A stretch of 46,039 bases of DNA from a virus. Within the stretch, counting starts at the first letter, position 1. Each line of letters starts with the position of its first letter. Both the position numbers and the translations under genes were made by a program. This document shows, piece after piece, positions 1-46,039 of this stretch. The notes below the pieces were generated by a model. The model had not been told where the DNA came from. It searched no databases and was given only the letters and a program-made list of their open reading frames with translations. The stretch is from the IMG/VR virus record IMGVR_UViG_3300030393_000005, positions 798-46,836 of that record. One strand, written 5' to 3'.

Positions 1-102
1 GATTGGGCGTCCGATGGCGCTGACGCATTCCGTTATCTAGCAGTGGTTGAAATGGGTTCAAAAGTTTGGACTAAACCACCAACAATCAGAATAAACTTTT
101 AG
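1..102 (+). CDS. terL: Terminase large subunit, C-terminal end (partial)
   Basis: An open frame runs from the first base to a TAG at 100-102 and gives 33 residues beginning DWASDGADAFRYLAV. The pattern H/DWASHGADAFRYLA is typical of the extreme C-terminus of phage large terminases, the ATPase-nuclease motor that packages DNA into the prohead. The ATPase and nuclease domains lie outside the window. Its position directly before head genes fits. Because only the tail of the protein is visible, the subtype and packaging mode (cos or pac) cannot be judged. Confidence 0.8.
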   Translation, partial: DWASDGADAFRYLAVVEMGSKVWTKPPTIRINF

Positions 103-112
103 AGAGGTTAAT

Positions 113-508
113 ATGGGATGGTTTAAAGACTTATTTACGGGCGGCGCTATAAAATCAATTGAGAATATAGCGTCAGAATGGATTGAAACAGACAAGGAGG
201 CCGCAGAAGCTAAAGCGATAATGGTAAAAACATTAGACCCAAACGGGCGAATGCGGCGTGACCAGTCGCGCAACGTCGGCGCTATGTATCGATTTTACTT
301 GCTGTCAACGGCTGCAATGATATTAATTGAGCTTATTTACTGTATGTACATGGGTGACGCGCTTACTAGTAGCGACCACGTACTGACTGCATTAAGCAAT
401 GCAACAAGCAAAATGACTGATTTGTTTGTGCCTATTACTACGCTTTACGGCGTCATTGTTACTGCGTCATTCGGCGTTAACTACGCAAACACTCAAAAAG
501 AAAAATAA
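113..508 (+). CDS. Holin-like membrane protein (two or three TM segments)
   Basis: A 131-residue protein starting 10 bases after the terminase stop, with a GAGAGG ribosome site. It has a charged amphipathic N-terminal half, then hydrophobic segments at about residues 60-82 and 101-124, and a lysine-rich C-terminus. The motif KTLDPNGRMRRDQSRN before the first membrane segment resembles phage proteins annotated as holins of the 3TM gene-transfer-agent type. A holin would form inner-membrane holes at lysis. Its place between terminase and MuF is unusual for a lysis gene, so a packaging-associated membrane role remains possible. Membrane location is clear; holin function is inferred. Confidence 0.6.
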   Translation: MGWFKDLFTGGAIKSIENIASEWIETDKEAAEAKAIMVKTLDPNGRMRRDQSRNVGAMYRFYLLSTAAMILIELIYCMYMGDALTSSDHVLTALSNATSKMTDLFVPITTLYGVIVTASFGVNYANTQKEK

Positions 509-511
509 TCG

Positions 512-540
512 TTGACATAACACACGGAAGTGTTACAGTG
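512..540 (+). promoter_or_regulatory. Class I promoter with nested inverted repeat
   Basis: TTGACA at 512-517 is preceded by CG and an AATAAT stretch. A 16-bp spacer leads to TACAGT at 534-539. A 6-bp inverted repeat TAACAC (518-523) / GTGTTA (530-535) occupies the spacer and enters the -10. It would drive the 20-residue ORF at 564. Confidence 0.5.
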
Positions 541-563
541 GTTTTTTAATTGTAGGCTAACAA

Positions 564-626
564 ATGACCGAACAAACACAAGACAACGACCAGTATGCCG
601 ATGATGAATACGGCTATTGGGAGTAA
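564..626 (+). CDS. Very small acidic protein (20 aa), putative
   Basis: A 20-codon frame, MTEQTQDNDQYADDEYGYWE, begins 24 bases after the class I promoter at 512 and ends before the class II promoter at 672. It is strongly acidic, with Tyr and Trp at the C-terminal end, and has no recognisable domain. The only support for a real gene is its dedicated promoter, good placement and lack of another reading for this gap. It may be a host-takeover micropeptide or a remnant of an accessory insertion. No clear Shine-Dalgarno is present. Confidence 0.35.
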   Translation: MTEQTQDNDQYADDEYGYWE

Positions 627-671
627 CACAAAAAAGTAACATCACAACGCTGTAACCGATATGCGTTACAA

Positions 672-680
672 TGCTATAAT
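672..680 (+). promoter_or_regulatory. Class II (late-type) extended -10 promoter for the MuF gene
   Basis: TGCTATAAT, a perfect extended -10 element; no recognisable -35 lies 16-18 bp upstream. The same TGNTATAAT string recurs before the portal, scaffold, connector, tail-tip, tailspike and 44820 genes. Confidence 0.65.
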
Positions 681-709
681 AGCCTTATTCAGTAATAAGG
701 CTATTTTTT
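678..709 (+). terminator. 12-bp hairpin plus T tract overlapping the MuF promoter
   Basis: AATAGCCTTATT (678-689) and AATAAGGCTATT (694-705) form a perfect 12-bp stem with a 4-base loop, followed by a T run that touches the ATG at 710. The left arm begins within the -10, so RNA started at this promoter would lack part of that arm, while read-through RNA from upstream would form a complete intrinsic terminator. Confidence 0.7.
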
Positions 710-1864
710 ATGGCAACTCCAAACGAAGATACAATAATCGAATCACTGGTAAGACGCGAATCTTATTTAGCTAGGTTTGCGTCTTATCTAATCAATAAAC
801 ACATCGGCAAATCTATCAATGATTTTGCTAAACAACTACCTTCACTACTTGGCGAATTTGGCGAATACAGCGAATTAAATAAAGCAGACAGAAATAAGAT
901 AGACGCAATCATACGACAAGCGATTAATGAAGATATGGCTATCGGATTTTATTTAGTTACGCAAGATATGATAGAAATGATGCCGCTTGACTCTGAGCAC
1001 GTAAGCGATATTTACGACGACTTTCTAGGTCAGCCATTCAAAATCCCCGACGAAAAAATATTAGCAAGTTATGCGAACGCTGCAACAATGGTTTTAACAT
1101 CTGGCTCGTCTGCAAGATCTGGTGTGTGGTCGCAATTCGTCAAAAACAACATTGATTCGTCAAGTAAAGCAATAATTGGTCAAATTGACGCAGGGTACGG
1201 AGCCAATCTAACTAACGCTGAGATTGAGCGCAACATTCGCGGCACGTACAATCGCAAAACAAAAATGTATCAAGGCGGGATTTTACAGGGTAAAGTAAAG
1301 AACCAAGCCGCCTCACTTGTTCGCACTGGCGTTAGTCATTACTCAAATTCTGCGCGTGATAGAACTTACGCTGCAAATAAAGATATTATTGAAACACGTA
1401 TATTTTATGCGGTGATGGATAATCGAACATCAAAAACCTGTATGACCTGGAACTTGCAAGAATGGCCTATCGAGGATAAAAATTACCCACGCATCCCTCA
1501 GCATATCAATTGTCGCAGCGCTTACATTGTAAGATTAAAAGGAATTGACCCGCTCGAAGGAACAAAACCAGCGGTACAGGGCACGACAAACGATGTCGAT
1601 TATTCTACTCAGCGGCGAGGAAACAAAGATGAGCGCTACGGTGTGCAAAAAGTGCCAAGCGATATGGATAGCGATACATTTTTGAGATTGCAGCCTAGAA
1701 AATATGTCGAATCAAGTTTAGGTGTGACGGGCGCTAGATTGTTTTTGGATGGTAAATTGCCTATTAGTAAATTCACAGATTTAACAGGTCGACCGCTTTC
1801 AATTAAAGAATTAAAAGAAAGCGGCGTCGCTGATAAGGCGTTTAGATTGGCGGGGATTGATTAA
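710..1864 (+). CDS. MuF-like minor head protein (SPP1 gp7 family)
   Basis: A 384-residue protein. The N-terminal two thirds is helical. Residues of about 228-275 carry the MuF/gp7 core: RIFYAVMDNRTSKTCMTWN followed by PQHINCRSAYIV. This Asp-x-Arg-Thr-x-x-x-Cys plus H-x-x-C-R pattern defines phage Mu F-like minor head proteins. These bind the portal or enter the prohead in a few copies and may assist DNA release. In most related phages MuF follows the portal; here it precedes it and a minus-strand cassette sits between them. The ATG directly abuts a terminator T tract and has no Shine-Dalgarno. The last 23 bases overlap the end of the convergent methyltransferase gene. Confidence 0.85.
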   Translation: MATPNEDTIIESLVRRESYLARFASYLINKHIGKSINDFAKQLPSLLGEFGEYSELNKADRNKIDAIIRQAINEDMAIGFYLVTQDMIEMMPLDSEHVSDIYDDFLGQPFKIPDEKILASYANAATMVLTSGSSARSGVWSQFVKNNIDSSSKAIIGQIDAGYGANLTNAEIERNIRGTYNRKTKMYQGGILQGKVKNQAASLVRTGVSHYSNSARDRTYAANKDIIETRIFYAVMDNRTSKTCMTWNLQEWPIEDKNYPRIPQHINCRSAYIVRLKGIDPLEGTKPAVQGTTNDVDYSTQRRGNKDERYGVQKVPSDMDSDTFLRLQPRKYVESSLGVTGARLFLDGKLPISKFTDLTGRPLSIKELKESGVADKAFRLAGID

Positions 1865-2573
1865 TGCGCTCTTTCGCAATATTAAAATAGCCCTCGTCCA
1901 TTTCAATCCCTATAAAGTCGCGGTTTAAGTTTTTGGCCGCGACGCCTGTTGAGCCTGAGCCCATAGTAAAGTCCAGCACTGTGTCGCACCCGTTGGTGTA
2001 GGTTTTAATTAGGTATTCCATTAGTTCAACTGGTTTTTGGGTTGGGTGTACGCTGCCCCTTCTAATTTTATCAATCCTTATAAGTGTGGTTGGGTTTTTA
2101 TGTGTATAGGTCTTCTTTAGTGCTTTTAATCCTTGATTGTTTGTTGTCTCGCCCTTGGTCATTCCCCCGCCTTTTATAGGCTTGTCTCTTAATACCATTT
2201 GGGCGTTATATATAGACCTCTCCCCATTCAGTGTAAATACACATATATCCTCCGTCTGCTGCATAGGTCTAAATCGTGCGTAACTCATGCCGCTAGGTAT
2301 TTTTTTATCCCACTGCCAGCAATATTTAAAACCCTTCATGTTTGATGCAATCAAAGTTGTTGTAAACGGCTGTGAAGCTGTCATAACAATAGCACCATTG
2401 GGTTTAATAATTCTTTTTAACTGCTCCCACATAGGCTCAAGCGGGATAATTGAGTCCCACTTACAGGCCGTTGTACCATAAGGCGGGTCTGTCAATATCA
2501 AGTCAACACTGCCGTCAGGTATCTCTTTCATTCTTTCTAGGCAGTCGCCTAGCATTAGGTTAATTTTACTCAT
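1842..2573 (-). CDS. DNA adenine methyltransferase, beta-class (orphan)
   Basis: A 243-residue SAM-dependent methyltransferase. The catalytic motif DPPY is at residues 29-32, a variable target-recognition stretch follows, then HPTQKP at 176-181, and the SAM-binding motif VLDFTMGSGSTG at 199-210. Catalytic motif before SAM motif defines the beta group, and DPPY favours N6-adenine over N4-cytosine. No restriction endonuclease is adjacent, so it is probably a phage orphan methylase for protection against host restriction or for marking phage DNA. It is the last gene of a minus-strand cassette wedged between MuF and portal, and its 3' end overlaps MuF by 23 bases. The recognition sequence cannot be predicted. 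Confidence 0.9.
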   Translation of the reverse strand: MSKINLMLGDCLERMKEIPDGSVDLILTDPPYGTTACKWDSIIPLEPMWEQLKRIIKPNGAIVMTASQPFTTTLIASNMKGFKYCWQWDKKIPSGMSYARFRPMQQTEDICVFTLNGERSIYNAQMVLRDKPIKGGGMTKGETTNNQGLKALKKTYTHKNPTTLIRIDKIRRGSVHPTQKPVELMEYLIKTYTNGCDTVLDFTMGSGSTGVAAKNLNRDFIGIEMDEGYFNIAKERINQSPPI

Positions 2574-2582
2574 ATTCTTTCC

Positions 2583-2849
2583 CTATTGATTAATCATGCG
2601 CTCAATTGCGCGGTTTGCTATTCTCGCCGCTTTATCTGCTGCGGGTAGTTCTATTAGGCTTTTAGCGCCAACGTCTAGTATTGTGTTTTGTTGCCAAGGC
2701 GTGTGAAGTCTGGTCGCTTTGAGTTGCGATTCACTATGCGGGCGATTACTGTTTGATAGCCATATTATCCCGCCGGAAATAACATCAATTGTACAAATCT
2801 CACCCGTCTCAATAACAACAACTATTTGTCCTTTTCTAAATCTACCCAT
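2583..2849 (-). CDS. Small protein of unknown function (methylase cassette)
   Basis: An 88-residue protein ten bases upstream of the methyltransferase gene on the same strand. The first 45 residues look like a small beta-barrel (MGRFRKGQIVVVIETGEICTI...), as in SH3-like or KOW-like folds. The rest is an Ala-rich helix ending AARIANRAIERMINQ. The start ATG lies inside the end of the preceding 38-codon membrane ORF (8-bp overlap), indicating coupled translation. I do not recognise a family. Confidence 0.65.
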   Translation of the reverse strand: MGRFRKGQIVVVIETGEICTIDVISGGIIWLSNSNRPHSESQLKATRLHTPWQQNTILDVGAKSLIELPAADKAARIANRAIERMINQ

Positions 2850-2958
2850 AAATCCACCATAAAAATAATAAAAACAAAACAGGCGTAACCAGAACTATTC
2901 CACGCTCAATAATATCGGTCACGCTCGTTTTGTATTTTGTGTATGTGTTAAGCGACAT
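2842..2958 (-). CDS. Single-pass membrane micropeptide (38 aa)
   Basis: A 38-codon frame with a polar N-terminus (MSLNTYTKYKTSVTD) and one hydrophobic segment at about residues 20-37, ending LLFLWWIYG. It overlaps the next gene by 8 bp through ATGGGTAG and is itself overlapped by the end of the 26-residue ORF upstream. The chain of overlaps, the uninterrupted strand and the clear membrane segment support translation. Function unknown. Confidence 0.5.
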   Translation of the reverse strand: MSLNTYTKYKTSVTDIIERGIVLVTPVLFLLFLWWIYG

Positions 2959-3028
2959 AAATTAAGTATAAAGACCCGAAAAACAAAGTTGCATACCCTA
3001 GCGATTTGCAAGCTCTTTCATTTCTCAT
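2948..3028 (-). CDS. Possible membrane micropeptide (26 aa)
   Basis: A 26-codon frame, MRNERACKSLGYATLFFGSL onward, whose ATG overlaps the stop of the HTH-like gene before it and whose stop overlaps the start of the next micro-ORF. It has a basic N-terminus and one hydrophobic segment of about 17 residues. Support is only positional: it fills the space between two coupled genes in frame-overlap style. It could be a leader without function. Confidence 0.35.
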   Translation of the reverse strand: MRNERACKSLGYATLFFGSLYLIYVA

Positions 3029-3290
3029 CCCCAAAGGTAAAAACCTTGCGATAAGTAGCGCCTTCGAACTCCATCGTTTCGTAATCGTTGCGTTTGTAGT
3101 TGCACAACATCCAAATCGAACCATCATGAACGATAGCGCTATGCCACCGGCCTTTATCCTCCTTTGGCTTAAATTTGCAATTCCAGCGATTGACTTCTTG
3201 TCTAAATTTGCCAATTGACCGCGCAAAAGCTGACGCGCTACCGTCAAAATTCTCGTCGATATAATCCCATAAGCGTTGCGTTTCTTTCAT
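3018..3290 (-). CDS. Putative HTH protein, first gene of the methylase cassette
   Basis: A 90-residue protein. Residues of about 15-35, DGSASAFARSIGKFRQEVNRW, resemble the helix-turn-helix of small phage Cro/XRE-type proteins. The remainder, with GRWHSAIVHDGSIWMLCNYKRN, looks like a beta-rich extension. A start six bases upstream is possible, but the ATG at 3290 sits 6 bases after AGAGGA. It follows a strong class I promoter (3318-3345) and leads the methyltransferase operon, so autoregulation is plausible but unproven. Confidence 0.6.
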   Translation of the reverse strand: MKETQRLWDYIDENFDGSASAFARSIGKFRQEVNRWNCKFKPKEDKGRWHSAIVHDGSIWMLCNYKRNDYETMEFEGATYRKVFTFGDEK

Positions 3291-3317
3291 TATCATTCCT
3301 CTATTTAAGTTTTGTTA

Positions 3318-3345
3318 ATCTTACCAACCCTGCTAGCAATGTCAA
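3318..3345 (-). promoter_or_regulatory. Class I promoter of the methylase cassette
   Basis: On the minus strand TTGACA (3340-3345), a 16-bp spacer and TAAGAT (3318-3323) preceded by TGG, i.e. an extended -10. G precedes the -35 as in every class I promoter here. It faces away from the portal promoter at 3357-3365, and the two regions nearly touch. Confidence 0.7.
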
Positions 3346-3356
3346 CAACTAATTAA

Positions 3357-3365
3357 TGTTATAAT
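3357..3365 (+). promoter_or_regulatory. Class II promoter of the portal gene
   Basis: TGTTATAAT, 27 bases upstream of the portal ATG, without a -35 match. It lies 11 bp from the divergent class I -35, so the two polymerases may compete. Confidence 0.6.
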
Positions 3366-3392
3366 CACTAAAATTTATCGGGATTATTTTAA

Positions 3393-4805
3393 ATGACAGA
3401 TTCAATGATGGGTATTCGAAACGAAATCTATAACGACACCATAGACGAAGTGCTGAAAATTCGTGATAGCGTGCAGGGCGAACACGCAATAAAAAATAGC
3501 CCTAACTCGCTAATTTACTTGCCCCACCCTAGCGACATAGACAAGACTAGCGCCCAATCAAAAGAGCGTTACAGGGCCTACAAAGCTAGAGCTGAGTTTG
3601 ATGGGTTCACGGGCGCGACACTAACAAGCTTAAACGGTGCAATGTGGTCAACTGAGCCAACTATTGAGTTGCCAAGTGAAATTGAATACCTAATCGATAA
3701 TAGCGACGGTGACGGCACGCCGCTAGCTCAATCTATGGCGCTAACTGCGTCAAATGTAATTCAAGTGGGCTATCATTTTTTACTAGCTGATTACAACGGT
3801 ACACAAGCAAATATCAAACACTACCCGCGCGAATCTGTTATCGACTGGGATTTTGACGAGGTTAACGGCGTAAATCAGATTAACTTTGTTAAGCTTTGTG
3901 AGTCATTTAGTCATGTAGACAAAGAAACGCTACAGCGAAAAACAGAGACAAGAATATTGATTCTAGGGCTGGATGATGAGGGTAATTATTATCAGCAAAA
4001 AATAGAAGAGCATGACGGCATGGAGGTAAAAGGCGAAAAGCTTTACCCAATCTGGCGCGGTCAAATGATGCAATCTATACCATGCGAGATAGTGACCGAT
4101 GAGATAGCTCAAGCGGGGCAAATGCCGTGCACCTTTGGCGTGTTATACCCAGTTGCACTAAAAGCTATCGCCCGCTACCAAGTTAACGCTGACTTAAAAG
4201 AAATGATTCACCGCAACGCGCAGCCAACGTTAATAACTGAGGGCTGGGAGGCTGGCGACGGAAAGGTAATCGAGGAGATGAACGACGGCAAGGAGTTAAA
4301 GCTTGGTTCTAACGGCGGGATAAATCTACCGAAAAACGTAAAAGCTAAGTACCTAGAAGCCAAGTCTGCTGATAGTCCATTGTTTACTTATTTAGACATT
4401 AATCAAAAAGAAGTCAAGGCATTCGGCGGCTCGTTTGATACAAGCGAGGCGGCAACGGAGGCCGTAGGCGTGGCAAAGATTCGCAGCGCTGAACAATTGC
4501 GTGCACTAACTAACATAGCTAACTCTGACGAAGCAGCATACAGAAATCTAGCTGGTATTTGTTACGGTTTCATGTCTACTAAATCTACCACCCCTGATTT
4601 TACTATTGTACTAAACAAAGAATTTAACACCAGCAAACTTGAGCCAACTGAGCGTGCAGCTATTATTAACGAGTACAATATGGGCGTAATCTCGCTAGAA
4701 GAGGCGCACAGACAGTTAAAAGCTGGCGGCGTACTAGAGGCTGAAATAGAAGTTATAATGCAGGAAATTGAAACGGGCAGAGGCACAATTAGCCAATTTG
4801 ACTAA
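3393..4805 (+). CDS. Portal protein (DUF4055 family)
   Basis: A 470-residue protein. Features include YKARAEFDGFTGATLTSLNG near residue 70, a central domain, IGCP-free GGSFDTSEAATEA near residue 350, and the C-terminal segment NEFNTSKLEPTERAAIINEY. These fit the DUF4055 portal group. The portal is a dodecameric ring at one capsid vertex through which DNA is packaged and ejected, and to which terminase and connector proteins bind. Length fits the family. It begins the block portal-scaffold-capsid and has its own class II promoter. Gene order MuF before portal is inverted relative to most phages. I see no truncation. Confidence 0.85.
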   Translation: MTDSMMGIRNEIYNDTIDEVLKIRDSVQGEHAIKNSPNSLIYLPHPSDIDKTSAQSKERYRAYKARAEFDGFTGATLTSLNGAMWSTEPTIELPSEIEYLIDNSDGDGTPLAQSMALTASNVIQVGYHFLLADYNGTQANIKHYPRESVIDWDFDEVNGVNQINFVKLCESFSHVDKETLQRKTETRILILGLDDEGNYYQQKIEEHDGMEVKGEKLYPIWRGQMMQSIPCEIVTDEIAQAGQMPCTFGVLYPVALKAIARYQVNADLKEMIHRNAQPTLITEGWEAGDGKVIEEMNDGKELKLGSNGGINLPKNVKAKYLEAKSADSPLFTYLDINQKEVKAFGGSFDTSEAATEAVGVAKIRSAEQLRALTNIANSDEAAYRNLAGICYGFMSTKSTTPDFTIVLNKEFNTSKLEPTERAAIINEYNMGVISLEEAHRQLKAGGVLEAEIEVIMQEIETGRGTISQFD

Positions 4806-4828
4806 CAATTAGTTAATTGTGCTATAAT
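4805..4828 (+). promoter_or_regulatory. Class II promoter before scaffold, with inverted repeat
   Basis: TGCTATAAT at 4820-4828. Immediately upstream ACAATTA (4805-4811) and TAATTGT (4814-4820) form a 7-bp inverted repeat beginning in the portal stop codon. A second short stem GATAG/CTATC lies just before the ATG at 4869. It would feed scaffold and major capsid genes. Confidence 0.6.
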
Positions 4829-4868
4829 AGTTCCACACAAACAAAATGCAATTAAGATAGGGTCTATC

Positions 4869-5621
4869 ATGCAATCAGTATATGAAACCAAAGCGGATGT
4901 TCCGCAAGGTCAAGAAGAATTATATAGAGAGTTTGAAGAGGTTAAGGGTAGCGGCAATTTTGTCTATATGCTTAACGACTTAGCCGAAGAAAAAATCTCA
5001 GGATTTAAGACGCAAGGCGAACTAAACGATCTTAGAAAAAAAATGCAAAGTATTGAAGCTTCTATGGCTGAAAAGCAACAGCAAGCAGTCGCATTAGCAG
5101 AAGCTAAAGCGCTCGACGAGTACAACGCTAAAGTAGCTGAGCTAAAAGAGCAAGGCAAGCACAGCGAAGTAAATAAGCTTGAAATGGAAATGCAAAAAGC
5201 GGAGCATCAAAAAGCGCTTGACGCATTAGCGGCAAAAGAAACAGAGCTAAACAATTTGCACAGCTCGATTACTGACGCTAAAAAAGCTGAATTCGCAATG
5301 AAAATTGCACAGTCTTACGCAGATTCTAAGTTTGTAGACATTACGGCAGAGTCAATTAAGTCTCGCATCGTTGAGGCTAACGGCGTATTCGCCATGACAG
5401 ACAGAAACGGCGCGGCAGTCCCTACTGACCACGACGCAATTAACGACATGCTAAAAAGCGAGGTTCGCTTTGAGGCACTAGCAAAAGCACCAGCATCTGC
5501 TAAAGGTGTGGGGGCGCAAGGCGGTCAAACTAATGCCGGTGGTATGTTAGACCTAAACAAACCGTACGACAAAATGAATCTTCAAGAGAAGATTGCATTT
5601 AACAAGAAACAAAAACAATAA
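4869..5621 (+). CDS. Capsid scaffolding protein
   Basis: A 250-residue protein upstream of the major capsid gene. Residues of about 40-140 are a long charged coiled coil rich in Glu, Lys and Ala. The C-terminal end GGMLDLNKPYDKMNLQEKIAFNKKQKQ is basic and helical, as in scaffold capsid-binding tails. A scaffold directs prohead assembly and is removed before packaging. The sequence lacks a visible protease domain. Identity rests on length, coiled coil and position between portal and capsid. Confidence 0.75.
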   Translation: MQSVYETKADVPQGQEELYREFEEVKGSGNFVYMLNDLAEEKISGFKTQGELNDLRKKMQSIEASMAEKQQQAVALAEAKALDEYNAKVAELKEQGKHSEVNKLEMEMQKAEHQKALDALAAKETELNNLHSSITDAKKAEFAMKIAQSYADSKFVDITAESIKSRIVEANGVFAMTDRNGAAVPTDHDAINDMLKSEVRFEALAKAPASAKGVGAQGGQTNAGGMLDLNKPYDKMNLQEKIAFNKKQKQ

Positions 5622-5639
5622 CTTTACAGGACTAACAAA

Positions 5640-6593
5640 ATGGCATTAGGCGATTTTCAAGAATTTACAGACTACGCTTACCAAGCGTTTACATCGACAC
5701 TGCAACAAAAAGTTGCTTTGTTTAATGAGGCTTCTCGCGGGGCAATCGTGCTTGAGTCAATGGCTTTTACTGGCGATTACAAGCAAAAATCATCGTTTGA
5801 GAACCTATCTTCATTGGTTGGTAATCGAGATGCTTCATCGACATCTGCGGCGACTGAACACGCTTTAGCTGAGCTGCTACAGGTTGATGTTAAGGTAGGT
5901 TGGGGTATTCCTAACATCAGCTACACCAACACGGCCTTTGATTGGACTAATCGAGATCCTGCTGAGGCCGGCACGCTATTCGGTGACGCAGTTGCAGAGG
6001 GCGCAATGGCTTACCAGTTAAACAGCGCTATTGCTGCGGCTGTTGCTGCTTTAGATGATGCTGACATCACTTATGATGGCACGGCGGGCAACGCATCGTT
6101 AATCAGCCTTAACAAGGGTGCTGCTAAGTTCGGCGACCGTCAATCTTCTATTGCTGCTTGGGTTATGCACTCAGATTCAATGAATAAGATCTGGGAAAAC
6201 GGCCTAACAAATAGCGAACGCTTGTTCCAATTCGGCACTGTTCAAATTGTTACAGACCAAGCTGGCCGACCGCTAATTATGACCGACTCTGACGCGCTAC
6301 ACTTTGATAATGCTGGCACTGAGAATTACTACCAACTTGGCTTAGTTGCTGGCGGTATGATGGTTCAAGATCAAGGTGACTTACGAAGCTATAACGTGAC
6401 AGACCTTAGCGAAGAAAATGCTAAGCAGTTACTAAAAAGTGAAGGCTCGTTCGGTGTCGGCATCAAGGGTTACACTTGGAATACCTCAGTGACGAAGCCT
6501 GATGACGCAGCGCTAGCGCTTCCTGCGAATTGGTCTCGCGTATCTGGCCTAGGTCATAAAGATGTTGCTGGCGTTAGAGTTGTAACTTTATAA
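5640..6593 (+). CDS. Major capsid protein (HK97-fold, inferred)
   Basis: A 317-residue protein directly after scaffold, with TTACAGGACT as ribosome site. It starts MALGDFQEFTDYAYQAFTST and includes EASRGAIVLESMAFTGDYKQ and VDVKVGWGIPNISYT, a pattern of phage major capsid proteins of the gp13-like type. It should form the icosahedral shell. The next gene overlaps its stop by one base. Length is in the usual range for an HK97-type capsid protein without a delta domain. Confidence 0.85.
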   Translation: MALGDFQEFTDYAYQAFTSTLQQKVALFNEASRGAIVLESMAFTGDYKQKSSFENLSSLVGNRDASSTSAATEHALAELLQVDVKVGWGIPNISYTNTAFDWTNRDPAEAGTLFGDAVAEGAMAYQLNSAIAAAVAALDDADITYDGTAGNASLISLNKGAAKFGDRQSSIAAWVMHSDSMNKIWENGLTNSERLFQFGTVQIVTDQAGRPLIMTDSDALHFDNAGTENYYQLGLVAGGMMVQDQGDLRSYNVTDLSEENAKQLLKSEGSFGVGIKGYTWNTSVTKPDDAALALPANWSRVSGLGHKDVAGVRVVTL

Positions 6594-6793
6594 TGTTAGT
6601 GCTAATAAAGGCTGACCACACGGCGGAGGAGCTTGTAAAGTTCCGCTGTGTGTCACCAACAAGCTTTAGCGCCGTAAAAACATGGCGCGATTTAAAGGTT
6701 TTAGGTGATGACTATTACGTCAAAAAGGCCATGAGCCTTGGCGCTATCGATGGGCGACCAAAGAAAAAGCCCAAAGATAAAATTGAGAAGTAA
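6593..6793 (+). CDS. Small basic protein following capsid, unknown
   Basis: A 66-residue protein whose ATG overlaps the capsid stop (TAATG), so it is translated with capsid. The N-terminus, MLVLIKADHTAEELVKFRC, is compact. The C-terminus GRPKKKPKDKIEK is strongly basic. Position suggests a head-associated or head-completion accessory protein. I do not recognise a family. A terminator hairpin follows directly. Confidence 0.6.
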   Translation: MLVLIKADHTAEELVKFRCVSPTSFSAVKTWRDLKVLGDDYYVKKAMSLGAIDGRPKKKPKDKIEK

Positions 6794-6798
6794 CAACA

Positions 6799-6822
6799 AA
6801 AGGGCTTAAATGCCCTTTTTTA
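6799..6822 (+). terminator. Intrinsic terminator after the capsid operon
   Basis: AAAGGGC (6799-6805), loop TTAAAT, GCCCTTT (6812-6818) and a run of six Ts. It lies just 15 bases before the start at 6837. Confidence 0.8.
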
Positions 6823-6836
6823 TTATAGGTATAAAA

Positions 6837-7169
6837 ATGGCTAGATTATTTGTATCCGATGCAACAGGCGATGGCGATTACATTATTGAGAATGTGCCGC
6901 TGAGCTTAATGAATCACTTCCTTTCGATTCAATTCTTTACTGATTCAACAATGAGCACGCTTGTCGACAAATCAACCATGACAGGCACGGCAACGGTGAT
7001 GGGTAGCGAGTACGGCAAAGAATACGGCACAATGCAAAACGGAACTATAGTGCTGGGAAGTTCGACTTATGACAGGCCGAATGCTTTAGGCTCTTACGAG
7101 TCGTTCAGAGTTACGCTGTCTGGGATTACTGGCGCTGCATACTTTAGATTAACTTTAGCGAGCTTATAA
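6837..7169 (+). CDS. Possible virion surface protein (110 aa), unknown
   Basis: The frame is open from 6810, but that ATG falls in the terminator hairpin. The ATG at 6837 (MARLFVSDATGDGDY) is preceded by AGGT and is the better start. The product is Ser/Thr/Gly-rich and predicted mainly beta, ending AAYFRLTLASL. It lies between capsid and an Ig/LamG-like protein and is followed one base later by another beta-rich gene. A head decoration or fibre-like role is inferred from place and composition only. Confidence 0.6.
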   Translation: MARLFVSDATGDGDYIIENVPLSLMNHFLSIQFFTDSTMSTLVDKSTMTGTATVMGSEYGKEYGTMQNGTIVLGSSTYDRPNALGSYESFRVTLSGITGAAYFRLTLASL

Positions 7170-7170
7170 T

Positions 7171-7710
7171 ATGGCTGAATATAATTTACCTAGCGCTAGC
7201 AATCTTGGTGTAGGGCAATACACATCTGGCGCTGGTGGCATAGCTGACTACAATGATGCAGCAACTTCTATCACGCCGATAGCAATGACGGCAGAAACGT
7301 GGACAACCGTGACCAACGACGGGCAGGGTGTTGCAACCAATGTTAAGTACCTACCGAATGGCGCGACTTCCCTAATGGACTTATCAACTGGTCAATTTGA
7401 CTTTTCTCAACTCGGACTTGGCGACAATTGCTTTATTCGGAATGATTTTTCTGTTACACCTCAAACTAATAACGCGCTTTTGGAGCTTAGATATCAATTA
7501 GGAACTGGAGCAGGGTCTTATACCCTGCAAACTATTGTTGGTCGGCTGGACAGTGGTAGCGGCCAGGCTTACAGGTTTAGCTTGTCTCCGCACATGATAT
7601 ACATGGGAGACCTAAATACTAAGGACAATCCGATAACATTGCAATTAAAGCTGTCAACAAACGGTACATTAACAAATGCTGGTTCAGCTATAGGAGTTAG
7701 CAAACTATGA
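7171..7710 (+). CDS. Beta-rich putative virion protein (179 aa)
   Basis: A 179-residue, Gly/Thr/Asn-rich, nearly Cys-free protein beginning MAEYNLPSASNLGVGQYTSG. Alternating strands and a pattern such as NNALLELRYQLGTGAG suggest a jelly-roll of the type found in phage decoration and receptor-contact proteins. The gene overlaps the following Ig/LamG gene by four bases (ATGA). Family not recognised. Confidence 0.6.
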   Translation: MAEYNLPSASNLGVGQYTSGAGGIADYNDAATSITPIAMTAETWTTVTNDGQGVATNVKYLPNGATSLMDLSTGQFDFSQLGLGDNCFIRNDFSVTPQTNNALLELRYQLGTGAGSYTLQTIVGRLDSGSGQAYRFSLSPHMIYMGDLNTKDNPITLQLKLSTNGTLTNAGSAIGVSKL

Positions 7711-8990
7711 TAAAGATTTACGGCGACAACCAGGCTAGAAGTGTATTTATAGAGGACGCAAATGGCGCTCAGTTTCAGAATGGATTGCAAGCGATCCTTT
7801 CATCTGGCGACGGCGTTTCAATTGTAGATCTAGCAAAGCAGGTTGAGATAGTTTCTAACTCTGATTATTCGCTTTTCGTTGATGAAAATAATGCGCCATA
7901 CGGAAGTAATGTTCAAGAGGTTATAAACGCGCTAAATTCTGTGTTTGTTGTTAGTGGTGGGGCTACTGGCGAGTTGCCAGTGATTACCTCGCCAACGTCA
8001 ATAAATAGCGTAGAGGGCGCAACAATAAACTACGAGCTGATCGCTAATTTCGGGGTCGGGTATGAGTGGGATAACTTGCCAGTAGGACTAACAACCGCTG
8101 ATGGCAACGTTAGAAAGCTTATTGGTGGCTCTGGCTTGTCCGTTGGCACTTACACGCCAACTATGCACGCTATAAACTACAACGGCGAAGACGTAGAAAC
8201 GTTAACTATCACAGTTTCAAATCCACCCTTTGCAAACACAAAAAGCATTAGATTTAATAATAACGATTATCTTTACGGGTTCGCTAGCTTTTCGAATCCG
8301 ATATACAGATCTTCAAATGGCTCTGGCGCTTCTGACGCTTGGTCTATTGCTTTGTGGTTTAAAGCTGGCACTTCATCTAACAGCGAGCAAACAATACTAA
8401 TGTTTGGCGGCTCAGATCAAAATAACGAAGGTAGAGTACAGTTATGGTATGACGGCAGCGGTGGCGATAAGAATCTAAGACTTAGGTATGGGACGAACAA
8501 CAATTACTTAGAGTTCAGCACGCCAAACAATGGAATCTCACAGGGTGTTTGGAATCATATAGTTGTAACCTATGACGGCGGGACGACTGGGCAGAGTCAG
8601 GGTAATTTGTCTGATTACTACAGTCGTTTTAAGATTTTTGTAAACGGCGCATCACAGTCGCTAACCAAGAGTCACAATAACTACGGCTGGTCTGGCTCTA
8701 TAAATGCTGAGTTTTTCAGTTTAGGCAAGAACGGAAACGCAGGAAACTACCTAAGAAATAACTGCAATTTAGATGAGGTTGCGCTATGGGATTCAGATCA
8801 AAGCGCCAATGCGTTGTTAATATATAGTGGCGGCAATCCCTCAGATCTTTCTTTGCTTGCGTCACCTCCAGTTAATTGGTGGAGAATGGGCGATGGTGAT
8901 ACCTACCCGTTTTTAGATGATGGTATTGGCGGTTCTTTCTTTATGATGCAGAATATGACGGTTGCTGACATTGTGAATGATGTGCCATAA
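7707..8990 (+). CDS. Ig-like plus LamG/concanavalin-like virion protein
   Basis: A 427-residue protein. Residues of about 88-172, from LPVITSPTSINSVEGATINY to ETLTITVS, resemble a putative Ig domain. Residues of about 180-400 carry a LamG-like jelly-roll signature: SIRFNNNDYL, WSIALWFKAG, WNHIVVTYDGG, FKIFVNGASQS and LDEVALWD. LamG-type domains bind glycans or proteins. Placement with two beta-rich genes between capsid and connector genes suggests it decorates the capsid, perhaps for weak adhesion to mucus or cell-surface sugar. Domain calls are fairly firm; virion location is inferred. Confidence 0.75.
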   Translation: MIKIYGDNQARSVFIEDANGAQFQNGLQAILSSGDGVSIVDLAKQVEIVSNSDYSLFVDENNAPYGSNVQEVINALNSVFVVSGGATGELPVITSPTSINSVEGATINYELIANFGVGYEWDNLPVGLTTADGNVRKLIGGSGLSVGTYTPTMHAINYNGEDVETLTITVSNPPFANTKSIRFNNNDYLYGFASFSNPIYRSSNGSGASDAWSIALWFKAGTSSNSEQTILMFGGSDQNNEGRVQLWYDGSGGDKNLRLRYGTNNNYLEFSTPNNGISQGVWNHIVVTYDGGTTGQSQGNLSDYYSRFKIFVNGASQSLTKSHNNYGWSGSINAEFFSLGKNGNAGNYLRNNCNLDEVALWDSDQSANALLIYSGGNPSDLSLLASPPVNWWRMGDGDTYPFLDDGIGGSFFMMQNMTVADIVNDVP

Positions 8991-9007
8991 CTAAAATAAC
9001 AAAGCCG

Positions 9008-9044
9008 TTGACAAGCCTACAATGTTAATTTATTGTAGGCTTTC
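9008..9044 (+). promoter_or_regulatory. Class I promoter folded in an 11-bp inverted repeat
   Basis: TTGACA at 9008-9013 and TATTGT at 9031-9036 (17-bp spacer). AAGCCTACAAT (9013-9023) and ATTGTAGGCTT (9032-9042) form a perfect 11-bp stem with an 8-base loop, followed by TTCTT. The -10 overlaps the right arm. It ends the structural unit before and starts the accessory cassette 9065-10006. Confidence 0.7.
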
Positions 9045-9064
9045 TTATTTAAGGAGCTATAAAA

Positions 9065-9280
9065 ATGAAACAATTAAAAAGCCTTAGAGTATTCGCGGTG
9101 CAAGCGGATGCTGGCAAGAATGAAATTGAAGTTATTACCATAAAGTCAGGCCTTAATCTAATTGAAGCGATAGATCTAGCTAATGATTTGGAAGGCGACG
9201 TAAACTATTATGACGTACAGGTCTTTTTAGACGCAACGCCAGAAGAAGAAGATAAAATTGCAGAGCTAATGGAGAGTTAA
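9065..9280 (+). CDS. Small acidic protein, accessory cassette
   Basis: A 71-residue acidic protein, MKQLKSLRVFAVQADAGKNE at the start and FLDATPEEEDKIAELMES at the end. AAGGAGC precedes the ATG. It reads as a small alpha/beta protein. It is the first gene after an early-type promoter placed inside the late region, the arrangement expected of a moron. Function unknown. Confidence 0.65.
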   Translation: MKQLKSLRVFAVQADAGKNEIEVITIKSGLNLIEAIDLANDLEGDVNYYDVQVFLDATPEEEDKIAELMES

Positions 9281-9281
9281 A

Positions 9282-9479
9282 ATGAAACACAAACTACTAA
9301 GATTTATTAATCGTTATCAGTCGCGTATTGAAGTTGAAGCGCATCGGGAGTCTAAAATTACAGGCATGAATACACATAAAATATTATCAATGGCGCTTGC
9401 TGTTGGCAATTTGAAATACATTGCAGCTTGTACGGCTGGTGTTGTTGGTTGGTGTTTGTTTTTATGGGGGATTTTGTAA
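9282..9479 (+). CDS. Small single-pass membrane protein
   Basis: A 65-residue protein. The N-terminal 30 residues are basic (MKHKLLRFINRYQSRIEVEAHRE is the visible character). Residues of about 46-64 form one membrane segment ending CLFLWGIL. The stop overlaps the next ATG (TAATG). A second membrane-anchored protein follows, so the two could act together at the inner membrane. Confidence 0.6.
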   Translation: MKHKLLRFINRYQSRIEVEAHRESKITGMNTHKILSMALAVGNLKYIAACTAGVVGWCLFLWGIL

Positions 9480-9781
9480 TGCAAAAACTACACGAACAAA
9501 ACGCGCAAGAGATCGCTAACAATCAGATTTTGAAACTGGCTAACGAGGTTAAACTGCTAGAATCAAAGCTGGTACTTGCTAAAACGCTGGAAGAAGACGC
9601 CGAGATTAAATTGCAGCAAGCGGAAAAAGAAAGGGGAGTAGCTGTAAGTAATAGTGATTACGAACGGCTAAAAGCAGACACGCACGAAAAACGCGCAGAC
9701 TTTAACGGTAAGGTTGCGGGATGGCTTCTGGCTGTTAATGTTAGTTTGTGTGCGTCGATTTTAATTTATTTAGGGGGTTAA
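9479..9781 (+). CDS. Coiled-coil protein with C-terminal membrane anchor
   Basis: The chosen ATG at 9479 overlaps the previous stop; the frame is open further upstream but without a ribosome site. The 100-residue product has a long coiled coil (about residues 5-75, Glu/Lys/Leu-rich) and one C-terminal hydrophobic segment, WLLAVNVSLCASILIYLGG. Such tail-anchored coiled coils occur in phage superinfection-exclusion and holin-associated proteins. No family assigned. Confidence 0.6.
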   Translation: MQKLHEQNAQEIANNQILKLANEVKLLESKLVLAKTLEEDAEIKLQQAEKERGVAVSNSDYERLKADTHEKRADFNGKVAGWLLAVNVSLCASILIYLGG

Positions 9782-9784
9782 CTT

Positions 9785-10006
9785 ATGAGTAATTGGATAA
9801 GTGTTGATGATGAAATGCCGGAAATCAAGGATGACAGTGTTTTAGTTCACTTTTCAAACGGGAGTATTGAAACAGTTCATCTTGAGTGGTTTGACGACGT
9901 GACTTGTGGCACTGGAGAAAACGACGAGCAGCTATATTGTAAGGCGTTCGAGAATCACGATCCCGCATTTACCCACTGGATGCCACTACCCGAGCCACCA
10001 AAATAA
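9785..10006 (+). CDS. DUF551-domain protein
   Basis: A 73-residue protein that matches the DUF551 pattern well: WISVDDEMPEIKDDSVLVHF at the N-terminus and FTHWMPLPEPPK at the C-terminus. DUF551 proteins are common in enterobacterial and vibrio phages; their function is unknown. It is the last gene of the accessory cassette, with the next class II promoter 15 bases downstream. Confidence 0.85.
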   Translation: MSNWISVDDEMPEIKDDSVLVHFSNGSIETVHLEWFDDVTCGTGENDEQLYCKAFENHDPAFTHWMPLPEPPK

Positions 10007-10020
10007 ACCCACCCTAAACA

Positions 10021-10029
10021 TGATATAAT
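10021..10029 (+). promoter_or_regulatory. Class II promoter of the connector/tail operon
   Basis: TGATATAAT without a -35. The terminator-like stem begins at the next base. Confidence 0.65.
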
Positions 10030-10058
10030 AGCCCAATACATTTTTATTGGGCTTTTTT
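10030..10058 (+). terminator. Terminator hairpin abutting a GTG start
   Basis: AGCCCAATA (10030-10038) and TATTGGGCT (10045-10053) form a perfect 9-bp stem, followed by Ts that run into GTG at 10059. Transcripts started from the TGATATAAT just upstream would begin inside the left arm, so only read-through RNA could form the full hairpin. Confidence 0.75.
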
Positions 10059-10556
10059 GTGGCTATTATCGTAGAAGATGGAACAATCGTTCTTAATGCA
10101 AACAGTTATAATTCTGATGCTGAGTATGTAGCATATGCCGCAGCGCGTGGAATAACTATCGGCGCTGATGCTGCAGCGCGTGAAATTGAATTAATTCTCG
10201 CTACTGATTACGTGGATAATGAATTAACACGGATGCAGTCAAAAACTGACGCAACGCAATCATTGCGATACCCCCAGTCAGTAAGCTACGTTAACGGCGC
10301 TCTAGTTGCTAGTAATGTAATCCCTAATGAACTAAAACGCGCGCAACTTGAGGCTGCTATCTCTGTTTTTAAGGGTGTTTTTAATGTCGTGGCAACTGCT
10401 AGTAATATTAAATCAGAATCGCTAGTAACAGGCTTTAAAACTGAATACTTCGAGGGCGCACAGCAACAAGAGGCAAAATCAGATAACGCAGATACTTATT
10501 TAGATATGCTATCGCCTACCGCTGGCGGCACAATGTTTAGCGTGGTGCGTGCGTAA
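10059..10556 (+). CDS. Head-tail connector protein (DnaT-like family)
   Basis: The GTG at 10059 gives MAIIVEDGTIVLNANSYNSD, the usual start of this family (MAIIVEDGTGV-ANSY). An earlier TTG would place the start within the terminator stem. The 165-residue helical protein belongs to the group called DnaT-like or neck/connector in siphophages, which docks on the portal ring. It is directly followed by closure and neck genes with one-base overlaps. No ribosome site is seen before the GTG. Confidence 0.75.
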   Translation: MAIIVEDGTIVLNANSYNSDAEYVAYAAARGITIGADAAAREIELILATDYVDNELTRMQSKTDATQSLRYPQSVSYVNGALVASNVIPNELKRAQLEAAISVFKGVFNVVATASNIKSESLVTGFKTEYFEGAQQQEAKSDNADTYLDMLSPTAGGTMFSVVRA

Positions 10557-10912
10557 TGGCTACTAATGCGCAGTGGCTAGCAACTGCTAATCGAATGCTC
10601 AACGCATCTCCGCAAACCAATAACACAATTGTATTAACCGAGATTAGCGGCATCGACCCAATAACAAATGTTGGGACTGTCATTGCTACTGATACAATTG
10701 ACCGCGCGTTAATAACTGGGTTTACAAACTTCGAGCGCTCAAATGACGGCGTTGGATTGACTGACCGTAAAGTATTGTTTGCTAACAACCCGCGCAATAC
10801 AACCATGTCTAACTCATTGTCATGCACAGTCAATGGAGTTGAGGTTAACATAGTTAACGTAGAAACTGACCCGGCGAACGCAACAATAGAATTGCATGTG
10901 AGTGACAAATGA
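10556..10912 (+). CDS. Head-closure-like protein
   Basis: A 118-residue protein. Its ATG overlaps the previous stop and its end overlaps the next gene by four bases. The C-terminal half (DRKVLFANNPRNTTMSNSLS to IELHVSDK) is beta-rich, as expected of a head-closure stopper. The call depends mainly on its fixed place between connector and neck proteins. Confidence 0.6.
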   Translation: MATNAQWLATANRMLNASPQTNNTIVLTEISGIDPITNVGTVIATDTIDRALITGFTNFERSNDGVGLTDRKVLFANNPRNTTMSNSLSCTVNGVEVNIVNVETDPANATIELHVSDK

Positions 10913-11292
10913 GTTTTGAAGATGATTTTGACATTGAAGCCGAGATTTTTGGTGACATACAAAAAGTTCAGCGCGTGGCTGCTCTGACAGTTTTGAACGA
11001 AGTTATAAAAAATACGCCATTCAAAACGGGCGAGGCAAAAGGCGGCTGGCAAGTAGCAGTAGGCGAACCAACAAGAAAAGAGCGCTCTAAATTACGCAGA
11101 GCTAGCGGGGCGCTGACTGAAGGAACAAGAATAATCAAAAAAGGCACAGCATCGGCTGAGCTGCAAGACTTGTTCATTACCAATTTAAAACCTTACATTG
11201 TGCGATTAGAGAATGGATGGTCTGACCAAAATAGCCATTTTGTAGCGGCAGCAGTACAAAAGGCAGGAATAGGAGATGTAAAACTTGGCTGA
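10909..11292 (+). CDS. Neck protein, HK97 gp10-like
   Basis: A 127-residue protein. VLNEVIKNTPFKTGEAKGGWQ near residue 30 and ITNLKPYIVRLENGWSDQ near residue 90 are the signature of HK97 gp10-like neck/tail-completion proteins: a helix, then a TPxxTGxxxxxW strand, then NxxPYxxxLExG. It joins the closed head to the tail terminator. The stop overlaps the next gene. Confidence 0.8.
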   Translation: MSFEDDFDIEAEIFGDIQKVQRVAALTVLNEVIKNTPFKTGEAKGGWQVAVGEPTRKERSKLRRASGALTEGTRIIKKGTASAELQDLFITNLKPYIVRLENGWSDQNSHFVAAAVQKAGIGDVKLG

Positions 11293-11692
11293 TTCTATTT
11301 TATTAACACGTAGCGACTTGCTGACAGCGCTTAGAGATAACCTGCCTACTGGTTACGGGCTTGATGATGTAAACTGGCCTAATGTTACGTTTACGCGCGG
11401 AAAAGATGGCGCGAAATGGCTAAAAGCTTTAATAATTAACAACGAAACGAACAATAACGCAGCTGGTAGCGGTCACAAAATCACACCGGGAATATTCGTT
11501 GTCGAAGTGAATTACCCAAAGGGCAGCGGCGAAACTGGCGCAATTCAAGACGCCCAACACATTAAATCAATATTCGAAAATAAACGATTTTCAAATACCA
11601 GTACGCAAGCTTCTAGCATCCTTTTTACGGGCGTTAACGATAACTGGTATACTATACAGATACAAACAAATTACTATTACGAAGGTAGCTAA
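11285..11692 (+). CDS. Tail terminator protein (DUF4128-like)
   Basis: A 135-residue protein starting with TTG at 11285, nine bases after AGGAG. IFVVEVNYPKGSGETGA is typical of the DUF4128 tail-terminator group, which caps the tail tube and connects it to the neck. It sits where a terminator is expected, between neck and tube proteins. The TTG start is inferred from the ribosome site and the conserved N-terminal helix. Confidence 0.75.
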   Translation: MADSILLTRSDLLTALRDNLPTGYGLDDVNWPNVTFTRGKDGAKWLKALIINNETNNNAAGSGHKITPGIFVVEVNYPKGSGETGAIQDAQHIKSIFENKRFSNTSTQASSILFTGVNDNWYTIQIQTNYYYEGS

Positions 11693-11695
11693 CTA

Positions 11696-12862
11696 ATGGC
11701 ATTACTAGAACGTAAGGATATAACCTTACACATTACCACGCAAGCGGCGTACGGAGCAATTGACGCCAACCCAGTCTTCACCGAGGTTCGAAAAACTAGC
11801 GGCGGGATGACTAGCAACCCGACCTACACGCAAAGTAACGAGCTAAAAACAAACGGGCAGGCGGCAAAGCAAATCCAAACGCTTCGCGAGTCTTCAATGT
11901 CGATTGAATTTGACATGAACCAACAGACAGCGGGTTTATTTGAAAACTTAATTCACGGCGTTCAACAAGATAACAGTCAAGTCGCCGACACTGGCATTGA
12001 GGCAACGGCTACTGGATTTATCATGCCGACTGGTCACGTTTCAGCGTTAAGTGTAGGAGACTGGATTCAATTGTCAGGGTTCACAAATAGTGAATTGGAC
12101 ACCGTATACAAAGTTAAATCAATTGACAGCGCAACAGAGATTACAACATACGTTGCACCAGTAGCAACAGAATCAGCAGGCGAAAGCGTAACTCTAACTA
12201 GCATCAAATGCGCTAGCGGTACAACGCAAACGGTAATCACCGCACAGCAACGAACGTTTGACGGCTCAAAAGCTGGTAGCATCGATTACATGACGGCTAA
12301 AAACGTAATCACTGACAGCGGTACAATTTCAATCGGCAAAAGCGGCGTTGTTACGGGGTCTTTTGAATACAATTTCGGCAATCCAGAAAACAGCCGCGCA
12401 GAAATTACAGGGCAGACAGACGCAGCAACAGACACTAGCGACGTAGTATCAGCGGATAACAACATGAAAATGCTTTATGTTGACGGCGTTAACTCTGGGT
12501 GCGTGTTAAGCTCTATTGATGTTGAGTTTGCAAATAATCACGAAGGCGACGGCGGCGGCGCTGGTGGATGCCCTCAAGAGTACGCACGTAATCAAATCAC
12601 CGTTAGTGGTGCTCTGGTCGCTAAGGCGTTCCGTGATGATTCAATGGTGTGGCACGACCGTCAGCAAAGCGGAACGCGCATTGCATTGGCGTCACATATT
12701 TACTGGCCAGACGGGCGCTGGATGGTAGTCGAGGTCACGCGCGCAATAGTCACTGAACACTCTTTTGATGGTGACAGCTTTGTAGAGAACGCAATGTCAT
12801 ACACAGCAGAGGAAGACCCAACAACAGGCACGACGGTTCAAATTTTCCGTAGCTGGACGTAA
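11696..12862 (+). CDS. Major tail tube protein (phage tube 2 type)
   Basis: A 388-residue protein. MALLERKDITLHITTQAAYG and the FEYNFGNPENSRAEITGQT region are typical of siphophage tail-tube proteins of this larger class. TSIKC, SGCVLSSIDVEF and HIYWPDGRWMVVEVTRA are core strands. The segment at about 95-165, with ATGFIMPTGHVSALSVGDWI, reads like an inserted Ig/SH3-like domain that would decorate the tail surface. Hexameric rings of it form the tube through which DNA passes. A terminator follows. Confidence 0.85.
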   Translation: MALLERKDITLHITTQAAYGAIDANPVFTEVRKTSGGMTSNPTYTQSNELKTNGQAAKQIQTLRESSMSIEFDMNQQTAGLFENLIHGVQQDNSQVADTGIEATATGFIMPTGHVSALSVGDWIQLSGFTNSELDTVYKVKSIDSATEITTYVAPVATESAGESVTLTSIKCASGTTQTVITAQQRTFDGSKAGSIDYMTAKNVITDSGTISIGKSGVVTGSFEYNFGNPENSRAEITGQTDAATDTSDVVSADNNMKMLYVDGVNSGCVLSSIDVEFANNHEGDGGGAGGCPQEYARNQITVSGALVAKAFRDDSMVWHDRQQSGTRIALASHIYWPDGRWMVVEVTRAIVTEHSFDGDSFVENAMSYTAEEDPTTGTTVQIFRSWT

Positions 12863-12881
12863 TAATAATTTAATGTAAGGG

Positions 12882-12908
12882 CGGCGCTTAATTGCGCCGT
12901 TTTCGTTT
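12882..12908 (+). terminator. Terminator hairpin abutting the tail chaperone start
   Basis: CGGCGC (12882-12887), loop TTAATT, GCGCCG (12894-12899), then TTTTCGTTT ending against the ATG at 12909. It may reduce expression of downstream tail genes relative to the abundant tube protein. Confidence 0.75.
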
Positions 12909-13316
12909 ATGAATATAGATATCAAAGCAAACTATCAAGAAGACAAAAACAAGCAAGAAAAAGGCTCACCGTGCTATTTAAGTGATGATTCATTTATTCT
13001 TGTGCGTCGATTCGGCACAGTCCAAACAACAAAAGAGCTTGAGCAATTAAAGCGTCGATTGTTTAGTTTTGCGGATAAACACGACGAGCAGTTGTTATTA
13101 GGTCATTGGCTAGCTGAGCATGGCGTAACGGGATGGGAGGGTATCGGCAGCGACGGCGAAGAGGTTGAATACTCAACACGTAACGCGCTAGATATATTCA
13201 CTAATCCGCAGTACATGCTATCTCTAAATCAAGATTTGTTACGTCACGCCACGAACTACGCAAGTTATCTACATGATGAGATGTGCGAGGACGTAGAAAA
13301 CATAAAAAAGAGCTAA
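12909..13316 (+). CDS. Tail assembly chaperone, short form (gpG-like)
   Basis: A 135-residue protein between tail tube and tape measure, the standard site of the lambda G/GT pair. It is mixed alpha/beta and ends DVENIKKS. The heptamer A AAA AAG lies three codons before its stop, so a share of ribosomes should slip -1 and make a longer form ending at 13648. The short form is the G-like chaperone that coats the tape measure during tail assembly. The ATG follows a terminator T tract with no visible ribosome site. Confidence 0.8.
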   Translation: MNIDIKANYQEDKNKQEKGSPCYLSDDSFILVRRFGTVQTTKELEQLKRRLFSFADKHDEQLLLGHWLAEHGVTGWEGIGSDGEEVEYSTRNALDIFTNPQYMLSLNQDLLRHATNYASYLHDEMCEDVENIKKS

Positions 13317-13648
13317 AGTACCGTTCTGAGGTGGGCTATGGGCAGGAAGAGTTTGAAGCTGTTCAGATGGCAAAAATGGCAGGAAGAGGCGACGAAATAG
13401 AGAAGCTTAAAGCTGACATGAACGAAAAGCGCTACCGATTATTAAGTGCGTTCAATCAAATGAGTCAAGAGCGCAGGCTTGAGAATGGCGCACCGATGCC
13501 AATTCTCAACAAAAGAATTCGTGAATATATTGAATATTACGGCGCAAACGGTTATCCAGACGACCTATTTATTGAGGCAATTCAAAAAATAGATAACGCA
13601 TACATTGATGCTAGATGCGAAGAAATTAGACGGAAGAACAAGAAATGA
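13283..13648 (+). CDS. Tail assembly chaperone, T part made by -1 frameshift
   Basis: The frame open over 13283-13648 lies -1 to the preceding gene. Reading into it at 13310 after the slip site gives a fusion of 134 plus 112 residues (246 in all), from 12909 to 13648. The T segment is helical and charged (KYRSEVGYGQEEFEAVQMAKM at its start), as in lambda gpT. The ATG at 13283 is probably not used. The end overlaps the tape measure start by four bases. Confidence 0.75.
   Translation: MRGRRKHKKELKYRSEVGYGQEEFEAVQMAKMAGRGDEIEKLKADMNEKRYRLLSAFNQMSQERRLENGAPMPILNKRIREYIEYYGANGYPDDLFIEAIQKIDNAYIDARCEEIRRKNKK
13304..13310 (+). other. -1 ribosomal frameshift site
   Basis: A AAA AAG in the frame of the short chaperone (codons AAA at 13305 and AAG at 13308), identical to the efficient dnaX slip site. 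A GAGG about 14 bases upstream might act as a stimulatory Shine-Dalgarno. Confidence 0.8.
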
Positions 13649-15999
13649 CAACTAAATTAATTGATGTTGAATTACGGGCTACTAGCGCACGACGCAACGC
13701 CAAAGCACTCTCTAAAGACGTTAAGGGTATCGGCACTAGCGCAGACCAAACTACTAAATCTTTTGTATCACTAGGCAGAGAATCAAAAAAAACAATAGGC
13801 AATCTTAGTGCTGTAGCTTCGGCGGTTTCTAGCGCCCTAGTCACAAGAAAAATACTTGATTATGCTGATTCGTTTACTTCCGTTCAAAACCAGATTAGGC
13901 AAACAACAGACAGCACCGTACAATTATCTGAGGTTACTGAGCTGCTTTTTGATGTTGCAAATAGATCTAGGTCATCAATAAGCGCAACATCTGAGCTTTA
14001 CGCTCAATTGGTTTTATCTACTGAGGCGCTAAATCTCACAACCGAGGAACAGCTAAGACTAACGGAAACTATAACTAAGTCTTTTACAGCTAGCGGAAAA
14101 ACTGCCATAGAGTCGGCGGGCGCAATTAAGCAACTAGGACAGGCGTTTGCGGCTGGTGCGCTTCGCGGTGATGAATTTAACTCCGTAGCAGAGGGTGCGC
14201 CAGACATTATGAGAGCGCTACAACGATCACTAGGTAAAACACAAGGTGAGTTAAGGGATTTTGCTGCTACAGGTGGTATTACTGCGGAAATACTAGCCAA
14301 GGCGCTAGGGGATTCCGCAGAAGTTATTGACAAAAAATTATCCAACTCAGTCGCAACATTTGCACAAAACATGGAGGTTGCAAACAATAACATAATTGAT
14401 TTTGTTGGCTCTTCCGCTCAGGTTCAAGAAATAGTAGGCGGTGCAGGTGGTGCTCTAGTTTTTGCAAGTGAAAAACTTGATGAAATAGCAAACATAGCGA
14501 CTTTAGCGGCTGCGGTATTTGCTGCAAGACTAATTCCGTCTATAACGTCATATACAACATCAATTGTCGCAAATACGGCCTCCCAATTAACCGCTACAAA
14601 AGCGGCTACAGGATTTAGCGCGGCAATGGGCATTCAAGCGGCGTCAGCAACGAGGGCGACAGTTGCAAGCAACGCACTAACCATTGCGTCACGCACGGCT
14701 GGCTCTGCAATGGCTCTTTTGGGTGGTCCGGTTGGTGTGGCTGTGATAGCCGCAACAGCAATAACACTGTTTTATGAGGCGGCGGAAACGGCAGAAGACA
14801 GATCTAAAAGATTATCAGGAGAGGTTGACGGGCTTAAAAACTCATTTTTAGATCTAAATTCCGCGCAGAGAGCTGTTAGCATAGCCAAGGTTAACACTGA
14901 ATTTAAATCGCTTAGCGCACAGCTTGTTATTGCGTCCCAACGTTTAAATGCTGTAACGGAAACCCCTTATTATAGAGGTCAGACGGCAGACGTATCAAGG
15001 CTTAAGGATGAGTTTGAATCTTTATCAAATCAGCTTGATGTTCTGTCAGTTAAAAGAAGTGCCCTTTTTGAGTCTGGCCTACCATCCAGCAACGAATTCA
15101 AAGGAGTTGAGGATGAGACAGTCGAACCGGGTGGTGACGACAAAGCCAACGCTAGACTGGAGGCACTAAAAGCAAATCTAGCACTAGAAACGCAAGCGTT
15201 GCAAAATGAAAACGCAATACGCGCAGGAATACGCGAGGGTGCAATTAATGCCGAAATTGGCGAAGAGGTTTTAAGGTTTTCAAATAAAACAGCATCAGAC
15301 ACGGCAAGGTTTGAAGCTGAGATAGCAAAACTCACAGAAGACGAAGCGGTCAAAAAAGAGTTGCGCCTAGCATTTCAAGCGCAGCAACTTGAAGAGGCTA
15401 GGATTTTTGAGGGGAACTTGACAGATATAAACAAGGAAGAGTCCGACAAGAGGCAGCAAAAAAACAAACAAGAACAGGCCGAAAGAGAGAGAGCCGCTTC
15501 AAGCATCAGAGGCACAGCAATAAACCTTGGAGCCTCACTTCTTAAAGCTGAAATATCAGGCAACGCGAAAACAGAAAAAGAGAAAAAAAGGGCAAGGAAA
15601 AAGGCCGTAATAATCGATACGGCGGCTGGGATAGCGAAAACGTTTGGTGATTTAGGTTATCCAGCGGGTATACCTGCGGCGCTCGCTCTAGCGGCCACTG
15701 GCATAGCGAACATCGCAACAATAAATAGCGCGTCAGGCTCACCAAGTACTGGCGCATCCGGCGCATCTGGGGCTGATGCAAGTTCACTAACTAGGGCAGC
15801 AAGCGCCGCACCAACAGCGCCAACGGCACAAGCGCAGCAGGTAACATCGCAGCGCGTGGTAGATCTTCGAGGGCTAGAGGACGGTCAGTCGGTCAACCTT
15901 AACAGAGAGCAATTAATAGCCCTACTAGAAACTGACGATGATGTAATTATAGCGTCTAACAATGGCCAGTCTGAGGCTTCAAGACTCGGTGTGATATAA
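13645..15999 (+). CDS. Tape measure protein
   Basis: A 784-residue protein. The N-terminal part (about 50-260, with AGALRGDEFNSVAEGAPDIM) is the tape-measure domain. Hydrophobic helical stretches cover about 275-380. Long charged coiled coils cover about 420-650. A Ser/Ala/Gly-rich linker and a short beta tail follow. It sets tail length and is threaded through the tube; by the usual 0.15 nm per residue the tail would be roughly 115-120 nm, which is an estimate. It overlaps the T frame by four bases. Confidence 0.92.
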   Translation: MTTKLIDVELRATSARRNAKALSKDVKGIGTSADQTTKSFVSLGRESKKTIGNLSAVASAVSSALVTRKILDYADSFTSVQNQIRQTTDSTVQLSEVTELLFDVANRSRSSISATSELYAQLVLSTEALNLTTEEQLRLTETITKSFTASGKTAIESAGAIKQLGQAFAAGALRGDEFNSVAEGAPDIMRALQRSLGKTQGELRDFAATGGITAEILAKALGDSAEVIDKKLSNSVATFAQNMEVANNNIIDFVGSSAQVQEIVGGAGGALVFASEKLDEIANIATLAAAVFAARLIPSITSYTTSIVANTASQLTATKAATGFSAAMGIQAASATRATVASNALTIASRTAGSAMALLGGPVGVAVIAATAITLFYEAAETAEDRSKRLSGEVDGLKNSFLDLNSAQRAVSIAKVNTEFKSLSAQLVIASQRLNAVTETPYYRGQTADVSRLKDEFESLSNQLDVLSVKRSALFESGLPSSNEFKGVEDETVEPGGDDKANARLEALKANLALETQALQNENAIRAGIREGAINAEIGEEVLRFSNKTASDTARFEAEIAKLTEDEAVKKELRLAFQAQQLEEARIFEGNLTDINKEESDKRQQKNKQEQAERERAASSIRGTAINLGASLLKAEISGNAKTEKEKKRARKKAVIIDTAAGIAKTFGDLGYPAGIPAALALAATGIANIATINSASGSPSTGASGASGADASSLTRAASAAPTAPTAQAQQVTSQRVVDLRGLEDGQSVNLNREQLIALLETDDDVIIASNNGQSEASRLGVI

Positions 16000-16025
16000 T
16001 AACTCAATTGAAATTATATTGGGTT
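15992..16025 (+). promoter_or_regulatory. Class II promoter with downstream inverted repeat
   Basis: TGATATAAT at 15992-16000, overlapping the tape-measure stop. AACTCAAT (16001-16008) and ATTGGGTT (16018-16025) pair over 8 positions with one G-U. It would feed the tail-tip genes from 16031. Confidence 0.6.
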
Positions 16026-16030
16026 AAATC

Positions 16031-16837
16031 ATGGCTAGCGCTGTATTAATATCGACAGGAACAGAACAGCAAAATGCGGCGAGTCAACTAGACTTTGCCG
16101 CATTAGCTTTTGACACACTTTTACCAGCAAGCTCTTTCGCTGGTGACAATTCAGACCCCTCATTTCCATTCGAAAACACTATTGATTACCGCGATAACAC
16201 TGTTTACAGCCCTAATCAAAACAGCGGCACAACTGTAATTAATTTTACGCAGCCAACACAATCAGTAGTTGATTATTTTGCATTTGCCATTCACAACTCG
16301 CAAACATCAGGCATGACTGGCAAGTTCGAAGTGTTCGACGGTGTTAACTACATAACCGTCGCGGAATGGTCATCAATAAAAGATAATCGCCCGTTCATGT
16401 TCACATTTGACGGCATAGCATCAACAGCGCAGCGATTGACCATAAACCACACATCAAAAACCTACATTGGCGCTATTCAGTTTGGCAAGTTTTTAAAGTT
16501 AAAGTGTCCAGCTATCGGTTTTCAGTCTGGACGTTATGCCCCGCTTGATACTGTAGAGCAATTTAGAACGCACGGTAGCAACTTTGTTATTGGGCGCAGA
16601 CAATCAAGAGGGTTTCAGACAAAAGGCGAGTTTAAGCTTCTTGAGATTGTGGACGTTAAAGTTTGGTACGAGCGATTCCAAAATCACGTTCTTGACAGTA
16701 AGTCCATGTTTTTTAAATGGTCAAAAAATAATGATGAAGTTGCATATGGTCAGCAAAACTATAAAACGATGACAAAACTTAGGTATGTTGGCGCGTATCA
16801 CACTGAGCTATCACTAGAAATTAACGGTTATTCATAA
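16031..16837 (+). CDS. Distal-tail-like minor tail protein
   Basis: A 268-residue protein directly after the tape measure. The N-terminal part resembles a carbohydrate-binding-like beta sandwich (PFENTIDYRDNTVYSPNQNS, then GAIQFGKFLKLKCPAIGFQS). The C-terminal part FKWSKNNDEVAYGQQNYKTM is beta-rich. Gene order places it at the distal-tail (Dit) position, forming the ring between tube and tail tip. Family not identified beyond that. Confidence 0.6.
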   Translation: MASAVLISTGTEQQNAASQLDFAALAFDTLLPASSFAGDNSDPSFPFENTIDYRDNTVYSPNQNSGTTVINFTQPTQSVVDYFAFAIHNSQTSGMTGKFEVFDGVNYITVAEWSSIKDNRPFMFTFDGIASTAQRLTINHTSKTYIGAIQFGKFLKLKCPAIGFQSGRYAPLDTVEQFRTHGSNFVIGRRQSRGFQTKGEFKLLEIVDVKVWYERFQNHVLDSKSMFFKWSKNNDEVAYGQQNYKTMTKLRYVGAYHTELSLEINGYS

Positions 16838-19411
16838 ATGTCATATAACGATTTAAAGAGGGTTAACGGCGCAGCTACGTGCGAATTTATCGACCTAACG
16901 CTTGATTGGTGTCGCTATGTCAGCGCTGAATATATAGCCGCTGGCGCTTTGTTTGTGCCAACTATAGCGCAGGGTTACACTGGAGTAATCACTATAACGG
17001 GCGGCAACGCTACGTTATGGACTCAATCAAATAACTACCTACGTGTTAACGACGAGTTAATAAAAATAACTATCGATAGCGACACGCAGCTAACAATCAC
17101 AGCGCGTGGTCAATTTGGCACAACAGACACGGCACACACAGCGGGTGTGGCAAACCTAGTTCATCAAGGAGAGGCTGACGGCTCGTGTTGGGGCTTCCCT
17201 CATCATTGTAGTAATAGTGATGCTTACCTAGCAACATCAAAAAAAGTTTTTACGTTTCCCGATACGCGCATGGATTTATCAAAAGTCACATACAGCGGAT
17301 TTAAAAGCGTTTCCCGATCATCTGGACAAGTAAAGCCCGCTGAATCAATGGGTAGCAGAGCAACGCTAACGGCTGTAATTGAAGACGGAAGGGATAACGA
17401 TGTTTATGTACCATACCCCAACAAACGCACAAGCAACGGCACGCTATTTGGTAAGATGTTAGCTAGATGCCCCAACATGAAAGGGCGCAAGATTGAGCGA
17501 TACAGCGGTTTTAATCCGCTAAATTTTGACGTTGATAATTTTGTTTCTCAAGAATACGTCATTGACGATGTACAGCTCAAGAAAGGTTTGCTAACAATCA
17601 AAGGCGTCGACCCGCTACAGTTAGCGGAGGAAACAAAAGCCAAGGCGCCGATTACTAACAATGGAAAATCTGCAACCGAAATAACTAGCTCTTCAACATC
17701 ACTCACTTATGCTAATGATGTTGGTTTTAGGTACGGGGCGATTGGTGAAACCGCTTTTGTTAATATTGATTCTGAAATAATTGAATGCACAGTTGCTAGT
17801 GAATTTGGGCTAACAATCGTTTCGCGTGGCGTAGACGGCACGGAGCAAAAAGACCATCGGATAAACTCTACAGTTCAGCAATGTTTAGTTTATGACGACG
17901 TTAACGTCGTTGAGATAATAATTGACCTGCTAACTAGATTTACCTCTATTAATTCGCGCTTTTTTGATAATTATACGTCCGTGATAAATGCAACTAGCGC
18001 CATAACATTAACTGCAAAAATATTTAAACCAGAAGCGGTCTCAAAACTAATTAATGAGCTGATAGTGGTTGGCGATTTAACCATGTTTTTCGACGAAAAT
18101 GAAAAGATAATACGTATAAAGCAAGTTGCAGAGCAGCAAGTGGAGCCTATCAGCATTAATGATGACGGACATATCGAGATTGATTCTGGCGACATATCAA
18201 GAGACTACAAGACACAATATACACGTGCGGGCGTAAATTGGGCTCCATATAACGCAACAAAAGCAAAAGAAACAGAAGATTTCTCTATAAAATACTTAAC
18301 CGTTGATTTGGGCGCAGAAAGCGATAGAAACATTGGCGAGATTAACGAAAAGAAAACGTTTAATTGTAGATGGTTAACAAATCAGGCAGGTGACACGGCA
18401 AAAGGTACAGCTATTGCACAAAGGGCGATTGATAGAACTAAGCTAACACCAAAGATTGCTAGCATAACGCTTGACGCTGAAAATGTAGGCAATACGCAAG
18501 GCGGCAAACTGGAGCTAGGGACTATCATCAGCTTAGCAACTAGCGAATCTCAAAACGTGGACGGAAGCACAAAGTCTGAGCTATATCAGGTACTAAAAAT
18601 ACAGCAAAAAAGAGACAGCATGAAACACGATGTTACCGCTAGGCTGTTTCAAGATCCTATTGCTGGCGTTAACATAGACTTCACCATTTCAGATAATAAA
18701 ACTGATTATGATTTATCAACAGAGTTTGCACCTGTAGCTGGCAATTACACCGTATTGATTGATTTAGGTGTAACCATCGGTGCAACTTCAACGGCACTAC
18801 CAGCATTTACCACAGGCGCTCAAGCCGCAGGTGTCACAATTGATTTCATTGTGCGCGGCTCGATCCTTGGCGCTGGCGGTAGAGGCGGCGACGGCGGTGT
18901 ATTAGTATCGCCTGTTGATGATTATTACGAGCAGGTGGGTCAGGTCGGATTTGTTGGCGGTAACGCTTTCGAGGCAACTATAGATTGCACGATTAACACT
19001 GGCTCAGGTGAAATATGGGCAGGTGGCGGCGGCGCTGCTGGTGGAACTTCATATCTTTATAACAGCGGTTCGTTTACCGAGTTTAGGCCGGGCGAGGGTG
19101 GTAGCGGAGGGCAAGGCTTTATTGGCGGCAGAGGAGGCGAAAAAGGTAGCGCCAACGGTACAGTGGGCGTCGCCGTAAATGGCAGTGACGGTTCTGTTTC
19201 CGCCGCTGGTTTTGTTGGCAATATAAGCGGCGGAAGCTTTGGTGTTAGCGGTGACAATTATCCTGATGATGACTTTATAATAGGGGGTGTGCCTCAGGGA
19301 GTATCAGGGCAGGACGGCGGCGAATCAGGTTTTGCAATAGTCAGTAACGGAAACAATGTTACAATAACTGCAGGCGACAACAATTTAAATATTAAGGGCA
19401 GAAGATCATAA
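16838..19411 (+). CDS. Tail hub protein with glycine-rich adhesin-like C-terminus
   Basis: An 857-residue protein starting one base after the previous stop. Residues 1-620 are the hub-like part, with paired beta domains repeating the pattern ELIKITIDSDTQLTITARGQ and SEIIECTVASEFGLTIVSRG. Residues of about 675-830 are dominated by glycine runs such as GAGGRGGDGG, GGGGAAGG and GEGGSGGQGFIGGRGG separated by variable loops. Such runs are known to form polyglycine-II sandwiches in T-even gp38-type adhesins, whose loops contact receptors. So one polypeptide may combine tail hub and receptor-binding tip. Hub role is from position; adhesin role from composition. Confidence 0.7.
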   Translation: MSYNDLKRVNGAATCEFIDLTLDWCRYVSAEYIAAGALFVPTIAQGYTGVITITGGNATLWTQSNNYLRVNDELIKITIDSDTQLTITARGQFGTTDTAHTAGVANLVHQGEADGSCWGFPHHCSNSDAYLATSKKVFTFPDTRMDLSKVTYSGFKSVSRSSGQVKPAESMGSRATLTAVIEDGRDNDVYVPYPNKRTSNGTLFGKMLARCPNMKGRKIERYSGFNPLNFDVDNFVSQEYVIDDVQLKKGLLTIKGVDPLQLAEETKAKAPITNNGKSATEITSSSTSLTYANDVGFRYGAIGETAFVNIDSEIIECTVASEFGLTIVSRGVDGTEQKDHRINSTVQQCLVYDDVNVVEIIIDLLTRFTSINSRFFDNYTSVINATSAITLTAKIFKPEAVSKLINELIVVGDLTMFFDENEKIIRIKQVAEQQVEPISINDDGHIEIDSGDISRDYKTQYTRAGVNWAPYNATKAKETEDFSIKYLTVDLGAESDRNIGEINEKKTFNCRWLTNQAGDTAKGTAIAQRAIDRTKLTPKIASITLDAENVGNTQGGKLELGTIISLATSESQNVDGSTKSELYQVLKIQQKRDSMKHDVTARLFQDPIAGVNIDFTISDNKTDYDLSTEFAPVAGNYTVLIDLGVTIGATSTALPAFTTGAQAAGVTIDFIVRGSILGAGGRGGDGGVLVSPVDDYYEQVGQVGFVGGNAFEATIDCTINTGSGEIWAGGGGAAGGTSYLYNSGSFTEFRPGEGGSGGQGFIGGRGGEKGSANGTVGVAVNGSDGSVSAAGFVGNISGGSFGVSGDNYPDDDFIIGGVPQGVSGQDGGESGFAIVSNGNNVTITAGDNNLNIKGRRS

Positions 19412-19776
19412 TGAACTTTTTTAGTGTTGCGATAGCTAATTTTAGCGGAGATGTTAATTTTGCGTCGGGGTTTCCCGTAGAGGTTAGAATACGCAATGAG
19501 GATGGCAGCAGTGGGGCACTAGCATTAATATTCGAGGATAGCGCAGGACAGAGGAATATATCACAACTTGGCGCGGTAACAAATAGTTATGGTGTGATTG
19601 AGTTTTGGAGCGATTCGCAATCGCTTAATGTTATAGATTCATCTAGCGGAAGAGCAGTTAACGCGAGTGGTGGCGGGCTTTCTGTCAGGATAAAAAGTGG
19701 CTGCGTTTTAGACGAAGCCCCAAACGACGGTAATACATACCTGAGAGGCAATGGCAGCTGGGTGAAATATCCATAA
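19411..19776 (+). CDS. Tail-tip/fibre-associated protein, NDGNTYLRGNGSW motif
   Basis: A 121-residue beta-rich protein. It starts at a one-base overlap with the hub gene and ends DEAPNDGNTYLRGNGSWVKY. The pattern AP-x-DG-x-x-Y-x-R-x-x-G-x-W is a common peptide in tail fibre and baseplate-associated phage proteins, usually at the junction to another fibre module. Likely part of the tail tip. Confidence 0.65.
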   Translation: MNFFSVAIANFSGDVNFASGFPVEVRIRNEDGSSGALALIFEDSAGQRNISQLGAVTNSYGVIEFWSDSQSLNVIDSSSGRAVNASGGGLSVRIKSGCVLDEAPNDGNTYLRGNGSWVKYP

Positions 19777-20231
19777 TGACTATAATTGAAAAAACGATTA
19801 GTGTATTCTCGTTACGCGACGAGTCTGACAACTTGATCAATAACGTACCTGTTTACATAAAGAAGATAGACGGTTCGCTAGCTGATATATTCAAGGTAGC
19901 CGACAACTACGCAGCACCTACAGAGTGCGGAGAAGGAATCGAGTGCGGAGAAAGTGGTGAGTGCGGAGATTACCTAACTTATTTTTTGGAGGCGCAGCAA
20001 AACCCTGCTTACACCGATAATCATGGGCAGATATCAATATGGGCAGACAGCTCAATTGAATACACAGCGGAGGTGATAAGCGACGCGCCTAAAAACTCAG
20101 GGCTTTACGCAAGAAAAAATGGGGAGTGGGATCTGTTCGCTACATTTAACTATACAGCAGAATGCGGGAACGGATTAGAGTGTGGCGACGGTGGCGAGTG
20201 CGGTGATTATAGCGGCATATCTCCGCTATAA
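19776..20231 (+). CDS. Tail-tip protein with duplicated ECG cysteine motif
   Basis: A 151-residue protein overlapping the previous stop by one base. It shares the fibre-type peptide (DAPKNSGLYARKNGEWDLF, residues 103-121) with its neighbour. Two 17-residue motifs, residues 50-66 and 129-145, follow ECG-x-G-x-ECG-x-x-GECGDY, with Cys at 51, 57, 63 and at 130, 136, 142. All six Cys of the protein are in these motifs. They might bind metal or form disulfides after release. I do not know a described family for this motif. Confidence 0.65.
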   Translation: MTIIEKTISVFSLRDESDNLINNVPVYIKKIDGSLADIFKVADNYAAPTECGEGIECGESGECGDYLTYFLEAQQNPAYTDNHGQISIWADSSIEYTAEVISDAPKNSGLYARKNGEWDLFATFNYTAECGNGLECGDGGECGDYSGISPL

Positions 20232-20310
20232 CCCCGAACGATAAAGCGCATTAAGAAGCTTCAACGTTTATTTGGAGGGCTTCCAGCCCTTTCAAGTGTC
20301 GCGGAGATAT
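20217..20310. terminator. Convergent terminator region with flanking inverted repeat
   Basis: AGGGCT (20276-20281) and AGCCCT (20285-20290) form a compact stem between the plus-strand tail genes and the convergent tailspike gene. It has short T/A runs on both sides, fitting a bidirectional terminator. Outside it, ATATCTCCGC (20217-20226) recurs inverted as GCGGAGATAT (20301-20310). The remaining bases to 20366 hold no convincing gene. Confidence 0.55.
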
Positions 20311-20366
20311 GTGGTTAGATCCCCAGTCGCTACGACGCTGCCACGGGCTGTCATGGTCAAGCACGG

Positions 20367-22700
20367 TCATAGTGAGGTCGGCGTTTCAATAACGCCCGCC
20401 AGCAAAGTGCCGCTCGCTAAGTCCACGACGCCGCCGGATTCGTTTTGGAAGCGCACCGAGACAGTGTCCGCGGCCGACACCCAAGCATATCCGACAACGC
20501 CTTGTAAATCATTAGAGAATGAAAATACAGCAATATCGCCTAATTTAGCTCCTCCAACTGTTACGGTAGTTGTAATACCCCCGTTAGTATTAAGTGAAGG
20601 AGGATCGTAAGTAGACGATCCATAATAATCTACAATAGTTCCTAATTTGTAAACTCTAAGCATACCTTGGTCTAAATCCCTAACGTCACTTGCTCTATTA
20701 ACAAAATATACCGTCACAGTATTTACCGCTGAAACATAAGCAAATAAGTTGACATCTTGCATATCTTGATCAAAATTAACAACCACTAAATCGCCAATTT
20801 GAGCTCCCGGTAAAATCACTGTTGTTGACTCAGAAGATAAAGAAGATATAGTAGGTGGATTGAAAGGTTTCGTAGCTGTTTTATCAGAGTTATGTCTACC
20901 TATACCTCTAGTATAGAAATACCCGTCGGGAATAGTTACATTAGCTCCTGAACGATTATATCCGCGTACCTGCATAATTTGTGGTGAGGTTTTATACGCA
21001 GATAACATAACCCCTTGCGTATCGCTGTTATGCGCCATAAGGATAGCTTCTTCTCGCTTAGTCTGGGTAGTGTCATTCCCCGTCTGCAAGTTAGTAGTGA
21101 TTCCTGAAACATTATTAACCGTGTACTGTGGTACGAATGATGATTCTAAGTCGAAGTTCGATATAGTGGCCTCGCACTTAATAAAAGTACAATGTTCGTC
21201 CATGTATATCGTGGGTATATCATCACCTGTAGTTACAGCCAAAGCACCTAAGTACTGGAAGAACTCCGTACTTAAAAATTTAACGGCTTGGTAGTTGACG
21301 ATGCTGTCGAATTCCATAGCGTTAAAACAATGGTCGTTACCCCAGATAGTACAATTATCGAAAGTAATACTCTTGTTGTCGAAACCGTCAACACCTGAGA
21401 AGCGAAGAGGCAACTGAGTGGTAGTACCTGTATAATCCGCACCAGCCATAATCTTACAACTTTGGAAAGTTAAGTCACGACCCTGATAGAACAACATAGC
21501 ACGTGCGTTACCATCAGCGAAACCTCGATCCCCTATCTCACTCTGACAATGTAAAAAGGTGCAGTTAGTTACGTTACGCGCGTCTGGTGCGTTAGATGTT
21601 CCGAACTGCCAGCCGATTTGTGTAGTAAATACTTTAACCGACTCGAAGAGACCTTCAATACAAGATTCTAACCAAATACCACGAGGAACCGGGGCTAAGC
21701 TATCATTAAGACCACCAGTAACCACAACGTCGCGCATATTCATACCAAGCGCATAGGACTGGCCGCCGTTAGAGTCGTACTTAATGATAGCTTCCGTAGG
21801 AATTGCCCCTCGGATATCAAAGCCGCGTATCTTCTGAATCCATCCGTGGAAACAACCGGACTCAACCCAAATAAGGTTTTGTATCGACGAGCCGGTCTTC
21901 GTAGATATCTTAAAGTTTTCTAGGCGCTGGTTAGTTACGGCCAGACTGTTATTACTTTGGTCGCGTCGTCCCGACCAAAGTTCGATCATGTTTTTAGTAT
22001 TATCGGTGCCGATCCACTCCAGCTCCGTATTATAGGTGCCGTAGCCGAATAGCGCCTGCCCGTCGTACTTGATCTGTACGTGGTTCGATAAAGACACTCT
22101 ACCAGCGCCAACCGATACAGAAATTTGACGATCGAGGGCTGCTTGTAGCGCGGCGCTGTCGTCTGTACCATTTTTTTTAAGACCGAAAGTCTCGGCGCGA
22201 ATAACGCCGCCCTCAATAAGCAGTACCGCGACCAACCCGTTAGCTAACGTGTGATCCCCGAATTCGTCAGGCTCCCAAGTCGGGTCGCCCTTAGCGTCTC
22301 GTACTTGTTGTAGCGTAGCGATAGAATACGTAGCGCCCCCCTCCGGCTCGGCGAGGGCGCCCCACCCGTCAAGGTAACTTATAGTCCGTACTAACCCACC
22401 GGGTAGTATTCGCGTGTCGGCCACCATAGTGGCGACGTGGCCGTATGTGGCGACGGTTAGTTTTTTGGTTGCTTGCAGGTACTGCGACGCGCCTACCTCG
22501 TCCGGTGTACCGCTTGGCACAACGTCGGCGTCACTGAGTAGCGCCTGTTGCCAGCCAAAAAGGTCGTTAACGAGCGCGGACTCCCACGGGGTCCCCGTGC
22601 CGTCTCCGGGTGTCGTTATGTTTCGCGCGGAACCGTAAGGGTATTGTGGGGTAGACGGGTTTATTTTACCCGCATACTGTGCTTCTGGACTAATTGCCAT
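20367..22700 (-). CDS. Tailspike with right-handed beta-helix domain
   Basis: A 777-residue protein. The N-terminal ~160 residues would attach to the tail. LKKNGTDDSAALQAALDRQ near residue 175-190 is the entry motif of pectate-lyase-like tailspikes. Residues of about 200-560 alternate short strands with asparagine-ended turns (NCTFLHCQSE, FQSCKIMAG, FDNCTIWGND) as in a beta-helix. Residues of about 620-700 and 705-777 are two copies of one C-terminal domain (PGAQIGDLVVVNFDQDMQ and GGAKLGDIAVFSFSNDLQ). Likely a surface-polysaccharide-binding or depolymerising spike. It runs against the tail genes with its own class II promoter, and the 5' end is much more G+C-rich than neighbours. Confidence 0.8.
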   Translation of the reverse strand: MAISPEAQYAGKINPSTPQYPYGSARNITTPGDGTGTPWESALVNDLFGWQQALLSDADVVPSGTPDEVGASQYLQATKKLTVATYGHVATMVADTRILPGGLVRTISYLDGWGALAEPEGGATYSIATLQQVRDAKGDPTWEPDEFGDHTLANGLVAVLLIEGGVIRAETFGLKKNGTDDSAALQAALDRQISVSVGAGRVSLSNHVQIKYDGQALFGYGTYNTELEWIGTDNTKNMIELWSGRRDQSNNSLAVTNQRLENFKISTKTGSSIQNLIWVESGCFHGWIQKIRGFDIRGAIPTEAIIKYDSNGGQSYALGMNMRDVVVTGGLNDSLAPVPRGIWLESCIEGLFESVKVFTTQIGWQFGTSNAPDARNVTNCTFLHCQSEIGDRGFADGNARAMLFYQGRDLTFQSCKIMAGADYTGTTTQLPLRFSGVDGFDNKSITFDNCTIWGNDHCFNAMEFDSIVNYQAVKFLSTEFFQYLGALAVTTGDDIPTIYMDEHCTFIKCEATISNFDLESSFVPQYTVNNVSGITTNLQTGNDTTQTKREEAILMAHNSDTQGVMLSAYKTSPQIMQVRGYNRSGANVTIPDGYFYTRGIGRHNSDKTATKPFNPPTISSLSSESTTVILPGAQIGDLVVVNFDQDMQDVNLFAYVSAVNTVTVYFVNRASDVRDLDQGMLRVYKLGTIVDYYGSSTYDPPSLNTNGGITTTVTVGGAKLGDIAVFSFSNDLQGVVGYAWVSAADTVSVRFQNESGGVVDLASGTLLAGVIETPTSL

Positions 22701-22729
22701 TTTTTATGCCTAATTTATTAATTTTAGCA

Positions 22730-22753
22730 ATTATAACACGTTAGTTAACTAAC
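22730..22753 (-). promoter_or_regulatory. Class II promoter and palindrome for tailspike
   Basis: On the minus strand TGTTATAAT (22730-22738), about 30 bases before the tailspike ATG. A perfect 14-bp palindrome GTTAGTTAACTAAC at 22740-22753 abuts it where a -35 would lie, and overlaps the stop of the gene upstream. It could be a regulator site or a weak terminator stem. Confidence 0.55.
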
Positions 22754-22951
22754 AAACGAATCAAGATAATCAATAAAATAATCACAACGCGCTAAGTCTT
22801 CCGTAACATTAATATTTTGTTTTGTTAATGTTACGTATCGACCTCTGGCGCGTCTAAGCTCATATAGGGCGTTTTCGTATTCGCCCTTATTTATGTAATC
22901 CTCACCAATCCTCTCGACTTGCTGACACATCGCTTTTGTATATATTCTCAT
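22745..22951 (-). CDS. Small helical protein, unknown
   Basis: A 68-residue mostly helical protein beginning MRIYTKAMCQQVERIGEDYI, with a TPR-like look in its middle (YINKGEYENALYELRRARGR). It is the last gene of the unit from promoter 23622. No good ribosome site precedes the ATG, so expression is less sure than for its neighbours. Confidence 0.5.
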   Translation of the reverse strand: MRIYTKAMCQQVERIGEDYINKGEYENALYELRRARGRYVTLTKQNINVTEDLARCDYFIDYLDSFVS

Positions 22952-22999
22952 GGTAAATTTGCTTTTTATTATTATTTGGCTAAATCTACCACTTTTTGG

Positions 23000-23260
23000 C
23001 TAATCTGGCAATAGGTGTTCGCCGTGAATTGCTATTTGCAATTCTCTTTCCTCTCGCTTTTTATCCATTAACTTTTTCAGCCGTATGCGCTCAGGCGTTG
23101 CGGTGCATGATTCTGTTGTGTACGTTAATGCGTCACCGTGTTTCTTGTCCTTTAAATCAGATGCAGCTTTGTTGGCGTCAGCTATTGAGCTGTGCGGCTG
23201 ATTAAACGATTGATCAAAGTTGTTATTTAATGATGTTAGTTCAATGTCGTGATTAGCCAT
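23000..23260 (-). CDS. Small charged protein, unknown
   Basis: An 86-residue hydrophilic protein, MANHDIELTSLNNNFDQSFN at the start and a Lys/Glu/Arg-rich helix in the C-terminal half. An in-frame GTG three codons earlier is possible, but the ATG at 23260 has GAGG eight bases upstream. It overlaps the preceding gene by 8 bp. Function unknown. Confidence 0.6.
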   Translation of the reverse strand: MANHDIELTSLNNNFDQSFNQPHSSIADANKAASDLKDKKHGDALTYTTESCTATPERIRLKKLMDKKREERELQIAIHGEHLLPD

Positions 23261-23567
23261 TTTGTTCACCTCGCGCTTTTGCTAGTAGTTTGTCGATAAC
23301 GCCAACGGTATTATCAAAAAAACCGTTGCCATCACTTTTTAGGTATATAGCTATATCGTTAAGCATCCGATACATATCAGGCGCGGCGGCCATTAAGTGG
23401 GCGTTTGCAATATCCTCATCTTCATGAACGTTAACAGATGCAATCCTAAAATCGCATCCTTCGTACTTTGCTAAAATCTGGTGATCGTGCTGGCTATCTG
23501 AGCAAACGCCATAGCTAAGCTTATGTTTGTATGCCCATTCGCCCTGTGTAAATTTTTCTTTGCTCAT
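23253..23567 (-). CDS. Conserved phage protein with ANAHLMAAAPDMY motif
   Basis: A 104-residue protein. FTQGEW at the N-terminus and EDIANAHLMAAAPDMYRML in the middle match a very common, uncharacterised phage family seen near recombination and early genes. GGAG precedes the ATG. It is the first gene behind the class I promoter at 23599-23627. Confidence 0.75.
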   Translation of the reverse strand: MSKEKFTQGEWAYKHKLSYGVCSDSQHDHQILAKYEGCDFRIASVNVHEDEDIANAHLMAAAPDMYRMLNDIAIYLKSDGNGFFDNTVGVIDKLLAKARGEQNG

Positions 23568-23592
23568 TTGTTTTTCTCCAATTAATTAACTT

Positions 23593-23627
23593 GCAGCTAC
23601 AATAATATAGCCGCTAAATTATGTCAA
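23593..23627 (-). promoter_or_regulatory. Class I promoter in inverted repeat
   Basis: Minus strand: TTGACA (23622-23627), 17-bp spacer, TATTGT (23599-23604). GCGGCTA (23608-23614) and TAGCTGC (23593-23599) pair over 7 positions with one G-U, with the -10 in the loop. Confidence 0.6.
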
Positions 23628-23640
23628 CGGCTATTTTGTT

Positions 23641-24816
23641 TTATTTTCCAATTTCGTCGTGATGCAGCATGTAATTTTGCCGCCCTATCTCTTTTCCACA
23701 TTTGTGATACACGATAGCAACGCACTCAAGCTCACTACGATAGCCTTTTGATTCGTGCCATGCGTCATTAGGCGCTAGATTGCTAAACCCCTCCACTTTG
23801 CCGCCTAAGCCCTCTATGATTGATTTAGAATGGAAGTGCCCGTGATTAGCTCGGCGCAATTTGCATCTGCCCCACATCTCAGGCATACGCGCTGACATAT
23901 AAGGGATCATTTTTTCTGGCTTCATGTTGTGCCCGTGAGTGAACATTAGCATGACCTTGCCAAACTCATAAAACCAAGTGTCTGCGGGCGACATTTCGAC
24001 AGATACGCGCTTTTCACTTCGCCAGTATGCACACATCTGATAGCGCAACGCCATAGCCAGCTCTTCGTCGTGATTCCCGCGAACGTTTCTAATAACTACG
24101 TTTTTATGCTTTTCTAGCGCCATTTCGACAAACTTATTCATTAGTGCGCAGGTTATGCGAAACACCTTATCTATTCGACCATCGGCGTCGAGAGGGTTTT
24201 TACTGTGCTTTGTTTGGTGTGTGTCGTCGTGAAAGTGTATGGCGTCGCCAAGGTTGGCTATAATGCAAGTCTCTGACGCTGGAGATCGACTAATTAAATC
24301 GGCGAAAGCCTTGAGTAAGTCGCTAACAACTATATTTAAATCAAAGTCATTACCGGTTTCCTCATGCCAAGAGTGCATGCCGATATGCATGTCACCTATA
24401 TTATAAACGGTCAAAATATCATCAACGCTCTGGAATTTCTTTGTAACTTTTGGTGCTTTGATATTTAATATATTGGCGGCATCTTCTAGCGCACCCATTA
24501 GCTCTGAGTGCTTGTCATTCTGCCTGTACCACACGCGACCGATGGAGCCATCCTTCTCTATGGTGGTTGTAACCTTTCCTAATTGCTTGCCTTCGGCAAT
24601 TATCATGCTTGGCATCCCCTTTATTAGCCCGTGGGTATTGGCAGCCTTTTTTAGCAGTAATGTGATGTACCTAGCAACTGTCGAGCCGTTTTTTACGCCC
24701 ATAGACCTCGCTGCTTGGTTATACGAAAGCCCGTTACGTAATAGAGTTACAGCCTCTTTTTGCCTATCCGTTCCAATTTCGTAAATCTCGTTAGTCACTT
24801 TGTTGATGTTGGTCAT
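23641..24816 (-). CDS. HTH-calcineurin-like metallophosphoesterase fusion
   Basis: A 391-residue protein. Residues of about 16-60 form a helix-turn-helix (EAVTLLRNGLSYNQAARSMG then GSTVARYI). Residues 138-335 hold the complete metallophosphoesterase set: GDMHIG (141-146), GDAIH (190-194), GNHD (247-250), HGH (294-296) and GHFH (326-329). The dinuclear metal site therefore looks intact. Related phage proteins are often labelled oxidoreductase or DNA repair exonuclease. The HTH suggests the phosphoesterase acts on or near DNA, but nuclease and phosphatase roles are both open. It is alone behind its own class I promoter. Confidence 0.8.
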   Translation of the reverse strand: MTNINKVTNEIYEIGTDRQKEAVTLLRNGLSYNQAARSMGVKNGSTVARYITLLLKKAANTHGLIKGMPSMIIAEGKQLGKVTTTIEKDGSIGRVWYRQNDKHSELMGALEDAANILNIKAPKVTKKFQSVDDILTVYNIGDMHIGMHSWHEETGNDFDLNIVVSDLLKAFADLISRSPASETCIIANLGDAIHFHDDTHQTKHSKNPLDADGRIDKVFRITCALMNKFVEMALEKHKNVVIRNVRGNHDEELAMALRYQMCAYWRSEKRVSVEMSPADTWFYEFGKVMLMFTHGHNMKPEKMIPYMSARMPEMWGRCKLRRANHGHFHSKSIIEGLGGKVEGFSNLAPNDAWHESKGYRSELECVAIVYHKCGKEIGRQNYMLHHDEIGK

Positions 24817-24844
24817 TTAATTTTCTCCATTTGTTAAAGAAAGT

Positions 24845-24872
24845 AACATAGCACACTAAGCGCAAACGTCAA
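24845..24872 (-). promoter_or_regulatory. Class I promoter of the phosphoesterase gene
   Basis: Minus strand: GTTGACG with the hexamer at 24867-24872, 16-bp spacer, TATGTT (24845-24850) preceded by TGC as an extended -10. No strong hairpin. Confidence 0.55.
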
Positions 24873-24888
24873 CAACTTTATTTTTGGC

Positions 24889-24916
24889 AAAAAAAAGACC
24901 GCTAATGTTAGCGGTC
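24889..24916 (-). terminator. Strong minus-strand intrinsic terminator
   Basis: GACCGCTAA (24897-24905) and TTAGCGGTC (24908-24916) form a perfect 9-bp stem. On the minus strand it is followed by eight Ts. It ends a transcript coming from the 24917-25431 region or from SSB read-through. Confidence 0.85.
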
Positions 24917-25431
24917 AAGTGGTGGAGCGTCTTTATTATATTTATGATGTGGCGCACCTGAACAAATTTAATTGCTCTATTTCGCCGCTAGCTTTTAACG
25001 CGTATTAATTGCTAGCTTTTTCATATCTCGCCATTTCAGGCGTGAGAGGTGCATTATTAGTAACCCCGACATTTGAGCATTTAAAAGAGGCTTTCGGGGT
25101 GTTGTTAACTGTATTTGTTATGCGTTTTACTGCAACCCTAAAAATGATGATCTTCTAGCGTGGACTTACATAAAACACATACAAATAAAGTTGGTCGAAT
25201 CGGCAACGTGACCAGCGCCATGAAAGGGAAAGATAACCCCTTGCCTGCGAATTTGTTATTGTCGCGCACTGTCAGAACGAAAGGAGTACATTCTCAGGTA
25301 TCTATAACCGCCATGCGCGTGACTAGCATTCGCTACAACTACTTAGAGTGACTGCTACGTGATAGAAAAAGCAATCCAACCCCGTACTGCTAAGTTTTAA
25401 GTATATTAATTCATTTATTTACTGTTGTAAA
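24917..25431. other. 515-bp stretch without a convincing gene
   Basis: It lies between the SSB terminator and the terminator at 24889-24916. It holds several short inverted repeats: CCCCGA/TCGGGG around 25063-25099, GCTAGC repeated near 24988 and 25011, and CGCC/GGCG near 25029. A minus-strand TATACT at 25400-25405 could be a -10 of a roughly 500-nt transcript. Plus-strand 25160-25351 can be read as 63 codons, but it lacks a ribosome site and protein-like composition and opposes all neighbours. A noncoding RNA or decayed insertion is possible. Confidence 0.4.
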
Positions 25432-25452
25432 GGGTTTATTTAAAATAAACCC
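25432..25452 (-). terminator. Palindromic terminator after SSB
   Basis: GGGTTTATTT (25432-25441), one base, AAATAAACCC (25443-25452): a perfect 10-bp stem 17 bases after the SSB stop, followed on the minus strand by TTTAC. The T tract is short, so read-through is likely. Confidence 0.65.
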
Positions 25453-25469
25453 GATTGATTTACCATGTA

Positions 25470-25934
25470 CTAGAACGGAATATCTTTGTCCCAGCCATCA
25501 TCTAAATCTGGTGCTTTAGCTTGTTGTTGCTGTGGCGCTTGCTGCTGCATTGGCTGCTGTTGCTGTGGCGCTTGATTATAACCGCCTTGCTGCTGGGGCG
25601 CTTGTTGATTAGCGTCAATATAGCCACAATTCTCAATTCGTGCATTTTCCATGCGCAACTTGATGTATTGACCGCAATCACTTCGATCTACCTTTAATTT
25701 TTCAGCCGTCAAGCTAACCCAATTACCTTCAATTAAAGATTTATCATAATAATCTTTTTGACCTTGAGACTTGGCAAAAATCATAGCGCTGTAATTTGTG
25801 TATGACTTTTCTTGCGTCTGATAATCCTTAATTACTTCCGACAACTCCAAAATGTACATTTTAGATTGACCATCTTGACCGCAGCCATCCTTGATATACG
25901 GTGCTTTTCTTAACTCGCCTGTTACTACGTGCAT
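25470..25934 (-). CDS. ssb: Single-stranded DNA-binding protein
   Basis: A 154-residue protein. Residues 1-105 fit an OB-fold (MHVVTGELRKAPYIKDGCGQ at the start, KLRMENARIENCGYI at its end). Residues of about 108-140 are a Gln/Pro-rich linker. The C-terminal tip DDGWDKDIPF is the acidic partner-binding peptide of bacterial SSBs (DDDIPF). It coats ssDNA in replication and recombination and recruits partners through the tip. It closes the recombination operon after a Sak4-like ATPase and a RecE-like nuclease, a known functional combination. Confidence 0.9.
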   Translation of the reverse strand: MHVVTGELRKAPYIKDGCGQDGQSKMYILELSEVIKDYQTQEKSYTNYSAMIFAKSQGQKDYYDKSLIEGNWVSLTAEKLKVDRSDCGQYIKLRMENARIENCGYIDANQQAPQQQGGYNQAPQQQQPMQQQAPQQQQAKAPDLDDGWDKDIPF

Positions 25935-25955
25935 AATATTATTTCCTATTTATCA

Positions 25956-26954
25956 TTAAAAGTTATTGCTTACATCTTCATTGGTCGGCGCTTGTTGCGC
26001 TGATTCTTGATGCTGCACTTTATCTTGTTTTGGTGCTGGTGTAAAGCCTTGTGTGGCTTCTTGTGGTTCTGGCTGGTAATCTTGCGCTGGTTCGTTTTGA
26101 TCATCTATAGCCTTCGCTGACTCCCAAAATACCGATTTAACCGACTTTAGCGCACCTTGCATATCAGCAGGCATTGATTGCCATGCCAATTTCAAAGCGT
26201 CACAACCATCATTAGAGGCCAATTGCATTTTGTTTCGCCAGCTTTCAACGGCCGTATTTACGTCGCCAGAATTAGCCCACGCTCTTATTCGTTGCCCAGT
26301 TTCGATGCCTAAGTAACCGTTCCCGTCACCAAAGACAGGTTTTAGATCGTCAGGTATTTTTAAATGCTGCTGAAAAGTCCCTTCGTTATACATCATGACG
26401 CTGGCCGTTAGCTCAAACATAAAATTCTTTTCACATAGCGGCTGAATGCCAAGGCTGACGGGCTTTGACGGGTTTTTGAAGTCCGTCTTTTCTGCCGCTC
26501 GAATGCAAACAATGACGTGCATGTCAGATTGCAACAATGTAGTCATGAATTTTTTATGCTCTGCCTTTGCTTTTTTCCAGTCAGCCATTTTTTTACCGCG
26601 CAACAATGGGGCTTCTGCAATTTCCATGCAGCCGCTTTCCCATTCATGACTCACGGAATCAATAACAAGAACCTTCACGCCTGCCGCTTGAAACTCTTTA
26701 ATAGCTGTTGCGTAACGATCAGGTGAGAACGGATAAAACAAGTCCCCTATCATAAATTGACCGTCTAACTTGTCAGCGTACAGACTGCCACGGCGATTTT
26801 CGGTATCCAAAAAACCAATCTCGCTCGCATTATCAACCATGCCACGCGCAATTAATAAGGCGGTCATTGTTTTACCGCTACCACTTTGCCCTGCCACACC
26901 TAGAACCAATTTAGATCCCGCGCGTGTTGCTTTTCTTATATTTAAAATACTCAT
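25956..26954 (-). CDS. RecA-fold ATPase, Sak4-like recombinase
   Basis: A 332-residue protein. Walker A is GQSGSGKT at residues 22-29, Walker B is LVIDS at 96-100, and a conserved segment VIVCIRAAEKTDF follows near residue 150. The core of about 230 residues is the RecA-like fold of phage Sak4 proteins. The C-terminal ~70 residues are Gln/Pro/Glu-rich and disordered. Sak4 proteins promote single-strand annealing together with SSB, which is the next gene, and an exonuclease, which is the gene before. Start ATG has AGGAA-like sites only weakly, but the N-terminus matches the family. Confidence 0.85.
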   Translation of the reverse strand: MSILNIRKATRAGSKLVLGVAGQSGSGKTMTALLIARGMVDNASEIGFLDTENRRGSLYADKLDGQFMIGDLFYPFSPDRYATAIKEFQAAGVKVLVIDSVSHEWESGCMEIAEAPLLRGKKMADWKKAKAEHKKFMTTLLQSDMHVIVCIRAAEKTDFKNPSKPVSLGIQPLCEKNFMFELTASVMMYNEGTFQQHLKIPDDLKPVFGDGNGYLGIETGQRIRAWANSGDVNTAVESWRNKMQLASNDGCDALKLAWQSMPADMQGALKSVKSVFWESAKAIDDQNEPAQDYQPEPQEATQGFTPAPKQDKVQHQESAQQAPTNEDVSNNF

Positions 26955-26959
26955 TTTTA

Positions 26960-27922
26960 TTACTCCATGTTATACATTTTTAAAGCCCGCTCAGGCGTAA
27001 ATAATTCAACACTACCGTCAAAGTACGCCGGAAAATTATCACCGTCTTTGCATTGCTGCCACTTAAACAATGCTTCTCTATATTGATCACGACCAATTTG
27101 CAATTGCTGATATGTCAGGTCGTATTTTTGCACCAGATAAGGCGCTGTTTTTTGCTGTGCTAATAATGACGCAGTGTGACCGCTACCAAGAGCAAAGTTA
27201 ACAATATCAAGAGTGAAAGCCATTTTAAACCAGTAACCAGCGTTATGAGCTTGCCGCCCAAATGCTTCTGGCTCAATTGATACCGTTGTTTTGTAATCTG
27301 GTATTTGCCTGTCGCTTGTTATGCAGTCAGGACGGCACTTAACCTTAAACCATTTTTCACCGATTTGAATCTCTGCAAAAATTGACAGCTCATTAACAGA
27401 ATCTTTAAACAACTCAACGTTGGAAGGGTAATTAAACATCGTCCCGCGCATATCCGTTATTTTATCGTAATCATCAGGTTTTACAATAGTTTTTCCGTCA
27501 TACTTGCACTCAATTTCTTGAATCGTTTGCGCCAAACTAAAAGGCATTAGGCTATCGTCGCAATCTAACAGCATAATAATTAAATCAGGATATTTTTTAG
27601 TTGAATACCCAGTGCGACCCATCTCTTTTAGTTTCGCCTTAATGTCTGCGTCTGATTTGATGTCAAAATCTTCTTTATCAATACCGCGAACAAATAATTT
27701 ATTAAACTCATCAGGCTCTAATATTGCAGCGTGCGAAGCCGTGCCAAAGTGCAAAGCGTCAGTTTCTTTATGTTCGCCAAATCGAACTTGTGCCGGGCAT
27801 GTTTCATGCACTGCCCACAATTCAGAACCGCTTGAATAATCTTTGAATTCTTCACCGTGATAATCGTCATTCGACAATTCATCAGCTTTATAAATTTGAA
27901 TGTTGCGTATGTTTTTAATCAT
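26960..27922 (-). CDS. RecE-like PD-(D/E)XK exonuclease (DUF3799)
   Basis: A 320-residue protein. HFGTASHAAILEPDEF (59-73) and the catalytic stretch VKCRPDCI...IPDYKTT (194-213; Asp199, Asp209, Lys211) are the signature of the RecE C-terminal / DUF3799 nuclease family. QAHNAGYW near 225 is the Q-x-x-x-Y motif. It would resect dsDNA 5' ends to make 3' ssDNA for annealing by the Sak4-like ATPase. Its ATG overlaps the stop of the 52-residue gene upstream. Confidence 0.88.
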   Translation of the reverse strand: MIKNIRNIQIYKADELSNDDYHGEEFKDYSSGSELWAVHETCPAQVRFGEHKETDALHFGTASHAAILEPDEFNKLFVRGIDKEDFDIKSDADIKAKLKEMGRTGYSTKKYPDLIIMLLDCDDSLMPFSLAQTIQEIECKYDGKTIVKPDDYDKITDMRGTMFNYPSNVELFKDSVNELSIFAEIQIGEKWFKVKCRPDCITSDRQIPDYKTTVSIEPEAFGRQAHNAGYWFKMAFTLDIVNFALGSGHTASLLAQQKTAPYLVQKYDLTYQQLQIGRDQYREALFKWQQCKDGDNFPAYFDGSVELFTPERALKMYNME

Positions 27923-28077
27923 TTTTCCTCCATAAATTTTCGATTAAAAATCATTTCCGCCTCGTTTGGCTCGTTGTTTTCAAGAAGCTTAAAAAAAGCA
28001 TCCTTTAATTCTTGCCACTCTTTGTCTGTCATCTCATTCTGCATCTCGTAAATGCGAAATATTTCATAAGCGTTCAT
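27919..28077 (-). CDS. Small helical protein at the head of the recombination operon
   Basis: A 52-residue protein, MNAYEIFRIYEMQNEMTDKE at the start, highly charged and helical, ending FNRKFMEEK. AGGGGAG lies seven bases upstream and the stop overlaps the exonuclease start by three bases. It is the first gene behind the class I promoter at 28108-28135. Function unknown; a partner or inhibitor of the nuclease is possible. Confidence 0.75.
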   Translation of the reverse strand: MNAYEIFRIYEMQNEMTDKEWQELKDAFFKLLENNEPNEAEMIFNRKFMEEK

Positions 28078-28102
28078 TTTTTTCTCCCCTTAATTAAATT
28101 CA

Positions 28103-28135
28103 CGCCCATCTTAACAAACGGGCGCATGGTGTCAA
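28103..28135 (-). promoter_or_regulatory. Class I promoter of the recombination operon
   Basis: Minus strand: TTGACA (28130-28135), 16-bp spacer, TAAGAT (28108-28113) with TGT before it. CGCCC (28120-28124) and GGGCG (28103-28107) pair around the -10, which lies in a 12-base loop. Confidence 0.7.
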
Positions 28136-28144
28136 CAACTAATT

Positions 28145-28564
28145 TCATTTATTTAAATAATCTTTTAACGCCTCTTTTGCAGCAAGCGCACCATAAGCAA
28201 CAACGGAAAATCCTCCAGCGGCCTCAACGCCTAATGTAAACTTCACTTGCTCCTTGCTGACGCTAGAATCACGCTTACGGCTCCTTTTTATCTCGATAGC
28301 ACCAACACCATTACAAAGTAAAATGCAGTCGCTAACGCCGCTTGTAAGCCCCATAGATTTCATTTTAGATCTATATTGCGGCTTTGCGTCACCCTCATTC
28401 ATCGGCGCAAACAATAATGATTCTAAAATAGGATATTCGTATCGCGCCCAATTAACAAAATCAATTTGCTCCAGGTATTCCTTTTTGCTTTTAACTTTAC
28501 TAGCATTCTGCTCATCATCCCAATAGCACATAACACCAGATTTATTTCGTTTTTTTATTATCAT
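28145..28564 (-). CDS. VRR-NUC domain nuclease
   Basis: A 139-residue protein. EQIDFVNWARYEYP (32-45), LTSGVSDCILL (73-83, catalytic Asp79) and GAIEIKRSRKRDS (88-100, Glu91 and Lys93) are the three motifs of stand-alone phage VRR-NUC enzymes. This PD-(D/E)XK nuclease group acts on branched or flapped DNA. It overlaps the helicase gene by four bases (ATGA) and completes the primase-helicase-nuclease operon. Confidence 0.85.
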   Translation of the reverse strand: MIIKKRNKSGVMCYWDDEQNASKVKSKKEYLEQIDFVNWARYEYPILESLLFAPMNEGDAKPQYRSKMKSMGLTSGVSDCILLCNGVGAIEIKRSRKRDSSVSKEQVKFTLGVEAAGGFSVVAYGALAAKEALKDYLNK

Positions 28565-30417
28565 GATTTTTTAGACCCTTTCATTTCTCGCCCGCTTGCG
28601 AACCTTAACCCGTGAACAACGCTATTACCTTTATCATTAATCCGATGAGTGATAAACGTTGGCGTATCAAGCATGGCTTTGTTCTTCACTGCGTTTATCG
28701 GTTTCATTCGCGCAAACGCCATAGCCATTTTGTAATCATTAATATGACGTTGGCACAAATTAGCCATGTAAGCTCTTTTACCGTTTTGCGTATTGATAGA
28801 CCAGTATTTAACGTTCGCAACCTCTTGATTACCAGCGTCGTCAAAGCTATCTAAAAAATACTTTACAGCTATTCCATCTTGCTCTTTACCAATAACTTCT
28901 AACTGCATTGATTTGACAGGTATCCAATCATCAACGCTGTAGTGCTTGCGCTCCAGTTTTGCATTGGGATCGATTAACGTATTACCGCAGCTTCGACACT
29001 CTTTTGATGTTATATCGTTTTTCTCGCCGCAGCCTTTACTTATTGTTTTGCCACCGCGCACAAATGACTCGCACAATCGAAACTTTAACCAGTGACCGCA
29101 ATCACAGCGCCTAGTGTGCTCACCAACCATATCACCGCATTCAGGGCATTCAATAAGATTTTGCTCGAATTTATCTTTAGCTTTTGCCGCCTCAGCTAAC
29201 ACTGGATTGTTGTATCTCTCCCATAGCGCCGACGTAGTGCCAGAATAATCAAGCACCAACGCATCATTTTTAATTACACCAGCCTCTAATTGTTCTTTTT
29301 TTAATAGCCTGATCGGCCTACCAAGAATCTGAGTAAACAGCGTTAACGAATGAATACGGCGCAGTAAAACAACGGTGTCGCATAATGGGGAGTTAAAACC
29401 GGTACTGTAACAGCCTATTTGTATTAAAAACTTTATTTCACCGCTTTTGAATGCGTCGGTAACTTCTTTGCGTTTTTTAAACTTAGTATTTGTCACAACG
29501 CCATCTTTTGAGGTGACAATAGCCCACGAATTATGCGGCAACACCTCCGATATTTCTTTGCAGTGAGACAGTCCCGCGCAAGTGATTAAAACGCCGTTTC
29601 TGTCTTTTGTTAGCTCGACAACTTCGCGCCCAATTTTATGAGTCAATGATAAGTCCATTAGTTTGTGCATTTTACCTAGCTGTGCATCACTAAAGTCACT
29701 TGTTGAATGCTCATCTTCTGACACCCCAAAATCATCACCCAAATCATACTCATTATCAGTAAACCCAAAGGTATGACGATGAGTATAATTATTATCCGCT
29801 AAATACTCAGCGTCAACTTTCGGTAATATTTGCGTTTGCCAAAAATCACCAATGATAGTCGCTCCCTCGCGGTATGGTGTACCTGACAAGCCAATAACAA
29901 CTAACGCAGGGTTAATAGCCTTTAAATGATTTATTATTTTAATAAACTGGCTATCTTCATTGTTAAAATTAAGCGTGTGACACTCATCAATCAAAACAAC
30001 ACTAAACTTTATATCGCTAAAATCCTCATCAAGCCTATTTACTATCGTGCCGCTAGTGCCAACAACAGTTCCTCCCTTACCCTCGCGCGTTGCAAAGTAA
30101 GTGGATTTCGTGCCTAGATAGTTACTAAATCCACTAGCGCTAGCGTCCATATTCCAGCACTCGTCCAGATTTTGGCCAGCTAACTCGCCAATGTTAGTCA
30201 TGATTAAACATTTATGTTTTACGCTCTCGCAATAGTTAGCAATAGCCGCCATGATAATGGTTTTACCACTGCTAACAGCGGCCTCAATAACTGCGTGCTT
30301 TACTTCGCCACCTTTTCTGTGTTCTGCCATTTGTTCGCGAATGTGCGACAGCGTGCTTTGAATCACTTTCCACTGTATTTCGTAAGGTGTAATTTTTCCT
30401 AGCGTTGGGATTTTCAT
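28561..30417 (-). CDS. SF2 DNA helicase with C-terminal zinc ribbons
   Basis: A 618-residue protein. Motif I is AAVSSGKT (46-53), motif II is DECH (144-147), motif III SGTPYR is near 178, and motif VI QILGRPIR is near 362. Residues of about 425-485 hold paired cysteines, CPECG...CDCG and a later CRSCG, as zinc ribbons. The core is that of phage UvsW/RecQ-neighbour SF2 helicases of the DEAD/ResIII type. It probably remodels forks or recombination intermediates. It overlaps primase by four bases upstream and the VRR-NUC gene downstream. Confidence 0.85.
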   Translation of the reverse strand: MKIPTLGKITPYEIQWKVIQSTLSHIREQMAEHRKGGEVKHAVIEAAVSSGKTIIMAAIANYCESVKHKCLIMTNIGELAGQNLDECWNMDASASGFSNYLGTKSTYFATREGKGGTVVGTSGTIVNRLDEDFSDIKFSVVLIDECHTLNFNNEDSQFIKIINHLKAINPALVVIGLSGTPYREGATIIGDFWQTQILPKVDAEYLADNNYTHRHTFGFTDNEYDLGDDFGVSEDEHSTSDFSDAQLGKMHKLMDLSLTHKIGREVVELTKDRNGVLITCAGLSHCKEISEVLPHNSWAIVTSKDGVVTNTKFKKRKEVTDAFKSGEIKFLIQIGCYSTGFNSPLCDTVVLLRRIHSLTLFTQILGRPIRLLKKEQLEAGVIKNDALVLDYSGTTSALWERYNNPVLAEAAKAKDKFEQNLIECPECGDMVGEHTRRCDCGHWLKFRLCESFVRGGKTISKGCGEKNDITSKECRSCGNTLIDPNAKLERKHYSVDDWIPVKSMQLEVIGKEQDGIAVKYFLDSFDDAGNQEVANVKYWSINTQNGKRAYMANLCQRHINDYKMAMAFARMKPINAVKNKAMLDTPTFITHRINDKGNSVVHGLRFASGREMKGSKKS

Positions 30418-31256
30418 TTGACAATCCTCGCATCATAACCAGTGCAAAAAGCGGCCATATTCTTGACATCTACAACTTTGCCTTGCGGCGTCATGTAAAG
30501 TTCAAATCCGCATTTTTCAGCCTGTATTACCGTTTCAGCCTCGTGACACACTGGCATGAATTTTGCCATACCCTTAATCTCGCGGTGTATAAAATGCAAA
30601 TTAAGCGGCTCAAAAAAGCAGATTGTATTAAATCCTTTTGTCGCGTTGAGTTTTTTAGCTTGATAATAATCGGCGGTTAAAATAACTTTATCTTTAATCT
30701 CTCCAAAGATGACACACGAACCAAATATTAATTTTTTACCAAATGGCTTTAACTGATTGCCAGCGCCAGCACTTAACGAGCAACTTACCTGGTTGCCGTG
30801 AACATCAGTAACCGCGATAACCTCAGCACCTTTAACTAACTTTATTCCTAGCGCCTCATCAATAGGAACTGATTCATAAAATTTTATTGCATCTTCATTT
30901 TTTTCTAAATTCATCGGTAAATTAACCCTCTTTTTTACATTAACTATTTTTGGATCTGCATCATATCTAATATTTGATTCGATTGATTCGACCGCTTCAA
31001 CAAACGAAACGCTACCAATCTCCATTATGAAATTGATAACGCTACCTTTAGCGCCACAATTAAAGCAGTGATAAATGTTATTCTTAGGATCAACGCTAAA
31101 AGACGTACTCTTAGCGCCGCCACCATGAAACGGACAGCCACCCCTATATTGACCGCTCATTCTTCGCAACTTGACGCCGTAACTTTCAACTATCGAAACA
31201 ATATCAGCGCCTTGGCTTATGCGGTCTATTTCGTGCTGTGGGATTAGGTTACTCAT
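30414..31256 (-). CDS. CHC2 zinc-finger DNA primase
   Basis: A 280-residue protein. Cys41, His44, Cys64 and Cys67 (CPFH and HCFNCG) form a CHC2 zinc finger in DnaG-type context: DIVSIVESYGVKLRRM before it and FSVDPKNNIYHCF in it. The C-terminal part with YQAKKLNATKGFNTICFFEP resembles a divergent Toprim-like domain; I do not see the classic acidic triad. It is shorter than DnaG and lacks a helicase domain; DUF3987 and SF2 proteins nearby may supply it. It probably makes primers for lagging-strand synthesis. Confidence 0.82.
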   Translation of the reverse strand: MSNLIPQHEIDRISQGADIVSIVESYGVKLRRMSGQYRGGCPFHGGGAKSTSFSVDPKNNIYHCFNCGAKGSVINFIMEIGSVSFVEAVESIESNIRYDADPKIVNVKKRVNLPMNLEKNEDAIKFYESVPIDEALGIKLVKGAEVIAVTDVHGNQVSCSLSAGAGNQLKPFGKKLIFGSCVIFGEIKDKVILTADYYQAKKLNATKGFNTICFFEPLNLHFIHREIKGMAKFMPVCHEAETVIQAEKCGFELYMTPQGKVVDVKNMAAFCTGYDARIVK

Positions 31257-31390
31257 TATGGGATTTTACCTATCGGTGTGCATTGACACTTCTTGCACCA
31301 CCTGCAATGATAAGGCTGATTTGGCACAAACGATTCAGCGTCCTTATAACTAGAGCACCTGTAACAATAAAAAGATAACTTTCTTGTCAT
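31256..31390 (-). CDS. Zinc-ribbon micropeptide preceding primase
   Basis: A 44-residue protein with six Cys and one adjacent His in 30 residues: Cys9, Cys12, His28, Cys29, Cys32, Cys35, Cys37. The C-x-x-C plus C-x-x-C arrangement fits a zinc ribbon. AGGAG is spaced 7 bases from the ATG at 31390. Its stop overlaps the primase start. It is the first gene behind the class I promoter at 31419-31446. Possible roles are a primase accessory or a transcription modifier; neither can be shown. Confidence 0.75.
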   Translation of the reverse strand: MTRKLSFYCYRCSSYKDAESFVPNQPYHCRWCKKCQCTPIGKIP

Positions 31391-31410
31391 TCTCATTCTC
31401 CTAATTAATT

Positions 31411-31446
31411 CAACACCGATATTACAGCAATCGGTGTTGGTGTCAA
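31411..31446 (-). promoter_or_regulatory. Class I promoter in a 10-bp inverted repeat
   Basis: Minus strand: AAATTAACCGTTGACA with the hexamer at 31441-31446, 16-bp spacer, TAATAT (31419-31424). CAACACCGAT (31430-31439) and ATCGGTGTTG (31411-31420) form a perfect 10-bp stem with the -10 at the loop and right arm. Confidence 0.7.
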
Positions 31447-31910
31447 CGGTTAATTTGCTTTGATTGCTCCATATTTTTCAATAATTTGTTTTTAAAGTTA
31501 ATAAGCTCGCTAGTTGTTGTTTTTGTGTCGCGATAATTAGGCGCGTACATCTCCATGACATCAGTTATATTTTTTGGCATTATGGATTTTATTTTCTCCA
31601 TATCCGCCGTGATAAAGCCTCGCCATTCACCACGAACCGACGGGCATTTCATTTCAGCTAATAAGCTTGCATAGTGATTTGATAGTAAAAACTCCTTCGC
31701 CGACTCCGCGCTATCAAAACCGTAAACCTCTCGGTTCGACCCACTGAAAAACGCTTTCACAACATATCCGCGATCATCAAAGTGAATTCCATAATCATTG
31801 TTAGCCCTGATTCTTATCTCTTGCTTAACCTGCATTTCAAGACTTGGCGGCATACTTATCGTTGCAATCTCTATCCAATCCTCATTTGTTAAATCGCTAA
31901 ATATAACCAT
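31443..31910 (-). CDS. Protein of unknown function after DUF3987
   Basis: A 155-residue alpha/beta protein starting directly after the DUF3987 gene stop. It contains FSDLTNEDWIEIATISMPPS at the N-terminus and a Lys-rich helical C-terminus. The stop overlaps the -35 of the next class I promoter. I do not recognise a family; operon membership suggests DNA replication. Confidence 0.7.
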   Translation of the reverse strand: MVIFSDLTNEDWIEIATISMPPSLEMQVKQEIRIRANNDYGIHFDDRGYVVKAFFSGSNREVYGFDSAESAKEFLLSNHYASLLAEMKCPSVRGEWRGFITADMEKIKSIMPKNITDVMEMYAPNYRDTKTTTSELINFKNKLLKNMEQSKQINR

Positions 31911-33455
31911 TTACCCGCCTTTTAATTTTGGGTTGATGTAAATTCGCTTGCCGATAGCAGCGCAATAGCCAGCCTGCTCAAGCTTTGGGATTACCTTTTC
32001 GCGAATATGCCTTGACAGGCTTGGCTGATCACCAAAAACAGATCCGCGCTTAAACTTACTGTTCATTTCGCTACACACGAAGTCCTTTTTGCCTTTTTGC
32101 GCCATCTTTGTGATTTCTTCAACGACAGCCTGGCACTCAGCCACTTCGCCAATGTAACCACTTGTTACTGCCGTTTTCTCATAAGCTACTAGCATTTGCT
32201 TACAAATATCAATAGCTTTAACAACGCAATCAGTATCAACAACCGTACAGCCGCCGCTGGCACTCCAATTCTTTGCGGCGTGCAAGACACAAGCAACCTT
32301 ACATATCCGCTTATCTGCTTTACCAACAACGCCCTGCATCATTGGGTTTCCGTACTTCTGCCCCTGCGCTAAAAACGGTTCGTAATACTCAAGCAGATCA
32401 TCAATTAGATCAATTGATTCATCATTAAACGTAAATACAATGTCGTCAGAATTAACCAGCTTTGTAGCTAGGTTTGCGTACTCAGCGTGAAGAGTTTTGT
32501 CTATTGGCTTTCTACTTCTTTTCCGTCTGTTTCTGCCGCCAAATGCCCAAGGCTCTTTTAGCAAGAAAAAGCGCTCCGCAACACCGTTTCCGTTTGCCGC
32601 CGCATCTAATATTGATTTAACCGTGTTCCCCTGGGCCAACACAGCGACACAACCCCTGACATGACCCTTTATATCGCCTGTGCTTTTTCTTGATATAGAA
32701 CAGAATCCGTTATCCCAACCGTGAAGAATGCCCTCTGTATTTACTACGCCGCCATTGCCGTAAAGATTACCAAGAACCGACTCGATAGCGCTGCCTTCGT
32801 CTGACATTACGTTGAACATTCCGCCACGGGCAAGAGCGCCTTGGACAAGCGCCTCCGGTGTGGCATCTGAAACGCAGTAGTTATATATTGGCGTCTGCTC
32901 CAGCTTTCTTTCAAGATCGACTATATCGCGCATAATCTCTGGGATTGCTTTTTCATGCTCTGATTTTAACGCTTCTTTTTTTGTCTTTATGTCGCGAGAT
33001 ATAATGTCGCGCTTAATTTGCTGGTTATCGTTGTAATGGCTAAACGCCACACGTATAGGTTTTGAAAACGCATTATGAACGCCGGACTTACCTGTTGATG
33101 GCGGCTGACCTGTAACGCTGTATATAGACACCACTTCCTCGTCGTTGTATTCGTACCTAAAACCTTTCACCATAGCGCTAGCTATTACCGCCATACCATG
33201 TATATACACTGTATTTATAGGGAACTGGATGCGCTCTGATATCTCGCGTGACATTCGCGACAAAATATCATTATCATTATCATTAACTAGGTTAACATCG
33301 TCATAGTCGCTATCTTCAAGCTCTTTCGGTGAGTAATCAGGCCATATTACGGCGGGTACTATTTGCTTTGCCTTTAATCTGGCTTTTACTACGCCTATTT
33401 GCCCTTCAACCTCGGTAACGCCTAAAGCGCCAAGCTCATTCATTATCTCATTCAC
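31911..33455 (-). CDS. DUF3987-family replicative ATPase
   Basis: A 514-residue protein. TGQPPSTGKSGVHNAF (115-130) is the DUF3987 P-loop. YNYCVSDATPEALVQGALAR, MSDEGSAIESVLGNLYG and CVAVLAQGNTVKSILD are family motifs for Walker B and sensor regions. These proteins are related to the helicase parts of primase-helicases and lie next to primase in many phages and islands. The C-terminal 70 residues look like a winged helix. It starts by a one-base overlap with the 61-residue gene upstream. Confidence 0.85.
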   Translation of the reverse strand: MNEIMNELGALGVTEVEGQIGVVKARLKAKQIVPAVIWPDYSPKELEDSDYDDVNLVNDNDNDILSRMSREISERIQFPINTVYIHGMAVIASAMVKGFRYEYNDEEVVSIYSVTGQPPSTGKSGVHNAFSKPIRVAFSHYNDNQQIKRDIISRDIKTKKEALKSEHEKAIPEIMRDIVDLERKLEQTPIYNYCVSDATPEALVQGALARGGMFNVMSDEGSAIESVLGNLYGNGGVVNTEGILHGWDNGFCSISRKSTGDIKGHVRGCVAVLAQGNTVKSILDAAANGNGVAERFFLLKEPWAFGGRNRRKRSRKPIDKTLHAEYANLATKLVNSDDIVFTFNDESIDLIDDLLEYYEPFLAQGQKYGNPMMQGVVGKADKRICKVACVLHAAKNWSASGGCTVVDTDCVVKAIDICKQMLVAYEKTAVTSGYIGEVAECQAVVEEITKMAQKGKKDFVCSEMNSKFKRGSVFGDQPSLSRHIREKVIPKLEQAGYCAAIGKRIYINPKLKGG

Positions 33456-33640
33456 TATTTTACCCTCTTAACTAAAAACTCGCCGTCAATGCCGATCAAA
33501 GTCTTAAATACCATGTCGCCTTTACATCTATCTATAGTTACACGAATAACGCCCTTTGATTTTCCATGATCTTCAATAACCAGAGTGTCACCTACTGACA
33601 TTTTGCTAATTATTGATTGTATATATTGTCTGTAATTCAT
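33455..33640 (-). CDS. Small beta-rich protein, first gene of the leftward block
   Basis: A 61-residue protein: an N-terminal helix (MNYRQYIQSIISKMSVGDTL) followed by basic beta strands. Its stop overlaps the DUF3987 start (TAATG-type). AAGGGG precedes the ATG by seven bases. It is the first leftward gene after the repeat-rich region, so a DNA-binding or regulatory job is plausible; no family recognised. Confidence 0.7.
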   Translation of the reverse strand: MNYRQYIQSIISKMSVGDTLVIEDHGKSKGVIRVTIDRCKGDMVFKTLIGIDGEFLVKRVK

Positions 33641-33666
33641 TTTAACCCCTTATTTGAGAAAGCAAG

Positions 33667-33696
33667 ACTATACATCATTGTTTGACGTTGTACAAC
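33667..33696 (-). promoter_or_regulatory. Leftward promoter with 10-bp palindrome
   Basis: Minus strand TATAGT (33667-33672) with a weak -35 at 33689-33694. A perfect palindrome GTTGTACAAC at 33687-33696 covers the -35, a likely operator. It would drive 33640 leftward. Confidence 0.45.
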
Positions 33697-34217
33697 AAGC
33701 AATAAACAAAAGTAACCCAGAAACAAACGGAAAAAACATGTAAAAACGTCAAATTTGCCCCCAGAAGCTTAATTTCTGGGGACAAACTGGGGAATTCCAA
33801 ACCCCAGTTTTTGACTTTGCTTTTAACGTATCCAATGGGTTTCAGTGGGTGTTTTGTATGTTTTTTGCGCAAAATGGTCAAAAGTGGGGATTCTGGGGAC
33901 AGAAAAATAAAAAAAAGTAAAACTGGTCAACCATGAATAAAACTGGGAGGTAAACTATTTTTAAACCTATATATATTAAAGAAAATATATAGGGGGTGTC
34001 ACTGGCATATTTCAATACCATTCCCCAGAATCCCCAGAAAGTGAAAAAAGTTACTTAAGTCATTGAAATGCAAAGTAAAAAAACTGTCCAAAAATTGGGG
34101 TTTCCGCCCCAGAAAACTACCATAAACCTATAAGTTACTGATTTACAATTGTTTTTTTCTGGGAAAAACTGGACACCACTGGTCAACCAGTTACGTCATA
34201 AAAAATAATCACATTTA
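33697..34217. repeat. Repeat-rich divergent intergenic region, candidate origin/control region
   Basis: About 520 bases without a credible gene. CCCCAGAA or its complement occurs perfectly six times: 33759, 33774, 33891, 34023, 34032 and 34107, in both orientations, with near copies around 33716 and 34157. AAACTGGGG (33784-33792) and CCCCAGTTT (33802-33810) form a 9-bp stem. ACTGGTCAACCA occurs at 33922 and 34178, the second extending to a near-palindrome. Short A/T-rich tracts separate the copies, e.g. 33960-33990. Iterated sites plus AT tracts between leftward and rightward units fit an origin or a repressor array. Confidence 0.65.
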
Positions 34218-34218
34218 T

Positions 34219-34260
34219 TTCAAATTAACCGTTGACACCGCCAACACGTTTGATAAGATA
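34219..34260 (+). promoter_or_regulatory. Class I promoter of the rightward early operon
   Basis: TTGACA at 34232-34237 with AAATTAACCG before it. A 16-bp spacer leads to TAAGAT (34254-34259), which has TGA upstream (extended -10). No perfect hairpin here, unlike the downstream class I promoters. Confidence 0.75.
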
Positions 34261-34317
34261 GAACCACTTAAACGAAGCAACAAACCAAAGAAAAAATATA
34301 AAGGGGATGATGGCTTA

Positions 34318-34497
34318 ATGGACGAGTACATAGATGCAATAATCAGCGTAATTAAGGCTGAGAACCTAGATCCGGCAGACTGCGAAAAGGTTAAAAAAAG
34401 ACTTTCAGAGTGCGCCTTGGGTAGTAAATTAATTCGCGTGTACATGAGTAACGCGCCAAGATTTAGAGATCTAACGTACAGCTACGAGAGATCATAA
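34318..34497 (+). CDS. Small charged early protein (59 aa)
   Basis: MDEYIDAIISVIKAENLDPA at the start, a Lys/Glu-rich helix, and YSYERS at the end. It is the first gene of the rightward early operon. A GGGG lies about 10 bases upstream of the ATG. Two cysteines (22 and 32) flank the basic helix. No family recognised. Confidence 0.65.
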   Translation: MDEYIDAIISVIKAENLDPADCEKVKKRLSECALGSKLIRVYMSNAPRFRDLTYSYERS

Positions 34498-34531
34498 CAA
34501 CGCCCTACGGGGCTAACAAAAGGAAAATAAA

Positions 34532-34912
34532 ATGAACACAGAAAGCTTAATTCAACGAATGTTTGATCTAGAAGATGACATGCACATCAATCAGCAATAT
34601 ATAGATAAGTGCAAAGAAATAATTGCTGATGTTACTTTCGATATAGAAAATACAACGATGGACACTGAAACGGACGAGCATAAGGACTGGGAAAGAAAAG
34701 CGAAGTATGCAAGACACAAGTCGTTACTTAAATCAAAAGCGCTTAAAGGCGAAAGGGCGCTACTAAATAACAAAATGATGAACCTAAGGCAGGCTATAAA
34801 AGTTGCTGAAAAAATTCAGACCGCATCCAATCAAGATTTTAAGCATCACGTAAAAGATTTCATGGGTAACGATGAATATGTGGCAATGATTAATAAAATT
34901 TATTTGAGCTAA
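34532..34912 (+). CDS. Coiled-coil early protein (126 aa)
   Basis: AAGGAAA precedes the ATG. The 126-residue product is almost wholly helical, with heptad-like patterning from about residue 5 to 95 and a short C-terminal domain ending MINKIYLS. Function unknown. The next gene starts 13 bases later. Confidence 0.7.
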   Translation: MNTESLIQRMFDLEDDMHINQQYIDKCKEIIADVTFDIENTTMDTETDEHKDWERKAKYARHKSLLKSKALKGERALLNNKMMNLRQAIKVAEKIQTASNQDFKHHVKDFMGNDEYVAMINKIYLS

Positions 34913-34925
34913 GGAAGAAAATAAA

Positions 34926-35105
34926 ATGAACCCAACAAAAGCACAATCAATAGCAAAACTGGCGCAATGGTGTGAACACAACGCAGTTATCCAGCAAAAG
35001 ATAACTGCACAGCTCGATAAAATTGATAAACTTAAAAAATTAATCTTGCAATCAAGGCGTGAAATGGTAAGGTTGCAGGGTGAACTTAATGGAGAAACAA
35101 AATGA
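34926..35105 (+). CDS. Small coiled-coil early protein (59 aa)
   Basis: MNPTKAQSIAKLAQWCEHNA at the start, then a long Lys/Gln/Leu helix (about 22-55). AAGGAAG lies upstream. The stop overlaps the next ATG (ATGA). With the preceding gene it may form a hetero-coiled coil; this is inference. Confidence 0.65.
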   Translation: MNPTKAQSIAKLAQWCEHNAVIQQKITAQLDKIDKLKKLILQSRREMVRLQGELNGETK

Positions 35106-35539
35106 TTAATTTAAGTAATGCGAAGATTGGGGATTTGTATAAGTTGAAAAATAATAATGAATCTACTGTGATTTTTGCTACCAATGACGCCGTAATTCTT
35201 GACTTTGAAGGAGTAACGATAATGGTTGATAAAGGCGGAGAAACGCTTCACGCAAATAGTGGCCTGTCAGTTGTATCAAAAATCGACCAGCGCCCGTGGC
35301 TGAAAGATATGCCCGATGCGGGAATTTTTGTTGATGAGGTGAAGTGGTTGGCTTGTGATGCTAATGGGTATTGGTACGCCTATAAAGAAGAGCCAGAACT
35401 CAACGCGAGCGGCTGGGGAGGAACAAATAACTATTACAATTGCGCTGCAATCAGAATGCCAAGCCTGACCGGTGTCCAGTGGGAAGATAGCCTAATCAGC
35501 ATCGAAGAGCTGCGTGAATGGCAGGAGGTGAATAAGTGA
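35102..35539 (+). CDS. Conserved-type early phage protein (145 aa)
   Basis: The N-terminal 65 residues form a small beta domain (MINLSNAKIGDLYKLKNNNE). The C-terminal part, with KWLACDANGYWYAYKEEPEL and SGWGGTNNYY, resembles recurring phage modules that share a W-x-A-x-DANG-x-x-Y pattern. Function unknown. It overlaps both neighbours by four bases. Confidence 0.65.
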   Translation: MINLSNAKIGDLYKLKNNNESTVIFATNDAVILDFEGVTIMVDKGGETLHANSGLSVVSKIDQRPWLKDMPDAGIFVDEVKWLACDANGYWYAYKEEPELNASGWGGTNNYYNCAAIRMPSLTGVQWEDSLISIEELREWQEVNK

Positions 35540-35745
35540 GTAAATTTATGATTGGATTAATTGCATGGGCTATCATCACTTTTGTTCCGGGATTGTTTGT
35601 TGCGGCTTGCGTTTCCTTTGTTGAGATGGATATATCCCTTATGAACCCTTACTACTGGGATCAGGGTGCTAGAGTTGCGTTCTGTGGGTATGCCGCAGTG
35701 ATGGCCGTTGCGATGATGGCCGCGCTCATGGGGTGCTATGACTGA
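35536..35745 (+). CDS. Two-pass membrane protein (69 aa)
   Basis: Starts with GTG, five bases after a near-perfect AGGAGGTG. Two hydrophobic segments lie at about residues 4-26 and 47-66. A polar loop YYWDQGARV lies between. It overlaps the next micro-ORF by one base. Such early small membrane proteins commonly alter entry or host membrane functions, but nothing specific is seen. Confidence 0.7.
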   Translation: MSKFMIGLIAWAIITFVPGLFVAACVSFVEMDISLMNPYYWDQGARVAFCGYAAVMAVAMMAALMGCYD

Positions 35746-35822
35746 TGAACATGTGGGAATTCCTAAACGAAAACACTGAAACTATAGTGATAGTAATTAT
35801 TATGGCGCTTATATTAATTTAA
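35745..35822 (+). CDS. Single-pass membrane micropeptide (25 aa)
   Basis: MNMWEFLNENTETIVIVIIM plus ALILI: an acidic N-terminus and a 14-residue hydrophobic end. Its ATG overlaps the previous stop (TGATG). It ends 17 bases before the met-box array. Length and composition match toxin-like or regulatory membrane peptides; translation is inferred from coupling. Confidence 0.5.
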   Translation: MNMWEFLNENTETIVIVIIMALILI

Positions 35823-35839
35823 CATTTAATTAACACTGT

Positions 35840-35879
35840 AGACGTCTAGAAGTCTAGCCATCTAAGCGTCTAGACGTCC
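35840..35879 (+). promoter_or_regulatory. MetJ-type operator: five tandem met boxes
   Basis: Five contiguous 8-bp units start at 35840, 35848, 35856, 35864 and 35872. Against the met-box consensus AGACGTCT they match 8, 7, 6, 6 and 7 of 8 bases (34 of 40). MetJ dimers bind adjacent met boxes cooperatively when loaded with S-adenosylmethionine; natural operators have two to five boxes with similar decay from consensus. The array stands between a micro-ORF and the gene at 35907. A -10-like TATATT at 35810-35815 with GTGATA 17 bp upstream could be the promoter it controls. Confidence 0.75.
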
Positions 35880-35906
35880 ATTTGGTTGACAACAAAAAGG
35901 TATATC

Positions 35907-36134
35907 ATGAATGATTTAGATAAAGAGCTATATTTGGCTCGTAATGCGTTTAACGAGGCTTCAAAGCGATTAAATAAAGCAATTGATGCCGTAGCCGCAG
36001 TAAGAGAAAAGGAGGCTTTAAAACGCGCTGTAGAAACTTCGAGGATTGTGGAAATAAAGACTATATCCGTCGGCGGTGTGGTACTTGCTGGCGGAAATTC
36101 GAGTATTGTCGAAATAACGGATAGAGTTTTTTAG
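35907..36134 (+). CDS. Small protein directly downstream of the met-box array
   Basis: The ATG at 35907 has AAAAAGG upstream and gives 75 residues. A longer frame from TTG 35886 is open but has no ribosome site. The first ~45 residues are an amphipathic charged helix (MNDLDKELYLARNAFNEASK at the start). The C-terminal ~30 are beta (VEIKTISVGGVVLAGGNSS). It shows no motif of a SAM lyase or methionine enzyme. It is the obvious target of any MetJ control at 35840-35879. Confidence 0.65.
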   Translation: MNDLDKELYLARNAFNEASKRLNKAIDAVAAVREKEALKRAVETSRIVEIKTISVGGVVLAGGNSSIVEITDRVF

Positions 36135-36154
36135 TAAATAAATCAAATTAACTG

Positions 36155-36183
36155 TTGACATTAAACCTGCATAAGATTACATT
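36155..36183 (+). promoter_or_regulatory. Class I promoter
   Basis: AAATTAACTGTTGACA with the hexamer at 36155-36160, 17-bp spacer, TACATT (36178-36183). It drives 36225. No clear hairpin. Confidence 0.65.
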
Positions 36184-36224
36184 AATAGCTTTTAAACAAC
36201 ACAGCCGCTTTAGGTGCTAGTACT

Positions 36225-36530
36225 ATGAATCTGATAGACACAGTTAAATTAAAAAGTAATTATGAAATTGCTTTTAGTGATCCCTCCTCTAATTGGGATA
36301 TTTATATTAACGCTAAAGGTGAGGCGCTTTCTATTGCTAAAAAGAAGGGGTGTATTTCTACTTTTTACGGTGATACTAATTACATCAAACGATTGATAGC
36401 TAGTAACTATTTTTCAGAACTTGAGTACATAACAGATCATGGTAGGAAATGCTTTGCAGGCCTCTATTCAGAGCTTAGGCAAGATTCAAGGGGTCGTAAA
36501 TTTGGCGTTTTACGTTGGAATAGAAATTAA
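36225..36530 (+). CDS. Early protein of unknown function (101 aa)
   Basis: AGGTGCT lies upstream of the ATG. The 101-residue product is alpha/beta, Lys/Arg-rich at the C-terminus (ELRQDSRGRKFGVLRWNRN). Alone between two class I promoters, so it is a one-gene unit. No family recognised. Confidence 0.65.
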   Translation: MNLIDTVKLKSNYEIAFSDPSSNWDIYINAKGEALSIAKKKGCISTFYGDTNYIKRLIASNYFSELEYITDHGRKCFAGLYSELRQDSRGRKFGVLRWNRN

Positions 36531-36543
36531 ATCAAATTAACCG

Positions 36544-36578
36544 TTGACATCCAAGCCCATACAATGCAATATGGGCTT
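36544..36578 (+). promoter_or_regulatory. Class I promoter in a 9-bp inverted repeat
   Basis: AAATTAACCGTTGACA with the hexamer at 36544-36549. AAGCCCATA (36553-36561) and TATGGGCTT (36570-36578) form a perfect stem with an 8-base loop. The best -10, CAATAT at 36567-36572, spans loop and right arm. Confidence 0.65.
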
Positions 36579-36638
36579 TCAATTAACAACCAACTATCCG
36601 GTAATTCCGGATGGTTCAAACAATTAGGAGAAGTAATT

Positions 36639-37037
36639 ATGCAAACACAAAAAATACCATTTAGCATCGACAAAATGAAAGATGCGGTTCGATACGAAAC
36701 ACGCGACGGGCGAGAAGTTACCCAGGTTACTGTTTTTGATTGCAAGCACGCCCCAATAGTTGCCGCTCTTGACGGCAAGATTATGACATTTACCAGCGGT
36801 GGTACATACCACTTATCTTGCAAGTGTTCTGACGACCTATTCATCATCATCGAAAAACCAATCCAATACCCTTGCTTGTGTTGGGTTAGTGATTTCGATA
36901 AGAAGCCTCAAACTGGAGACCTGCTAATGATGATGAAAAACAAAGATACGGGGAGCCAAGGGGGCAGCTGGAAATACTCAACACCACTAACCGACGACGA
37001 ACTGGCAGAATTTGGATTAATGAGGGTTGAAAAATGA
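36639..37037 (+). CDS. Conserved-type phage early protein (132 aa)
   Basis: The frame is open from 36564, but AGGAG points to the ATG at 36639 (MQTQKIPFSIDKMKDAVRYE). TRDGREVTQVTVFDCKHAPI followed by DGKIMTFTSGGTYH is a module seen in many phage early proteins (a DGR-x-V...PI-x-A-x-x-DG-x-x-x-T-x-x-G-x-Y pattern). A C-terminal beta domain follows, with three Cys. Function unknown. It overlaps the next gene by four bases. Confidence 0.7.
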   Translation: MQTQKIPFSIDKMKDAVRYETRDGREVTQVTVFDCKHAPIVAALDGKIMTFTSGGTYHLSCKCSDDLFIIIEKPIQYPCLCWVSDFDKKPQTGDLLMMMKNKDTGSQGGSWKYSTPLTDDELAEFGLMRVEK

Positions 37038-37405
37038 GAGAGCTAACACAACAAGAAATTGATAATGCGCCAGCGGCTATTGAAGCGCTGATTGTTAAAC
37101 GTAATGATGCGCGCGCTAGCAAAGACTGGGCGACCGTTGATGTCATCCTTGATGAGCTAGCTTCGATGGGTATCGTGCTTGAAGACAGCGATAGTGTTAC
37201 AAGTTGGTGTCGCAAGCCAATCACCAGAAAAACTTTTGATATTAGGGAGTATGAGTTTAGTGACAAGGATATTTTTAATCACTTTATTACTAAAGACAAA
37301 AGCCGTGTTAACTTCGACTTTGATTCGGAGTTAATGCCGTCGGATACAATAGGGTTTAACAAGCAAGACGCAATCGCCCTAGCAAAACACTTCAAGTTAA
37401 TTTAA
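37034..37405 (+). CDS. Protein with CysRS C-terminal-like helical domain
   Basis: A 123-residue protein. Residues of about 14-62, IEALIVKRNDARASKDWATV then VILDELASMGIVLED...W, match the helical C-terminal subdomain of cysteinyl-tRNA synthetase (pattern I-x-x-LI-x-x-R-x-x-AR-x-x-KD-x-x-x-AD-x-IRDEL-x-x-x-G-x-x-LED). The catalytic domain is absent. The rest is unique. It might bind tRNA or mimic the host enzyme, or simply be a borrowed helical bundle. Confidence 0.65.
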   Translation: MRELTQQEIDNAPAAIEALIVKRNDARASKDWATVDVILDELASMGIVLEDSDSVTSWCRKPITRKTFDIREYEFSDKDIFNHFITKDKSRVNFDFDSELMPSDTIGFNKQDAIALAKHFKLI

Positions 37406-37412
37406 ATAATCG

Positions 37413-37455
37413 TTGACAAAACCCCAGTTTACTATTAAATTGGGGTTTTATTTTA
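37413..37455 (+). promoter_or_regulatory. Class I promoter in a 9-bp inverted repeat plus T tract
   Basis: TTGACA at 37413-37418, 17-bp spacer, TAAATT (37436-37441). AAAACCCCA (37418-37426) and TGGGGTTTT (37441-37449) pair perfectly; TTTTATTTTA follows, so it reads as terminator for the upstream gene and promoter for 37469. Confidence 0.7.
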
Positions 37456-37468
37456 TGGAGAAACAATA

Positions 37469-37789
37469 ATGAACAAGCTAAACAAACTAATGTCGATGTG
37501 TAAAATCGGCGCAACAATCACGGTTAATTCTCACAAGGGCTTAATGCCCGCCAAAGAGGCGCTATTTAAAGTGTCAGGGCAGACCTCCGACAGCTTGATG
37601 GCTAAAGTAAACTGGCCGTTCAACACCCCAGAAGATGCAAAGAAAGTTATATCTAAAATAATCGAAACGGACTCGCTCGTCACTATTAAGCTAATGAGCG
37701 AAAACGTTTATAGCTACTCTATGGTAATTCATCATGACTTAGAAGCGGCTATCGACGAAGCAATTTCAATTTTGGAGAAACAACAATGA
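37469..37789 (+). CDS. Early protein of unknown function (106 aa)
   Basis: GGAGAAAC precedes the ATG. The product is alpha/beta, with a long C-terminal helix DLEAAIDEAISILEKQQ. First gene of a four-gene coupled unit 37469-38933. No family recognised. Confidence 0.65.
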   Translation: MNKLNKLMSMCKIGATITVNSHKGLMPAKEALFKVSGQTSDSLMAKVNWPFNTPEDAKKVISKIIETDSLVTIKLMSENVYSYSMVIHHDLEAAIDEAISILEKQQ

Positions 37790-38139
37790 CACCACAACAA
37801 ATTAAACGCGCTAAGAGATTGGCGGAGATATTGGGGTTAACGGTTTACGATAATTGTGACGGGCCAACACAAGATGACTGTTTTTTAGATTTTTATGACC
37901 CGCGCGGTGATATGGGGCCTAAAGTGTTCAACCCCGAACAAGACAAGGCGTTGCTGTGGGATTTACGCTTAGAATATAACGTTGAAATATCCCCGTGGGA
38001 AGATAATACAATGGTTGTATTTATTGAAAACCCAAAGACATGCGAGCGATTGGTTACTATTGACGACGTAACTAAAGACCAGCTACCAGCCGCACTTATC
38101 GACTGCGTAATTGAGATTAATGGAGGTTATGATGTTTGA
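37786..38139 (+). CDS. Early protein ending in NGGYD (117 aa)
   Basis: It overlaps the preceding gene by four bases. The acidic 117-residue product starts MTPQQIKRAKRLAEILGLTV, and its last codons (INGGYDV) double as GGAGG ribosome site and start region of the next gene. Function unknown. Confidence 0.65.
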   Translation: MTPQQIKRAKRLAEILGLTVYDNCDGPTQDDCFLDFYDPRGDMGPKVFNPEQDKALLWDLRLEYNVEISPWEDNTMVVFIENPKTCERLVTIDDVTKDQLPAALIDCVIEINGGYDV

Positions 38140-38443
38140 TGCAAACATGAGGTGCCTGCCGAAAGGAAGGTATTTTGCCGATGTTGAAGGTTGTTGTAAT
38201 GGTACTCTGTATGATATTGGCGTTAGAAATAACATGGTCGTCATGTTTGATAAGCATGACGATAACGACGAGTCTCCAGCGGTGACAGTTCATCATGACG
38301 GGCGTAGCGTTGAGATTGCATATAAGTGCACCACCGAGTGGTTAGTTTATGCAGGCAATTACGATTTGACTGGCTTTATTGACGAAAGGTCGCTACGCCT
38401 AGCGAGAATAATTGTTTCTGTTAACGGGGGTTATGATGAATAA
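38132..38443 (+). CDS. Early protein ending in NGGYD (103 aa)
   Basis: Two adjacent ATGs follow GGAGG; the second, at 38132, has the better 5-base spacing. The product is beta-rich with DADVEGCC-like Cys pair and several His (VHHDGRSVEIAYKCTTEW). It ends VNGGYDE, the same ending as the gene before, and again this stretch is the ribosome site of the next gene. Function unknown. Confidence 0.65.
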   Translation: MFDANMRCLPKGRYFADVEGCCNGTLYDIGVRNNMVVMFDKHDDNDESPAVTVHHDGRSVEIAYKCTTEWLVYAGNYDLTGFIDERSLRLARIIVSVNGGYDE

Positions 38444-38933
38444 AGTTAAGCCGCAAGTGGGGCAGGTTTGGGAAGAAGATGATGTATCGGAAGGTCAAGA
38501 AACGATACACCATATTGATGAGGCTGGAAATGTTTATTGGTGCGAAAACCGTAACGTTTTTTCAAATAAAGAGCAGATGAGGCACTGGGAATTCGTCCCA
38601 CAAAACGACCTTGAGTGGCTGGCGGTTAATGAGTGCGCTTGGGATGGGGATAATGAATATCCACTAATTTATCGCGACGACTACCATGACCATGACCAAG
38701 TTGATTATTGTACGCTTGACGCAGAAATGGAGAGCTACACCCGCCAACAATGGCAAAACATGCGCTACAAATTAGGACTGGATGAAAAGCCACGGGTTAG
38801 CGCTGAGAAATGGGCGCAGATGTTGCGGGGTAAGCAGGGTGAAAAGCTGGCAAGCTTGAAAGGCGACCTTGAAAGGCGGTTGCAGCGGTACGTTGGCGGA
38901 GACTGGACTGAGATGTTGAGTGATAAACATTGA
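38436..38933 (+). CDS. Conserved-type phage early protein (165 aa)
   Basis: The ATG at 38436 follows GGGGG by five bases. VKPQVGQVWEEDD at the N-terminus and NDLEWLAVNECAWDGDNEYP, then YTRQQWQNMRYKLGL in the second half, fit a large, uncharacterised group of phage early proteins with an LEWLA...W-P...T-x-x-QW-x-x-x-R architecture. Function unknown. Confidence 0.7.
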   Translation: MNKVKPQVGQVWEEDDVSEGQETIHHIDEAGNVYWCENRNVFSNKEQMRHWEFVPQNDLEWLAVNECAWDGDNEYPLIYRDDYHDHDQVDYCTLDAEMESYTRQQWQNMRYKLGLDEKPRVSAEKWAQMLRGKQGEKLASLKGDLERRLQRYVGGDWTEMLSDKH

Positions 38934-38940
38934 TTAAACG

Positions 38941-38977
38941 TTGACAATCCGCCCTGGTTCGATATTATGGGCGGGTT
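38941..38977 (+). promoter_or_regulatory. Class I promoter with -10 in hairpin loop
   Basis: TTGACA at 38941-38946, 16-bp spacer, TATTAT (38963-38968). CCGCCC (38949-38954) and GGGCGG (38969-38974) enclose a 14-base loop that contains the whole -10. Confidence 0.75.
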
Positions 38978-38995
38978 AATTAATTGGAGATTGAA

Positions 38996-39166
38996 ATGAA
39001 ACTAAAACACAAAAAAATGTATCTTGAAATGGATATAAGTAAACTTGTAAGAGAGTTTAACGACAAAGAAGAGGTCAAAGTTGTTGATATTGAGCTATTG
39101 AACGAGATAAATTCCAGTGGTGACATTACAGAGACCAAAGTAAAGCTATCCGTGGGGCTGCCATGA
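38996..39166 (+). CDS. Small early protein (56 aa)
   Basis: GGAG is spaced 8 bases from the ATG at 38996. A charged 56-residue protein with an N-terminal beta/helix (MKLKHKKMYLEMDISKLVRE) and a beta C-terminus. Its stop overlaps the next ATG. Function unknown. Confidence 0.65.
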   Translation: MKLKHKKMYLEMDISKLVREFNDKEEVKVVDIELLNEINSSGDITETKVKLSVGLP

Positions 39167-39336
39167 AAAATAAAACACTAGACAATATTCATTGTTTTGT
39201 TACTTTGGTTTTGTGCTGCGCTTTATTATTTAGCGGCTATCAGTTATATCAGCAAAAGCAAATAATCAACGAGTACAAACTACTAACAAACGACGCAATA
39301 AAAGTTGCTGAGGAATGCTTGAGGATGAAGAAATGA
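39163..39336 (+). CDS. Signal-anchored small protein (57 aa)
   Basis: MKNKTLDNIHCFVTLVLCCA begins a 57-residue protein with one hydrophobic segment (about 11-25, Cys-rich) followed by a Gln/Lys/Glu helix. The topology resembles inner-membrane spanins, but it lies in the early region, so lysis is uncertain. Overlaps by four bases on both sides. Confidence 0.6.
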   Translation: MKNKTLDNIHCFVTLVLCCALLFSGYQLYQQKQIINEYKLLTNDAIKVAEECLRMKK

Positions 39337-39539
39337 ACACACAAGAAATAACTAAACTATCAGACGATTTAAAATACTTACGTGATGAGTTCGAGGTTGG
39401 AAATCAGCTTTGGGGTTCGTGTCCAGATGGTTACGTCACGCTTGATGCAATGATTGAGTATTGCAAGGAAAATGATTATCTTCTGGAGCATATAATCAAG
39501 GTGGCTAAGCAGGTCAACGCAATAGAGATTAAAAAATGA
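39333..39539 (+). CDS. Small helical early protein (68 aa)
   Basis: The ATG at 39333 overlaps the preceding stop; an upstream ATG at 39315 lacks a better site. Acidic, largely helical, with a single Cys pair region GSCPDGY. Overlaps the next gene by four bases. Function unknown. Confidence 0.65.
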   Translation: MNTQEITKLSDDLKYLRDEFEVGNQLWGSCPDGYVTLDAMIEYCKENDYLLEHIIKVAKQVNAIEIKK

Positions 39540-39787
39540 ACACAATTACAGAAGAACTAGTAACGATAGACATTAACGGCCGCACTGTAGATTGCTACGT
39601 GTGGGGATATTATCACCCTGCATATGATGGCGGTTACGATGAGCCAAGCGAGCATGAGATGTATGAGTTAACAGAGTTGTTTACTGACATTGAAGATGAA
39701 AAAGAGCAGCAGGCAATAACCGATATGTTAGCTTTTGATTTCGTGCGCGAAGACATTATTGAGCAATTAAAGGAGAATGCAAAGTGA
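39536..39787 (+). CDS. Acidic early protein (83 aa)
   Basis: A very acidic 83-residue protein: a short beta N-terminus (VTIDINGRTVDCYVWGYY) then helices rich in Glu/Asp. Overlap of four bases with both neighbours. Function unknown; acidity would suit a DNA-mimic or an inhibitor, which is speculation. Confidence 0.65.
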   Translation: MNTITEELVTIDINGRTVDCYVWGYYHPAYDGGYDEPSEHEMYELTELFTDIEDEKEQQAITDMLAFDFVREDIIEQLKENAK

Positions 39788-40134
39788 ATGAATACAAAAA
39801 GATGAGTGATTTTGAGATTAATAAGGCTGTTACGTTGTATCAGTTGGGGCTAGAGCATCTCGAACTGGACTGCGTTGATGGCGCTCTCCTGTATTTCGAG
39901 GTTGATGGCTCGGAGTCCAATCTTACTGTATTAGACTACTGCAACAATCCATCTGACGCTTGGCCGATTATTGTTGATAATAAAATAGGGGTTTCGCCGC
40001 ATGGTGAAAAATGGATGGCTAACAATTTCAATCCTTCGAGCGTTGGTAGTTACCAAGTTCAAACCATGAGTTACGACAAAAACCCACTACGCGCCGCAAT
40101 GATTGTGTTTTTAATGATGAGGGAGGCAAAATGA
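39784..40134 (+). CDS. ninX: NinX/DUF2591-family protein
   Basis: Starts with GTG after AAGGAG. MSDFEINKAVTLYQLG near the start, LDYCNNPSDAWPIIVDNKIG in the middle and KNPLRAAMIVFLMMREAK at the end are the hallmarks of DUF2591, the family of NinX proteins in the nin regions of lambdoid phages. Function is unknown. At 116 residues it is of normal length. Confidence 0.85.
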   Translation: MNEYKKMSDFEINKAVTLYQLGLEHLELDCVDGALLYFEVDGSESNLTVLDYCNNPSDAWPIIVDNKIGVSPHGEKWMANNFNPSSVGSYQVQTMSYDKNPLRAAMIVFLMMREAK

Positions 40135-40319
40135 GTAAATACAAACTAACAATATACCTAAAATCAGGGCAATCCGTAATAGTTAACTGTGATGATTACG
40201 AATTTAATTGGCACAAAAAGTCTCTAGATTTCATTGGTTACGATATTAAGAGGCCTGTTCCTGTAGTTTCACTAGTTCCATCTCAAGTCGCGGCTTATAC
40301 AGCGGAGGAGTTGAAATAA
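40131..40319 (+). CDS. Small beta-rich early protein (62 aa)
   Basis: A 62-residue protein starting MSKYKLTIYLKSGQSVIVNC, predicted as a small beta sheet with a C-terminal helix. It overlaps NinX upstream and the DUF5675 gene by one base. Function unknown. Confidence 0.65.
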   Translation: MSKYKLTIYLKSGQSVIVNCDDYEFNWHKKSLDFIGYDIKRPVPVVSLVPSQVAAYTAEELK

Positions 40320-40717
40320 TGCAACTAAAACTAAACACAATCCCAACAAGGCATAACACGTTAGGCGCTATGGAGTACGGCGATTTTACATGCTATACGC
40401 TTGAGTTGCCGTGGATTAACAATCAGCAGAATATTAGCTGTATTCCTGCGGGTACGTATGAGTGTGTTAAGCATGTGTCACCAAAGTTTGGCGAGTGCAT
40501 TCTAATTAAAAATGTTGCCGGGCGTACTGATGTATTAATTCACTATGGTAATTTTACTGGTGACACACTTGGTTGCATTCTTGTCGGCGAATCAATCGCA
40601 GACATTGATCGAGACGGGATTATGGACGTCGCAGCAAGTAAGCGCACACTTAAAAGTTTAATGATGGCATTGCCTGATAAGTTTGATTTGGTTATTAATA
40701 GATTATTTTCGGAGTGA
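40319..40717 (+). CDS. DUF5675-family protein, candidate lysis enzyme
   Basis: A 132-residue protein. TLGAMEYGDFTCYTLELPW, NISCIPAGTYECVKHVSPKF, then VLIHYGNFTGDTLGCILVG match the DUF5675 family closely. The conserved IH-x-GN...GC stretch (about 84-98) resembles the His/Cys arrangement of L,D-transpeptidase-like folds. The family occurs in phages, often where no known endolysin is present, as in this window. A murein-active role is therefore possible but unproven. It is embedded in the early operon. Confidence 0.75.
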   Translation: MQLKLNTIPTRHNTLGAMEYGDFTCYTLELPWINNQQNISCIPAGTYECVKHVSPKFGECILIKNVAGRTDVLIHYGNFTGDTLGCILVGESIADIDRDGIMDVAASKRTLKSLMMALPDKFDLVINRLFSE

Positions 40718-40720
40718 AAA

Positions 40721-41032
40721 ATGAATAAAGCGATAAAGGTAAATGTTGAGGTATATAATGAGTACGTTCAGCTTGATGCCAACTGGAGTACGTTCAACAC
40801 AGGGGATTACGAAGTTACACCAACAAAAATAACAAGGGTTAAGGCTGGAAGGTTTACTCCTATGCGATACCATTATCAAGTGCACTTTGTCGGGGTTGAT
40901 GGAATGCTTAGCTGTCTTAATGAGCCGCTGCTTGGGGTTGAAACTTGCGAAAACATAATCAGAAAGAAAAACCCAAAGTTTAACCCTAAAAAATTGGAGT
41001 GGGATGGTGATACTGCATTCTTTGAAAATTAA
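40721..41032 (+). CDS. Early protein of unknown function (103 aa)
   Basis: An alpha/beta, basic protein beginning MNKAIKVNVEVYNEYVQLDA, three bases after the DUF5675 stop. GGAGTG lies in the end of the previous gene. Two Cys in the C-terminal half. Last gene before the next class I promoter/terminator. Function unknown. Confidence 0.65.
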   Translation: MNKAIKVNVEVYNEYVQLDANWSTFNTGDYEVTPTKITRVKAGRFTPMRYHYQVHFVGVDGMLSCLNEPLLGVETCENIIRKKNPKFNPKKLEWDGDTAFFEN

Positions 41033-41045
41033 TCCAAATTAAACG

Positions 41046-41082
41046 TTGACACAAAACCCAGCCGTGATAAGCTGGGTTTTTT
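41046..41082 (+). promoter_or_regulatory. Class I promoter inside a 10-bp terminator stem
   Basis: TTGACA at 41046-41051; TAAGCT at 41068-41073 with TGA before it. AAAACCCAGC (41053-41062) and GCTGGGTTTT (41071-41080) pair perfectly, followed by more Ts: a textbook terminator overlapping the promoter. Confidence 0.75.
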
Positions 41083-41101
41083 AATGAAAGGGGAATACAA
41101 A

Positions 41102-41422
41102 ATGAACACAATGAACGAGCTAGCAAGAAAAGCGCTTGAGGAGCATGCCGCGCCGAGAGTTGCAGAGCAAAAAGAAAAAGACGCCACTATTAACGGCACT
41201 AAAGGTGCTGGCGTTGCATTTGATAAATTCGGTGGCGTACGCCGCGACTACAGAGGCCTAACAAAGCGCGAACACTTTGCGGGACTGGCTATGCAGGGGC
41301 TCTTATCAAGCGCTCATATGGGAGATTCAGACCTTCACGATTCGCCACCAGAATGGGTAAGCGAGGTAACTGAAACTAGCGTAGAGTTCGCAGACGCACT
41401 ACTGAAGGAGCTAGAAAAATGA
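41102..41422 (+). CDS. Conserved-type phage protein, KREHFAGLAMQGLL motif
   Basis: The ATG at 41102 follows AAAGGGG. The 106-residue product contains GGVRRDYRGLTKREHFAGLAM, a motif in many phage hypothetical proteins (T-x-REYFAA-x-ALQGLL). Function unknown. It overlaps the next gene by four bases. Confidence 0.7.
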   Translation: MNTMNELARKALEEHAAPRVAEQKEKDATINGTKGAGVAFDKFGGVRRDYRGLTKREHFAGLAMQGLLSSAHMGDSDLHDSPPEWVSEVTETSVEFADALLKELEK

Positions 41423-41610
41423 AAGATATTAAAATTCTTGAGCCTCACGCAATAGATAAGAGCGGGAGCGTAGGCCACAAATCCAAAGAGGCAACACGCC
41501 GAGACATTGAGGTTGATTTGATTGGTGAGCTTATCAACAAATACAACAGTGGGGAATGCTCAGTTGAAGACCTGCACGAACACTTTCGCGTAACAAAGGT
41601 TGAGAAATAA
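41419..41610 (+). CDS. Small early protein (63 aa)
   Basis: Begins MKDIK, as does the next gene, hinting at copying of the translation start. Charged, helical C-terminal half with IGELINKYNSGECSVEDLHE. AAGGAG lies eight bases upstream. Function unknown. Confidence 0.6.
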   Translation: MKDIKILEPHAIDKSGSVGHKSKEATRRDIEVDLIGELINKYNSGECSVEDLHEHFRVTKVEK

Positions 41611-41612
41611 CC

Positions 41613-41843
41613 ATGAAAGATATTAAAATGAGTGACTTTTTTGAGTTACCAGCGAATGAGCACGACATTTACAACGCGCCGATTAACGGAAATTTGAGTT
41701 ACATAATTACAGCAATAAACGCCTACGACGACAACCAAGAGCGCATAAAAACACTAACGCACGAAAACGCACTGCTAGAAAACCAACTCAAAAACGCACA
41801 CGCAGAAATTTCAGAGCTAAAGAAGAAGGCGCATGGGTATTAG
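41613..41843 (+). CDS. Coiled-coil early protein (76 aa)
   Basis: MKDIKMSDFFELPANEHDIY at the start, then a coiled coil from about residue 33 to 74 (IKTLTHENALLENQLKNAHA). Starts two bases after the previous stop. Function unknown. Confidence 0.65.
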   Translation: MKDIKMSDFFELPANEHDIYNAPINGNLSYIITAINAYDDNQERIKTLTHENALLENQLKNAHAEISELKKKAHGY

Positions 41844-42213
41844 TATGAATAAAGAAATAATGAGGGCAATGGAATGGTTGGATAACCCAAAGGCTTTTGC
41901 AGAGGAAGAGCTGGAAAGTATGGTTAATGAGGCTTATGTGGTTTACCGTTCCGTCCGCGCTCTTTTTTGTGACACAAAAGCGGAGAGGGCCTCTTTTTAT
42001 GCCGCCTCTGCCGTTTGTGCCGCTTACAACGCAAGTGCCTGCCACGCATCCAGAAGGGTGGATCAATACTTTGAATTATCCGTCGAAGACAAACAAACTT
42101 ACTTATATGCTATTGAACTAAAGCAAGCAAAAGAAAAAATAAAAGAGCTTGAAGATAAAATTGATGACGATAAATATCAGTACCTTGCAGACTCAGAGCG
42201 TGAGGATTGTTAA
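41833..42213 (+). CDS. Helical, Ala/Cys-rich early protein (126 aa)
   Basis: The ATG at 41833 overlaps the preceding gene; an alternative ATG at 41845 would drop four residues. MEWLDNPKAFAEEELESMVN is the N-terminal part, ERASFYAASAVCAAYNASAC the central Ala-rich helix, and a coiled coil follows. Function unknown. Confidence 0.65.
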   Translation: MGISMNKEIMRAMEWLDNPKAFAEEELESMVNEAYVVYRSVRALFCDTKAERASFYAASAVCAAYNASACHASRRVDQYFELSVEDKQTYLYAIELKQAKEKIKELEDKIDDDKYQYLADSEREDC

Positions 42214-42238
42214 TATGGAAAAATAAATAAAATAACTG

Positions 42239-42272
42239 TTGACGAACACTTATCATTAATTTAAAGTGTTCG
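42239..42272 (+). promoter_or_regulatory. Class I promoter in a 9-bp inverted repeat
   Basis: TTGACG at 42239-42244, 17-bp spacer, TAAAGT (42262-42267). CGAACACTT (42243-42251) and AAGTGTTCG (42264-42272) pair perfectly; the left arm even overlaps the -35 end. Confidence 0.65.
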
Positions 42273-42298
42273 TTACTTACTTAATTTAAGGAATTAAA

Positions 42299-42469
42299 AT
42301 GAAACTAACAAAAAAGCAAGTCAAGTTTATTGGGTTGGTTGAGAAGAGCAAATTCTTGTTTGTTGGTGAAGTAGATCAATCTCAGTACCCATTATCAATG
42401 ATTAAGTCGCTCGAAGGTAAGGGGGCTATATCTATATTTAAACACAAAATAACATCAAATTTAATTTAA
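42299..42469 (+). CDS. Small basic early protein (56 aa)
   Basis: AAGGAATT precedes the ATG. MKLTKKQVKFIGLVEKSKFL begins a basic 56-residue protein; FVGEVDQSQYPLSMIKSLEG could be part of a small winged fold. First gene of the unit containing two regulator-like genes. Function unknown. Confidence 0.65.
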   Translation: MKLTKKQVKFIGLVEKSKFLFVGEVDQSQYPLSMIKSLEGKGAISIFKHKITSNLI

Positions 42470-42480
42470 GGAACAAAAAA

Positions 42481-42687
42481 ATGACAACATGTAAAAAGCT
42501 AGGACTAAAAGCGTTAAGACTTGAGCGCCAAGGTAAGCAATTAGAGGCGTCTGGCGTATGGCTATCAGCGAAGTCGGTGGCTGAGACAACAGAGGCCTAC
42601 GAAATTTGCTCAACAAGAGCAAAGCAATCGTGTGTTGCTAGCAAGTCAGAGCAACACAGTGCAGCTAATAGTAATACGGTGGCTTAG
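42481..42687 (+). CDS. ANR-family-like regulator
   Basis: A 68-residue protein, 11 bases after the previous stop, with AAGGAAC as ribosome site. KALRLERQGKQLEASGVWLS followed by a R-x-x-x-SC end fits the ANR family (A-x-x-LE-x-x-G-x-x-x-x-A-x-x-W-x-x-A...R-x-x-C). ANR proteins act as small regulators of virulence activators or antitoxin-like factors in enterobacteria and are common in phages. It is followed three bases later by an HTH protein. Confidence 0.65.
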   Translation: MTTCKKLGLKALRLERQGKQLEASGVWLSAKSVAETTEAYEICSTRAKQSCVASKSEQHSAANSNTVA

Positions 42688-42689
42688 TT

Positions 42690-43211
42690 ATGCTTCTTAA
42701 TAAAAAAGGTAATCGCATTGATTGGAGATGCGAAAGTAATAGACGGGTTTTTGCATCAGTAATGAACAGCTCAGAAACAATGAAAGAGGCGGCGGAGTGC
42801 TTAGGGCTTAACTACAACACTTTTTACAATCAAATGCAGATTCACATGCCAGAGCTATGCGTTAAATTCGAAAAGCCATACGTTAAGCCTATGGAGTTGT
42901 TAGCAGCAATTAAATCTTCAAGCACAATCTCTCAGGTTGCTAAAAAATTGGGAGTCTGCAGAACCGCAGCAAACGAGCTTATTAAAAGAAATTACCCGAA
43001 ATACAGAAGCGGGCTAATGAAAAACAGACCGGTGACTCAAAGTGAAATTGATTTTGTTATGAATTCAAAGCTTCCACGGGAGCAGATGGCAAAAGAGCTC
43101 GGCGTCACATTCGAGCGAATTGGCTCTATTCGATGCAGAATATCAAAAATTAGAAACGCAGAAATGGAAAAACAAAGCGCTGCATTTCAAAATCTAACTT
43201 ACGGAGAATAA
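42690..43211 (+). CDS. Putative DNA-binding protein with three HTH repeats
   Basis: A 173-residue basic protein with three helix-turn-helix-like segments: MKEAAECLGLNYNTFYNQMQ (about 31-50), ISQVAKKLGVCRTAANELIK (about 79-98) and REQMAKELGVTFERIGSIRC (about 130-149). The regular spacing suggests an internal triplication. Such a protein may bind iterated DNA sites, for example those at 33759-34114 or promoter hairpins. Likely a transcription regulator; the target is unknown. Confidence 0.7.
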   Translation: MLLNKKGNRIDWRCESNRRVFASVMNSSETMKEAAECLGLNYNTFYNQMQIHMPELCVKFEKPYVKPMELLAAIKSSSTISQVAKKLGVCRTAANELIKRNYPKYRSGLMKNRPVTQSEIDFVMNSKLPREQMAKELGVTFERIGSIRCRISKIRNAEMEKQSAAFQNLTYGE

Positions 43212-43214
43212 AAA

Positions 43215-44105
43215 ATGAAAAATAAATTTACACTTGAGAATACAATGGATGCTACGCATGTTTATTTTATTGAAAACGGTGGCGGATATCAATTCGCGAA
43301 CCGATATGGCTACATAAACGAAAGCAGTGACCACATGAGCAATAGCCAGTCCGGCGACGTCCCTGAGTCGATAGAAGGTTGTTATGATATAAGCGGATAC
43401 GACCTCAACCTAACCGACCAAACAGGCCGAGGCTACCCAACGCTTAAGTGGTTTTTGAAGTGCGGTCGATTGGTTGAGGTTAATGATATCGTTTGCCTTA
43501 TTAATGGTGATGAGCATGTAGTATCTGTGGCGGGTGTTGATGATTGGAATGATCGTGATTCGTCTGATGATAAGTACTACGTCAAATCACTCCACGACAA
43601 CCGCCACGACCTAACAGCAATGGCGCGTGATGAGTATTACAGTAAGCGTGAAAAACAATGGCCTGCAGAAGAGGAGTCGGCAAGAATGATACCAATCGGT
43701 CAAAACGGCAATAACGGGGAGCATTACGAAAGCAAGCCAGTTTATACGCAAGAAATGCACGATAATGGCGAGTTACCGCCTGTTGGGAGTGAGTGCTTAG
43801 TTAAAAAGTATTTTGAAGATGACTCTCAGTTTCAACTGTGCTTTATTGTTGGTTTTGATAAAAATCCAGAGTGGTTGGTTTTTTCTGGCATGGGCAGCAA
43901 CTTGAATTCTCATCACATTGGAGATGGTGTTTACAGATTTAAACCAATCGACACCCGCACCGACGATGAGAAATTGCGTGATGCTCTAGTTAAGCAATTA
44001 ACCAGCAAGGGCGATATGCATAACCAGTTTGCTGCGGCAAGGGATGCGGTTGGGTGGTTAATGGAATCTAAAAAATTCACAATAACATTGAATGAGGAGG
44101 GATAG
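43215..44105 (+). CDS. Modular early protein (296 aa)
   Basis: GGAG precedes the ATG. A 296-residue protein with a Gly/Tyr-rich N-terminal module, a central DDKYYVKSLHDNRHDLTAMA part, and a C-terminal FKPIDTRTDDEKLRDALVKQ module shared with many phage hypothetical proteins. The last residues KKFTITLNEEG are duplicated in the next gene. Function unknown. Confidence 0.7.
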   Translation: MKNKFTLENTMDATHVYFIENGGGYQFANRYGYINESSDHMSNSQSGDVPESIEGCYDISGYDLNLTDQTGRGYPTLKWFLKCGRLVEVNDIVCLINGDEHVVSVAGVDDWNDRDSSDDKYYVKSLHDNRHDLTAMARDEYYSKREKQWPAEEESARMIPIGQNGNNGEHYESKPVYTQEMHDNGELPPVGSECLVKKYFEDDSQFQLCFIVGFDKNPEWLVFSGMGSNLNSHHIGDGVYRFKPIDTRTDDEKLRDALVKQLTSKGDMHNQFAAARDAVGWLMESKKFTITLNEEG

Positions 44106-44239
44106 TTATGGACGAAGAAAAGTTGCGCGATGCAATTGACAGCGAGTTAACGGAGGTTTTTGTTGTGCAGTGGCAAGCTGATGAGCAAATTGACAAACTT
44201 CTTAATAGCGACAAATTCACAATAACATTGAATGAGGAG
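44073..44239 (+). repeat. 27-bp direct repeat pair (44073-44099 and 44213-44239)
   Basis: Two identical 27-bp stretches start AAATTCACAATAACATTGAA and lie 140 bp apart. Each encodes KFTITLNEE at the end of its gene and GAGGAG as ribosome site for the next. It is the trace of a recent partial tandem duplication. Confidence 0.85.
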
Positions 44240-44254
44240 ACTAATCATGAGTAA
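44108..44254 (+). CDS. Small acidic protein, partial duplicate of the previous gene end
   Basis: A 48-residue protein: MDEEKLRDAIDSELTEVFVV at the start parallels DDEKLRDALVKQL, and KFTITLNEET at the end parallels the end of the 296-residue protein. It appears to be a shortened copy of that C-terminal module set free as a separate gene. GAGGAGG lies upstream. Function unknown. Confidence 0.65.
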   Translation: MDEEKLRDAIDSELTEVFVVQWQADEQIDKLLNSDKFTITLNEETNHE

Positions 44255-44402
44255 CAATCTTAAGCTAAGAATAGCGAAGTTAATTGCAGTAATAGTAATT
44301 GCTGGCGTGGGATGCTATATGATTGACGACGGTAAAATTGTCGTTGGTGTATTTCTTTTAATGTGGTCTAACAATATCGGCCAATCTAAGGGTGAGGGTT
44401 GA
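44247..44402 (+). CDS. Two-pass membrane protein (51 aa)
   Basis: MSNNLKLRIAKLIAVIVIAG begins the protein; hydrophobic segments lie at about 9-26 and 31-40. It overlaps the preceding gene by 8 bp and is preceded by GAGGAG from the 27-bp repeat. Ends GQSKGEG. Function unknown. Confidence 0.65.
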   Translation: MSNNLKLRIAKLIAVIVIAGVGCYMIDDGKIVVGVFLLMWSNNIGQSKGEG

Positions 44403-44404
44403 TT

Positions 44405-44635
44405 ATGGAAAGCTTTGATATTGCTACGCTTGTGCTAATTATTTGGTGCGTCGTTTGCTGGATGCACGCCGCAAAAAACCTTATAGGCTATAACGCGAGG
44501 GCACTTTACGCTATAACTTGCAACAACTGGCTTAATACTATTATAGTCTCCTTGATTGTCGTATTTTTGGTTGTTACGGCTCCTGTTGGTACGCCGCTTA
44601 CCCTGATAAAGCGAGCGATAAAAGCCAATGATTAA
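44405..44635 (+). CDS. Two-pass membrane protein (76 aa)
   Basis: The ATG at 44405 follows GAGGG; an in-frame TTG six bases upstream is less likely. Membrane segments at about 7-24 and 45-66. The last residues, LIKRAIKAND, are basic. It overlaps the next gene by 8 bp. Function unknown; three small membrane proteins cluster from here to 45386. Confidence 0.65.
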   Translation: MESFDIATLVLIIWCVVCWMHAAKNLIGYNARALYAITCNNWLNTIIVSLIVVFLVVTAPVGTPLTLIKRAIKAND

Positions 44636-44774
44636 CTACTACAAATCAGCAATAGAACGAACAAAGGCAAAGCAGCAGGACGCAAGTAATCGCGGCGACT
44701 ATCCAGCTTTTGAATCGGCAGAGAAAGATATTAAAAACTATCAGCGCGAGATTGACAGGTTGCAAAGTAAATAA
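44628..44774 (+). CDS. Small helical protein, last early gene (48 aa)
   Basis: A hydrophilic 48-residue helix, MINYYKSAIERTKAKQQDAS at the start. It overlaps the membrane gene by 8 bp, which supports coupled translation. A class II promoter follows immediately. Confidence 0.6.
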   Translation: MINYYKSAIERTKAKQQDASNRGDYPAFESAEKDIKNYQREIDRLQSK

Positions 44775-44781
44775 TAAATCG

Positions 44782-44790
44782 TGCTATAAT
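44782..44790 (+). promoter_or_regulatory. Class II (late-type) promoter
   Basis: TGCTATAAT without a -35, 29 bases before the ATG at 44820. It separates the early operon from the cassette reaching 45712. Confidence 0.65.
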
Positions 44791-44819
44791 TAACATTCAC
44801 TTACAGAAGAGGTAGTATT

Positions 44820-44948
44820 ATGCGTAAATCAGAAGAAATGTGGGATAGTGAGTTTAATGGCATTGAAGGCTATGTGGGCGCCCAAAAAGATGGAGATGAC
44901 GATCTAGGCGACGGCGAAACCCTCCCACCACCAGACAAGAAGCCGTAA
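44820..44948 (+). CDS. Small acidic protein from a late-type promoter (42 aa)
   Basis: AGAGG precedes the ATG. MRKSEEMWDSEFNGIEGYVG then a run of Asp/Gly and a Pro-rich end. A terminator hairpin follows 24 bases after the stop, so the RNA would be short and abundant. Late timing suggests a virion or lysis-time function. No family recognised. Confidence 0.6.
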   Translation: MRKSEEMWDSEFNGIEGYVGAQKDGDDDLGDGETLPPPDKKP

Positions 44949-45386
44949 GTGCGCTTGTCGTTAATTGTAACAGCCAGTTTTTTAGCTGGCTTTTTTGTAG
45001 AGTCAGATTTAATTAAAAGCGTTAGCACGTTTAACTACTCTGCTTATCTTGTTTTGATATCTTTTGTTTACACTACAACGGCGGTTGTTTGTTACATAGC
45101 TAGACCCAAGGTAAAATCTATACAACTTGTGTTATCATCGCTTCTTATTTGCTGCATGGTTATATCCAGCCTTTTTAACCTGCTTTTTCTTTATAACCCA
45201 ATTTACTGTTTACTGGTCGATTTCAAGCAAAACGATATAGTTAGTTGGAAGAATATATACTTAGCCGTTGAGATATCGGCACTACTAATAGCTGGTAAAG
45301 ATGGACTTGATTTTGTTAGCGATAATAGTCGCACTATTTATAACCGATTCTGTGATATTATATATCGCAATATCAATTTTAATTAA
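44949..45386 (+). CDS. Multi-pass membrane protein (145 aa)
   Basis: It starts with GTG directly after the preceding stop. Four hydrophobic segments lie at about residues 3-18, 29-50, 58-84 and 105-117. A terminator-like stem is embedded in its first codons, so the N-terminal start is uncertain. Position in a late-promoter cassette near the terminase end suggests a lysis or membrane function; no family match is visible. Confidence 0.55.
   Translation: MRLSLIVTASFLAGFFVESDLIKSVSTFNYSAYLVLISFVYTTTAVVCYIARPKVKSIQLVLSSLLICCMVISSLFNLLFLYNPIYCLLVDFKQNDIVSWKNIYLAVEISALLIAGKDGLDFVSDNSRTIYNRFCDIIYRNINFN
44972..44996 (+). terminator. Terminator stem within the start of the 44949 gene
   Basis: AGCCAG (44972-44977) and CTGGCT (44986-44991) followed by TTTTT. 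It would end much of the transcript from 44782 after the 42-residue gene. Confidence 0.65.
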
Positions 45387-45495
45387 GAACCTAAAAAATG
45401 TCGAACCCAGACCTAATTCAATTCATGCAGTCACAAGAGAAGACGAACGAGAGACTGACCGAGGCGATAACAGAGATAGCGAAGGGTCAGATTGA
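45301..45495 (+). CDS. Possible nested holin-like ORF (64 aa)
   Basis: A frame overlapping the end of the 145-residue gene and the start of the 104-residue gene. One long hydrophobic stretch (MDLILLAIIVALFITDSVIL and on to about residue 27) and a very hydrophilic, charged C-terminus. This topology fits a small holin or antiholin. The ribosome site (GGTAAAG) is weak, and the overlap with two other frames lowers confidence. Confidence 0.4.
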   Translation: MDLILLAIIVALFITDSVILYIAISILIKNLKNVEPRPNSIHAVTREDERETDRGDNRDSEGSD

Positions 45496-45712
45496 GCTAA
45501 AAGTAGTCCAGGATGAAATTAAAATAATTTCACAGACGCAAAGAGAAACACAAAAAGAAGTGACGGAACTGACAAGGCGAGTTGATGCAAATTCTCACAC
45601 ATCAAACGACCTAAAAGAAGTTCGCAAAGAACACCGGGCAATGGGTAACAAACTACTAGGCTCAGTAATATTCGTTTGCGTTTGCGCCGTTGCAGGGTTG
45701 TTTTTTAAGTAA
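45398..45712 (+). CDS. XhlA-like coiled-coil, tail-anchored membrane protein
   Basis: A 104-residue protein: coiled coil from about residue 10 to 80 (EKTNERLTEAITEIAKGQIE to LKEVRKEHRAMGN) and one C-terminal membrane segment, KLLGSVIFVCVCAVAGLFFK. This matches the layout of XhlA-type (hemolysin-associated) phage lysis proteins. With the neighbouring multi-pass protein it may form the lysis cassette. Confidence 0.65.
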   Translation: MSNPDLIQFMQSQEKTNERLTEAITEIAKGQIELKVVQDEIKIISQTQRETQKEVTELTRRVDANSHTSNDLKEVRKEHRAMGNKLLGSVIFVCVCAVAGLFFK

Positions 45713-45717
45713 AGGCT

Positions 45718-45877
45718 TGGTATATTACTAACCGTCAACAGTAAGCGTAAGGCCATCTCCCAAAGTGCGTCAAATGCGTCAAAGAATCCTGTCGCTTTCC
45801 AGAGCTTCAGGAATTAAAGAAATAAGGATTGCAGGCTTTTGCGGTCGATTCTTTAGCCCCTTAATTGGGGCTTTTTA
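45718..45877 (+). ncRNA. Possible structured RNA leader/ncRNA before the last gene
   Basis: No protein frame fits 45713-45957. TGGTATATT (45718-45726) is an extended -10; an intrinsic terminator ends at 45877. In between, AAAGAATC (45781-45788) can pair with GATTCTTT (45847-45854), while the overlapping AATCCT (45785-45790) can pair with AGGATT (45825-45830). The two pairings exclude each other. TGCGTCAAA is directly repeated at 45766 and 45775. A short regulatory RNA or attenuator is possible. Confidence 0.35.
45855..45877 (+). terminator. Intrinsic terminator
   Basis: AGCCCC (45855-45860), loop TTAATT, GGGGCT (45867-45872), then TTTTATT. Confidence 0.8.
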
Positions 45878-45898
45878 TTGCCTGAGTTAAAATAATCG

Positions 45899-45926
45899 TT
45901 GACTAGCGACAGCAAAGTGATAACAT
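45899..45926 (+). promoter_or_regulatory. Class I promoter of the last gene
   Basis: GTTGACT with the hexamer at 45899-45904, 16-bp spacer, TAACAT (45921-45926) preceded by TGA (extended -10). AAAATAATC precedes it. Confidence 0.6.
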
Positions 45927-45957
45927 CTAGCTTCTATTAACTGAATGAGAAAAAAGA

Positions 45958-46039
45958 ATGATTGACATAAAAATAACAAAAGAGATTGACGGGAACGAGA
46001 CGATTACCAATGCAGGATGGCGAGATATAACAATTGGCT
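45958..46039 (+). CDS. Unknown protein, truncated by the window end
   Basis: An open frame starting MIDIKITKEIDGNETITNAG and continuing beyond the window. It is the first gene behind the class I promoter at 45899. Too little is visible to assign it; if the genome order is conserved, small terminase would be expected in this direction. Confidence 0.5.
   Translation, partial: MIDIKITKEIDGNETITNAGWRDITIG

Follow-up and report, generated by a model that had tools for sequence, protein, structure and literature searches.

Genomic context of the array

The window, that is the whole 46,039-nucleotide stretch of DNA analysed here, derives from a 46.8-kb viral contig. Its structural genes run rightward through the first 20 kb, and a leftward replication cluster, comprising a DUF3987 protein, a helicase and others, ends at ~33.6 kb. 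The cluster is followed by a rightward run of small ORFs annotated without function, and it is this run that holds a tandem array of five octamers (Table 1). The first-pass annotation placed the array in an early phage operon. Such an assignment is plausible from the small rightward ORFs lying opposite the leftward replication cluster; the gene layout fits, and the early timing is a prediction from that layout only.

The conserved short ORF preceding the array probably encodes a small membrane protein, and its 3' end is conserved in two related contigs described below (L059 and L053). The gene that follows the array, 35907–36134, is probably an early gene, and its product gave no family match and has no named relative. 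A TTGACA hexamer with a weak −10 element is located between the array and this gene. Alternatively, if the GTGATA/TATATT promoter at 35787–35815 is used, the array would be situated just downstream of the start site. Promoter-like sites near the array are no more numerous than in shuffled sequences. GTTGACA elements recur in the window, at 35886, 36155 and 36537–36565, as well as at about position 192 of the related contig L071, and two of them are preceded by ATCAAATTAAC(C/T); these elements precede successive small genes and resemble a phage promoter family.

A SAM-dependent DNA methyltransferase, also proposed in the first-pass annotation, is indeed encoded in the window (1842–2573, minus strand; phrog_67, 6e-75), and this SAM user is located 33 kb from the array. 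At the DNA level, the 1 kb around the array gave no match among named phages.

Table 1. Features of the array locus and met-box arrays scored in other phages. Positions refer to the window unless a record is named.
Feature	Position	Strand	Description
Conserved 25-codon ORF	35745–35822	+	MNMWEFLNENTETIVIVIIMALILI; 17 bp before the array
Alternative −10-like TATATT	35810–35815	+	With GTGATA at 35787; 17-bp spacer
Met box 1	35840–35847	.	AGACGTCT; 12.6 bits; perfect consensus, 8/8 matches
Met box 2	35848–35855	.	AGAAGTCT; 8.6 bits; 7/8 matches
Met box 3	35856–35863	.	AGCCATCT; 8.1 bits; 6/8 matches
Met box 4	35864–35871	.	AAGCGTCT; 6.0 bits; 6/8 matches; same box in L059
Met box 5	35872–35879	.	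AGACGTCC; 10.3 bits; 7/8 matches
TTGACA hexamer, possible −35	35886–35891	+	6 bp past the array; weak −10 AATGAT at 18 bp
Downstream gene, 75 aa	35907–36134	+	ATG 27 bases past the array
AhSzw-1 (L004)			16 boxes, 138.8 bits
Pontus (L005)			15 boxes by matrix, 17 by consensus matches
PH1 (L006)			Some 25 boxes in five runs
pVp-1 (L007)			Nine boxes
D254 (L009)			Eight boxes
XbC2, Xanthomonas phage	L015: 1994–2097		8+4 boxes
PR1 (L017)	L017: 3010–3081 (record 9620–9691)		Nine boxes, 88.3 bits
121Q (L018)			Seven boxes
PGT2 (L019)	35–112 from left genome end		Nine boxes
D164 (L061)			Fourteen plus twelve boxes
CBB (L064) and GAP32 (L065)			Seven plus four boxes
NNA-G4			Six boxes

Scoring of the array against MetJ sites

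MetJ is a classic model repressor. The proposal of five tandem met boxes, matching the consensus AGACGTCT at 8, 7, 6, 6 and 7 positions, was reproduced from the bases: the octamers are contiguous, in exact 8-bp register, and 34 of the 40 bases equal the consensus. At the base composition of the window, at least 34 matches of 40 would be expected 8e-11 times in a sequence of this length. The array was scored with the published matrix for gammaproteobacterial metboxes (PMC3228920, Table 3). The accompanying criterion for a site is at least two adjacent 8-bp boxes, each with at least one quarter of the consensus score (3.1) and with a total of at least 12.58 bits. Each of the five boxes exceeds 3.1 and the array totals 45.6 bits, so that both thresholds are passed, while the octamers flanking it in register on either side score only −5.9 to −13.7 bits. 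It is the sole place in the window above the published site threshold, and the best score in 1,500 dinucleotide-preserving shuffles of the window was 24.9 bits. Scored in the same way, the operators of metJ/metB and metF from E. coli K-12 reached 31.3 and 24.9 bits, respectively. By this measure, the array is a strong predicted MetJ site even against host operators. In host genomes, the typical distance from met boxes to the start codon is about 75 bp or less (PMC3228920), and the array, which is non-coding, falls within this distance of the ATG at 35907.

Searches by sequence identity were less informative. An exact 24-mer of the array had no match in IMG/VR, and a blastn comparison of the array with E. 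coli genomes returned no match, the native operators being too short and diverged for blastn.

Conservation of the array in related phages

Three related contigs allow the array to be followed beyond the window. The first, L059, is a 16-kb contig with 84% DNA identity around the array site. It carries six boxes at the same position, AGACGTCT AGACGTCT AGACCTAT AGCTGTCT AAGCGTCT AGACTTCC, i.e. a full extra 8-bp unit relative to the window with the register kept, although the third box, at 2.8 bits, is slightly below the 3.1 cut-off. The matching boxes differ from those of the window by four substitutions, all four at the central positions 4/5. These positions are change-tolerant in MetJ sites, so that the substitutions in L059 appear confined to where a MetJ site would accept them. 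The array is again located upstream of a homologue of gene 35907–36134 (84% identity), and its spacing from TTGACA is 6 bp, as in the window.

The second contig, L071 (51 kb), is related to the window at the protein level only (25–55% in three genes). Its array also consists of five boxes, AGCCATCT GGACGTTT AGATGTTT AGACGTCT AGACGTCT. TTGACA follows after 3 bp, and a gene sharing 37% identity with 35907–36134 begins 56 bp past the array. The gene order of L071 differs from that of the window, and still the array and the gene are found together.

Conversely, the array is absent from L053, a 48.6-kb contig that is colinear with the window and whose helicase is 95% identical. At about 7540–7590 this contig has instead an unrelated sequence containing the inverted repeat TTGACGCTTT...AAAAGCGTCAA, possibly another operator. 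Past the repeat, TTGACAACA and the downstream gene follow as in the window, the gene being frameshifted after about 28 codons unless this is an assembly error. The remainder of the contig contained no met-box array. The look for the array in related phages thus gave a divided answer: L059 and L071 retain it in register, with six and five boxes, whereas L053 has lost it or never had it. The absence from L053 implies that the array is dispensable in the clade, and on these comparisons it is best described as a constrained but dispensable element. A further search for relatives, with a three-protein alignment, yielded no additional phage.

Met-box arrays in unrelated phages

Used as a 49-bp query against 50,697 phage records, the array gave 24 weak matches, mostly non-coding. 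When those fetched were scored with the matrix, most proved to be arrays in exact 8-bp register, the matches in Pecta and K24PH164C1 being exceptions that did not rise above 22 bits. AhSzw-1, Pontus, pVp-1, D254, PH1 and XbC2 were obtained in this way, and PR1, 121Q, PGT2, CBB, GAP32, D164 and NNA-G4 were reached from them in turn. Matrix-scored arrays of 3–17 boxes occur in many phage lineages (Table 1), and BLAST searches with the AhSzw-1 and PGT2 arrays returned 73 and 61 phage records, respectively. The groups represented are T5-like phages, jumbo myoviruses, T7-like Autographiviridae, Zobellviridae and siphoviruses. One repeat, matched by a true pattern in a viral contig, was not counted: L032:7257–7544 is a nearly uniform 36-copy repeat of AGATGTC(C/T), met-box-like by the matrix and probably a simple satellite.

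Several controls bear on the specificity of these matches. The AhSzw-1 array reversed without complementing had no match in the phage records, and the PGT2 array found no array in 72,556 plasmids. Short met-box patterns were not in excess over reversed controls in IMG/VR (17 vs 15 and 5 vs 7). The matches of the reversed patterns were identical-unit satellites, coding repeats or isolated 16-mers, none of which extends into a heterogeneous non-coding array. Those of the true patterns include heterogeneous non-coding arrays of 9–10 boxes (PR1, PSTCR5, pVp-1 and two further contigs) as well as five- and six-box arrays beside homologues of gene 35907–36134. Consequently, the enrichment rests on array length, heterogeneity and coding context rather than on pattern counts. 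For comparison, the leftmost 2 kb of T7 and 14 kb of T5, the latter with its injection-stop region, were scored and gave no array above 13.4 bits.

The arrays occupy two kinds of position. In AhSzw-1, Pontus, PR1, 121Q and phiKT they are located in large non-coding regions, where the nearest start codon is several hundred bases away or the flanking genes converge. Some are located at genome ends: within the 10.5-kb terminal repeat (LTR) of PR1, within the 22-kb redundant repeat of CBB, across the R-LTR edge in NNA-G4, and beside the left terminal repeat in RIO-1. In the window clade, on the other hand, the arrays are short and precede a start codon by 27–56 bases, a spacing that is normal for host met operators. 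The long arrays far from start codons or at ends would suit a decoy or a terminal function, and the position in the window clade suits an operator. The PR1 array lies in its terminal repeat at approximately the coordinate of the T5 injection-stop annotation (AY543070, 9140–10149), where T5 itself has no array; MetJ sites might conceivably be linked to staged DNA entry.

Hosts and the likely reader of the array

MetJ is restricted to five gammaproteobacterial orders (PMC3228920; PMC4239095). Among the matches listed, the named hosts comprise Vibrio, Escherichia, Salmonella, Klebsiella, Erwinia, Pectobacterium, Serratia, Cronobacter, Providencia, Aeromonas and Pseudoalteromonas, all of MetJ-bearing orders. 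The sole exception is Xanthomonas, the host of phage XbC2, whose order lacks MetJ. This phage belongs to the genus Mimasvirus together with Pectobacterium phage CBB and Cronobacter phage GAP32, and its array may be inherited, these congeners infecting Enterobacterales. Among the records with a listed host, the apparent restriction of the arrays to phages of MetJ hosts is strong.

For the window phage itself, the search for a host through genome contigs returned only a 3.1-kb contig from a gammaproteobacterial MAG. The nearest named phages by one head protein (34–38% identity) infect Pseudoalteromonas and Alteromonas, and since the order of these relatives' hosts, Alteromonadales, is one with MetJ (PMC3228920; PMC4239095), the host of the window phage probably has metJ. 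No match above cut-off to PF01340, PF01402 or PF03869 (MetJ, RHH_1 and Arc) was obtained in the window phage or in the array phages checked, which points to a host protein as the likely reader. Two candidates for a phage-encoded protein were dismissed: a sub-threshold MetJ match in Quinn (E 0.014) has a stop inside, and an RHH_1 match in 121Q (E 0.0098) is located inside a 756-codon frame.

Possible functions of the array

On the matrix and register, the array in the window is very probably bound by host MetJ. Five SAM-loaded MetJ dimers would sit next to one another on the five 8-bp boxes and bind in a cooperative manner, as at host met promoters. Plentiful SAM would keep gene 35907–36134 down, and a drop in SAM or in free MetJ during infection would release it; a decoy effect may add to this as genome copies build up. 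The location of the array directly upstream of TTGACA and 27 bases before 35907 makes an operator the likeliest role, and on balance, if by no wide measure, control of this gene may be taken as its main function. It is noteworthy that this reading is weakened by the lack of a good −10 element for TTGACA and by a placement upstream of the −35, which is unusual for a repressor. Furthermore, most of the arrays in other phages are far from start codons, so that control of a particular gene is unlikely to be the common role of the class.

The long arrays among these, with 9–17 boxes in large non-coding regions of unrelated phages, fit titration better than promoter control. The window array could accordingly be a sponge, by which replicating phage genomes withdraw MetJ from host met promoters and raise methionine/SAM, the neighbouring gene being incidental. 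That phages can affect this axis is known from their SAM-degrading enzymes, which raise met expression via MetJ (PMC7877911). For the window clade, however, such a role remains rather doubtful, since the array is short and is found at operator distance from the same gene in three phages, despite the changed gene order in L071, and with five dimers per genome copy titration would be effective only late. A different reader, either a phage regulator or a protein of DNA injection, maturation or packaging, would make the likeness to met boxes convergent. T7 ends carry a different short-repeat array, and the met-box arrays at or near the ends or terminal repeats of PR1, CBB, NNA-G4, RIO-1 and PGT2, as well as their presence in XbC2 with a host order devoid of MetJ, are in line with this explanation. 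It is nonetheless improbable, considering that phages of unrelated families, with hosts in MetJ-bearing orders, repeatedly conform to the same MetJ matrix and the exact 8-bp period, that no RHH family reached cut-off in those array phages that were checked, and that the T7 and T5 left ends are without such arrays; the case of XbC2 may reflect inheritance, its congeners infecting Pectobacterium and Cronobacter. Chance or a neutral tandem repeat has a negligible probability. Identical-unit 8-bp satellites do exist in viral contigs, including among the reversed-pattern controls, but the units of the window array differ in the manner of met boxes and are not copies, the changes in relatives fall at tolerant positions, and the distant L071 keeps the site; in addition, neither the chance expectation of 8e-11 nor the shuffles, with at most 24.9 bits, approach the observed array.

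Taken together, the sequence at 35840–35879 is probably a genuine host-MetJ operator, likely controlling 35907–36134 and one of a widespread class of phage arrays, which elsewhere probably serve as decoys or terminal elements. The MetJ-type operator of the first-pass annotation is well supported by matrix, register, conservation and recurrence in phages whose named hosts almost all belong to MetJ-bearing orders, and it is challenged in part by the missing array in the colinear L053, two other relatives keeping it. More broadly, there is reasonable ground to suggest that phages of MetJ-bearing orders have repeatedly and independently gained arrays of MetJ sites, from five-box operators to terminal or leading arrays of 16–17 boxes, that would sense or titrate SAM-loaded MetJ.

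Relation to known systems and implications

The array resembles the gammaproteobacterial MetJ operators (PMC3228920; PMC4239095) in its contiguous 8-bp AGACGTCT-like units, its non-coding location near a start codon and the thresholds it passes. It differs in being carried by a phage, in front of a gene with no known methionine link, and in box number: the window has five and other phages as many as 17, as compared to four in each of the two E. coli operators scored. Phage SAM-degrading enzymes such as T3 SAMase and Svi3-3 strip MetJ of its corepressor and thereby raise met gene expression (PMC7877911). These are likewise phage devices acting on the host MetJ/SAM axis; however, they are enzymes that lower SAM, whereas the element proposed here is a stretch of DNA, acting in cis, to which the repressor would bind. 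Several of the long met-box arrays are found at termini or leading ends, places comparable to those of the short-repeat arrays in T7-like phages and of the injection-stop region in T5. Motif and period nevertheless differ, and neither the first 2 kb of T7 nor the first 14 kb of T5 contains a met-box array above 13.4 bits.

The first-pass annotation knew of no established phage gene under MetJ control. A search of the open-access literature, a scope that leaves subscription papers and most preprints outside, likewise returned no report of phage met boxes or of a MetJ-controlled phage gene. A MetJ operator as such is a known kind of element, whereas phage use of one, like the long arrays, appears to be new.

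If the arrays are bound by MetJ, many unrelated phages would monitor or disable host methionine/SAM control by DNA alone. A benefit is plausible, as restriction-modification and the methylation of phage DNA both draw their methyl groups from SAM, and the synthesis of virion proteins requires methionine. It is also open to direct test, since the genomes of array phages are sequenced and E. coli strains deleted for metJ are standard. The arrays further suggest a testable function for repeated sequences at phage termini, some of which have so far been annotated merely as part of a repeat region. Should this prove true, the class would constitute a general phage DNA decoy or sensor that couples infection to the methionine/SAM metabolism of the host.
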